NCBI GenBank assembly: GCA_025617745.1
Contig: CM046853.1
Location: 34,976,625 to 35,040,624, forward strand
DNA: 64,000 nucleotides
Reading direction: 5' to 3'
Origin: Heliocidaris erythrogramma
Lineage: Eukaryota > Echinodermata > Echinoidea > Camarodonta > Echinometridae
A program made the translations under genes and the position numbers. Under the pieces are notes generated by a model. That model was not told the DNA's origin. It worked only from the letters and a program-made list of their open reading frames with translations, and did not search any database. Each line of letters begins with the position of its first letter. The stretch's first letter is position 1. Of the stretch, positions 1 to 64,000 are shown one piece after another.

Positions 1-70
1 GGGTATATGGGACTGCACATACATGTGGCATGTGTGTATCTTCTACATTTGAACCTGAGGAGTTAATATA

Positions 71-1967
71 CAGGGTTCGTACTCTTTCTCATGAATTAAA
101 TTCCATGACTTTCCATGACCTTTCTAGCCAGAATTCCATGACCTTTCCATGACTTTTATACATTTTTTTTACACGGTCGGTAGACTGAAAATTTGATCTC
201 AAATCAAAGCGAAGTAAAGGGCATGTTTCAAGTCTCCCAATAGAAAAGCAGCTTTTGTTATCTAGTTATTTAGAGGCCGCAGGACGCAAAGCCATACGTT
301 GCCTACACTAGTGCATGCCAACTAGATCTCGATTTGGATTCCATTCAGAATCGACTCCGACCAGGCCCGGCCCCGGCGCGGCCCCGGCGCGGCCCCGGCC
401 CGATACACTGTACGTTGCACCGCAGCACCGGTGGGTTCACTATGTCACTGCATAGGGGTAGTGTGCAGTTTAACGACAATTGTCCGATTTTCATATAAAA
501 AGCTCCGCTTTATAAAACAATTATCGAAATTCTACATACATGACCAGTGTAATCCTAGTCTAAGCTTCACTTTCATAACTGTAATGACGAAAACCAGATT
601 GAATTCGCGGCTATAACGATGAAAATAGATCGTCTTTTTCATTTGTTCGCAAGGTGGCTGTAGATGACTATGCGTGGTATGACCAAGAGGTGGCGCTATA
701 CGGCATGTTCTAGAGCTATACATACAGAGAGTCGTAACACTGATCCGCCATGTTTTAAACACAGACCGTGTACGCGTAGGCTTATTATGCGCGTGTCACA
801 ACTCTCTATCAACGCGCTCTGGCATGTTCCTTTTTCTATTTTACATGTGACCTACAGGCGCCATTTTTTCTCTGATTCTAACGAACGATAATTATTCTTA
901 GCTTAGTTTGAATTATTATGTTGTGGCGTCACTGTGGCATGAATAATATTTATTTCCTCAAATTTTTGAGGGGGTTTTCCTTCATAGTTCTTCCATGTCT
1001 TATATTTTTTAAGTGAAGGGCTTGTTGACCATTGCTTTTGATATTTGACCTACGTTTTTTTCTTCGTCCTATACTCTCTTACGGTAGGCCTACTTTAAAA
1101 AAAATTATTCCTTCTCTTAATATTTCTTAATCCTGAAGTACTCTAACAATATATTTGCGGTTTTTTAAAGACCTGAAAGCTTTATTTTCATTTTTTATTT
1201 TCTTCTCAGACTTTATTTCTTTTTCTGTGATTTTTTTTTGTTGCTTTTTTTGTTGGTTCTTCGAAAGCCGAGTTTCCATTCCGGAGTAAATTTCGTTGAT
1301 TTGTTTCATTAATTTTTATATCATTTCACCGGATTTAGATATGCAAATATATTTTATGTTCTGTCCCTGCCCCCTAAATATTCATCTTGCTCCCTCGCTA
1401 ACGCGCTCTCTTTCTCTCTCTCTCTCTCTTCCAAGCTCTCCTGCATGCTGATAGTTTCCCTGTCTTGCTAATACATCACAATGAGGTGTGCGCTATTAAC
1501 GGCGTTGTATACACACCGACACACACATACAGGCAGTCTGACATGATGCACATACCCCCACATGTATACACACACTGTAGTGATAGTTTTTGCGGAACCC
1601 AGTAGCGTCACTGATAAGTTCAAACTTTCACTCATTCTGGGGCCTATTCCAAGGCTCGTATTATCACACAACAGAATCGACTCTCGGAACCGCGGAACCG
1701 CGGAACCGCCGGGCACGAGTAGTCGACTCTGGACATCACGGAGTCGATTCCTCGGTTCTCGGAACGGGAGTCGAGTAAAATCGATTACTCGACTCTCGCT
1801 CCCTGTAGTGGCAAAATACTGTAGTTGAATGTCCATAATTTTGATATTCCATGACTTCCCATGACTTTTCAATGAAAAAAACAATTTTCCATGACTTTCA
1901 AGGCCTTAAAAGCAATAAAGTAAAATTCCATGACTTTCCAGGTTTTCCATGACCCGTACGAACCCTG
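71..1967. mobile_element. TIR DNA transposon or composite, 1.9 kb
   Basis: CAGGGTTCGTAC at 71-82 is matched by its reverse complement at 1956-1967. Both ends continue into several CCATGACTTTCCATGAC-like subterminal words. The flanks share ATATA. No transposase reading frame is visible. The interior has GC-rich blocks: CGGCCCCGGCG repeats near 365-400, and a GGAACCGC triplet with GAGTCGA inverted words near 1675-1795. A hAT-like origin is possible from the CAGGG ends, but the target duplication is not a clean 8 bp. Confidence 0.65.
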
Positions 1968-2456
1968 ATATATCCTGCTGGGAGAGCCTCAAACTAACCT
2001 GGCCTTTGGAGGGTTAACAAAGCTGCTATGTTAGTTTCATGTCACAGGTTTAACCATTCTGCATTTGCTGAACATCAAGAACTGATTCCTACACAATTCT
2101 TAACAGTTCATATACCTATCTACAAATCTGTATGACAACATCAATACTGCAATTCAGTTACATATAATTCACATCTAATTGATTCAGTCATACTTTATTC
2201 ATTGGCCACTTTCGAGACTGAAATGAAGCAGTTTCATTAAACTATAATAAACACACGCAGTAGGATTGCTTTAAACAGACAGGTTTTATTATTAAAGCAA
2301 TCAAAGTCAATCTTTCCCAAAGTCTTTTCTGACCAAACTTTGCAAAAACATGTTTTATTTGCATTTCCTAAGTCTAATTTTGCATAAGTCAAACTATTTT
2401 TGTGGTCCTAACAGATTCGACTTATAATGCAAATTTAACTGTATCAACCCTCTCAC

Positions 2457-2567
2457 CTTGTTATCTCTTGGAGCAGGCGTAGCTATGTGGAGACGATTGA
2501 GGACATCACTGACCTTACGACCTTTCATCTTCATGTCTACCCTTTGGAGGAGGAGTCTATCACAGGC
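2457..2567 (-). CDS. GTPBP4: GTPBP4 coding exon 8
   Basis: 37 codons starting [19 protein letters not shown] and ending APRDNK. Acceptor ATACAG, donor GTGAGA. The next expected block (PPFIPEGV-like) is not present to the left, so the following intron runs past position 1. Confidence 0.95.
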
Positions 2568-5500
2568 CTGTATAACAAACCACAAAATATTATTTCAATC
2601 AATCCCATAAAGACAGATTTATACACAGGTTTTAAAACATTCTGGCTTGGAAAAAAAAAAATTGCACATATTGCATTTATCGTCAAAAGAAAAATCCAGT
2701 CTGTTTATGAAGCAAGTCATAGGCAGGAATGACAGCACTATGGAATTCTGGGATGTTCCTACAAGAATAAACTATTAGTATGTCTAACTCAATTATGATC
2801 ACATTGATATTGAGACTGACATTCTACTTTCCAGCAGTTATACATTCCACATTATGTTGGGTTCGGCTTTGCCATATCTTTTTATTTTGACAGATCATGT
2901 AACTAAAAGGAATACACTGAAACAATATTATCTTCTTCAAAAATTGTCTGAACCAGCTGCACAAAGAGTTTCAAACAATTACAAAACAAGATTAACATTT
3001 AACAAGTCATTATGGTTAACTTGATTGTGATTGGCTGATGCATGATGTTATATGCTTGGTCATGACTCGGGGGGGGGGGGCATTTCATCAAGTGTCTTGT
3101 CAGTGATTTTTTTTTACTGACAAATTTGTTCTCAGCCAATCAGATGCAAGGATTTCAGTAGCTTATAATAGTTACTGAAACTTGTCATTGATGACAAGTT
3201 TTATGCATTTCATCAAGTGTCTTGTCTGATTTTTTTTACTGACAAATTTGCTCTCAGCCAATCAGATGCAAGGATTTCAGTAGCTTATAACAGTTATTGC
3301 AATTTGTCATTGATGACAAGTTTTATGCATTTCATCAAGTGTCTTGTCGGTGATTTCTTTTTTACTGACAAATTTGTTCTCAGCCAATCAGATGGAAGAT
3401 TTCAGTAGCTAATAACAATTATTGCAACTTGTCACTGATGACAAGTTTTATGCATTTCATCAAGTGTCTTGTCTGATTTTTTTTACTGACAAATTTGCTC
3501 TTAGTCAATCAGATGCAAGGATTTCAGTAGCTTATAACAGTTATTGCAACTTGTCATTGATGACAAGTTTTATGAAACAGGGCCCTGATTTACCTCTGTT
3601 TTGACATTCATGATGCCTTCCTCTGTAAGCGTGCTTGTTTGAATCACAGTGACTCCATCTGCTTCTGCTTTCCTGAAGAACTCCTAGAAGGGACAAAAAA
3701 ACCACTCAGAATAAGTGCACTTCACTGTACATTGCTGTAAACCAATGAAATGAATTCAAACTGTAAGACTTCTTATCAAACAACAATACTCCTTCAAAAG
3801 GATATTTGAATGTATCTATCTTTCTTGAAAAAAAGACACTTGAAAGAAATGCATACAATTGGACAAAGAAGAGACTGTGATTCAACATTCCCTGGGGCAT
3901 TCTTTTCCTGAAAAACACTGTTACTTCATTCACGCTTGTAAATACCCCACCCCCCCCCCCCCCTTTAATTTGATAGTCATATGGGGTGTTGCAAGAAAGT
4001 TGCAATCAATTGCAAATTGTAAAGCAAATTAGAACCACCATTCTGATTGGTTCACGGTCTGCCTATTTAAGAAGATGCGCTTGCAACAATGATTTTGATT
4101 GGTCAGTACCGATCAGTTGCAACTTGCAATCAATCGCAACTTTCTTGCAACACCCCAATAGTTGATATTCTGCTCCAAGCCAAGGAGGAGGACACAGCAA
4201 TATCCAGGGACATAGAGGATGGATAATCATAATTATCCATCATTCACGCTTGTAAATACCCCACCCCCCCCCCCCCCCCCCCTTTAATTTGATAGTCATA
4301 TGGGGTGTTGCAAGAAAGTTGCAATCAATTGCAAATTGTAAAGCAAATTAGAACCACCATTCTGATTGGTTCACGGTCTGCCTATTTAAGAAGATGCGCT
4401 TGCAACAATGATTTTGATTGGTCAGTACCGATCAGTTGCAACTTGCAATCAATCGCAACTTTCTTGCAACACCCCAATAGTTGATATTCTGCTCCAAGCC
4501 AAGGAGGAGGACACAGCAATATCCAGGGACATAGAGGATGGATAATCATAATTAATATCTAGGTATTACTCTGGACCTTTAGTCCTCCTCACCTGTTTCT
4601 CATCACTGAGATCCTTGATCTCAATGATATCTGTCTTGTTAGCTACGATGATGAGGGGCTTGTTGGCAAACAGAGGGCGTATACTCTCAAACAACTCCAC
4701 CTGCAGACAAGGAAACAATAATAATACCATGCACAATAACAGGAGACCAGTTGGTTTTACCCAATCACACTGAAAAGAAATCCTGCAGTATAGACAAACA
4801 AATTTCAATACTCTTCTCAACATTAATTCTTCCTTAAAATTTTCCACGGTAAAACCTTTCTGACCTACCCTCTGTATAACATTTCATAACTCATGTATTA
4901 TAACATATTTGTTTGTTTTTTCAAATGAAAACTGGATTTCAATCCATACTCACAAAGAAAGGGGGAGTTTTTCATCAAGCGTTTTGTCAGTGATTTTAAG
5001 GACAAATCTGCTCAGCCAATCAGATGCAAGGATTTCAGTAGCTTATAACAGGTGTCGGTAAAAACTTGATGAAACGCTCCCCCGATTAGCCACTAGAGGT
5101 CATTTCATGAAGCAGCAATCATCTCAAACCCACCAAATGATTAAATCAGTGAAGGACTATGTCATTTTTGCTAACAGGAGCTCATTTTGTTGAATAGATT
5201 TCCACAGCTCATTTCAAGCTATCGAAAACTGTTATCCCTTTCCAATCACTTTATTTTTTTCTCTCACAGAATTAAATTAAAAGGATGGAAAAGAAGACGA
5301 TACCTGCTCTTCGATTGAATGTCCACACTGTTCCGATACATCCATGACATAGAGGACTGCTGCCCTAAGATGTGCAAGAGCTGTGATGGCTTGCATCTCA
5401 ATGGTATTCCTATCCTCCAGAGAATGATCGAGGATACCGGGCGTGTCAACCACCTGCCAGCGAAGGTACCGGTAGTCCATGTGACCCACAAAGAGAGACT

Positions 5501-8500
5501 TGGTGGTGAAGGCATAGGGCTGTACTTCCACATCTGCTCTTGTGACCTGGGATAGTAACGTCAAACATTGTAGAGTGTGAATCACGATCTGACTTCTTTT
5601 AAAAGTCTTTCCTGGATTAATACATAGACAGATAATCAAACCTCTTGACATTCTCCAAAACAATTAATGAAGTCGTAACTACGTAATACTGATTGGATGA
5701 AATTTAATTTGAGTTTGAATTCTAAGAGGTCCCCTGGAGCTAAAGTTACAAAAGGGAAAAGACATGAAAACTCATTGAAATGAAAAATATATACATTTTA
5801 TAGGAACAGAACCCTCTCATTGAACCTAGAACTTACCAGACCCTCCTTGATTAATCAAATTTCTGGACGGGTTCAACAAGAAAGACATTCTTCTGCAAAG
5901 CATTTTTAGGAAGGGTTACTTTAAAGGGAACGTGAAAAATAATTTGTGAGCTTTCTCATTCTTATTATGTTAGTTTGGAAAATTATCATAGGTCTGTCCC
6001 CTGAAAAGGATTGCTCTTCAAATGCCCTCACATTCGAAATATGACAAGGAACAGTTGAAATGTTTGGGCCGAACACTTGTGTGTAGTCCCCTACACACAT
6101 TTTTGTGTGCAGTGCATGTGACTCTCAGCAGGATTGGGTCAATTTCTTATCATTTTGGTAATTCCAAAACCTTACATCATACACCAATTCTTTGTGCTAT
6201 AAATAATCACCCTTTCCCAAATGCTTTGGGATGTTTTTTTTTCACAATTCAATCTCATGACCAGAACTCAACTTTATCTTTAAAGTATTCCATTTAAGGT
6301 AGATAATACTAGCATCCTTGATATAGAGGACAAAAATGTGAATCAGATTTTTCTACAGTGAATACATGTTCAAAATTACCGGGAGAAACTGAACATATGA
6401 ACCAACCTTATTCATGAAGCTGGATTTGCCTACGTTGGGGAACCCACAGAGTAGAAGTGTGCGTGTGTTCGGATCTATAGAGGGCAGCCTTGATAAATGC
6501 TGCCTGACTTGCTCCAGGTACTCCAAACTCTGCCCTTGCCGCTTCATGATGGTACACATGCGTCCCATACCGGCCCTCTTCAGCTGTTTGCATCGGTACA
6601 AGGAGTCCCCGTACTTCATCAGACGGCAGTAGTCTCTTGCAACACTGAGGAAATATAAACAAGCAGAATGAGACATCAGGAATACGATTCATCTATAAAG
6701 AAACAGAAGTATTGATATACTGTATGCCAAAACCTAGCCATAACATCATCATTGTGGAAGAAAGGGATCGATGATAAAAGTGTATGGTAAAATGAACTCA
6801 TGATTTTTCATCACATACTGATGCTAAACTTTCGAAGATACTATATTGTATAAACCAAAACTGTATAAAACTTTCACAAGAGGTCCAGTTTCCCCAAGTT
6901 TCAGACCGCAAAGTGACTGAATTAAATACTGAATTTGTGCAATTCATTAAAGTTTCCTGCCACAAGTTTCAATATAGCCTCTAGGACCACCCATATATGG
7001 GGGAAGCATAACTAGTACGCTGTACCTAATGGCAGCGGCATAACATAATTATCGATAAAATACTGATCTCTGGACATAAATACCCAATACAGACATACAG
7101 TGCACTTACTTGTCAATGAGATGCAGAGCTGTGTTAATCTGACCCAGGGCAAGCTTGTAATGATCTTTATCATACAAGACATTCATCAGATCAGCATAGA
7201 AAGGGTGGATGTCCTGTATGGGGGTTGGGGGAATAAATTGTGACAAAACTTTTCTAACAATGTTTACAAGTTTCTTCCAAATTTAATGAACCAAAAGATT
7301 GTTTGTTTGTTTGCAAAATATCAAATAAACCTTCAATGACTGGCTCATAATGTGTTTCCTTCATCTTTTGTTCAGTTTGAAATTCCCAAATAAAATCAAT
7401 GAGCCTGAAGCTGATTTCAGTGATATTTATACAAATTCAGTTTCATCTTCTCATCATTCATTTTCTACTACCTTTTCTTCTAACTTTTCTTGAACAGTCA
7501 TCTATGAAACATATTATCAAACTTTCTAAAAAAGGGTACCACATCAAGTTTGATACCGAAAATCTTCAAGCAGGATTCTTGCTTTTGTTGTTCATGTTCA
7601 TTTATTTTTGAGGCATTTATTTTGTTTGAATTCAGATTTCCATTGACATACAAGCAAGCAAAAAAAAACCCAACAACTTATGGTCACATTTCCACCTGCA
7701 GATATACTAACAACTTGAATCATGCATAAATATCAAAATCTGATCTAAAGTTCCATTCATGAATCGGTATCAGTACAGAATGTACTTTGTATTACATTGT
7801 TTCATTAGCATAAGATTCAGGCATCGCTACTTCACCATCAGTAAATATAAGTCTGTTGCAATATGACAAGGCTCTTTAATATTCCTGAACATTTATTAAC
7901 GCTTTCGCAACAATTTACCACATTTTGTGGTTTTGCTAAATAACTTTTGATTCAGAGCTCTAAAAATATACCAGATGCATGAGTAGAAAGAGCAAATTTC
8001 TGTTCACACCATGTCCATTTTTGTTGCATGACCTTATTGCATTTGATGCCAATAATTTTAAAAAACAAGAATGAAATTAAAAAATCTTTAAATCGGCAAC
8101 ATATTGAGAGGTTCAAAATCATTGTTTTTTATAAAAATTGGCAATTTCTTCAACTTTTCGACAAAATTCCTAAACATGAATATTGTTTTCAAATATATTA
8201 CACCTTATTAGAAACATGTAGGACTAAAAGAAAAATATTATTGTTGCCAATTTGAAGATCAAAACCTGATCAATTTTAAGAATATCCAACCTTAACAGCA
8301 AGTTGATCTTAAGGGGAAAAAAATAAGATAAACAGTTGCGGGAAAATTTAAACAAAATTGGATAAACGATAAGAAAGTCAGAAATTTTATTAAATTGTAA
8401 TCACTATACAGACAGGAATTTCAAAGTGGCAAAATCAGTAATGTCACTCCAATATAGTGGTGGACAACTGTCCCTTTTGTTCCAACATACAAAATGACTA

Positions 8501-11302
8501 GATAAGCACATTTCAAAATGTATGACAAAGTAGGATCTTTGTTTTGGAGGACCTATACAACATGCTTTCCATTTAACATATCAAGTACTACCCTGAGCGT
8601 GAAAGCACTTTAATAAGCCAGTTCATGGTTACAGTCAGCGCATGAGCAGAGAAAGGTCATTGCAGACCAAATTGTGAAATACACGGAGACCAAAATACTG
8701 GATACGTGCTCATGAAAGTTATGTAATCATTATTCATTTATGCACAAGCAGTGCACTCCATGGAAGTATTCTTTGAAAAGGGGAAACAAAGGCTATTTAA
8801 GTAGCACCTCCATCGCTGTAGAAGTGATTACTTAAAAATGTATACAAAGTGTGACTTCTCCAGGGTTTAAATATCTGTGAGTATTCGGGGTCATAGAGTA
8901 CCGAAGTGTGACGTCATACTGGCCAAGTTGTCAAGGTTGCTGGTTCTAAACAATTTTGTGCTAAACAATGGCGTGGTGATCACACCAGCGCCAAACACTG
9001 AAATTGCCCGTTGCTCGAATGACTTCGCGGTGAACCTCATGCGCGGGCTCTGTTGTTTGGAACCAGTATCCTGGACGACGAGCGAATATGACGTCACCAC
9101 TTCGGTACTCTATTTGGGACATGTGCTAACCGTGAACTGGTGTATAGGACAAAACTGGGAATCAATGATACTTTAAAGTATAACAATCAGGAAAGTTTGT
9201 CACTCAAATACAACTATAGAATGGTTCATTTACTTATCTGAGATTCCCACACAATCAGTACTAGTCAAAACTTTTTTAAATTCATAATTCTCTTATTGTT
9301 GGTCCAATTTTGTTCAAACTTTCACCAAGCTGTTTCTCTGATTTTCTTCTTTCCATACTATTCCACTTTTTGGAAAGGTTGGATTGCACTTTAAACTCAC
9401 TTCCAGCTTAGGAAAGTCTTGAATAATCTGCTGAAGTTTGTCATGGTAGCTCTGCTGCGTAAACTTGATCTTTCTCATGTAGAACTGCCGTATCCTGCTT
9501 ATCTTGTAGTGCTTGTGAACGACAGTTGGGGTCTTGCGTTGTGTCTTGGACAAGACAATATCAATGAAGTCCTAAAATGACGACAAGAACAAGGACAAGA
9601 ATGGACTGTTACAAAAATGGAATGTTACAAAAATGGAATATTGCCATCAACATCAGATTTTGTGCTGTTCCAAAAAATTAAAATGAATTCACGCACAAGA
9701 AGAAATTGCATATATTCTACTTAATCAACCCATCGATGTACATGTAAGTCATCTGGATGTAGTGAAAATATCCCGAGTAACATACATTACAGTCACAGTG
9801 TTATAAAAACTTCACAGGACAAAAACAAAATCGCATCCTGGCCTGGGCCAGCTGCAGATGATGTTCATGACTGATGATGTCTAAGAAATAAAACATTAGA
9901 GGCGCACAGGCAATATATTCGCGACTGTTTCCTCCTTGGGAGGCTTTATTGTCAGAGACTTTTGCCAACAATTTTTGTAGCCTATTCGGGAGACCAATTT
10001 TCTTTGTTTGCATTAGATGCAAAGGGATTACCTCAGCTCAAAATGAAAATGTGATAAGCAGATTCCTCATGAAATATCACCCTTTGACTATCTACCTTAA
10101 AAGTTCACTGTCTATGTTTGTTTTCATAACATTTGCTTTGATCTACATACAAAACAAATGGGCTTCTGACTTCAGTGAGGCAAATATTTGGCTGAGAGAA
10201 ACTGCCTTGTTGTTGTTTCTTTTATCCCTTTTTAGAAACAATCTCCAATATCGGCCGTGCACCTCTACACACGCTCCCCAATGACTTTGTACATGCGGCC
10301 AAAAACTTGTCCGCTCGTTTGAGACAACAAAACTAAAAATTGATATTGCTGTGGCAATACTTGATATATTTCCAGGATTTTTTGGTTTTTGAAATAGTAA
10401 CAATATTGGCTTCCATGATTTGAGTAAGAAGTGAAAATAAATATGAAATAATTAGTCCAAACATATAACACACACGCACAAAAGTTTATTTCTGGTTCCT
10501 GTTTTAACTTTTATTGCATTTTTATGTGTTTGATTATGTTCTTCTTTCTTTTCTTTTTTTTTTGCTTGGAAACATTAAAGGGAAAGTCCACCCTGGTAAA
10601 ACGATCATTAAGTTGATTTGATTAAAATAAATGAAGAAAAATGAGAGGAAAAGATTAGTTAACTTTAGTTTAAGTTTGAACAAATTGTGATAAGAAATGA
10701 GTTAGCCTAGGCCCTATGAATTTTTGAAGTTGTAATCAATCAAACACACATTGGCAACTCCGTAATGTATCTTGCGAGCTCCTCTCCCATTTGCTCAGTA
10801 ACTCTAAGTTAGATCTACTACTGGTAGTACTGGTACATCATTTAATTCATTATTCACATCACAGAAAATTTCATTAATTTGATTTTCTTGGACTTTGGAG
10901 TTGGACTAAGTTTATGATGAAGGAATTTGTTTCATACAGGTTTTGCATAAATATATATATACCTTCACTGATCTTTAATGTTTCTTCTTCTAAAACCAAC
11001 TTGAAATCAGGGTGGAATTTCCCTGTCTAATATTTTATTGGGCCACACTGTTATCAGTTATGCAGCAGCTGAACCAGTGCCGGTGGCACGAAGTGAATGC
11101 CCGTCGGAGAAGGTCTGGCGGTGACTCATTCCCAATTTACGTTATGCGGGCACTCGAAACGCGGCCCGTTAAACATCATTCACAGCGTATATTTTCGACC
11201 AAAATACAGTAAACTGTGCATTATAAGATTAAAAATATTACACATGTTTCAAACCTTTGACGTCGGAACAACTGTGATCTTCTTGAAGTTATAGAGAGCC
11301 AT
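2457..11302 (-). CDS. GTPBP4: NOG1 nucleolar GTPase, 5' eight exons (3' end off window)
   Basis: NOG1/GTPBP4 is an Obg-family GTPase that acts in the nucleolus on pre-60S ribosomal particles. Coding exons, in transcript order on the minus strand: 11255-11302, 9401-9571, 7110-7213, 6407-6644, 5304-5546, 4593-4700, 3594-3683, 2457-2567. All joins use GT/AG and keep frame, giving 371 residues. The start [13 protein letters not shown] matches the family N-terminus. GTPase motifs are intact: G1 GFPNVGKS at about residues 175-182, G3 DTPG at 221-224 and G4 NKTD at 289-292. The NOG1 N-terminal helical domain occupies roughly residues 17-165. The human protein is about 634 aa, so the C-terminal third (basic nucleolar region) must lie left of position 1. 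No frameshift or stop was seen. The assignment rests on near-continuous identity to known NOG1 proteins. Confidence 0.96.
3082..3572. repeat. Four-unit tandem array, about 122-bp unit
   Basis: Four consecutive copies of a unit running CATTTCATCAAGTGTCTTGT ... ACTGACAAATTTG ... CAGCCAATCAGATG ... GATGACAAGTTTTATG, starting near 3082, 3206, 3327 and 3452. It lies in a GTPBP4 intron. A related single copy is at 4968-5090. Confidence 0.9.
3594..3683 (-). CDS. GTPBP4: GTPBP4 coding exon 7
   Basis: 30 codons containing [15 protein letters not shown], the G5-proximal region of NOG1. Acceptor TTCTAG, donor GTAAAT. It is the most diverged exon, but frame and flanks fit. Confidence 0.9.
3982..4157. 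mobile_element. Fold-back MITE, copy 1
   Basis: A 176-bp element with ends TGGGGTGTTGCAAGAAAGTT and the inverse AACTTTCTTGCAACACCCCA. No coding potential. Confidence 0.8.
4301..4476. mobile_element. Fold-back MITE, copy 2
   Basis: Second copy of the 3982-4157 MITE, generated by the tandem duplication of the surrounding block rather than by independent transposition, since the flanks are duplicated too. Confidence 0.8.
4593..4700 (-). CDS. GTPBP4: GTPBP4 coding exon 6 (G4)
   Basis: 36 codons starting [16 protein letters not shown], containing the G4 motif NKTD. Acceptor CTGCAG, donor GTGAGG. Confidence 0.95.
4966..5091. mobile_element. TIR MITE related to the 3082-3572 array
   Basis: Ends GGGGGAGTTTTTCATCAAGC and the inverse ...TTGATGAAACGCTCCCCC. 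The interior shares AATCAGATGCAAGGATTTCA with the 3082-3572 units, suggesting that the array derives from this MITE family. Confidence 0.75.
5304..5546 (-). CDS. GTPBP4: GTPBP4 coding exon 5 (G2/G3)
   Basis: 81 codons starting [19 protein letters not shown], containing [10 protein letters not shown] (G3) and [13 protein letters not shown]. Acceptor CCCAG, donor GTATCG. Confidence 0.96.
6000..6290. repeat. Dispersed repeat, family C copy 1
   Basis: Shares long stretches (for example GATTGGGTCAATTTCTTATC and TTGTGTGCAGTGCATGTG) with 36715-37015. Same orientation; intron of GTPBP4. Confidence 0.75.
6407..6644 (-). CDS. GTPBP4: GTPBP4 coding exon 4 (G1/P-loop)
   Basis: Encodes [20 protein letters not shown] and ends with the P-loop [13 protein letters not shown]. 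Acceptor CTCAG, donor GTTGGT, phase 0 at its 3' end. Confidence 0.96.
7110..7213 (-). CDS. GTPBP4: GTPBP4 coding exon 3
   Basis: Starts [20 protein letters not shown]. Ends two bases into a codon (donor GTAAGT), matching the one-base start of exon 4. Confidence 0.94.
7915..8275 (+). repeat. Dispersed repeat, family B copy 1
   Basis: Contains CCACATTTTGTGGTT, GATTCAGAGCTCTAAAAATA and AGAAAAATATTATTG. Copies are also at 36262-36655 (same strand) and 40905-41545 (reverse, interrupted). The reading frame here is AT-rich and not protein-like. Confidence 0.75.
8283..9394. mobile_element. Family A long-TIR MITE with nested insert
   Basis: Diverged copy of the family with ends AAATCCAACCTTAA ... 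AAGGTTGGATTGCCCTTTAA. The left half is 8283-8625, the right half ends at 9394, and 8893-9113 is a second element nested inside. Its right end touches the GTPBP4 exon 2 donor. Confidence 0.65.
8893..9113. mobile_element. TIR MITE carrying CRE-type TGACGTCA ends
   Basis: ATAGAGTACCGAAGTGTGAC at the left and the near-inverse CACCACTTCGGTACTCTAT at the right. Each terminal repeat contains a perfect TGACGTCA palindrome. A solo end of the same family is at about 30617-30650. Confidence 0.78.
9401..9571 (-). CDS. GTPBP4: GTPBP4 coding exon 2
   Basis: 57 codons, residues 17-73, beginning [15 protein letters not shown]. Acceptor TTTTAG and donor GTGAGT. The donor hexamer (9395-9400) directly touches the end of a MITE at 9394. 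Confidence 0.95.
10576..11025. mobile_element. Family A-like MITE, 450 bp
   Basis: Begins TTAAAGGGAAAGTCCACCCT and ends with the inverse CAGGGTGGAATTTCCCTG. Located in GTPBP4 intron 1. Confidence 0.7.
11255..11302 (-). CDS. GTPBP4: GTPBP4 coding exon 1
   Basis: ATG at 11302-11300 followed by [15 protein letters not shown], the NOG1 N-terminus. Donor GTTTGA follows codon 16 in phase 0. The 5' UTR lies at higher coordinates. Confidence 0.92.
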
Positions 11303-11858
11303 TTTTAAAGGTCCACGGCGGCAGTATCATCAGATGGTGTAATCCTGATTTTCACGATCACGTCACATATCCATTTCCGTAGAGTTGTAAGGTTATATTC
11401 TTCGGAGAGAAACCATTCTACGTACTTTCGTAGTATGCTGGCATGCCAGAATTTGACTTGAAAAGGATCTCCTTTTTCTTGATATTTCATATCTTCATAT
11501 CTTATTTTTATCTATATCTGGTCTGCTTTTTGCACAAGAGCAAGGATAGCGTAAGGCTTGAAACAGACTTAAAATTAGGGTAAATCTCCAGATAACGTTG
11601 AAACATTTTTGTCCCTTTCGTGCAAACAAGGATTTATAATTCCCCTTCTTTAAAATTTTGTAAAAACGAGACATAATCCAAATAAAATTTAAAATCAAGG
11701 AAAAGTTTGATGAAAGTTTAAAAATTCCCAGGAATACTAGTATGAATACTAGTTATGTACTGTTGAATAATGGTTTTGTATATACACTTATATAGCCTTT
11801 ATGTATATATATAATGATATTTCATAACCGCGTGTTGGAAGAGCATGAAGAGAGATAC

Positions 11859-12118
11859 AATGAATGAACTCCAGAGAAGACATTGGTATAATACATTGAA
11901 TTCCAACTCAGTTTTTATTTGAACCAAATTTTCGATCCGCCGGCACGGATCATCCTCAGGGTAATGAACAAAGTGAAATGTGCATCAAGCTCTGCTCAGA
12001 AAAGTTGAGCAGAGCTTCACATGCACATTTCACTTTGAGGATCGAAAATTTGGTTAAAATAAAACAAGTTGGAATTCAATGCATTACCAATGTCTTCTCT
12101 GGAATTCATCCATTGTAT
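11859..12118. repeat. Fold-back repeat, about 80-bp arms
   Basis: The left arm (ACAATGAATGAACTCCAGAG ... TTCGATCC) is matched in reverse by the right arm (GGATCGAAAATTTGG ... CATCCATTGTA). Between them is a second inner inverted pair, GTGAAATGTGCAT / ATGCACATTTCAC. It lies just upstream of GTPBP4. Confidence 0.85.
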
Positions 12119-12316
12119 CTCTCTCTCTCTCATCTCTCTTCTCTTCTTTTTCCCTATTTTTTTTCTCTCTCTCACTCTCATATCACACGTGTTTATGTCA
12201 AATATTGCCTTATACACCTTGTTTGAATATGATTGTATTTCTTCCATGTCCCCATGAGGGGCCGTTCAAGAAATAAAATATAATTGTCATTGTCATTGTC
12301 ATTGTCATTGTCACAC
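12119..12316. repeat. CT-rich tract and (ATTGTC)n tail
   Basis: A CT-rich stretch at 12119-12180, then AAGAAATAAAATATA followed by five ATTGTC repeats. The layout resembles the 3' end of a non-LTR retrotransposon. No coding part was recognised. Confidence 0.5.
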
Positions 12317-12579
12317 GCTTTCGACCTTTGAAAACTCAAGAGTACCCGGTACTACTGGTATACACTTTGTGCTTAATTGGACTGACTGAGCCCTCTCTGT
12401 AGTTTAAGCTCTCTGATGTAGCCAGCTGCAGCTCGCTAGCTGCGCTGCTCCAAGTATACAGTGATGGCAGGGAATTTACGCTATCAGCACGTGGACATGT
12501 ATACCATCGATCTCTACCGTGACACCCAATTCATCACTAGTTTACTATCTCTACCATCTATTGTGATATATGGGCCTAG

Positions 12580-12729
12580 CTCACAGGTCAAGTTTGGGAA
12601 AAAAAAGGGGGGGGGGTAATGTATCTGGGCAGTGGGCACCAACAATGGGTGTCAAATGAGGGGTGGGGCAAAAAGTTCCGGTACGCCTCTGGCACCCAGA
12701 CCAATTTGTATCCACGTCCACAATTTTGA

Positions 12730-12762
<33 letters not shown>

Positions 12763-14537
12763 GGGGGGGGGGGCTTTTTTTTGACTTGTTGAGTTGTTCG
12801 TAAAGCTGGTTCGACATCCTTCCCCATCATTAAGCTTGGAGTAGATAAGGACGCCCCATGTCCCCCCCCCCCCCCTCCACGCGAATTGACCCTATTTTTT
12901 TTTTACCCTATTGAGCGGCTTCATGATTTCAAGCCACCCAAGTGCGTTCTTCATAATATCATCCCGCCAGGTTCATCAAAAGGATCAAACAATCCATAAC
13001 CTACAAAAATTCTAAGTCAAAGAAAACAAATCAAATGATTCTATTAAAGTTAAAGAACTTTGATGTCTCACGAGGGAAAAAGGTTAGCAGAATCGTGATC
13101 ACTAAAAAGATCTCACCGGCCTTTACCAGGTGGGGTCGCGGCCGTTCAAACTTCCAAAAAACGCTCAGTAAAGGGGTTATGGGGCCCAGTTTCCCTCCAT
13201 AATTCCCTGACAAGCAACAACAAAAAAGAAAAGAAAAAAAAACCCAAGAAAGACGGCGCCAAGTAAAAAAGAAGAAAAAAAAAAAAAACCGGCGCCAAAT
13301 GGGGGGGGGGGGGGGGGGGTCCGGACCCCCGCGACCCCCCCCCCCCCCCTCTGGATCCGCCTGTGATTATGGTGAGAATTATGGCACCCTTCCCTCTCTT
13401 GAGCGGACGCATCAGTCAGAATTTCGGAAAACACTGAATTACAAGAGTCAACTTCTCATGCCCGTATGATAGGCTTAAAAAAAGTTTATCGGCTTATGTA
13501 GTTTTGAAGGTGAAGCATAAACGGATAGACGCCCGGTACAAAAAAGCTATATTAGCGCAGGCATTGACGGGTTGTACACATAGACGTATGAGGCGGGGGC
13601 ATGCAGGGGCTGCAGACTTTGAGGAATCATAACTTAGGCCAACCAATATTTCGGGCAATAGTCGTGTCATGTTCGGGACAGAGATGGCTAGGCCCCATTA
13701 TGGCACAGAGTCCGTCTTATTTTAAAAAAATGTATATGTTCACTACCGTGACAGTGGCGGTGGTTGGGGGGGGGGCCTATTGTTAGGTCCCCCCCCCCCC
13801 CGCATGATGAAAAGAATTTCCTGCATTATTTCCGCCCATGACCGTGAGTGTCAGTTATGTTTTGCTCTCGTGCTTTGCTCGCTTGCAGATTTACAGTTGG
13901 TAAGTTCATTTCACCTTCGGGTCTCCTCCTCCCCCCCCCCCCCCCCCCCCCACCATGTTCAGGGGGGCTCGAGAGGCCCATATGGCAGCGAGTCAGTATG
14001 ATTACTTAACTTTTTTATTTTTTAAATATATGTTCACTGAAAAGAGTGTCAATTATGTTTTGCACTCTCGCTTTGCTCACTCGCAAATTAGACTTGGAAA
14101 GTTGATTTCACCTTCGGGCAGAAGACGTTGAAGTCTCCACCCCCACCCCTCTCCTCCTCCACCGGCACTGGCGTCCTATGCCCTCATATATGGGTAGGAT
14201 ACGAAATCCCGTTCGTAGGGCTTATGGCACGCCAAATTTGCCAAATTTGCCCAATAATTTTCTATTTTCTATAATTTTCTTTTTTTTCCCGTAGAGATTA
14301 CTGCCCCACCCCCCGACAACTACACCGGAGGACAATTACCCCCCCCCCCCGGCCCACCGGCATCTACCCCCAGGAATAGAAACACTTGATTATCTTTTAA
14401 ATGTTATTTCCTCATGAAATCACATACTCGAACCGTTTTTGGTAATTGTTTTTCATAAAAAGGCGTTTTTCGAAAATAATGTTTCATGTAATAATGGTAC
14501 TGGGGTACTGTACGCCGGTTGAAAATGCTGCTCTAGA
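12580..14537. repeat. Low-complexity transposon debris with G/C runs
   Basis: Many homopolymer runs (poly-T/A near 12732-12762, poly-G near 13302-13319, poly-C near 13792 and 13931) separated by transposon-end-like words such as TCTGGATCCGCC. The segment 13810-13925 recurs, diverged, at 14036-14125 (GTTTTGC ... TTTGCTC ... TTTCACCTTCGGG). No gene is supported. Confidence 0.6.
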
Positions 14538-15740
14538 CAGTGGCGGATCTACGGGGGGGGGGGGGGGGTTAGGGGGTTTAACCCCCCCCCCTCCCCCCTT
14601 GGGCTGCCAAGTAAAAATTTAATGTGCATAGAAAAACGCCCTCATAATATGTCCAGACCCACACAGTATGTTCCTATAGCATTTTTTATGCTTTTATGGT
14701 CTCCATTGCGTTAGTAGATGCCAGAAAAACATCACATACGGGGGTTCAAAATAGCAAAAACAATCGGCTCACTGCTACGCGCCTCGCGGACATGATCGCC
14801 GCTTCGCTGCTTGTGGATCATGGACGATGCTCATATGCCTACTTTCCTGAGATTCGACGCATATACTTCTCGATCGGGCAATCGCTGACCTCCCTTGACA
14901 CCCAGCGATATACGTCATGCACATGAGGCATCGGGCGCGTTCATTTTATAAAAAGGGGGTTTATTTGCACTTTGAGAGGCGTTGTAGTTACCACCTCAAA
15001 ACGAACATCTTCACAATATAGTCCATCAAGGCTCTTGACATTTTCATTCGTTTCTTATATCATTCTCTTTTCTCTCTTACTTGTATAGGCCTACACGCAT
15101 CTCACAATATATCATTGTTGTTAGACGAATTATTTTTCACTGTATACAAATCGAGTTACCCCATGATAGAATGGCACAATCCAATAGACGTTAGTCAGTT
15201 CGTGAATATTAAATGTGACAACAAATAAGAGGCTATTTCTGATTGAACAGCAAAAGGCACCAAATTCCCGTCAACCAATCAGAATTATGTTTAGATCACT
15301 AGTTAGAGGATGTCATTAGCCACAATTTGGTATGCGAAATGGTTCAATAAATCATCTTGTTCGGAATTCCCACTCGATTGAATGAGGCAATGTAAGGTCA
15401 AATTAGGGGGAAATGCTCTTACTGCCATAGGGAAAGGTCTGATTTGAACGTTAAACTCTCTTTTTAAACCAAAATGTGCAGTAGTTTCCTCACAAGTTAT
15501 TAACACTACATAATAGGAAAAAGTGTGAAGATTATTTATCCGGGCGAAATGATGTCAAATATCAATTTGTTTTAAAGCAATCGTGTGATTTTATGGATAG
15601 TGTCACAAACTGAGGCAAGTTTTCCCGTGTTATAGGACGCGGTGCGAAGTGCGCTGAGCAAATGCACTAAAGTTTTTCATATGCGCATCGTCGTTGGGTC
15701 AACCCCCCCCCCCCTTGCAAAAAAGCTAGATCCGCCCCCG
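14538..15740. mobile_element. TIR DNA element, 1.2 kb, non-coding
   Basis: Left end CAGTGGCGGATCTACGGGGG. The right end, in reverse, reads GCGGGGGCGGATCTAGC. CTAGA flanks both sides (14533-14537 and 15741-15745) as a probable target duplication. No transposase is visible. Confidence 0.6.
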
Positions 15741-15749
15741 CTAGAGTTA

Positions 15750-17797
15750 CAAAATCAAATGAGATTAATCTACCAGAAAGCAGATTATTTACTTTTTTTC
15801 AAGCACCGTACATACTAATAAGTCTTGAAGGTAAATTTCATTGCAAAATACTTAAACCAGAAAACATTTAGTTTTAATTCAACATGAAAAAGATCATGAG
15901 AAGGGAGAGAAAAAAGGATAAAAATGTGCTACGAACCGTTGTATTTCTCTCAATTAAATAAGCTAATTATATAGGACAGCATAGAGCCATGCTGGTCGAT
16001 GTAAACTGTATATCTGTATCTGTTCCTTCCCTCGTAAGGACCATGCGTCTTGGATAAAAGTGCCCGCGGACAGAACAGTCAGGCCTATCTTTTTATGGTT
16101 TATTATTTTTTTCTTTTTCTTTTTCTTCTGTCGACCATCTGAACTACCGCTCATCAACTTTACTGTAGAAAATCCCATCTCCCTGGTAGGATGGTGTTTC
16201 TATCTATATATCCGAAAAGAACACTGACCGACCCTGAGGTTGTGGTTGCTCTATCGACCTGCGACGCAGCGCGCCGCGCTCTACTTCTCTTTTGTTTAAT
16301 TCACGCATACACGTACGTACACTTGGCGCCCCATACACACACTTGTAACGTGTGCTGTATCGGTACAGTGCCTTTCCATTGAATTCCCGCGTCAAACAGC
16401 TATTGGCTTATTGCGCAGCTACAGATTGACGCTCTGTTGATTTTCTCAGCTCCAGGCATATCCAGATTCTGTGAAAGCAAGGTATTTATATCGTGCTATG
16501 ATTTTCATTCTTCATGTTAAGAAATTGTTAATTGTTATTCATTACTCAGTTAGATTGTATTCTAGTTTATAATAAGTAGATCCCTTGTTTAGATCATCAT
16601 AATTCATATTATTAAAGGCTATGTTTGTCGCATGTCGAATGAAACTCGCATCACAAAGTCACACAGTGACAGTCACAGCACACATGCACGGACTCACAGC
16701 AGGTGAATGAACTTAAAATTGATGATTACCCTAGCATGCCTAGGGCTAGGGCTAGGCCCAATGATCAGATGATGGTAAGCCCCATGTCTGCACACTTAAA
16801 GGCTTATATTAGATTGAACTTGAACAAGACTTTTTTTATATTCCTCTAAATGTGTAATCTTATATTATTCCTGATATTATAAAGAGAAAGGTTGTTAAAA
16901 AATTTGTTGAAACTTGAGCCTTTGTTGAACTGAGAGGAGATGAGCAAGAACAATGTTGAAAACTTGAATGTCCATGAACATGATGAATGTCATTTTCAAA
17001 AGAAAAGGTGGCCATCATGACATTGAAAAAACAAAGGTGCCCCTGTCTAGCTAAACCCACAGACGCTAGATGGCGCTATCGCGCAAGTACACCCATAACG
17101 ATGCGTGATTCGGCCCGCTATGCATGCACACACTTCCGATACCGCCTGTGTTAAGCGAATGACAAGCGAATGAATCTGAGATTTTTTCTTTCTGTGATTG
17201 GTCCCCCTATGTTTATCAATGACGTATTCTGCATGTGTGTGAGTTCGTCGATCCGGGGATGCCCTTTGCATCCCACCAAACCCAGGATTTTTTCCCTGAA
17301 GGAGCTAAGAAGTGGCGGTATCATGGGTATGTAGGCCTATGCATTTTTAGGCATTTTTATCGCTATTTACCTTGTTATTGTATAATTTGAGTAATGTATT
17401 TTAGTCGAATGTGTCAGAATCTTTGTATTTTATGGCAGTTGAGTTCGTTATCTATCGATGAGTCATTGAATAACCGCGCCGCAGTGAATCGCCTATGCAT
17501 GTGAGAGGCATAGATATGGGCTTGTCATGCAGTCAGCCTCGATTTTGGGGGAATTTCTTCCAATTTATTCGCGTGCGCACATGATGATCGTTTTGACTAT
17601 CGATAGTACATTCCTTATAAAGCCACGTACGCGCTGCGCGAAGAATATGTCAACGTATTTTTCAGCACATGATATGGACTATTTAGCCCTCATTTTTCAC
17701 TATTTATATTTTCAGGTAAGTTTTGAGCCATCTGTGTGATAATTGGAATATTAATCAATATTTTAAGGCATGATTTGTGACTGTGAGTGCTGTTTTT
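15750..17797. other. Gene-free interval, possible 5' region of the HP1 gene
   Basis: No conserved coding block was seen on either strand. An upstream non-coding exon of the plus-strand HP1 gene is expected somewhere left of 19689, because the ATG directly follows an AG acceptor. Its position cannot be fixed from sequence alone. Confidence 0.4.
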
Positions 17798-17985
17798 ATT
17801 GTATCCCCCAGCAGTATGCCGGAGGATACTTTGGATTCAGCAGCGTTTCGCCGCCGCCGCCGCCGCGTCACATTTCTCGACGAATTTCTTTTAGACTTCC
17901 TATGGACGTGTATCTTGGTAAAATCTGGACCCCTATAGTTTCTGGTGATGCTGCCCCCAGTGTTCTGCTTTTATAGGGTAAAAGG
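17798..17985 (+). mobile_element. Family E TIR element, truncated copy
   Basis: Begins TTGTATCCCCCAGCAGTATG and contains (CCG)n and the unit GGTGATGCTGCCCCCAGTGT. Nearly identical to the left end of 20436-21972. Confidence 0.75.
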
Positions 17986-18059
17986 CCATATTGCTTTCTT
18001 CAACAGAATTTTGTGTTCTTTACTCTTTCTGATTTTGTCTTCACCCCCTTTTTTCCACA

Positions 18060-18700
18060 GGTTATACAGGTTTACCATTGTTCATCACCTCTCTCCCCCC
18101 ACAGGCAACTCCTGATGTCTTCTTTTTTTATCAATCGTTTTTTTTTTTCCACATGTTTGTTTTAAACTTAATGTCTTTCCTCAACAGGATGACTCGTTTC
18201 TCTCCACAGATTATCTCCAACAGGATTTCATGTTTCTCTCCTCAATTTGTTCATTATCATGTTTTTTCACCTTTCTCTCCACAGCCACATTTATTATTAA
18301 TATACTCATTCTGGTGTCAATATTTCACCTTTTCCATATGTGTGTTTTAACCTTAATTTCTTTCCTCAACAGGATGTCATGTTTCTCTCCACAATTTGTT
18401 CATTATCATTATAATGTCCACATTATTTCACCCCTTTTTTCCACATGTATGTTTTAACCTTAATGTCTTTCCTCAACAGGATGACTTGTTTCTCTCCACA
18501 GATTATCTCCAACAGGATTTCATGTTTCTCTCCTCAATTTGTTCATTATCATGTTTTTTCACCTTTCTCTCCACAGCCACATTTATTATTAATATACTCA
18601 TTCTGGTGTCAATATTTCACCTTTTCCATATGTGTGTTTTAACCTTAATTTCTTTCCTCAACAGGATGTCATGTTTCTCTCCACAGATTACCTACTGTCC
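18060..18700 (+). repeat. Tandem duplication (292 bp) rich in splice-acceptor-like sites
   Basis: The sequence around 18150-18441 is repeated from 18442 with a 292-bp offset. It is pyrimidine-rich, with many CTCAACAG and CTCCACAG words that look like 3' splice sites. It lies about 1 kb upstream of the first HP1 coding exon. The frames through it are low-complexity and not convincing as protein. Confidence 0.8.
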
Positions 18701-19688
18701 TAATCCCCCTTTTGTTTCCAGCTTATCCAGACGGTTAATTGGTTTCTTAGTCCTATTGTTCACTTGTTTTCAATGTTTCTTTTCAACGCAGGACTCGTTT
18801 GATGTTACTTATCCTTTCAATGCAGGCACCTTGATGTTATTTATCCTTTCAATGTAGGTACTTTGATGTTACTGTTACTATTTCTTTCTATACTAATTCC
18901 GTGATGTTATTGTTTGCCTCCATTTTAATAAGTGAATTGCTACTTCATATATAAATTCTGCTGATTTATTCGCTCTTCTCATTCTCCTGACGACGGCCAG
19001 AGCATTCTGACCGGAACGTGGAGTTATTCCAACTCACATGGTTGTACCGCAAACCTTTTTTCTGAATTACAACTTCACCATGCAAACCTTCAAATCCTAT
19101 ATGATGACTATCGTTTGAAAGATTAATGACAGTTTGCATGAACAGTTGTTCTATTTGCTGTTCAAAAGTATTACCTGTCTGAAATATAAAATTCAGGGGG
19201 TATGGACCATGCACGAAGTTCGGTGACACACGTGAAGTTTGGTCACACTGCCATTACTTGGCTGTGATATTACATACAATAGGCCTGTGTCTCTCTGTTA
19301 CTGTCACGACTCGGTTTCGAACAGGGAGGCGTCTGAGTTTCTAGGTTGAGACAGAGAGCTGACCAAGTGAACATGCCGCTAGACCAGCTAAGATCTCCCT
19401 ATCACGTATGGCAGTATCCACAGCCTTTTATCTCCATCCAAACTGACTCAACACAAACGCCAAACCAACCATTTCTTGGCTTTTGAAGTTAAAATATAAT
19501 TTTTTTATTCAGTTGTTGATCATGTGTCAGTCTTGTCAGTGTGACTGGGGTGTAACCGACAAGGAGCATGACAGATAACTGATGGACCCTACCATTCCTT
19601 CCTTCTCTCCCTCTTTCTCTCTCTTTCTATGTATCTATCTTTCTTTCCCTCTCTCCCTCTCTATCTTTCCCTCTTTCCATCACAACAG

Positions 19689-25652
<5,964 letters not shown>

Positions 25653-26433
25653 AAGCACAGTTTTTGTCGCTCGTGTGTTTTACATCTTTTGTACGTCTAA
25701 CTTAGCATCATTCACCATCAAGCTTGCTTGGGTATATGATGATGTGATACAGGGAAACCTCAAGGTAACAAGCTTGGATAGATGAGAACTCTGTCTACCC
25801 TAGCCCTGAATGTGTTCAACTTAAAAGTGACTTCAATTACACCCAAGATGCATTCGTAGTTGGCTTAATATTTTTATCTCACCTCCCAATGACAAAGTAA
25901 CTCGCGTTAAATTGATCTTGTTTGGTTGAAAAGAGCATGGTTCCTCAGAAAATTTTCAGGTTTTCGGCCTCTTTGGGTCTAGTTCAGTTGACCGATTTGT
26001 GCTGTTCACTCTTTCCCATTAAAAAAAAATTACTGATGATTTATGACAAGATAATGAATATATTCATGTTCTACACGCTGTGTTAACGCCATCAGTGTTT
26101 CCAATATTGGATATGAGGTAGAAATTGGTGATGGATTAAACTTTCTGAGGGAAAACTGCACGTGATACTGGTAATTCACCTTTCATAGAGCGAGTTGTCA
26201 TTTTACAGGGTGAGTTGATTCAAATTATCACTGCTAATGTATCGTTTGCCGAGAGCCGTAAGGTTGTTAACGAAGATGCTCTTACATCAAGCTAACACCC
26301 ATCTGGCTCTAAAGAGATGATATGATATAGGGTAGTAGGTGCATGTTTTTAATACAGAGACTGGTTCCAAATGTTTGGTTGTAATGTGGTTTCCCTGTAT
26401 TATTTGACTGTAAATATATGAATGTCTTTTTCT

Positions 26434-26435
26434 GT

Positions 26436-26482
<47 letters not shown>

Positions 26483-26520
26483 GTCTCTGCTCTCTCTCTC
26501 TGTCTTTTCTCTCTCCCTTT
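26434..26520. repeat. (CT)n / (CTGT)n microsatellite
   Basis: Simple CT dinucleotide and CTGT interruptions over about 85 bp, 0.8 kb downstream of the HP1 stop codon. Confidence 0.95.
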
Positions 26521-27686
26521 CAATTTGTTAAAATAATTTGAATCCCCGGATTGTAAAAGGACACTTTTTGACAACCCACCCCCAAATACTTTTCTCAATG
26601 TTCATCTTCCAAATGTTGATCTGCATCAAGTGCATGAAGTACATATGCATACCGATAATAAGAATATGAAATCTGTCCAAGGATTGGAAACACCTTTTTT
26701 TTACACTAAGAATATTTTTCATTGTCCATGTATTATGGAGATTTTCCAATTATTAGCGGTTTGTAACTTGGCTTTTCTCTGTACAGCAAATTAATGCAGA
26801 GGAAAGAACTGCATATCTCAGCTTTTTTCTTCACCTATAATTCTTTCTACTGCACAGATTTCTCTTTTCATTGTTTGTTTGTAATCATGTACAAAGGTCT
26901 TGTTATGCTCTTCATATACAGATGTGTTGTTGTTTTTTTCTACAGTAATCAATGTGTCTTAGTATCATGGAAGAAATATTGTAGGGTGTATGTTATGACT
27001 CATTAGGCAGACTCAAGAACATTCCGCAGTAAAACTCAGCTCTGTATGTGGGGGTTGTGTGGTTGTTTTGTTGTTGTATTCTGTACATGCAAGGGGTTTG
27101 GTGTTTGAAACATTTATGTTCAAGTTGCTGTATATATTTCATGTTTCCTTCTTTTTTTTTAAAAGCAAAATGTATGTAGTTTTCTTCACTTACCCAATAC
27201 CAAAATTTGAAGGTAAGTGAATCAGATTTCATCAAGTTTATAGCTTATCCTTTATACCATTGGATCATCATCAGAGTGATAGTGAAATTCCATTATATTT
27301 TCCAGATTCTCAAGAGGAAATGTGATTACAGCGAGTGTTACACTTGAACTCTCATACAGCCGTCCTGCTTAAATGATTTTGATTAATGTTTATTGTATTG
27401 CCATCTACAACACCTCCCTTCCTTTATTAGGCTGTAACCTAACCAAATCTATGTGGTCTTTGAAATAATATGTCGTCATAACTTCAATCGCAAAAGTGCC
27501 CGAAAAAATTCAACACAAAGCTTTGTAGTGTAGATCTGGTATTTTCATGCATTTTGGAGATTCACCAAATAATACTGAAAAGGAAACATGCTTTTTAGTA
27601 AACATTTAATTACACAATCAGAAGAACTTTGATGCCCAGTTCTCGTTTGTGCCAAGATAATGGTCAAATAAGTTGATCTTATAATA

Positions 27687-27789
27687 CAGTATGCCATCAA
27701 AAGGTGCATTCATTTTCAGTCTGTGGGACTAATGGCTACAGTATACCATCAAAAAGTGCATTCATTTTCAGTCTGTAGGACCAATGGCA
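27687..27789. repeat. 52-bp direct tandem duplication
   Basis: CAGTATGCCATCAAAAGGTG ... CAATGGC-type block repeated once with a few substitutions. Each half contains CATTCATTTTCAGTCTGT. Confidence 0.88.
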
Positions 27790-28463
27790 AGTGGTTTATT
27801 TTCCTCTGTTAAAATTCTGCTAGTATCCTAAAACAATATGGCCTGTATTCTACCTATTCAGTTTTAAATCTGACACGAGGACTAAAGTCATGGTAAACAA
27901 AGAAAACATAGACCTAGGTCAAACTTTCCTTGTTAACTTCTACTATAGGCTAAGCTTAATTAAACCCAGCGTCCGGTTTAAATTTGAGTAGAATTCGATT
28001 ACGGACATTAAATGAGGTTTCCTTCTCTTTTACAATGTACATTATGATTCAGTGCTCGTCGTATTTCATCAATGTGAAGAATCAGATGTTTTGTTTATGC
28101 CTGAAAGCTTGATTCCACCTGACTGAATAATGAAAGGTCTTGTGCTGAACATCAAGTGCAAGCAATATCACTTCTTTCATGGGTCTTTTGATTTTGAATA
28201 TTCATGTATTTCTTGTGTTCCAAGTTCTTATATAGCCCCTTCAAGGTTTAACAATAATTCCCAGGTGCCATAGGATAAGCTGTAAAGACTGCATACATGT
28301 ATATACTGTATTTCATATACGTAATATTTTTAAAGTAATGTATGCTTTTCAATTGCACACACACATTTAGCTTGTAAAACAATGTGTTTAATTCAAGTAG
28401 ATATAGCAACAACAAAAAAATGGAATATAATTTGAAGCAAATAATTTCTTGGTACTAAAAAAT

Positions 28464-28686
28464 TTCAATATGGCACGAAAAAGAGACATAATAACAAAGC
28501 TTTTCGACCTGCACTCATCAGGTTATCACGCAGGTATATAACAAATTACTTGAAATCAACTATATTATACTCGATGAACCCGGACGCAACCCAGACGCCA
28601 TAATTTGTTATATACCTGCGTGATAACGTGATGAGTGCAGGTCGAAAAGCTTCGTTATTATGTCTCTTTTTCGTGCCATATTGATA
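28464..28686. repeat. Fold-back repeat, about 88-bp arms
   Basis: TCAATATGGCACGAAAAAGA ... CAGGTATATAACAAATTA at the left is matched in reverse by TAATTTGTTATATACCTG ... CGTGCCATATTGAT at the right, with about 45 bp between arms. Very few mismatches. Confidence 0.9.
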
Positions 28687-28806
28687 ATTTGAAGCGTTAT
28701 AACCAATGTGTAACATAACAATCCAACAAGGAGAACTCTTTGATATCCATCTTGCTGAAGGTTTTAATCTTGAAACTGTTTTACTATGTGTAGTTTTAGT
28801 ATATGA

Positions 28807-28812
28807 AATAAA
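28807..28812 (+). terminator. Candidate poly(A) signal AATAAA for the HP1 gene
   Basis: AATAAA followed 20-45 bases later by a GT-rich stretch (TGTTTTG, TTGTGTACC). If used, the 3' UTR would be about 3.2 kb and would include the 28464-28686 hairpin. Other signals nearer the stop cannot be excluded. Confidence 0.3.
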
Positions 28813-28919
28813 GTGAAGGCATAAAATGCAACTGTTTTGTTTATTTATTGTGTACCTTTGATATAAAAGCTTTCTAGCGTATTCAAATGTCTTTAACACA
28901 TAATTTTGAATGCAGTCGA

Positions 28920-31380
28920 GCCTTGATGGTTGTTGGATTGTCTAAAACATGAAGTTTCAACAACAACTAATGTATACACTTTGGATATGATACATAGATA
29001 CTTTCACAAAAGATGAATTAATATTTTTAAAATCCGGCACCAGATTTTCTGAGAAGAAATACATGTATTGATTATTTGAATACACTAGCAAACTCAGCTT
29101 TTGCAGGGGAAAGGGTGGGGGGCGTCTGGATAATTGTTTTTGAATTTGTGGCAATACAAGTATATTTCTTCCTGGTGGGGATATTTGTAAATGAATTTAA
29201 TGCACTAACCAGAACCTTTCAAATTTATAAAACAATCTGATGAGTCAGAAATTATTTTGATGTTCTCGACATGAAAAAGAAAGTCCAATCTGAAAATTTA
29301 CTCTCGTGGTACAATAATGCTAGTTAGGCAAACAGATTTGAGTGTGCGTAAATGATTTCTTTTGACTTTTTGGCAAAAAACTAATGTTACACTATTTAAA
29401 TATTGTCAATTTGTGTGGTAAAACAATGTTGCCAGTTTAGTGCCTTTTTCTTTAGTGCATTTTAGTGCTCATTTTTCTTATTAAAATCCTGACAACACAG
29501 TAGAAATGGGCACTGGCTGTCCAGATATTTTTGCTACTCCTGCCCATGCATATGGTACTTTTTTTCAAAGAGCTGGATCAAATGTTCTTGAGCCAAACAT
29601 CAACCGCTTCATTAAAAAAAAACAAAGAAATCGTATTACTTTATTAGCATCGAGCAAAATTGTTGCCATATTTATTTTCATTCATATTTTTCAAAATCGA
29701 ATAATATTCAATATCTGTAGTTATGATTATACATAAATACACACATACTTTATGGTATCAGAGAAATATACACTGATTTTATACAAAATTTATATTCATA
29801 CTAAAAGGCACATTTTCATACTGTTTTGTTTCAATCTGCACTTACTCCCTTTTGTAAATGAGGAACATTTCAAAGTTTCAATTTCATCCTTATCATACAT
29901 CCTTGATATGATATGATATTTTACAGGTTCCTTTTTGAACCGTGCTCTAAAAAACTTGTTTGAAGGTCATGGTGAATGCTATCATCTGGCACTAATATTC
30001 AGGCTTATCAGGAAATTCAGTCTTGGTAAATCATTGTGCATAAATCATTTGAAAAATGACTGGAAAATGATAAAGTCCTTGATCTTAAGTAAACATAAAA
30101 TGCGTAAAAAGCCAAACCAGCCTCGTATCCATGCGTCATCGACACTCTATGCCTCAACTGACATTTTCTTTCTGCCTTGTACACAGTACACACACAGAGA
30201 AAAATTGGTTCTATTGACTTCCTTATGAATATACATTACAGAGTGCTTAAGAATTTAATCAAGAATTTAATCACGGTCAAACAGTCATCATTGATGAGAC
30301 CCTTTCAAAAACTTCAAAACTTTGTGCAAATGAACGGCTAGAGGCCATAATTATTGGGGGGGTCAGAAAACATACCCATGCCTAACAATTGGCCCTGCGC
30401 AAACTACCTGATGACGGTATGTGTGTGTTATAATTGTCTTACTTGATTCTACCGCCTTATGTCTGAATGAGCCTTCAGACATGTACATGTTCCAGTATAC
30501 AGTATTTTTTTTAAATGCAAACTGATAAACATGTCTCACCTGTAATTGTTTAAGGTTAGATAAATGTTTCCAGTGATTGTAAGCATTGCAAATTGTAAAG
30601 CACCCTGAGAGGGCTGGTATGACGTCACACTTGGGTACTCTATGGTCCTGAAATGCGCTATAGAACAAAATTATATTACATGGTCAGAGAATATTTCCTA
30701 ATTCATTCACTCCCTTTCTTGGTAGGAGGGAGAAGTGAATGAATTCTATATGTTCTATTGTTGGATAGTTTATAATAGATTAACATAAGTAGTACATGTA
30801 CACTTTTTTCAATTCAAAAGCAAATAAGAAAGTAAAGAAACAAATATGTAATAGCTATATCCATGAGTAAAAATCTTCAGCAATGAAAATGCAATTAATT
30901 TCCAACCTGTTACTAAAATTGTTATCTAAGGCATTGATTTCTTAAATCATTAATATCTTGGAAAAGGGGCTCCTGCATGAGCTCAAGCATCAGATAATTG
31001 ATTTCAAAACACCTTAATTTTTGAGACATCGGCAAGACACACAAAATAAAAGATCTACATTTCGTAACAAAATAGACACTTCATAACAAGTACAAATAAG
31101 AAGAAATATCATTCAGTTAATGCAAACTGAACAGAAAGCTCTACGTTTCACATGTATCTTATCAAGTCAGAGGCTTTAATACTAACTACGGATTACGGAT
31201 TACAAATGAGTTACAAGTTGTCTGAATATGTACTAAAACATGATATAAAAATATAGTGTAGAAAATATAAATATAATCTTTTTTGTTGTAACTTGAACTG
31301 GATTAAGTATGCAGAATATATTATCAAAATATGCATTCTGTACACATGCAAGTGGATATGTGCGTACTGTGTATATGAGA
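28920..31380. other. Intergenic, no gene seen
   Basis: AT-rich sequence between the convergent HP1 and SKAP genes. Only a solo MITE end (TATGACGTCACACTTGGGTA at about 30617) stands out. The short frames here look random. Confidence 0.6.
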
Positions 31381-31388
31381 CATTCTCA

Positions 31389-31930
31389 GTCACGTGTGTG
31401 ATGAAAATCATGAAAAATAGTTCATTTAAACGTAATTTTTCAGTACTTGTCTTGTAGTAGAAGTCTCTTATTTTGGATATTTGAATAACAATCTTACCCC
31501 CTCCCCCACCACAAAAAAAGAAGATGGAGGGTAATTATTTTAAATGAGAGTACATCATTTACTTTCAGAGGTCAACATTAGGTTGGTCATGTGTGTGACC
31601 TCACACGAAAAAGCGTCTTACTTGTTAGTATTCAAACCTACTTTTCTTTTATTTCCCTTGGAGTGCAAGTTTCCACTTTTCATTGATGTATGGTGGGATT
31701 GCTCTGAACAGTTTGAAATCAATTTTCAAAATTCAGTCACGTGTGTGACCACTCAAAAAAGGGCGTTTCTAAATGGCTCTGTAAAAACATTATGGCTGGG
31801 AAATGAATTTTTCTTGTCAAAGAAAGGGAAATCTTTTTCATGTACTGTAAGAAAATGGTGATATCAAAAACTCGAAGTGTAATCTGATTTTCCAGCAATG
31901 AGGCAAAATTAGATGGTCACGTGTGTGACC
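31389..31930. repeat. Four spaced copies of GTCACGTGTGTGACC
   Basis: Copies at 31389-31401 (shortened), 31585-31600 (CATGTG variant), 31736-31750 and 31915-31930. Spacing is 146-205 bp with non-identical sequence between. The word is an imperfect palindrome around an E-box CACGTG. Not recognised as a known element. Confidence 0.75.
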
Positions 31931-33055
31931 GATAGTTTCACTCGTCACAGAATGATACATAGAATGTTCCTTGGGATGTCATATTACTTTGCTGGACCAA
32001 ACAAACAACAAGTGTTCCACCAGTAGATAGCACACATGTGGATCATATTATAATTCTAAGCACAGGACATCTCAGGAAGAGAAACACCAAGAGCACATTT
32101 GGAATGACAAGGATAATAAATGTGCATCATTTCAGCAAAGTCAGATTATTTTTAGTCCTCATAAATCCTACCCAGGTGTTCACTGACTATAAAAATGCAT
32201 ACACGCATGATTGTATCAAATTCAGCAAAGAAAACTACTTTTTCACAGCGCTTCATGTTAATGTGGTGGACCCTGCCATAATCTAGATTGAGGGGTACTT
32301 TTGTGACAAGATCCAAAATAACAATATCCTAAATTAGTGGCATTTGGGGATAGGCCTACACAAAATTTGTGTTATCAAAATTCAGGGAGCACTGGGGAAG
32401 CAGATCATTTTGCCTTTTGCAAGTCATTTCGAAACACCAAAAATGGGGTTCCTTGAAAATAAGCCTCCTAGAAAATGATGGGGTTTTTTACCATTTATTT
32501 TCCTTGTTTTTTATTTGAGGGGGGGGGGGGGGGGGTGAAAGGGGGTTTAACTGTTTTTAATTCTCATTTTCTGGAAAAAGGGAGTCAGTTTGAAATCCTA
32601 GAACAGTCTGTGTTACAAACAGGCAGTATTCTCAGGAGTGAACTCAGGCCTACCCCAGGCAAATCATCCTCCTTTTGATACTGCATAACCACACTTACAA
32701 ATTTCAAGAAACCGGCAGATAACTCACTGAATGATAAACCACACAGAATGACATTTTGTTAGTTTGTCTCCAAATAAAGTTCCATTCCCAGAACGGAAGA
32801 TTACCTTCAAATTACATCAGCAGAACAAATGCATGAAGATAAGATACATAGCATTTAAAATATATAACTCTAGCTATGGTAAAATTGATTCTAATGTAAT
32901 CAGATATGCATTTTCTTACTGTTATGTATTTTCCGATGCAGCATACTTTGCTAAAAAAGGACAGTAATTTTTTGTTTAAGAAATAAGTAAACAAAAGGCT
33001 TCCTTTTTGTACTGCTCTGCCAAGTCTTTTATCTGGAAATGGTCCAACTTCTGGA

Positions 33056-33744
33056 TCATAAACTATATGCCATCATCAGATAGGCTTTTGGCACCAGACC
33101 AATTTTGCTATTCTTCTCCCCAACCCACCAACTAAAGGAGTCAAACTCCTTACTGATGATATGGACCAGGTCCCCTCTTCTAAACTCCAATTCATTCTCA
33201 TCATCAGGAGTACAGTCCCACATACCCATATATATGTTCTCATAATCCTCTTCCCACGGTTCCGGTTTGGGCGGCAAGGAAGGAGCAGGTGGCAAGCTCT
33301 CTGTTTTAACGGGTAACTTATCGGCGCTCGTCCTTTTCACGGGTGCTGGCTTCTCGTCCGACGCCCTTCTCGGGGGCTCCGGTTTGGGACGTTGAGATGT
33401 CGGAATGGCCGGAAGTTGCATTTTGGGTTGAGTCGGTGTTTTCGGTACCTCGGGAAGCGCACCGTGTCGAGCCGGTGGCGGTTTGGGCGCCACTTCTGGC
33501 TCTCTGTGACCGCTAGATACATCCTCGTAAACTTCGTCAGTGTCGATGATCTCCAGCTCAGTGTCATCGTAGATTTCACCCTGGTCACCAGATGGTGGAG
33601 CTTCAGGTGTTTTCTGAATCATTGTCTTGGGATAAGTGTCCACATCATCGTATGTCTCATCAAAGTCTTCAGCTATTGGAGATGGCGGTTTGTCGTTGGT
33701 AGGTGTGCGTGCCACAGATTCTGGGATAGACTTTGTTGATAAAT
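33056..33744 (-). CDS. SKAP2: SKAP last coding exon (Pro-rich linker + SH3)
   Basis: Acceptor TTAAACAG. Begins LSTKSIPESVARTPTNDK. Proline-rich stretches (APKPPPARHG, SLPPKPEPWEEDY), then SH3 to TGA at 33058-33056. Noticeably more GC-rich than its flanks. Confidence 0.95.
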
Positions 33745-36700
33745 CTGTTTAACAGAAGAATACAGAATCAGACAGATAACTTGAAATAATGAGGCAAAAT
33801 CAAGAAATTAATATGTTATTACTGAGTAAAGGCTAAACATCACATGTCATTTAGATAATGTGACAGTCTTATGACATGTGAAATATAATGGCATCAATCC
33901 AGTTTGAAATGAGCAAAATTCAAATAACTCTGAAACGTACATGTATATACGGATGTATGACATTTGCTCCTGCGACAATTGCCATGCCATGCTAATCCTA
34001 ACCCTAAACCTAACCCTACCCCTAACCCTAATCCTAATCTTCACATTGTCCTGAACAAAAAAACAAATCATGACCTTTTACCTTCAGGGATGCCACTTAG
34101 AATTGATAAAAAACTAGGAAAAATCATATAGAATGGGCCCTTCTGTACATAAAAAGTGGTTTTCTATGGCTAAAAATATGTTGAAAAAGTAGGAATTCCT
34201 ACTTTTGTCTGAAAAGTGGCATCCCTGTACCTTTGACCTTTCGAGATAATGGACTGTGGAGCAAATGTCGCAGGAGCAAATGTCAGCGCCTCGTATATAC
34301 ACACATGAATGTGTAGGTGACCATGGAAAAAGCTTGATGATTTTATGAAATGTCTCGCCATATTTCCTTTAAAAAAATATGCCACTAACAGAAAATGTGA
34401 TAGAAAATAAACAGTATCATGAAGCTCTGTGACATATAGCTGTAATGAGACAGTGGTACAGACACACCTAGCTTCCAAGGCATTTATTCTTATTTATCTA
34501 TCTCTATCATTTTGCTAATACATTAAAGGGCAATCCAACCTTGGTAATACGATGATTTGTGTGAAAGCAGAAAAATAAGAAAAACGGGATGGGGAAAGTT
34601 TGAAAGAAATCGGACAAGGAATAAAAAAGTTACAGATGTTTGAAAAATGAGATCACTACATCTATGCGAATCTCGAATTGGCAATTTGGTGAGTCGATTG
34701 TGACATACTTGTGGACAACTCTCCCGTTTGTCGTACACAAAAATATCATTAATTTGCGGTTTTCTCCGAAACGCCTTTACCCTCGGGGCAGTACTCAACG
34801 TATTTTGGAGATAGCATATTGTTATAGGTCCTCATGAAAGAAAAGATCCTACTGAGTAATACATTTTGAAACTAGATGAATCTTCGACCGCGCGTGGTCG
34901 GAATTTATGCCTCCGCCATCACCAGATTGGAAATGTATGGCATACATGTACACTCTAAAAAGGATTGGTCCAACAAAATTACAAATCTTTTCAATTAAAA
35001 AGCGCAGGAGACAGAAAATTTATTTCATTTCATTTTCAAATAAAAAACTTACCATTGATGACTTACAATCATCAAATACACCAAGGAAATAGATATTTGA
35101 TAGCAAATAGACCACTGTCCCCTTGAAATTTCTAAAATAGGTAGGCCTAGACTCCATACATCACGAACCATTTTTATGTATATAATGACCTCTATGACCT
35201 TTGAACTTTGACCTTGAGACCCTAAAATCTCATCAGTTCATCGTTCCTCACATATGCATACATGGGCCAAGTTAGAGGTTGATCTGTCAAACAGTTCTTC
35301 AGTTATTGCGAGAACTAACCATTTTTATGTACATAATTACCTCTGTGACCTTTGACCTTGAGACCCCAAAATCTAATCAGTTCATCGTCCCTCCCATATG
35401 AATACATGGGCCAACTTAGAAGCTGATCCGCCAAACGGTTCCTAAGTTATCACAAGAACGATCCATTTTTATGTATATAATGACCTCTATGACATTTGAA
35501 CTTTGATCTTGAGACCGTAAAATATAATCAGTTCATCGTCCCTCACATATGCATACATGGGCTAAGTTAAAAGCTGATCCGTCAAACAGTTCTGAAGTTA
35601 TTGCGAGAACGAACCATGTTTATGTACATAATGACCTCTGTGACCTTTGACCTTGAGACCCCAAAATCTAATCAGTTCATCGTCCCTCCCATATGAATAC
35701 ATGGGCCAAGTTAGCAGCTGATCTGCCAAACGGTTCCCAAGTTATCACAAGAACGAAAAGGGGGACGGACGGACGGACGGACGGACGACCCAAAAACATA
35801 ATGCCTCCGGCACCATCACCTACGGTGGGCGGAGGCATAAAAAGTAACATTTTAGTCATTTTGTGTGTTGGAGCGAACAGGGAGTTGTCCGCAACTACAT
35901 CACAGTGACATTACCTATCTGGCCAATTTGAAATTCCCATATGTATAGTGATTACAACTTTCAAAAATTCATAACTTTCTTATTGCTCGTCCGATTTCGT
36001 TCAAACTTTCACCAATCTGCTTCTCCGATTTTTCGTCTTTCTTTCAGAGCAACTTGTCATTAAGGTTGGAATTTCCCTTTAATATCTTAATTCTTCCATC
36101 TTCACATATTCTTTCATAGATCTACCCACCGACTGCAGGAACAACAGTGCTGGCCGAAGCTATAGCATCAATCCAGGCTTTCATTTCCTCTGTGCTTGAT
36201 GCTATGAACTGAACACACAAAAGAGAGAAAGAAAAAAAAAAGAGATAATCAGGTTGTTTAACACTTTAACCCTAATTGACCACATTTTGTGGTTTGGCTC
36301 ACTAACTTGATTCTGAGCTCTAAAAATTATACCAGACAAATGAGCAGAAAGAGCAAAAAAATGTGCACACACTATGTCAATTTTTGTTCCATGATCATAT
36401 TGCATTTGATACCAGGAATTTTGTAAACAAAGTTAAACCAATTAAATTGGCAACACATTGAAATTTTAAAAAATCATTGTTTTTTTTTAATCAAAATTGG
36501 CAATTTTTTCAACTTTTCAACAAATTTCCTTACCATATATATTGTTTTCAAAGACATTTACACTTTATTAGAACCATGTAGCACTAAAAGAAAAATATTA
36601 TTGCTGCCAATTTGAAGAACAGAATGTGATCAATTTAGCCCTTTAATAATTCCTGTCCTGAAAAGGTTAAGGGGAGGTTCAGTTCCGGGACAGGTGAAAA

Positions 36701-39700
36701 TAGTTTGGAAGAACATCATAGTGCAAATGTCCCCTGAAAAAGGACTGCTCTTCAAATGCCCTCATATTTGAAATATCAGGGCAGAACATCCATGCCACAT
36801 CATGTGCCTGTAGTCCCATATACCCCTTTCTGTGTGCAGTGCATGTGCTTTTCAGCGCGAGATTGGGTCAATTTCTTATCATTTTGACTATTCCAAAACC
36901 TCACAGCATAGACCAATTCTGATGAAGACATGATCAACCTTTTCCAATTGCTTTAATTAAGACAGTTTCTTCCACAATGTAATCACATGACCAGTACTCA
37001 ATGTTATCTTTAACACCGTGAGAGAAACACTAGTGCACTATGAGGGGGGAAAACCCTGATTTTTTTTAACAATCTGCTAACACCATGACAGAAATACTAA
37101 AGCACTATGAGGGGAAACCCCAGATGTTATTTTTTTACATTCTATTTTGGAAGGGAATACCGTAACTGGAAAATCTGACAAAACTTTCATGACAGAAAGA
37201 ACTTCCTGGTGAAAAGTAAATATATAAACATTTTATTGGTATTGAATTATCTCATTGGCCATAAATGACACACAATCCTTTTCAATTGAACATAAGAACA
37301 TAATTATAATTATAAAATGGAATATAACAAAAGTTACCTCAGATGATCTCTACCACTTTTGCAGTAAACATACCATCAGAAATCAACTTAAATGAATACA
37401 TTCTTTTTTTGTCAAAGCAGCTGATAAACTACTGTAAACGCAGTTATTTTTGCGCGATAAAATTTTCGCGCTGAGTGACCCCAAAACATATTCGCGGGTT
37501 CTTAAATTCGCGCTGCAGAATTAAACCTTGTATATACCATTTATTAATTTACACACACGCAGTCTATTCAAATGCATACGGCATGCGCAACTACACACAC
37601 GCGCTCAAAAATGAATTGGACACACGGCACACACATATATCAATGTGCTGAAGCGTGCAATTCCACCCTCGCAGGAAATCAGGCTAATATTTTTTTGCGA
37701 GTTCTAGAATTCGCGCCCGCCGAAAATAGCGCAAAATCCGCGAAAATTAATGTACCGCGAATATTTCTGCATTTACAGTATTTTGATCTATGTGTTCTAC
37801 ATGTAAATCAATATAGCAATCACTATTGCTGGAAGGGAACCCTTAAGAATTAAACATATTCCTAGCTGAACTACAAAATGGTCAAACACTGACATATCGC
37901 AAGGGCGGATCCAGTATTCTCTGGCCAGGGGGGAGGGGAGGCACAAGTCAGAAAATTCTCTCTCTCTAAAAAACAAAAAAAACGGACGTAAGACTTTTGG
38001 GGCGCTTTCTGCATCCGAAATTCTTTGACAAGCAGAAGAAAAATTTTAAAGAGTAGAAGACTTTTAGGGGCTTCAGTGGGGGGGGGGGGGCACGTTTTCT
38101 TTTTGTACTTTTTGTGTCCTTACAATATGCCACAGGGGATCTGCCTTTGTCTCGGTTTTAAATCAGTAAAAATGTTTTTACTATTGGTGAGCCTAACACA
38201 ACATACTTGATACGATCTCTTTGCTGGGCAGACAACCTCAAAGATAAAGTCCTTCTTCTTGTGTTTCTTATCAAAGTCTGGGTTCGGCCTGGCCTCATAG
38301 CCATTCAGTACAATCACATTCTTCTGCTGTTTGTCACCAGGTCCCTTGAAGTAGTAGAAGACGTTCTCTTTGATGACACAATAACGGCGCTGCCACTGTG
38401 AAATTCCTATTTGCCCCTCTAAAGGGATACATTCATTGGGTAAAAAAAAAAAAATTATATCAATAACATGCTTTGAATTACAATGTAAATATGTAGAATA
38501 ACCCATGGCCCCTGCATAAAGAGTTTCAATTTAATGCACAAAAAACTCATTGAACTCAGAATCATGAATTAAAAACTTGCATGGATTCTCAGAGTTGCGT
38601 TAAATTTAAACCCGGTGTTAGACAACGCAATAGAGGGCTTTTAAAGAATCAAGGGAGTTTGGTAATTTTAAATATAACATGTGTACCCGACAAAAATAGT
38701 TAAATTTAGCCACTAAGCTAATTATAGAGAACAGGCTGTCCAACTGTTTAGATTTTATGGAGGAACATATACAAACATGCATTAGCTCATGTGTCATTTG
38801 TGCCATTTCTTTTTTCTTTTTAATGGCACAAGGCCAAGCCTTTACCTTAAACTTTCTCATGGTTCCCCAAGTAATATCATGCTCTGATTATGATCCTTTC
38901 ATAGGGTAATCTTTAAAAGTATATGACCGAATACTGTAATGAGGCATTCTGGGTAGCTTCTAAGGATATTATTAGTATGTCATTATAAAGTTATTATTAT
39001 TCCCAAGTACATGATACATTATTCACAATCCATAAGGTTCTGTACAGAATAACCACTGAAGTATTCTACCAGATGAAAAGCAAGGACATTGATATTGATA
39101 GCTTTCAATATATCACAAAAATGATCGCAAAACGAACAGGGCAAAGGGCGATTTTTTTTCTCTGATAGGGTTAATTTTAAAATAACACCTCAGGCCTCCA
39201 TAGGGAATGTTGAAAACTGTTCCCAAATTATAATATACTTTATAGAAATTTCCATTGAAAAGAGGATCAAGGGTAGGAAAAAATAAGAAGGAAATCATCA
39301 AAAGTTTGAAATACCTTTCCTCCTTTTCTCCATGAAACCTTCCTTTAAGGGCTTTGTTAGATCAGTAGCAGCTATTGGACTGATCTTCATATCACCTGTA
39401 ATAAAATATATCAATCATGAAGTATATGAAGACCTTATCTAACCCATTATTGAAGCATGAAATGTTTAAAAAAGTGGGAACTATAGGCCTATATATAGAA
39501 TGCTTGAATTTAATATGCTGCAAATCAGTAGGCTAAAACATTGAGTGCTTCTGCCGAGACATTAAAATAGAAACTTTCCATTTTCTATTACACACTTTAC
39601 AATATGAACAATTAGAAAATATAGCTTTCCCTATTACAGCTATTGAGGATACAACAATGAATGGGAAAGTTTGGATTGCTTTATATATAGTGAATGCAGA

Positions 39701-42700
39701 ATTTCTTTTGGTGTATATTCTAGAATTCAGAAATTTAACAAATTATAATAAAAAATAATGAGGTGAATATAGCCTCTTGGGAGACTCAACTATAGTCAGA
39801 TTTTAACACTAGATTGCACAGAATGATCAGTTCACCCACAAGCTATGAGACCCAAAGCATGGCAAAATTTGTTTTTAGATGATCACCTTTAATTCATTTT
39901 ACTTATCAGTTTAAATAATACTGACAGCAAGCAAAGGATATAGTTTGAAATGGGCATACATTGTGTCGGGGTCCACCCGCTATTCATAAGGACCGCTATT
40001 CATGATAGAAAACCGTCATTCATTTAACACATGTTATGAATAGCGGTCCTTATGAATGGAGGTCCTTATGAATAGCGAGGTAATTTGTCCATGGTTTGTT
40101 GGCTATTTTACCGCTATTCATGTAGTCATGGATATCCGTTATGGATAGCGGTACTTATGAATAAGTAGTCCTTATGAATAGCGGTCTTATGACTAGCGAG
40201 GATACCCCACTGTGTCTATTATGCATGTACATGTATATACCGGTATACATGTACATGTAAACAGTATCTAAACCCTTCAGTGCAACCCCTTTATGAGTAC
40301 ATATATTTATTGTAAACAAACATTACAAATTAATGTGGTAGTTTGCATTTATTTCTTTGTTTTAGAATAAAAATGGCATAGAATATCTTCTACATGTAAA
40401 CATACATCTCATTGCAAGTACATGTACATGTACTTGCTTTTGCTTCACAAATGAAGTCTAAACTATTAAATAATAGGGTGGTGATTGCTGCAAAAGACTA
40501 GGAAAGGGGTTCAATCAACCCTTAGCACGTACAGAGTTTTCTTATGGTAAAAAGTAATCATTGTTCTCTCCTCAAACTGGCAACATTTATTTTTATTTTC
40601 TACTCCTACATATTTAAACATAAAATTAAAATGTCTATTTAAATGAACAATTGTGAATGAAAATCATATTAAAATTTACGATTTGCAAATTTGTACACAA
40701 AAAAGTGATTAAATAACTTACACAACGTTGCCAATTTAGAGACTTAGTGATTAGTTACTATTAAATTACTCTTATTCATGAATGGCACAACATACTGCAT
40801 CGGAAATAGACTCAAAAATTTCTGTGATTTTTGCTCTTTATGCTCATGAATATTGTGTAATTCTCAGCATACTGGATCAAAAGATAATGCAAAAGCTTTG
40901 GGTTAATCCTTTCATGACGGGCTAAACTGATCACATTTTGTTCTTCAGATTGGCAACAAAAATATTTTTCTTTTTTCTTTGAAAACAACAAACATGGTTA
41001 GGAACTTTGTCGAAAAGTTGCAAAAATTGCCAATTTTGACAAAAAAACAATGATTTTGAAACTCTTCAATATGTTGCCAATTTAAGGATTTTAAGGCTTT
41101 GACAGGCTTTGAAAATTCTGGGTATCAAACGCAATATGGTCATGCAACAAAAATGGACATCGTATGTGCAGAAATATTTGCTATTTCTACTTATGCATCT
41201 GGTATATATATTAGGACATCTCAATGTGTGTGCATGTGTGTAATTGGGTTTTTACAGACGTGTATCAATCAGATATGATTATTTACGACCTTTAACGTCA
41301 CCATCCGAAAGACGTGTCAAACATTACAAAGCTTTAAAACAAAAGTGAAAACCTATTTGTTTAAACAGTGACTTAATATCATCATTTATGGTCATTCCAT
41401 TAGAATAGCATCTAGGAGCTCTTGCAGCGCAGTAGAATATCTGCGCTCTATAAATGATTTATTATTATTATTATTATATTTTTTAGAGCTCTGGATCAAA
41501 AGTTATTAAACCCAACCACAAATGTGGTCAATCGTCTCGAAAGGGTTAAATAAACTGTTCTTACTGTATGGTTCCCCATTTTCATCCTTCTCTGATGCTT
41601 GGGGTAGTTCTGGTTCCTCCAGCGTATCATGGTCTGAACCCTGTGACATGATGTTCTTATTGGGAGAGTCTGGGATGGCCGTATCCTCGTACAGCTCGCC
41701 ATCCTCCTCAACTGGAGGTGCGTTGTGGGAATCTTCTATCTCAACATCAGCGTATTCCTCTGTTTAAGAAAATTTTTAAGAAGATCATGCATGTACAGAT
41801 ATATTTAAACAGAATTGAGTGCTAACATAATATACTTACAGCTCGTGAATTTATACCAAAAAGTGAAATACATAGTTGACAAGATTGCAAAGATTGAAAA
41901 GAGCCATGTAAAGTACATGTATATATTGTAGATGATTCCTGGAATGCTTTCAGAACCTTTAGGCAGCTGGGCTACAGCCAGGGTAATAGTAATGCTTTGC
42001 AAGCTCCTTCAGCATTCATTAATATCAATCTGGAGATCAATTTTGAGATTTTGATCACAAATCTCTCTAAATGACCAGGTGACATTTTTAACCAGTTCTA
42101 AATATTATTAGTTCAGGGGCCTGTAACATAAGGAGATAAATCAATCTTACGATTGATATCAATCGTAAGTCTATGGCAAACCATGTACTGAGGAGTTACA
42201 ATTGATCGTCAGATTCATTGTATCTCTTTATGTTACAGGCCCCTGGTACCGTAAAACAGGGTGAATAGAACAAAAATTGGAAGGGTGTTTTGACATAGTT
42301 TTTTTATCTCCAAAGCTGATGCTGACCATTTTTTATTTCTTTAATTCATTATAAATAATATAATGAAAAGTGTCTGAATATTTTGTCAGGAAGCTTTTCA
42401 GGAGGTTTTTGTTCCTATTCCCGCAGTTGTTCCTATTCACCCAATTTTTATACAGTACATAAATTATGTATGGATCTTTCTGTGGGAATATTTAATAACC
42501 GAGTAAGAAGTCTGCTAAAAATGCTTACTATTTAGATCTTTTGCATCATATTTCTAAAAGCATATACAGAATTTACAAACAAAGCCCTTCCTACTTGTAT
42601 TCATATATGAACTAGGATGCATCATATGAAAGTCATTACACACCGAAAGGAAGAGAATGCAGAAAGTTGGCAGAAACTTACCTTGTTCCGTTGGCAGGAT

Positions 42701-43039
42701 CTTGTCCACTTTGCCAATGACAGAGGTGATCTGTTGGCATAAGTCATCACGTTTGGAGCCGACATCTTTCTTCAGTTTCTCCTTCTTCAATGTGATTGAC
42801 AAAAAGTCATTCACCTCTATATAACATGGAGAAAAAAACCAAAGCAAACATAAATTGCGATCACAATTTTACACAAATGTAATACAATACAGGCCACTCT
42901 GAAAAATGCAACGGAAATGTTTCTGGAAAGTATTTGTCATGTTCAGCCAACATTACAAGGTAAAGACAATTACAAAGAATGTGAATGTTTGTCATTCTCT
43001 CTTTGTCCGTCTCTCTTTCTCTCTCTCTCTTTTTCTCTT

Positions 43040-43076
<37 letters not shown>

Positions 43077-46000
43077 TTTGTTTTAGGGAAGTTGGATGGG
43101 GTATTTAATAAAATTATGCACATATTCATTAAAACTTTCTAATATTGGAATCTGAATAAAAATCACTCTCCTTTGCTGCCTGTAACTCATGAAATTACCC
43201 AGGAAATTTAAGGTGACAGAGAGCCCAATTGGTGAAACCATTCTATTAGTTCTTATTTGCAAGTGAAAGTAACCAACATGTGTTCAATTATGCATCCTGG
43301 AATACTTTTTCTATGGCAAATTGAAAACCTGACACGACAATGGCACTTAAAGGGGAAGTTACTATTTAAAAATATAAGGAACATTGATAATATAAAGTTA
43401 AAGTTTACCAATCACTTAAAAATAATTTGTGAACCGCTAGAATGTATAAAATCAACTTCAAAACACTTAACCTGGCCTTCATTGGGTTAACAGTTACAGA
43501 GTAAGAAGAAAATAAAGGAAAACATAAAACCTCCTCGCTCGGAACTGAACTCAGAGTTTGGTTCCGCTCGGGCACTTATTCTATGCGAGCGCATATGGGT
43601 CCGTCAACTAAGCTCCTCACAAGTCGCTGTAATGTTTATTGGGAGCATATTTCGACTTGCAATATCTCTTTATACAATCAATATTTGAAGATCATATTTT
43701 TAATATAGTACAGCGACATTGAACCCCGAACATACAGAGGAAAATATTTTTTTGGTGACTGGTAAAAGAGTCATAAATACCATTTCATCAGAAATTCATC
43801 GAATATTTACTCATACCTCTGACCTAGGCAGATAATTGCAAACATGTTATTACAATATCCAGATCTATTCATTCATCAGATCAAAAAGCGAGATATTTTT
43901 GAAAATTTAGATTCGATTACCCAGAAATCATACAGTTGATCATTCGTGCCTATATTGCTCATTTTTCAGTATAGTCATCCACCTGTTTCTTTCATTTTTC
44001 TGCTTTTGTCATAATCAACTCGATATCAGGGTTGGCTATTCTTTCGTTTTAGATACATACATGTAACAAACAGGGGGAACTACATGTATATTGCTTAATT
44101 TCAAACTACCTCCCCATAAAAAGACTTGTATCTTTAGCATGACAAAATACATGTACAATATATAGTACATTATTCTTTTGTATCAATGTTGGATATATGG
44201 AGTCAAAGTCATAAGAATGTTGGATATATATTACAAAAATAAATCAGAAGACAACATCCTGACTCAAAGTAAACAAAAATTCTATAAATGGACACATCTA
44301 TACCTCGGGAAATTGCGAAGATACTTGATTACATAACCATGTATTGTGGATTTCAGAATAAGATCTATTTCATGATACTTGCTTACTACACTAATATCTA
44401 ATCTTAGACTTCCTCTCTTCAGAATGACTCAAGATTTTCTGTACAAAATGGACTGTTCGCGGCCTGGTGCAAAAGATCACATGCTTGATCTGGATAAAAG
44501 AGGTCGGAAAGAAAGAATACGTAAGATTCCAATGGGTTACACAAAATTTCACATCAACGTGAGCTGAGTGTAGCCTATTTTTATCAGTCTCCATCATTAT
44601 AAGAAACAGCTGTGTGTGTGGGTGTGTGGGTGTGTGGGTGTGTGGGTGTGTGGGTGTCAAGGTAGTCTAGATTCATGTGCGTGTAGTTTAAAACGTACGT
44701 CAATAGTGAGTGAAAAGGGTTTGTTCCTAGACCCCCCCCTCATTTTTTTTTTCATTCAAGACGACAGCATAAGATAAATAATATGAATGCCTAATTGAAA
44801 ATAAGAGAAAAATATAGATATACATGGGTATCAAAACAAAATGTGTGAGAAAAAAAATTAAAAGTTATGATTTTTGTTAAAGATATGAAGATTACTACAT
44901 GGAGAGAAAGAAATAAGCAACAAAATCATGAGGCTATTATCATAATTATGATGTCATTTCCTCAATATCCAGTTTTCACCAATATTTGGAAACCTATTTT
45001 CCCTGCAAGAAAAAAGATTTCCTTCCTCATACCCTTGCCCAAGTTACATTCATTTGATGAATACTTTGACAGATTTGCAATCTCACTATTTCAAAAATAT
45101 ACCTTTTCTGGGGGAGGGGGGGGGGGGGTCTAATTTCATTTAAAAAAAATCATATTACCATAGACAGAACTTGGGCAAAGGCATAAAGAAAGTTTTGTTT
45201 ATAAAACAAATTCTCAGAAGGGAAGCAAACTGGAAAATGAAGGATATAGAAAGATTTTCTGCAAATTATACTACTTAGCTTGCCTTGAACCATATTCAAG
45301 CCATATATACATGTACCGGTATGTAAGTATTCATCTGCCTGGCTGGAAAAATGTATCCATTGGCACAGGATTTGTGCTTCTTGGCTCAAATGAAGCAGTC
45401 CTTGAAATTTGAAATTATATCTACTCTGTCATCATTTGCCACCTTTTCCTTACAACACACACACACACACACACACAAAGAGAGGATATTTTTATAATCT
45501 TTTGTACTAAAGTGAATATCTTCAGATATTGTGCCAAAAGAACACCTTTGAAAAAGTACCGTACTAGGATTTAATTTCTTCTTTAAGGAAATTGAAATTT
45601 ATGTCCCAATTTTCCTTTTTATGATCAGCATCTGCTCAAGAACAGAGTTCATACCTGCAAACTAATCATAACTTATATAAATTCATTTAAAATGGTAGTT
45701 TGGCTTTCAAATCTCGCCATTAAAGAGAAATCCAACCCTAATGGCAAGTTGCTCTGAATGAAAGAGGACAAATCAGAGAATCAGATTGGTGAAAGTTTGA
45801 ACGAAATCGGACAAACAATATGAAAGTTATGACATTTTTGAAAGTTGTAATCACTATCAATATGGGAATTTCAAATTGGCCGACTAGGTAACATCACTGT
45901 GATGTAGTTGCGGACAACTCTCCCATTCGCTCCAACACACAAAATCACTAAAATACATTACTCAGTAGGATTTTTCTCTTTCATGAGGACCTATAACAAT

Positions 46001-47497
46001 ATGTGATCTCCAATATATTTTGAGTACTGCCCCGAGGGTAAAGGCGCTTCGGAGAAAACCGCACATCAATGATATTTTTGTGTACGACAAACAGGAGAGT
46101 TGTCCACAAGTATGTCACAATCGACTCACCAAATTGCCAATTTGAGATTCACATAGATGTAGCGATCTCATTTTTCAAACATTCATAACTTTCTTATACC
46201 TTGTCCGAATTCTCTCAAACTTTCACGATCCTGTTTTTCTTATTTTTCTGCTTTCACACAGATCAACTCATCACCAAGGTTGGATTGCCCTTTAAAATAA
46301 TCCTCTTGGCTTAAATTCATTTCAGAATAAAAATCACCCCCAAAATAATAATTCAGCCTTCAAGTATACCTACAATATTTTATAAAGTATTTTAAGCCAA
46401 TTGATAACAAGATAATATACATGTATGTTCCTGAATAATGATTTGGCATGGCAGACCCCAACATAGGGACACAGTGTGTATAAGACTAGTGAACAATCCC
46501 ACCTGAAATATTTGACACCAGGATGTAAATGCTTCACAGGAAGAAAATTATAAAGGAAGGAAACCATTTCAAAGAGCTTCAAATTTCCTAATGGAAGCCT
46601 CAATGTAGTTTCTATTCAGGATACATGTAGGCTATATAGAAAAGATGGCACACTGATTTCTATAATTCCACTATAAAAGATTAAAGATGTATAATTTTAA
46701 GGAAAGTGATAGTATAATACACCAATATATAATTCCGTTTCTTCTGTCAAACATGGATTTCTTGGAAATCATTACATTAAGAAAATAGAAATTATATCAA
46801 ATCTATATCACACATGCTATAAAACTGATTTTGCAGGAAGATTACTCTTTTGCAATAATCATATATTTATTTTATTCTTATTTATTTATTTTTAAATTTA
46901 TATTAGAAAACATAACATTGAGCCACTAGCCTACAATAAAGGTCTACAACTTAGTGCTAGGTTGATAATACAAGAGGCACATCATCATATTAATTATACA
47001 ACACATGGCTAGATGTATCTTTCCATGCAATTTGGGATCAGTACATATAAGGGATTGATACATATCAAATTACCACTTCTGACTTTACTGGGTTACTAGT
47101 TTAGTCTCGTTTTTGGTCAAACTTGAAAATTGTTTTTTAATAAAATACTTGTATAGTTAATATTTAATGAGGAACTTTGATAAAGATAATATTTGTATTT
47201 TGAAGTAAAAACCAAGCTACATATACAAGACCCAAAGGCCTTAAAGGGATTCGGTAACTTTGTGAAGGCTTGATTTAATAAATTGTTGAATTTTTATATC
47301 TGTCTTGTATAATGATGTTCAGAAGGATAAATAAATAGCCAAGCATAGAAAGGTTTTCAAATATATAATGCTATTATTAAGATATCTATGACTAAATACT
47401 CCCATTTACGAAAGCATGTATGGCCATACGCTTTAGTCTAACACTGAGTCTATGGGGGAAAATGAGTCTGGCATTTCCGGTCACTTGCATAAGTGCT

Positions 47498-47532
<35 letters not shown>

Positions 47533-48476
47533 CTTCATTTTAACACCACATTACATACACTGATAGCATGTAAGGCCAGGCAGCTCAGATTTGATCAAGC
47601 CTCTACAAAGTTACCAAATCACTTTAATAACTGTTATAAGCTAGTACTGACATCGTTGCATTTGAATGGCTGTGAGCAAATTTGTTATAGAAATGTGACC
47701 CAGAAGTCCATAAATGGGATATGGCAAAGTGCAGAATATATCAAGTCATTTTCCATTATTTGGAAGGTATTGAGCTTATATTATAATGAGTGAGCAGAAA
47801 TAGTATACCATGTTTACTATTACACATATTAATATGTATGAATTATGTAATCCAGTGTCTTGAATTTAACCACAAAAATAAAAACTGTATCACATGAAAC
47901 CAAACACTATAAATGATCAAAACAAACTAAAAGCAAGACAAAACAAAAACAGTATTTAAGGACATGAAATACATGAAGGAGTAAAGGAAGAAGAAAAGGA
48001 GAAGGAAGAGAAAAGATGCGAGAGAACAGCTGAGCAATACAAAACAAAAACAAAAACATATCCAGTATCATGACATGTCTACTTTATTGATCAGGCAATA
48101 TCCTCCCCCAAAAATTGGCGTACATGAAAATGTGGAACAAAATTATATAATCCTTCAGCGGATCTCTGTGTACATACCAAAATACTGGGAATAGATGTAA
48201 CCATGTGACTACAAATGAGTGTTAACTTCTATCTAGTTTTTAATAGTTTTAAAACTTCAGTTCATTTCACTTCGGCTCAGACTCAGTCAACACACTCAAC
48301 ACGGAAGTACCCGTGCGAAATTGTACTGTACAAGCGAAACACGCAGCAGACTCATAACTCACACAAACACTCGAAATGTAAAAAATTAAAATGTTATGAT
48401 CAGTTAGAGTACGCACAACATTACCTTTTAGAAGGTGCTTAATTTCTTCTAGGAGAAAATCACGAGTATCTGCCAT
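33056..48476 (-). CDS. SKAP2: SKAP-family adaptor (helical N-terminus, PH, SH3)
   Basis: Src kinase-associated phosphoproteins are cytoplasmic adaptors that link Src-family kinases and ADAP-type partners to adhesion and the cytoskeleton. Minus-strand exons in order: 48425-48476, 42682-42816, 41565-41759, 39315-39395, 38207-38418, 36130-36208, 33056-33744. All phases match, giving 480 aa and TGA. Residues 1-62 form the helical region (LLEEIKHLLK ... DKILPTEQ). An acidic linker carries EEYADVEIED and GELYEDTA. The PH domain is about residues 147-250 (LKEGFMEKRRK, WQRRYCVIKENVFYYF, final Trp in EEMKAWIDAI). A Pro-rich linker carries YDDV, VYEDV and YENI sites. The SH3 domain is residues ~420-480 (MWDCTPDDENELEFRRGD, WWVGE, IGLVPKAYLM). 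Vertebrate SKAP1/2 are about 359 aa; the extra length is mostly the Pro-rich linker in the last exon. The symbol is by family; SKAP1 versus SKAP2 is not resolved. Confidence 0.93.
33961..34285. mobile_element. MITE with telomere-like interior, interrupted by a hAT-like MITE
   Basis: Terminal inverted repeats CATTTGCTCCTGCGACA / TGTCGCAGGAGCAAATG. The interior holds CCTAACCCTAA-like runs and a TCATGACCTTTTACC block. A 143-bp element is nested at 34085-34227. Sister copy at 22131-22324. SKAP intron 6. Confidence 0.82.
34085..34227. mobile_element. Nested hAT-like MITE, 143 bp
   Basis: CAGGGATGCCACTT / AAGTGGCATCCCTG perfect 14-bp TIRs. TACCTT flanks both sides. Inner GTAGGAATTCCTAC palindrome. 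Confidence 0.82.
34523..36082. mobile_element. Family A long-TIR MITE with nested minisatellite element
   Basis: Left end TTAAAGGGCAATCCAACCTT; right end AAGGTTGGAATTTCCCTTTA. The middle of the element is displaced by the 34903-35840 insertion. SKAP intron 6. Confidence 0.8.
34903..35840. mobile_element. TIR element with four ~150-bp units and GGAC repeats
   Basis: Ends TTATGCCTCCGCCATCACC and GGTGGGCGGAGGCATAA. Four units (CCATTTTTATGTATATAATG ... GAGACCC ... GTTCATCGT) begin near 35166, 35313, 35463 and 35615. A (GGAC)n tract lies at 35763-35788. TGACCTTTGACCT (DR1, reverse) lies at 35346 and 35641. Confidence 0.85.
36130..36208 (-). CDS. SKAP2: SKAP coding exon 6 (PH C-terminal helix)
   Basis: FIASSTEEMKAWIDAIASAS carries the invariant PH Trp. 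Acceptor TTCAG. The donor GTGGGT is set by phase; a second GT 4 bases further would shift frame. Confidence 0.88.
36262..36655 (+). repeat. Dispersed repeat, family B copy 2
   Basis: Same modules as 7915-8275, including GAGCAGAAAGAGCAAAA and ATATTATTGCTGCCAATTTG. SKAP intron 5. Confidence 0.75.
36715..37015 (+). repeat. Dispersed repeat, family C copy 2
   Basis: Matches 6000-6290 in the same orientation (GATTGGGTCAATTTCTTATC). Confidence 0.75.
37432..37778. mobile_element. TA-flanked MITE (Tc1/mariner-like)
   Basis: CTGTAAACGCAG at the left and CTGCATTTACAG at the right, flanked by TA on both sides (37430-37431, 37779-37780). The interior has TTCGCG-rich subterminal repeats. 347 bp, non-coding. 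Confidence 0.85.
38207..38418 (-). CDS. SKAP2: SKAP coding exon 5 (PH core)
   Basis: Starts EGQIGISQWQRRYCVIKENV and includes KDFIFEVVCPAKRSYQ. The acceptor CCTTTAG is chosen because it alone gives the right phase. Donor GTATGT. Confidence 0.9.
38420..39312. other. SKAP intron 4, nothing distinctive
   Basis: AT-rich intron sequence without a recognisable element or conserved block. Confidence 0.5.
39315..39395 (-). CDS. SKAP2: SKAP coding exon 4 (PH start)
   Basis: Encodes DMKISPIAATDLTKPLKEGF and MEKRRK, matching the SKAP block leading into the PH domain. Acceptor TTACAG, donor GTATTT. Confidence 0.88.
39968..40212. mobile_element. MITE made of CTTATGAATAGCGG motifs
   Basis: The ends (GGGGTCCACCCGCTATTCAT and, reversed, GGGGTATCCTCGCTAGTCAT) are inverted. 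TGTGTC flanks both sides. Inside, the word CTTATGAATAGCGGTC and its inverse recur at least six times. Confidence 0.75.
40905..41545 (-). repeat. Dispersed repeat, family B copy 3, interrupted
   Basis: Reverse-orientation copy. The body is 40905-41221, and the remaining end (CCACAAATGTGGTCAATCG) resumes at about 41484 after a LINE 3' tail. Ends 20 bp from SKAP exon 3. Confidence 0.7.
41222..41483 (+). mobile_element. Non-LTR retrotransposon 3' tail
   Basis: A short frame reads TLQSFKTKVKTYLFKQ then stop, the typical C-terminus of CR1/L2/Rex-type ORF2. It is followed by a short 3' UTR, GCGCTCTATAAATGATTT, and an (ATT)n tail. Inserted in the family B repeat. Confidence 0.72.
41565..41759 (-). 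CDS. SKAP2: SKAP coding exon 3 (acidic linker)
   Basis: Encodes EYADVEIEDSHNAPPVEEDG and LYEDTAIPDSPNK. Acceptor AAACAG, donor GTAAGA. Contains Tyr-acidic candidate phosphosites. Confidence 0.88.
42114..42245. mobile_element. Short TIR MITE, 132 bp
   Basis: CAGGGGCCTGTAACATAAGG and its inverse at the right end. Inner inverted TTACGATTGAT / ATCAATCGTAA. SKAP intron 2. Confidence 0.85.
42682..42816 (-). CDS. SKAP2: SKAP coding exon 2
   Basis: Encodes EVNDFLSITLKKEKLKKDVG and RDDLCQQITSVIGKVDKIL. Acceptor ATATAG, donor GTAAGT. Predicted helical dimerisation region. Confidence 0.88.
43010..43076. repeat. (CT)n microsatellite
   Basis: CTCTCTTT-type simple sequence in SKAP intron 1. Confidence 0.95.
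43090..45720. other. SKAP intron 1, mostly featureless
   Basis: No coding block or complete element was recognised. Contains a (TGTGTGGG)n tract at about 44608-44657, a poly-G run near 45116-45128 and an (AC)n run at about 45455-45475. Confidence 0.55.
45721..46294. mobile_element. Family A long-TIR MITE, complete
   Basis: TAAAGAGAAATCCAACCCTA to AAGGTTGGATTGCCCTTTA. The two halves are inverted over more than 200 bp (GGACAACTCTCCC versus GGAGAGTTGTCC). The cleanest uninterrupted copy in the window. Confidence 0.82.
47241..47627. mobile_element. TIR MITE with poly-C tract
   Basis: TTAAAGGGATTCGGTAACTT and its inverse (AAGTTACCAAATCACTTTAA) bound it. An uninterrupted run of 32 C at 47499-47530 sits inside. 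Confidence 0.78.
48425..48476 (-). CDS. SKAP2: SKAP coding exon 1
   Basis: ATG at 48476-48474, then ADTRDFLLEEIKHLLK. Donor GTAATG one base into a codon. The start resembles the LLxxVxxFxxDIL-type N-terminal helix of SKAP proteins. Confidence 0.85.
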
Positions 48477-48479
48477 AGC

Positions 48480-51050
48480 TGAACTAAACAATTAGGCACT
48501 GTATGCATTCATTCCATTCCACTCAGGCCCACGAAGCTGTGTCCCTGCCCTACAGCTACCTGCAATGCATGGAGACTCTGCATTTATATACGTCTACTGT
48601 GTTTCTGTTCAAAAGCGCAACGCTGCAACTAGCTAGCTGCACACAGTCCAGAGAAGGAAAGGGACTGTCCCGAAATTTGTGAGGATCATTACGGGATGAT
48701 CGGAGACGGAGCCGCGCCGGAGAGAAAGGGGATCCGGGTCTTCAAGAGTTCTGTGGGTTGGACTTGGAGGCATGCATTGGAGGGATGGGGGGGGGGGGGG
48801 GGTAAGGATGGGGTCGTTTCTTGCCCCCCGGGCTCTTCATTCGTTGCCCGAATATCAATTATTACTGGCTTACCATATATCTATCGCCGAAAGCCTTGCT
48901 GTATTCCACCCGATTTCACCCCTCGATGCAAAAAGATTGGCCCTATGCGAGCAAATGGCAGGTTCTCTATGGGCTGTTGTACAGTGAAGCGATTCTGATT
49001 GGTTAAAAGTTACGGTAAGAGTTTTATTTTGGAGTTGCATTCATCATCTCTCTTGTATGCGAGATGCCCGAAGTCTTATAATCTCTGACAGTAGTGGGGA
49101 ATTGGATTGTTTTAAAAGGCCAATATAATAGTTCAAAATCAATATAACGTTCAATGATGAGGAGTAATATGCCGAATTAGGATTCATCCCCCCCCCCCCC
49201 GGCTGTTCCCCCAAAACAAGGATTTATCTTGTTTGGCAATCAGTTGACGAACTTGAGTCCGTCGCCTATGTGAAAACCTCCGTCAAGTTCACATGGGGTT
49301 GGCGATCCTTTTCGGAAAGGAGGCTAACATTAACATCATGATGAAATAAAGATAACCATTGCCATACGACATAAATACCCAGAATAATGTATTGGTTTCA
49401 CAATAGGTATGGTAGGTAAATAGGACCTATTACATAACTATCACCTATAGGCTTCTACCCAGGGCTTCTTTCTTCTTTTTCTTTTTCTTCTTTTTTTTCG
49501 GGGGGGGGGGGGGGGGAGGGACAAGACACCCAGGTCACTGGTGATCCTTGTACATGTATTTCAACAACAACAAAAACTCTCCCGGGCACTAATATGCGTC
49601 AGGGCAAGTCATGTAAAAATTCATGTAATGTTGCACTTAATATATATTTTCAACCCCATGATTTTTCATACCATCACCAGTGACGTATTCAGCGTTGGTC
49701 CAGATTATTGGGTGCACTATAGCACCATTGAGGGACAATAAACATAGCCATCGATTATAGAGAAAGGATGTGAAATAACAGTGAAAAAGGTATCCTTTCG
49801 TCTTCTTTTCACATTCCTTTTCCCTCTTTCTGTCCCACCTTCCCTACCTCACCCACCCCCCCCCCCTCTCTCTCATTTTCCTTTTTGGGGGCTTTGGGCT
49901 GCTATTTGATGGGGCGGAGGCACTTACCCCTTGCCAGCTCCATAGCTATACGCCACAGTCATTAACCGAGTTAAAATGACTCCCATGAGCATGATGAGTG
50001 GTTATTTATAATGTTGTCTATGCCCTGAAATTATGTGATATGTGGTTTCAGATATGGTCCCTCATCCACATTTGGGAAATCGTGGATCCACCCCAGATCC
50101 GCCCTTGTGGGGGTTATATTATTTAGATGTAGTTTCTAGATCCTATAGTCATTGCTCATGCTTTCGGTAAACAAGACTGGATGGGACATTGAAAAAATAT
50201 AATTTGACGGTTACCAGAGTATTGGAAATTTCAAAAAAATGAAACAGCACTATAGCCCCGTCCTCTTATACGCCTTGTCAGTTGTATAGATTATTTAAAA
50301 AATGGGGAAGGGGCATCGCCAAAAAGGGCACTTTTAAGGAAAAATGGCATCTATATATAAAGACTTGGTGGATTAGATTGATAATATACCATCACGTGCT
50401 GACTTTTTTTTTTTATAACTTCCCCTTTTAATGATTTACTGTTTTAAAATATTCTTGGATGTATCGTCATCTTCCTGGACACTAGTGGCTGAAAATAATT
50501 ATGTAATAACTATTTGTAAACGAGCGGTGCGAGACACCGAAAAAATCCCAGAGTATAGCTAATATAGCCTTTTGGCCTTCTGTATGAATTAACTGTGTTT
50601 TATCAAGTTGATTGGGACAATTTAGATTTTGGTAATAACTAAGAAATTGCTTTTCGCTGTATTTTAATATGTCACTAAAATTTAATTTCATATACATGTA
50701 CGTTAATAAGGATCAAACTGATCAATATTATTGCTTCCTCTATGTGCACCTTCTTTCTGTTGATGTTCCCGTTATGTTTGCTCATAGGCATTATGCCTTT
50801 ATTGCTTGGTATGCCCAGATTATTAATTCCATGTCCCATTGTGGAATTTTTTCAGGAAATAACCATATTTGGCCCGTTTTAAAGCAAGATTTGCTTATTA
50901 CTGGCCCCTCAATCAGTGATAGAGAAAATGCCCCATCTCACCTGGATATTGCCCCCTTTTATTGCCTTATATGCCCTTGATATAACTTTATACTTCTTTC
51001 CACTATGGGCCTATACGCTATAGGGGCACGTTCTGGAAACGGGGGTATAC
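48480..51050. other. Intergenic region upstream of SKAP, no gene
   Basis: Between the divergent SKAP and 54043 genes. The first few hundred bases should contain the SKAP promoter and 5' UTR, but no TATA box or initiator can be fixed. Poly-G/C runs lie near 48787, 49190, 49500 and 49855. The longest frames look random. Confidence 0.5.
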
Positions 51051-51057
51051 GTTTTTA

Positions 51058-51352
51058 CTAAGGTTCGTTTTTCAGAAGGTTCATAATTCCGAAACACCAA
51101 TTTCCCATAGCGGGGGCTTCATAATTCCGAATTCCGAACATTTGATGCATTACCCCGAAGGTTCGTTATTTCGGAGGTTCGTAATTCCGAAAATGAAAAG
51201 GGTTCATAATTCTGAAGGCTCGTAATTCCGAAAAGATCCTTACTAAACTTTTGGAATTACGAACCTTCGGAAATATGAACTTTTTTTTTTCATTTTCAGA
51301 ATTACGAACCATCGGAAAAACGAACCTTCGGAATTATGAACCTTCGGAAAAT
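51058..51352. repeat. Bidirectional array of GGTTCGTAATTCCGAA motifs
   Basis: About nine copies of GAAGGTTCRTAATTCCG-type words on one strand up to ~51235, then about six of the inverse (CGGAATTACGAACCTTC). Together they form a large imperfect palindrome centred near 51245. Confidence 0.85.
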
Positions 51353-51989
51353 GATGCGTAACCCTGGAAACAGCAATGTATTTTCCCTGGCCCCTGCAGG
51401 CAATGTGGATAATGGCAGGACTGTTTTAATTTAGATGAGGGGCATAAAAATATCTCATAGAAATGCCCAATTTGGTCGGTTTCTTCTTCCGCTGGATTTC
51501 ATTTGCCTTCAAGTAGCTCATCTGTTTATATTATAATGCAAAGAGAATAATGCATTTCATTCTAAGGGGTAAACTACAAACAAAAACACTATTATCATGA
51601 CGTAGATTATCAAATCAAATAGGTTTTCATATATAGGAGGTGGATCTAGGACAGTTAGGAAGGGGAGGGAAAGACCTTTCCTTACCGTTTTTTTCCAGAT
51701 CCAAAAACGGGCAATCCGCATTATAAATCATTCACACTTTTATTCACATACAAACCGCTTATTTCATGCTGATCATGTTCTTATAATTCACGATATATAT
51801 ATTCTTAAGCTTGGCACTTTTATGTACCAGTTGTCAAAAAGGATTTGCCTGATATATTTACGCCAATTTTTCAAAGAAATGACAACATATTCCATATTTT
51901 TAATTTGTAAACAAATCTTTCGGCATATTACTCCCAGTGTTAAAGATCGTATGCTCGATCTGTAATGAAAAACACAAGTCAGAAAAAAT

Positions 51990-52063
51990 TGGAACCAGCG
52001 GGATTCGAACCTGTCATCTACTGCTTGCCGGGCAGCGACTTAACCACCAGGCTATTCTGGTTC
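51990..52063 (-). other. tRNA-like core, antisense unit
   Basis: Reverse complement of the 52408-52481 core. Same GAACCAG/CTGGTTC end pairing and a GGTTCGAATCC B box. Confidence 0.72.
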
Positions 52064-52407
52064 ACGGCCAAGTCACGACGAACTAGAATCAAATACCCAA
52101 GATCCTTTTCTTTCTGACTCATTAATATTCAAACGGTCCGCCGTAGACAATGGTTAGTAAACGAAGAAGCTTGACTGGGGAGGAATTTTTAATTTGTAAA
52201 CAAATCTTTCGGCATATTACTCCCAGTGTTAAAGATCGTATGCTCGATCTGTAATATGCCGAAAGATTTGTTTACAAATTAAAAATTCCTCCCCAGTCAA
52301 GCTTCTTCGTTTACTAACCATTGTCTACGGCGGACCGTTTGAATATTAATGAGTCAGAAAGAAAAGGATCTTGGGTATTTGATTCTAGTTCGTCGTGACT
52401 TGGCCGT

Positions 52408-52481
52408 GAACCAGAATAGCCTGGTGGTTAAGTCGCTGCCCGGCAAGCAGTAGATGACAGGTTCGAATCCCGCTGGTTCCA
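52408..52481 (+). other. tRNA-like core, sense unit
   Basis: GAACCAG ... CTGGTTC ends pair perfectly. A-box-like TAGCCTGGTGG; perfect B box GGTTCGAATCC. The T stem is imperfect and position 33 is C, so it is read as a SINE promoter, not a working tRNA gene. Confidence 0.72.
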
Positions 52482-53279
52482 ATTTTTTCTGACTTGTGTT
52501 TTTCATTACAGATCGAGCATACGATCTTTAACACTGGGAGTAATATGCCGAAAGATTTGTTTACAAATTAAAAATTCCTCCCCAGTCAAGCTTCTTCGTT
52601 TAATATTCCATATTATCCAACTCGTCACAGTCACTCGTTTCACCTTCCACGTACACGAACACTCTTTTCTCAAAAATGTTTCTTGTATACACCGGACCGA
52701 AATTCTGGAATGACTTGCCAGCACGGGACACAATTGAAAGCCCCTCTTTATTTTCATTTATAGGCGCAAGCTCAAACAGCTGTTGCTGTACTCTTATTCA
52801 GTTGTTACAGAGTAAGGACGCATGTTGAGCTATTATTTGTCATAATCATGAAGACAGATGAATCTTTCTTCTACCTCCTTGTTAATTTGTTCTAAATGAA
52901 CAGGCAGAGCGATTCTCCTTTGTTTTTTTTTTCTTATTTCTAAATACATCCTAACTTAGTGTTTTTTAAACTGGAGTCCCTGAATTGATTCTTAGTCTTG
53001 TCTCCTTTACTTTTTGACAATTGTTTTACGATTCAGCAAATCAGCCACCTCTTAGCTAGGCTTTTTGGCTGGTTTCCTCCAATGTCATTTCTCCTCAATT
53101 TTTGCTTTGTCTATTACGGAATTTCAATGGTTAAGTTGAGATTTACTATCCTATGTGTATATTTTCATCTATTTCTTTACTATGAATATAATATGTATTT
53201 AATTTGTATACTTTGTTATATTGTGAAATGAAAAATAAATAAACTAAACTAAATTTAATTGTGATTTTCTGCCAGTGAT

Positions 53280-53545
53280 TTTTCGTTCGGTCTATAGCAG
53301 AGGTGACTCTTTCTAGTACTCCCCAAGTGTCACCCCTTTTCTCCAAAAGTATCCCTTTAAAAAAGTTTTGATAAGTGCCCCTTTCCCTAATTAGCGCTGT
53401 TTTCTCCTTCTGATAAATGCCCATTTTTTAAATCAAATGATTGCCCCCTTTCACTTCTGGTGAATGTCCCTTTTCCTTTCCTAAGTGCCCTTTCTCCCTT
53501 ATGATAAGTGCCCCATTTCACTCTAATGAGTGTTTTTTCCCCCTT
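53280..53545. repeat. Degenerate minisatellite of GATAAGTGCCCC words
   Basis: Recurring TGATAAGTGCCCCTTT-like segments at about 35-50 bp spacing. The minus-strand frame gives repeated GTYHKGE/GTFTRSE-like peptides, but with irregular spacing and no other sign of a gene. Confidence 0.55.
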
Positions 53546-54042
53546 TCTTATAATCATGCAGTACTTAGGCCTATATACCAATTATATCTCAAAGCCGCTC
53601 CGCCTCCTCTGGTCTATAGGGATTGGGATGAGCGAATTTCTTCCCGAAATTATTTCTTCTCAGAAATGATTCAGGAATCCTGACAAGGCTTCCATAAACA
53701 GCTTCCCAGACTTACTTAGCAGGATGATTGACTGGCAGTAAGGTATCAGTCACCCTTTATTTCTCCTGTTTCACATGATTTTCTCTTTCTCTCTCCCTTT
53801 CTATTTTTTCTTTCTTTTTTGCCATCATGAAAGTTTATAATTATTATTATCGAAACCACCACTAGGAAGTAACTTTTTTATTTCGTTTTATTTTGCTCTT
53901 CACAGTTACCACCACTATTGATTTGCTTGTTCAACCTTTTTTCTTTTCTTGGGAGGAGTCGGTCATGTTTGATTCTTGAATAAATATTCCACTCATTTCT
54001 TTTACTCGACCTAGCTTGTTACTGTAAAGATCTGATTTCATC

Positions 54043-54130
54043 ATGAGTTTTGATGAAGGTCACGTTAATCAGGCAGAATTTCCAGAGGCTGCAGCGGCTG
54101 TCCAACAGACAAGGGAAGAATACAGCGCAG
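54043..54130 (+). CDS. Unrecognised gene, coding exon 1
   Basis: ATG in TTTCATCATGAGTTT; 29 codons plus one base. Donor CAG|GTAATT. Confidence 0.5.
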
Positions 54131-56838
54131 GTAATTGATCAGTCCCACTCATAAATTTTCCTGTAGTAGGGTGATCATGGTTTTCAGTAATTCACTCCTC
54201 TGGCTCTACATCAGCAAGCAATGGTCATATTGACCATTAGCACTCCCGGGTACATTTCTGTAAAATAGTTGGTATTTTCTGTCGCATGTACTAAAGGTAT
54301 GGGGGGGGGGGGGAAATAAGATAAATATTTTAAATACTTGCTTTCAAATTCAGCCCTTAAAAATCTCACTCCTACCTCAAATGGCCGTTAGGAAGAACTT
54401 TTGATATTTACAGCAAAATCCAAAGTCAAAATCTTGTCCAAAACCGGAGAAATCCCCGCCGATTTGTTTCGCGATCGCGTGTTGTTTACAAACTGCCGAT
54501 GTCTTAGACTAAAATCGGCCAATATAATTTTTGTCCACGAAGAAACTCGGGATCGCAAGGGCACATCGATCTTTACGATCGCGCACACAGAAAATCGGAA
54601 CTTTTCCGTGTACGCCATAGGGACCGAATTTTTGAGGACAAAACTCTTTTGGGGAGATGTCAGCGCCCGCGGCGACCAGGAAATGTACACAATGACTCCG
54701 ATAGCTCGTTTCGCGAGAATCAACAGTAAATTGCGGATTTCATTTTTGTAAATATCTTTTCCAACATTGGTGAGTTGAATTTATTGTATTTCTTGGATAT
54801 TTTGGGGTCGGTTTTTGAAAATTAAATGCCGATTTTGAGTGAATATTGGTGACTTTTGTGCAGTGGTGTTTTAAAAAGATGAGGTGTATGACTGCCTACA
54901 TTATACACACGAAGTATAGGAATGTACCTATGAGTGACCATTAGAATCATATACATGTGTGTATACTGGGTATTGGGGATACAGATGTAATTTTGTTTGA
55001 AATTGATGTTTTTGTGGGCAAACTGATACTTAAAGGGAAATCCAACATTAATTGCAAGTTGCTCTGAAAGAAAGAGGAAAAATCAGAGAAGCAGATTGGT
55101 AAAAGTTTGAACGAAATCGGACAAGCAATAAGAAAGTTATGAATTTTTGAAAGTTGTAATCACTATATCTATGGGGATTTCAAATTGGCTCAATAGGAAA
55201 TGTCCCAGTGATCACTCATAGGTACATTCCTATACTTCGTGTGTATGTAGGCAGTCATACACCTCATCTTTTTAAAACACCACTGCACAAAAGTCACCAA
55301 TATTCACTCAAAATCGGCATTTAATTTTCAAAAACCGACCCCAAAATATCCAAGAAATACAATAAATTCAACTCACCAATGTTGGAAAAGATATTTACAA
55401 AAATGAAATCCGCAATTTACTGTTGATTCTCGCGAAACGAGCTATCGGAGTCATTGTGTACATTTCCTGGTCGCCGCGGGCGCTGACATCTCCCCAAAAG
55501 AGTTTTGTCCTCAAAAATTCGGTCCCTATGGCGTACACGGAAAAGTTCCGATTTTCTGTGTGCGCGATCGTAAAGATCGATGTGCCCTTGCGATCCCGAG
55601 TTTCTTCGTGGACAAAAATTATATTGGCCGATTTTAGTCTAAGACATCGGCAGTTTGTAAACAACACGCGATCGCGAAACAAATCGGCGGGGATTTCTCC
55701 GGTTTTGGACAAGATTTTGACTTTGGATTTTGCTGTAAATATCAAAAGTTCTTCCTAACGGCCATTTGAGGTAGGAGTGAGATTTTTAAGGGCTGAATTT
55801 GAAAGCAAGTATTTAAAATATTTATCTTATTTTCCCCCCCATACCTTTAGTACATGCGACAGAAAATACCAACTATTTTACAGAAATGTACCCGGGAGTG
55901 CCAGTGATGAAGTTGTGGACAACTCCCCCATTTGCTCCAACACACAAAATGACTAAAATGTCATTTTTTTCCAAATGTATTACTCAGTAAGACTTTTTTC
56001 TTTAATGAGGACCTATAACAATTATGCTATCTGCAATATATTTCGAGTACTGCCCCGAGGGTAAATGCGCTTCAGAGAAAACCGCAAATTAATGATATTT
56101 TTGTGTACGACAAACGGGAGAGTTGTCCACAAGAATGTCACAATCGACTCACCAAATTGCCAATTTGAGATTCGCATAGATGTAGTGATCTCATTTTTCA
56201 AACATCCATAACTTTCTTATTCCTTGTCCGATTTCTTTCAAACTTTGACCATCCTGTTTTTCTTATTTTTCTGCTTTCAGACAAATCAACTTATTACCAA
56301 GGTTGGATTGCCCTTTAAGTATCATTCTTTAGATTTTAAGTTATCAGTTCGTTAAGATACAAAATGTAGAAAGTTATAAAAACTTACATTTACAGCCCTC
56401 TTTTTGGTACTTGTTACCCACACCTCCATACGGATGACGACTGCTCTCAATAATGTTGCGCACTAGTGAGGCCGCTCTACATGGTTACGCACCGTAGATA
56501 CGTACGCAGAATGTTACACACACAAGCTATTCTACGAAGACCTGGAAGGGCCAAACTGACGACGTAAAAAAATAAAAAATATTACGTACGTACGTAGTAA
56601 TTATTACGTACGTACGTAATATTTTTTATTTTTTTACGTCGTCAGTTTGGCCCTTTCAGGTGTTCGTAGGAGATCGACGAACCCATCGCGCCGGTACTAC
56701 TACGAGCGCTGAGGGCTCCCTTCATCATAATCGTGAAAAATACAAACTGGATGCTGACGGGACAGTCTCGATAGCAGTTATCGACAAAAAGGACCCAAAA
56801 TTTCAGGAAACCCTCTTCAAAGGTCACAAAACAACCTG
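54043..56838 (+). CDS. Unrecognised gene, first two coding exons
   Basis: Exon 1, 54043-54130, starts ATG (MSFDEGHVNQAEFPEAAAAV ... REEYSA) and ends with donor GTAATT one base into a codon. Exon 2, 56670-56838, continues in phase (GDRRTHRAGTTTSAEGS ... KYKLDADGTVSIAVIDKKD ... GHKTTW) to donor GTAAGT inside the Trp codon. The acceptor at 56669 (TTCGTAG) is chosen by phase. An alternative TTTCAG at 56657 would add VFVG but does not join exon 1 in frame. No further exon was found before the right edge. The peptide is hydrophilic with no signal peptide, and LDADGTVSI only superficially resembles an EF-hand. Family unknown. Coding character is inferred from splice-site quality and an amino-acid composition unlike the surroundings. 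Confidence 0.55.
54241..54936 (+). mobile_element. hAT-like element, copy 1
   Basis: 8-bp target duplication ACCATTAG (54233-54240, 54937-54944). Ends CACTCCCGGGTACATT and, inverted, CACTCATAGGTACATT. CpG-rich core (about 54415-54749) with an open frame of about 116 codons that lacks an ATG. The core is bounded by TTTACAG and GTAAAT, so it looks like an exon. No transposase. Lies in intron 1 of the 54043 gene. Confidence 0.85.
55030..56318. mobile_element. Family A long-TIR MITE with nested hAT-like copy
   Basis: TTAAAGGGAAATCCAACATT at the left and AAGGTTGGATTGCCCTTTAA at the right. Interrupted cleanly by 55213-55900 and its target duplication. Confidence 0.82.
55213..55900 (-). mobile_element. 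hAT-like element, copy 2 (inverted)
   Basis: Nearly identical to 54241-54936 in opposite orientation, with its own 8-bp target duplication CCAGTGAT (55205-55212, 55901-55908). Differs by the G-run length and a 2-bp indel. It is nested in a family A MITE. The core open frame is preserved identically. Confidence 0.88.
56532..56669. repeat. 138-bp near-perfect palindrome at the exon 2 acceptor
   Basis: Arms of about 65 bp centred at 56600/56601: CTACGAAGACCTGGAAGGGC ... TACGTACGTACGTA and its inverse, with only two or three mismatches. The right arm ends in TTCGTAG, the acceptor used by exon 2. Confidence 0.9.
56670..56838 (+). CDS. Unrecognised gene, coding exon 2
   Basis: 169 bp, 55 full codons. 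The acceptor AG is the last base pair of the 56532-56669 palindrome. Strong donor CCTG|GTAAGT. Confidence 0.6.
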
Positions 56839-57115
56839 GTAAGTTTTAATCATCTATTATTCAATATAATTCTTTGGATGTAAGTAAACTGCAATATATG
56901 ATATTCAATTAAATATAGCCAAAAATGCACAGTGATGCAGTTTAGGTATGGGATGTGTGTTGGCTGCGTTACTACACAGTCGGCAATGGCGTGTACCTAT
57001 GAGTGCTCTGGCTCTGCAATCAAGACAAAGCTGTGAAGCAAACATCACATGAAAAATTTATTCTCTGCTTAGTCTTATGTTTGAAATAATTTATAGGAAA
57101 TGCTTAGATTCTTCT

Positions 57116-57420
57116 ATGTAAAATGAGTGAAAATTTCATGTGAACTGAGCTGAAATGAGTAAAAACGACACGACATGAAATGAGTGAAAATATGACGTGA
57201 ATTGATAAATATGAATTGAGTGAGAATACGAAAATTAAAATGAGTCAAATGTGATGTGAAATGGGTGAAATTGATGTGAAAGGTTGTGATATGAGAGAAA
57301 ATATGGCATGAAATGAATTAAATCATGATGAGATATAATTAAGTGATAACGGTGTGAAATGAATGAAAATATAGTGTGAAATGAGTGAGAAAAAAACCCT
57401 GAGAATATGATGCGAAATGG
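57116..57420. repeat. Degenerate tandem repeat GTGAAATGAGTGAAAAT
   Basis: At least twelve variants of a 17-25 bp unit such as GTGAAATGAGTGAAAATAT. Confidence 0.8.
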
Positions 57421-57619
57421 TCCACAGGTCTCTTCCCTGGAAGATAAGGATAAAGAATTTGCTAGTTAATAGTTGTATCGGAAAGGATGATGATTTACGG
57501 ACCCAAGTAACACTGGTTGCCGTTTTTTCATTTCATTGGTCAACTTGAAAAATAATGCTCTATGTACTTACCAAGCCTTTTTACTTTAATTCACTTTTTT
57601 GGTCACACTTCTGTTTGTT

Positions 57620-57867
57620 GGTCTGATACTGGCTGTATGAGCTCCTTGGCTTATTAATCTGGTACTGGCCTACGGAGCTGTATATGGGATCCATATACTG
57701 TGTGTGGAGGCAGATATCAACCCCCCAAAATAGATCTAAATATCACCATTTCTCACATGCATACAACCCACCCTCGGAGTTTGCTACAGGGGTTACCTTC
57801 CACGTACTGCTCCGTAGGCCAGTACTAGATTGATAAGCCAAGGAGCTCGTACAGCTAGTCTAATACA
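57620..57867. repeat. Fold-back repeat, about 55-bp arms
   Basis: GGCTGTATGAGCTCCTTGGC ... TACTGGCCTACGGAGC at the left is inverted at the right as GCTCCGTAGGCCAGTA ... GCCAAGGAGCTCGTACAGC. Loop about 125 bp. Confidence 0.85.
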
Positions 57868-58337
57868 CTCACACTTATGCAATGTTATTGGAGATAACCT
57901 CTCACTTTGTACCTTCATACTGTGAGGAATTGCCTCCCATAGCAAGTGCGTGATCTCTAGTACATATGTGTGCTGGTAAGGAACAAGATCGCCAGCCAAA
58001 AACAGTCTGAAAATTCACTTTATCAAGATGATAACGATTCTGTTGAAGAATCTGGCATGAAATTAGATATTCTATCATACTAAAATGTAGAAGGAAGTAG
58101 TTTCTCCAAATTTTGCTTATTATATTGGTGTTTTTGCTTCTTCAACTTAGAGGTCGTGACCGTCGCTGAAATTCACACAGTCCCACGTGGTGATATGTCA
58201 ACAAAACACTGAAAACAAATGTCAAACACAATAAATCAAAATGGTCTTTAAAAAGATTAGATCCATGTGATGTGTCTTTTCCATGTTATTGTGATTTCAG
58301 TGTAGAATATTTTGGGTGACATATAGTCTACTATGGT

Positions 58338-58981
58338 TAAAGGGAAATTAACCTCAGCGTATGAATTAGCTTATTTTGAATGGTGTAGTATATGCCTCTT
58401 ATTTGATACATGCAATTTCATGTAAAAACACAGGATATAGATATAAATCACTATTTTCCAGCCAAGTTATTGTCTGCTAGCAATAATAAGGGGGCTGCCA
58501 TTACTTTATGTGTACACGAAAATATTTTTCATCCCAAGTAATATTTCCTTCATCGTTAACTTGTAATTGATTTTTAGAGGACAAATATATATTAGATATA
58601 GTCACATATTCTGAAATGTAAGTTTAGTTTTATATATTTTTTAAAAGGTCTTAATTTGTTCATAAAAATATACTTTCTGTACGTGGAGACGGAGAATTGA
58701 CGTCAAGGACGGAGACAATCGTAACAATACCAAAACAAAGCGAGGAATCTGCATTACAGGATGGCTATTAGAACTCATGGGTCGTCAATTATCTAGGCCC
58801 ATGGCCAATAACAATCGTAATAAAATCAGAACAAAGCGACGTATCTGTTGTAAAGGTAGGCTATTATCAATGCATATGGTACCTAATGATCCGTGTCATG
58901 CACAAAATGGCAGCCTCCATGGAAAGACGTAGCAGACAATACCGCATCTAGAATATCATGTGGGGTTAATTGTCCTTTAAT
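58338..58981. mobile_element. TIR MITE, 640 bp
   Basis: TTAAAGGGAAATTAACCTCA at the left; GGGGTTAATTGTCCTTTAA at the right. Contains a diverged internal direct repeat (58712-58766 versus 58814-58866, CAATCGTAA ... AAAGCGA). Confidence 0.68.
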
Positions 58982-59341
58982 GATTTAGCGTATGATCTGC
59001 TGTCCACATCTTATCACATATTTGAATCAAGTTAGTAATATTTTGACAACATAGATCTACTTACATGTACCGGTAAGTGAAATAATCCAGTGGTTGCCTA
59101 CTCTTACATGGACAAGGTGAATTGGGATGGGTCTCTTATAAAGGGCCTTATTCCTTTTTGGCTTCTACATGCAGTATGTACCTAGCTCTACTTCAGAAAA
59201 GTTTCTATCTTGACCTTTTTAGCGTTTATTTATTATAATTTTGCAATATCTGGGTTTTTTGTGCTGTCAAGTGAAATAAATAACATGAATGGATGAGGAG
59301 AAGGAGTAGAAGAAGAAGGAGAAGGAGTAGGAGGAGAGGTA

Positions 59342-59470
59342 GAAGGAGAAGGAAAAGGAAAAGGAGAAGGAGAAGGAAAAGGAAAAGGAGAAGGAAAAGG
59401 AAAAGGAGAAGGAAAAGGAGAAGGAGAAGGAAAAGGAAAAGGAGAAGGAAAAGGAAAAGGAGAAGAAGAA
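59342..59470. repeat. Pure homopurine GAAGGA/GGAAAA tract
   Basis: About 129 bases of only A and G on the plus strand in a GGAAAA/GGAGAA repeat, preceded by an imperfect AGGAGTAGAAG stretch from 59297. The arginine/lysine- or serine/phenylalanine-rich frames are artefacts of the repeat. Confidence 0.95.
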
Positions 59471-59519
59471 CAAGTGCTATAAGGGGTTACATGTGTCTTT
59501 ATTCTTTATGAGTGTTGAG

Positions 59520-61640
59520 TTTTCATTCAATTCTCTAACTCAGTTAGAATGATATACTGGACCATGTACTGTTCGCTGATATGTTTCTAAATTATGCTGG
59601 GACTCTTCCCTTTTGATACTGCAGTCCAAGTTTTGAAGATAGATTAAACTTCAGACTCATCAAATATGTTATGGTTAAATTTGATTGTGGTAAAAAATGT
59701 GACTTAATGTATTCTTTTTTTAAAAATTCACTCAACATGAGAATCTGCTTGTGAACACTGTAACACCTACTGTGCCACTGTGCCATAATTTGGCTCAGAG
59801 TCTACACACAAATCCCATAGAAGAATATTTATGTGGCAGATAAAGAGTTAAACTTCAGTTTGTTTTCCATACATGTACCATATTTCAGAGTCAGAATTAT
59901 AGGTATGGCATCATTTAATTGTTGTGAGGCTCATAAAATGTCACTCTCTGTATCATGGGATACCATTGTTGACATGATTATTAGCTTTAAAATCATGTAC
60001 ACGTACAATCGCCATGAGTGGATACATACCAAAGATTTCCAATAATATTGGAAATAGTCATTCCTGAGGAATTTGATATCTCCCACATTTGATGTGTGTC
60101 GAGCCAATTACAATATTTATTACTAACTTAATACTGGAGATTTATTTACATACATGTATACATGTATGTACACGGTACCAGTAAAATAATCAGAATGGTA
60201 TCATCTATGTACTTCATTGACATTTCACTAACTTCCTTGTATTGAAACTACCTTGTCTTGCATATTAGATGAATCCAATTTTAATTTTGGAGGTGCTTCC
60301 TCCTTGTGATAGACTTTTCAATATGTATGTTGGGTGTTAAATGTCAATATTTTTTTAAAATTTTATTCACTGGTGTCATTTACGAGAAAAGGTAGAATGA
60401 ATTGAAAGAATCACAACATGTAATTTTTCAAATTATTGTTACAATAACATTATTGGTTTTGATACATGTACATTGGCAGCTGATGTTATGTTATTGAAAG
60501 AAGGTCAATAACATCAGCTGCCAATGTACATGTATCACACCAATATTCTGAATTATAAATTCTGAGATAGCAACAAAATTATAATAATTCATGGGTAACC
60601 ATTAAACATTTAATAGCTTTTTTTTTTGCACACTGACTCAGACAGCTTTTAGAGAAAGTACTTCCCGATACTGTAAATAGATGAAATAGTCATTTGCATT
60701 TGGCATTCTGTCTATTAAAGACACTTACATGTATTATATTTTTTGAAAATTGTAGATTAATCTAAACTTTTGATGTTAGCAGTCTATTTTTTAGGTAGAC
60801 AAACCAGAGATTTACAGTGTTAGGATTTAATCTGTACCGGTATTCAGCATTACCATATAGACTGTTAAACACAACTTTGTTTTAATCAGTAAAGCAATGT
60901 TGTTTTTATCAGTATTTTATATGGCGCCCTCATGCTGTAGAACTATACTATACCCTATTTTGTAATGAATATCGACATTCCATGGATGTTAAGTCCCATA
61001 TGCTGTCATGGTGAGGTTTGTAATGCTTCAGCTGCTTCAGCAGTCTAAAATTTATACTAAAGAAAGCAAAAGATTTTATTGCCAAAGAAATGAAACTGCA
61101 GTTGGAGCATGACATGAAAGTTAATGAGGAAATGTGGCTGCTCACAGGCTACATGTACATGTATGCACAGTGCCGGTTCATTGTAAAACTTGTTTCACAT
61201 GCTCGTGAAACAATGAACAGTATACGCGCAGTAACAATTTACTTCACAATTGCTTGGCCCAGATTACATACCTGTATGAATAACCTGAAATCTGAAGGAC
61301 TGACAGGCAAACAGACGTGTTTGTCATTGCTACAACATAGGCAGTGTACATGATATAGGTAATAATAATATTGGCTGGCACTGCTTTCCGTCAGTATCGA
61401 AAATATTGCCCATAAAAGAACCATATTGCCCTCGTCTTCGCCTCGGGGCAATATATTTTGATATCCCCCTCAATTCCAGTCAATATTATATAAATATTGT
61501 GAAAGTGAAAGGTACTTATGCGGTGAGCTGTCAGAGGCATTACTATACATGTGTAGAACATGTACATGTACCTGTAACAAAGCCAAGTGGCATTGCTTAT
61601 ACACGAACATGTAAGTTAATGAATGGATGATAAGGAATAA
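59520..61640. other. No gene seen
   Basis: AT-rich interval apart from the 60460-60537 hairpin and TACATGTACATGTA runs. Short frames lack splice sites and conserved blocks. Confidence 0.5.
60460..60537. repeat. Short hairpin, 30-bp perfect arms
   Basis: The arm at 60460-60489 (TGATACATGTACATTGGCAG ...) is the exact inverse of 60508-60537. The inner GTTATTGA/TCAATAAC also pairs, leaving a loop of about 7 nt. Confidence 0.92.
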
Positions 61641-61662
61641 GTTACTCATGAATGAACAATGA

Positions 61663-62640
61663 ATGATTATTTCTCCTAGACTTCGACATTATTTATCCGA
61701 TCATGTTCATTTGTTAGTCGGTGATGCTGTAGTTGAACCTTCTGAATTGGTCAGAACTCTTGGTGTTGAACTTGACTCTGCTTTAACTATGTCTCAACAG
61801 GTTACTTCACTTTGTAAGTCATTGAATTTTCATTTGTATAACATATCTAGGGTTAGGGGGATATAGACTAACGAGGCATGCCATCATGCTATTCGTTCTC
61901 TTGTTTTAAGCCGTCTCGATAATGCTAATTCTCTCTTGCTTAATTCGAGTGGTGTCCTCGATTCACGAAGGCCATCCAAACACCTCTGTCCCTCATTGCT
62001 GATCTTAGTTCTTCAGGCTCAAGACCGGTATCCCTCTTCAGAGTATCAAGGTATGATACAGTTGGTCTTCCTGGCTTCCTTTTTCCACGGTTTGGTGTCC
62101 AGTGTAACAGCTGCGAAACACACTCTTGGCCAGCATACCTGAGTCTCCTCGTCCTGATCTTTTGGCTTATTTTAGGAAGATTCGCATACAGCTCTGCATT
62201 GGTCAAGTGTTGCCTCCAAGTGACATTTTCCACGACTCTCAGCATGCGAGTGTAGCAACCATCAAGTTCCTTGACAAGCTTAGGTGTATTCTCTCTTGAT
62301 CAACATTAATGTTACAGATATTAACAGACTACAACGAATTCAGAATCATGCTGCCCGTATGGTCTCAAATGCGAGGAAATATGATCATGTGTCTCCCTTG
62401 TTAAGACAACTTCATTGGTTGCCTGTCCCCAAGAGAATAATGTATAAAGTTGCAATGTTTGTTTATCAGTCCATTTATAATCTAGCCCCACACTACATTT
62501 CGAGTTTGTTTTGCCCCATCCAGCAAGCACGTTATTCATGACGCTCAAGGTCAGACCCTCTTCTTCTTCAAATCCCCCGCATCCAGCATTTCTCAGGGTT
62601 CCCGCTTCACACTGTTAGGATCTGAAGGCTCATCTTTTTG
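61663..62640 (+). pseudogene. LINE ORF2 C-terminal remnant (CR1/L2/Rex-like), interrupted
   Basis: The frame from 61663 (LLVGDAVVEPSELVRTLGVE, LCKSLNFHLYNISRVRGI) is the post-palm region of a non-LTR reverse transcriptase. It has a TAG at 61864-61866 and continues in the same frame (HHAIRSLVLSRLDNANSLL). From 62299 it resumes (TDINRLQRIQNHAARMVSNA ... LRQLHWLPVPKRIMYKV). The gap is the 61939-62287 insertion plus its target duplication, together 360 bp, so the frame is kept across it. Catalytic RT motifs are absent; the sequence degenerates after 62541. Confidence 0.85.
61939..62287 (-). mobile_element. Nested 5'-truncated LINE (RTE-like) 3' end
   Basis: The minus-strand frame (LTNAELYANLPKISQKIRTR, LRYAGQE, HWTPNRGKRKPGRPTVSYLD ... 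DTGLEPEELRSAM) matches the C-terminal tail common in RTE-type retrotransposons. Its stop codon at 61940-61942 lies almost at the insertion edge. Target duplication ATTCTCTCTTG at 61928-61938 and 62288-62298. Confidence 0.85.
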
Positions 62641-62649
62641 CATTTCTTT

Positions 62650-63355
62650 TTTGCTTTTTTTTCCGGGGGGGGGGGGGGGGGGGGGGGCGGAGGCGGAGGA
62701 GGGGGGGCGGAGGAGGGGTGCGGTCGTATTGAAGTAAGGTTTTTTGCATGTTTGGGTTAAGTATGAACAACTTTTCTCAGAATATCTGTCTCATTTTTTT
62801 TTTTTTTTTCAAAATTAAACTGCAATGCCCAGTTCACATATGACTCAAACACTAGCAAGAGCATGCTCCATTTGAAGGTTACTAACAACCCTCTTCCTTT
62901 CCGAGAGCTGGCAGATGTACTGGCAGTGTGTAGTTGTTGTATACAGACCCATTGGTGAAAATCAGATTATTTCTCTTCTTGCCCTGGTAGTGAGTAAACT
63001 TGCATTTAACATTTAAATGTCTAATACTACAGGAGTCGCTGTGTTATTACAAGTATTAAAATATCACACTCTCTGGCATCATGCAAAGCTGGCAAGCATG
63101 GTTTATTTAAAAGCTGCTAGTGCATGTATGGTCTGCATGCTAAGACTGTAAATGTCTGTCGCTATCTGGCTGTTTGATATTTAAAAACTACTCTCACAAG
63201 TCTCTTCTTCAGTCAGTCAGTCAGGGGAGGCGTTAGAGCCAAGGGGGAAAAAGTTTGTCAAAATTCTGTTCGCAACAAGTTGACTTCTGTTATTTTGTGA
63301 AAGGAATGTCTTTTGAAAGAAAAACTTATTTTTATTGAGATAGCTCCTGTGTGTG
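62650..63355. other. G-rich and T-rich low complexity, possible 5' flank
   Basis: Poly-G/GGCGGAGG at 62665-62716, then ordinary sequence with a CAGTCAGTCAGTCAGG run near 63211. May hold the promoter of the exon at 63363; no core element was recognised. Confidence 0.4.
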
Positions 63356-63362
63356 ATACCAG

Positions 63363-63399
63363 ATGGCTCCTAAAGCCAAGAAGACTTTGAAGAAAAAGG
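63363..63399 (+). CDS. Possible first coding exon, basic N-terminus
   Basis: ATG in CCAGATGGCTCC (good context), then APKAKKTLKKK and one extra base before donor GTAAGT. Only 12 codons, so function cannot be told. The Lys-rich start is typical of many nuclear or axonemal proteins. The gene would continue beyond the right edge, since no in-phase acceptor was found downstream. Confidence 0.4.
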
Positions 63400-64000
63400 G
63401 TAAGTTTGTTGAATGAGGAATCTTTATTTGAAAATGTTTTGTTATCTTTTGATCAAACCACGTTTCCAGATGATACAAGTTTTGGGGTGTCTAGTTATCA
63501 CCAAAATTAGCAAGCATTGTTCTAATTAATCACCAGTCAAAAATATTCTTTTTCTGGTTACAAATTTACAAATTGGTCTGTAATTGTTTTTTTTTAATGT
63601 AATGTATTGTTTTAATGATATAATCATATGTGGAAAGGGAATTTACTTTTAAATCATCTTTTTTTTTTGTGTACTATAGTGTATGAAATGTGACGAGGAA
63701 AATGATTTTCAAGTCTTTATGTTGGCCTATATTCAGTCCATAAGGCTATGGCCTTCCCAATATATTTCTATATTTTACACTTTGTATTGTGCCCTCTTGT
63801 TGCTTGCCATCCTCCGACATGATCTTGATGCGTTTAATTTTGTCATTTGCATGGCGTGGTTCATTTTGACTTACATGTAGACCAAACTGAGTAAAATCTA
63901 CATCTTAGTGTTTGTGACACTTCAGCAAATGTGCTTGAATAACACTAATAAGGCTACAAGATTTTCTATTTCTCAAGACCTGTGACATATATGTAAAGGG

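Follow-up and report, generated by a model that had tools for sequence, protein, structure and literature searches.

A 704-bp head-to-head insertion of a 289-nt tRNA-bearing unit with the insertion anatomy of Penelope-like elements

What kind of element leaves two tRNA-like cores in opposite orientation, accompanied by LTR-like modules, within a single target-site duplication? The question is raised by positions 51899-52602 of the window, the 64,000-nt stretch of Heliocidaris erythrogramma DNA analyzed here. Self-comparison of the window shows a 704-bp insertion in which a 289-nt unit forms two arms placed head to head. The first-pass annotation had described two opposite cores in one insertion with a 12-bp duplication, a pair of identical 63-bp direct repeats, and the same module inverted at 52158-52220 and truncated at the left end. 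Each of these observations is confirmed, the duplication by ATATTCCATATT at both sides and the repeats by repeat comparison. The features are listed below, with A and B denoting the two recurrent outer end points of the unit.

51887-51898, no strand: left target-site duplication ATATTCCATATT, 12 bp; the AAC of the recurrent target motif lies just before it (51884-51886)
51899-52250, minus: antisense arm, which runs from point B (unit position ~33-36) on the outside to unit position 255 on the inside
51899-51931, minus: inverted truncated module; ends at B, ~30 nt shorter than the module ending at A
51991-52063, minus: tRNA-like core, antisense copy
52158-52220, minus: inverted 63-nt module (repeat comparison)
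52251-52602, plus: sense arm; unit positions 1-289, then 1-63; outer end at point A
52251-52255, no strand: GTAAT overlap (microhomology) at the head-to-head junction
52251-52313, plus: 63-nt pLTR-like module, 5' copy (repeat comparison)
52352-52494, plus: imperfect stem enclosing the tRNA-like core, predicted from pairing and not from covariation; 52352-52368 pairs with 52478-52494 (82%)
52408-52480, plus: tRNA-like core, sense copy, with a 7-bp acceptor stem and the B box GGTTCGAATCC
52483-52488, plus: T6 run immediately 3' of the tRNA-like core
52540-52602, plus: 63-nt pLTR-like module, 3' copy; ends at A
52603-52614, no strand: right target-site duplication ATATTCCATATT, 12 bp (sequence and repeat comparison)

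The arms at 51896-52220 and 52251-52575 measure 325 nt each and are 100% complementary across a spacer of 30 nt. Direct repeats with a spacing of 289 nt occur on both sides of the junction, at 51896-51966 and 52185-52255 (100%) and at 52251-52316 and 52540-52605 (98%, the first 63 nt identical). The insertion is two opposite stretches of one 289-nt sequence, read as if from a tandem or circular form, and not two cores with separate LTRs; the 63-nt module appears as a repeat because that part of the unit is read twice. The annotation's judgment that the locus does not fit a standard SINE, LTR element, or MITE is supported. Copies of the element consist of pieces of a single unit or of multimers of it, and a head-to-head arrangement is frequent. 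A MITE or other DNA transposon was considered and rejected, with identical terminal inverted repeats absent and the A and B outer ends lying ~30 nt apart in the unit.

A second, diverged copy is found in the window at 24012-24496. It is ~91 to 93% alike to the first copy over the longer blocks and has a 12-bp duplication of its own, AACATCTATATT.

24000-24011, no strand: left target-site duplication AACATCTATATT
24012-24167, minus: antisense arm, reaching from A on the outside into the tRNA-like core on the inside
24157-24184, no strand: 14-nt tandem duplication at the junction
24178-24496, plus: sense arm of one 287-nt unit followed by ~30 nt more; its outer end lies at B
24497-24508, no strand: right target-site duplication AACATCTATATT

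Because this second copy and further genomic copies share the design, the design of 51899-52602 is not a product of chance. With the first window copy as the query (subfamily 1), the search of the 1.064-Gb genome (26 contigs) gives 186 first-look candidates, 40 of which were scored and yielded 165 matches; with the second copy as the query (subfamily 2), the same genome gives 1904 first-look candidates, with 40 scored and 198 matches. From these lists, 35 and 39 loci, respectively, were fetched, together with 2 from a search with the core only. The monomer is 287 to 289 nt long with a GC content of 40 to 42%. The smallest copies have less than one unit per arm and the largest a run of more than 10 units, in direct or head-to-head arrangement. 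The genome search and copy classification suggested by the first-pass annotation bring up direct one-unit copies, tandem multimers, and inverted dimers alike; since multimers and inverted dimers are among the genomic copies, the objection that the family consists of simple monomers and that this locus is an assembly artifact fails.

Long arrays of the unit are seen in L032, L036, and L013, with 19, 12, and 7 full units, respectively, in the stretches examined. Since the flanks of L032 recur together with it, arrays sit within larger duplicated blocks. L020 and L026 represent one insertion in a duplicated flank and differ by one 289-nt unit and an internal deletion; this difference of one unit despite common flanks indicates that arrays and unit numbers also change after insertion.

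Sense 3' outer ends lie mostly at A (unit positions 58 to 73) or at B (25 to 42), and the zones used in the counting script were 56 to 76 for A and 20 to 45 for B. Before counting, three stretches cut by a locus edge (the fourth of L032, L036, and the second of L076) and clusters of <80 nt were dropped. The resulting 82 insertions were reduced to 74 independent ones by merging eight rows with identical flanks (L019/L027, L020/L026, L032 three times, L048/L049/L051, L062/L067, and L064/L065). The core-only search revealed 12 new loci, 2 of which were read: L099 is cut by the locus edge, and L098, a complete B/A copy in which a duplication of ≥9 bp was searched for and not found, was added by hand to the classification of the 74 insertions as a copy without duplication. 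Fifty of the 74 are inverted copies, and these pair A with B in 42 cases, A with A in one (L011), and B with B in one (L074), with one or both ends elsewhere in 6; these numbers are subject to a sampling bias from queries that were themselves A/B dimers, strongest for subfamily 2 and probably less for subfamily 1. The direct copies show a 3' end at A in 15 cases, at B in 7, and elsewhere in 2. When inverted copies with both ends in the zones are divided by the presence of a duplication of ≥9 bp, those with one are A/B in 36 of 36 cases, and those in which none is detected comprise six A/B, one A/A, and one B/B copy. Within the 42 A/B pairs, A falls at ~61 to 72 and B at ~26 to 42, ~30 nt apart, as in a PLE-like tail defined by points 30 to 40 nt from each other.

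The near-perfect long arms could suggest an assembly palindrome or a foldback DNA transposon. Such an origin can practically be dismissed in view of the 50 independent inverted copies, which differ in arm lengths and junctions and of which 37 carry a duplication, and of the outer ends, which are not the identical inverted termini that a DNA transposon would have.

Duplications of at least 9 bp, for which the flanks were checked as the first-pass annotation advised, flank 46 of the 74 insertions, and 33 of these are 12 or 13 bp long; the other 28 insertions show none. The 46 duplications are AT rich (78% A+T overall). Around the 33 duplications of 12 or 13 bp, AAC is found on the left in 15 cases and GTT on the right in 10, with at least one of them in 21, compared to a flank background of 1.7% for AAC and 1.6% for GTT (binomial p of 1.6e-18 and 9e-11, respectively). 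The target tends to the palindrome AAC-N12/13-GTT, with many sites matching only in part and the exact AAC or GTT on a given side present in half or fewer of the sites. A palindromic tendency is expected of a symmetric pair of nicks. The outer ends often have a few bases in common with the target.

Among the A/B copies of subfamily 1, 12 inner junctions overlap by 1 to 5 nt and 7 carry 1 to 22 unassigned bases. The junction between unit positions 255 and 1 is common to 51899-52602 and L005 and shows the 5-nt complementarity GTAAT/ATTAC. For these two copies, the mirror image could have arisen when one cDNA, on reaching unit position 1, snapped back (fold-back) onto this short sequence, as the first-pass annotation had envisaged for the template. 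As the origin of the family this is highly improbable: most inner junctions lie elsewhere, and a completed snap-back should give A/A copies, whereas A and B are observed. Of the earlier template proposal, the tandem or circular form read past one unit stands and accounts for the LTR-like modules; fold-back of one strand does not serve as the general mechanism, because the outer ends are two different recurrent points and fit priming from both target strands better.

A comparison with the published anatomy of Penelope-like elements (PLEs), which is absent from the first-pass annotation, shows a match. PLEs occur in tandem or partial tandem, and their protein, a predicted dimer, cuts and extends both target strands (PMC11167929). 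Reverse transcription starts at two adjacent internal sites of the RNA, and the 30- to 40-bp tail is the stretch between them (PMC11167929). In a typical Penelope insert, the pLTRs in direct orientation have an inverted one next to them, which is 37 bp shorter in one case, and the duplications are 8 to 10 bp long (PMC3846280); the same report infers that pLTRs suffice to mobilize an unrelated gene in trans. The 289-nt family shows this insertion anatomy, with tandem and partial tandem units that yield pLTR-like repeats and an inverted partial repeat at one end, which in PLEs and here is ~30 to 37 nt shorter. The likeness to PLEs with an endonuclease (EN+, of the Penelope/Poseidon type) extends to the two adjacent end or start points, the AT-rich target, and the target duplications (PMC11167929 and PMC3846280). 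The truncated module at 51899-51931, ~30 nt shorter than the module ending at A, resembles a PLE tail as described in these two papers. Cutting and extension of both strands are demonstrated for PLEs and, for the 289-nt family, suggested by its anatomy. The differences concern the contents of the element: unlike EN+ PLEs, the family has a unit of only ~289 nt with neither a long open reading frame nor a hammerhead core, it carries a tRNA-like core, and its duplications are mostly 12 to 13 bp long versus the 8 to 10 bp given for the rotifer in PMC3846280.

The locus is most probably one insertion of a noncoding, nonautonomous retroelement with a unit of ~289 nt that is mobilized in trans by a PLE; both the driver PLE and the form of the RNA, circle or multimer, are what we infer from the copies. 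In the proposed mechanism, a dimeric PLE protein would nick the two target strands ~12 bp apart. The 3' ends thus freed would serve as primers within the element RNA, one of them at A and the other at B, and reverse transcription from both would proceed upstream on an RNA that is multimeric or circular. Joining of the two cDNA ends by microhomology would give the head-to-head arms, and gap filling would create the target duplication. Since the start site did not differ between strands in the PLE assay (PMC11167929), the rule of one A end and one B end is not predicted by that study, which in 2024 described the later steps of PLE insertion as yet to be validated.

No long open reading frame is present in the 289-nt unit. 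The longest stop-to-stop frame over three tandem units measures 68 amino acids, in contrast to the frame with reverse transcriptase and GIY-YIG domains that characterizes an autonomous PLE; the 289-nt element can therefore be at most a nonautonomous PLE derivative. Candidate drivers exist in the genome of the window, where at least 121 GIY-YIG matches were counted (150 of 1721 candidates scored), each of which is not necessarily a PLE. Pfam confirms a reverse transcriptase in 2 of the 12 GIY-YIG loci compared. L081, the sole PLE examined over its whole unit, contains one 667-amino-acid frame with GIY-YIG (25.3 bits, above the curated cutoff) and RVT_1 (29.1 bits, just below the cutoff of 29.6), and it shows a head-to-head inverted partial copy and a tandem spacing of 3679 nt. 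A comparison of the 289-nt unit with 17 pieces of the 12 GIY-YIG loci, only one of which covers a whole unit, yields no sequence match (E of <0.1), so that the case for a PLE as the driver comes from the anatomy. By this anatomy, the 289-nt element appears to work like a PLE, a statement about mechanism rather than descent.

Hammerhead motifs are reported in PLEs, where they lie in the pLTR. In the two window units, the hammerhead core CTGANGA occurs on neither strand, and no Rfam family reaches its gathering score in the window. The lack of both a long open reading frame and a hammerhead core means that the element is neither an autonomous PLE nor a retrozyme as defined. The same CTGANGA pattern picks out hammerhead-like cores in the GIY-YIG-bearing, Penelope-like loci L081, L082, L092, and L094, where stem II pairs by eye.

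The tRNA-like core, with its B box and T6 run, raises the alternative of a tRNA-derived SINE moved by a LINE. Twin priming produces inversions with microhomology, so the inverted copies would be ordinary products of that process. The 289-nt family shares with tRNA-derived SINEs its short length, noncoding nature, high copy number, and tRNA-like region with B box and T6. In contrast to them, its core lies inside the repeating unit rather than forming a 5' head, multimers and head-to-head arms occur, and inspection of the listed outer ends by eye reveals no LINE-type tail, either of poly(A) or of simple repeats. Both outer ends are recurrent positions of the element, the inverted end recurring at the same two points, and the tandem multimers and the two-sided target motif with a stagger of 12 to 13 bp also disagree with a LINE-driven origin. 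Transcription by polymerase III should stop at the T6 run, whereas the part of the unit downstream of this run is retained. Taken with these features, a SINE mobilized by a LINE is very unlikely.

ARAGORN calls no tRNA in the core, nor does Rfam at gathering in the window. The best tRNA model match, tRNA-Sec, reaches 19.4 bits (E value of 0.55), where the gathering score is 47. The B box GGTTCGAATCC is little changed across 44 aligned copies, although the second window copy deviates from this sequence. A comparison of the two window units gives 97.3% similarity in the core (71 of 73 positions) and 82.9% in the module (58 of 70 columns); in this one pair of copies, the difference would agree with a role of the core in mobility. 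As to covariation in the tRNA domain, a double change is seen in 0 of 48 predicted pairs among the 44 copies, which are too alike for this result to speak for or against the cloverleaf. The single-strand fold of the sense arm gives a z score of -2.89, with 1 of 100 shuffles equally good, and is not decisive. The core would act as a cis signal for binding, processing, or transcription rather than as a coding gene. Permissive Rfam matches near the junction (VR-RNA, Yfr17, snoR125, and miRNA families) all fall below gathering and are taken as products of the palindrome. A scan of IMG/VR with a 37-nt core pattern gives 0 matches.

Within the PLE explanation, the template may be narrowed down further. 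Animal retrozymes are small, noncoding, nonautonomous, low-GC elements with tandem monomers of ~300 nt and target duplications of >4 bp, as described in PMC7229834. The 289-nt family resembles these non-LTR retrozymes in all of these properties, with its 287- to 289-nt low-GC monomers in tandem dimers to multimers, and differs from them in lacking a hammerhead ribozyme and in carrying a tRNA-like core. A further difference is the head-to-head inserts, the word "inverted" appearing 0 times in the main text of that paper. The shared properties argue for a retrozyme-like element with a small circular RNA as its sole template, copied by rolling-circle reverse transcription, a version of the PLE explanation and not exclusive of it. 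Such a single circle offers one A site and one B site, which would explain why A/A and B/B copies are nearly excluded.

A comparison of the full units inside single insertions bears on this template. In 14 multi-unit insertions of subfamily 1 (L032, L036, L023, L015, and L027 left out and L026 kept), full units of one insertion differ by a mean of 0.0075, compared to 0.0188 in shuffles, and 0 of 2000 shuffles is as low. All full units are identical in 4 of the 14 (W1, L009, L025, and L031), and in W1 and L009 this identity extends across both arms. Five insertions (L009, L031, L033, L035, and L041) have one or two private variants common to all of their own units and present in at most 1 of 33 other insertions. 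These findings favor a circle, and other observations weigh against it: the remaining 9 multi-unit insertions show no such private variant, the units of L011, L013, L016, L029, and L041 differ by 1.0 to 1.8% on average, and the hammerhead core and any Rfam family are lacking as given above. The differences within an insertion could stem from age or from a heterogeneous source. Among the A/B copies of subfamily 1, 14 of 20 sense arms ending at A stop no more than 10 nt from unit position 1, and 7 of 20 stop exactly there; a linear multimer may have its 5' end at this position, or the position may be a strong stop, and the former would speak against a circle. A strictly circular template is thus possible, if somewhat doubtful.

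An unrelated tRNA-bearing unit of 407 nt that looks like the 289-nt family is located near GIY-YIG matches, at L081:468-1108, L085:1041-1618, and L088:999-1213. It scores 65.5 bits with the tRNA model in L085, has a T6 run, and shows TA repeats at its edges. The genome gives 2148 first-look candidates for this family, 39 of which were scored and yielded 174 matches; among the matches listed are arrays of up to ~10 units and head-to-head pairs (C11:24564914-24569947 and C4:42036654-42038781). The sense 3' ends at the three loci fall at unit position ~1 (L081 left and L085) or ~46 to 50 (L088 and L081 right, the latter blurred by TA repeats). The 407-nt unit has no hammerhead core, and its only resemblance to the 289-nt unit is weak and spans 36 nt at the tRNA (E of 0.4).

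The two families permit a broader proposal, put forward tentatively and with odds only a little short of even: a class of tRNA-bearing short elements, with at least two unrelated families of many copies in one animal genome, may use PLE rather than LINE machinery, with a protein dimer that would prime both strands on one small circular RNA, at A and at B, so that the genome would keep a record of PLE-type insertion. For the questions of how PLEs insert and why tails and inverted pLTRs remain, a very short element with ~2000 first-look candidates, the usual ends of which lie only at A or B, offers a statistical record of both priming events, the target, and the joining of the cDNAs. The family further suggests that PLEs can serve short tRNA-bearing elements in the way that LINEs serve SINEs, with no need for the hammerhead ribozyme by which retrozymes are defined. 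Among the matches listed from open-licence papers, a scope outside which most subscription journals fall, none describes nonautonomous or SINE-like users of PLEs.

Two further features of the window are of separate interest. Positions 54230-55911 hold another large inverted repeat, with 596-nt arms that are 100% complementary and 343 nt apart and with outer arms of 78 nt (95%). A flanking duplication was searched for at this repeat and none was found; it is possibly a foldback element. On the minus strand, 33056-33748 contains an exon of a SKAP-like gene (src kinase-associated phosphoprotein, with SH3), 62% identical to its best relative.
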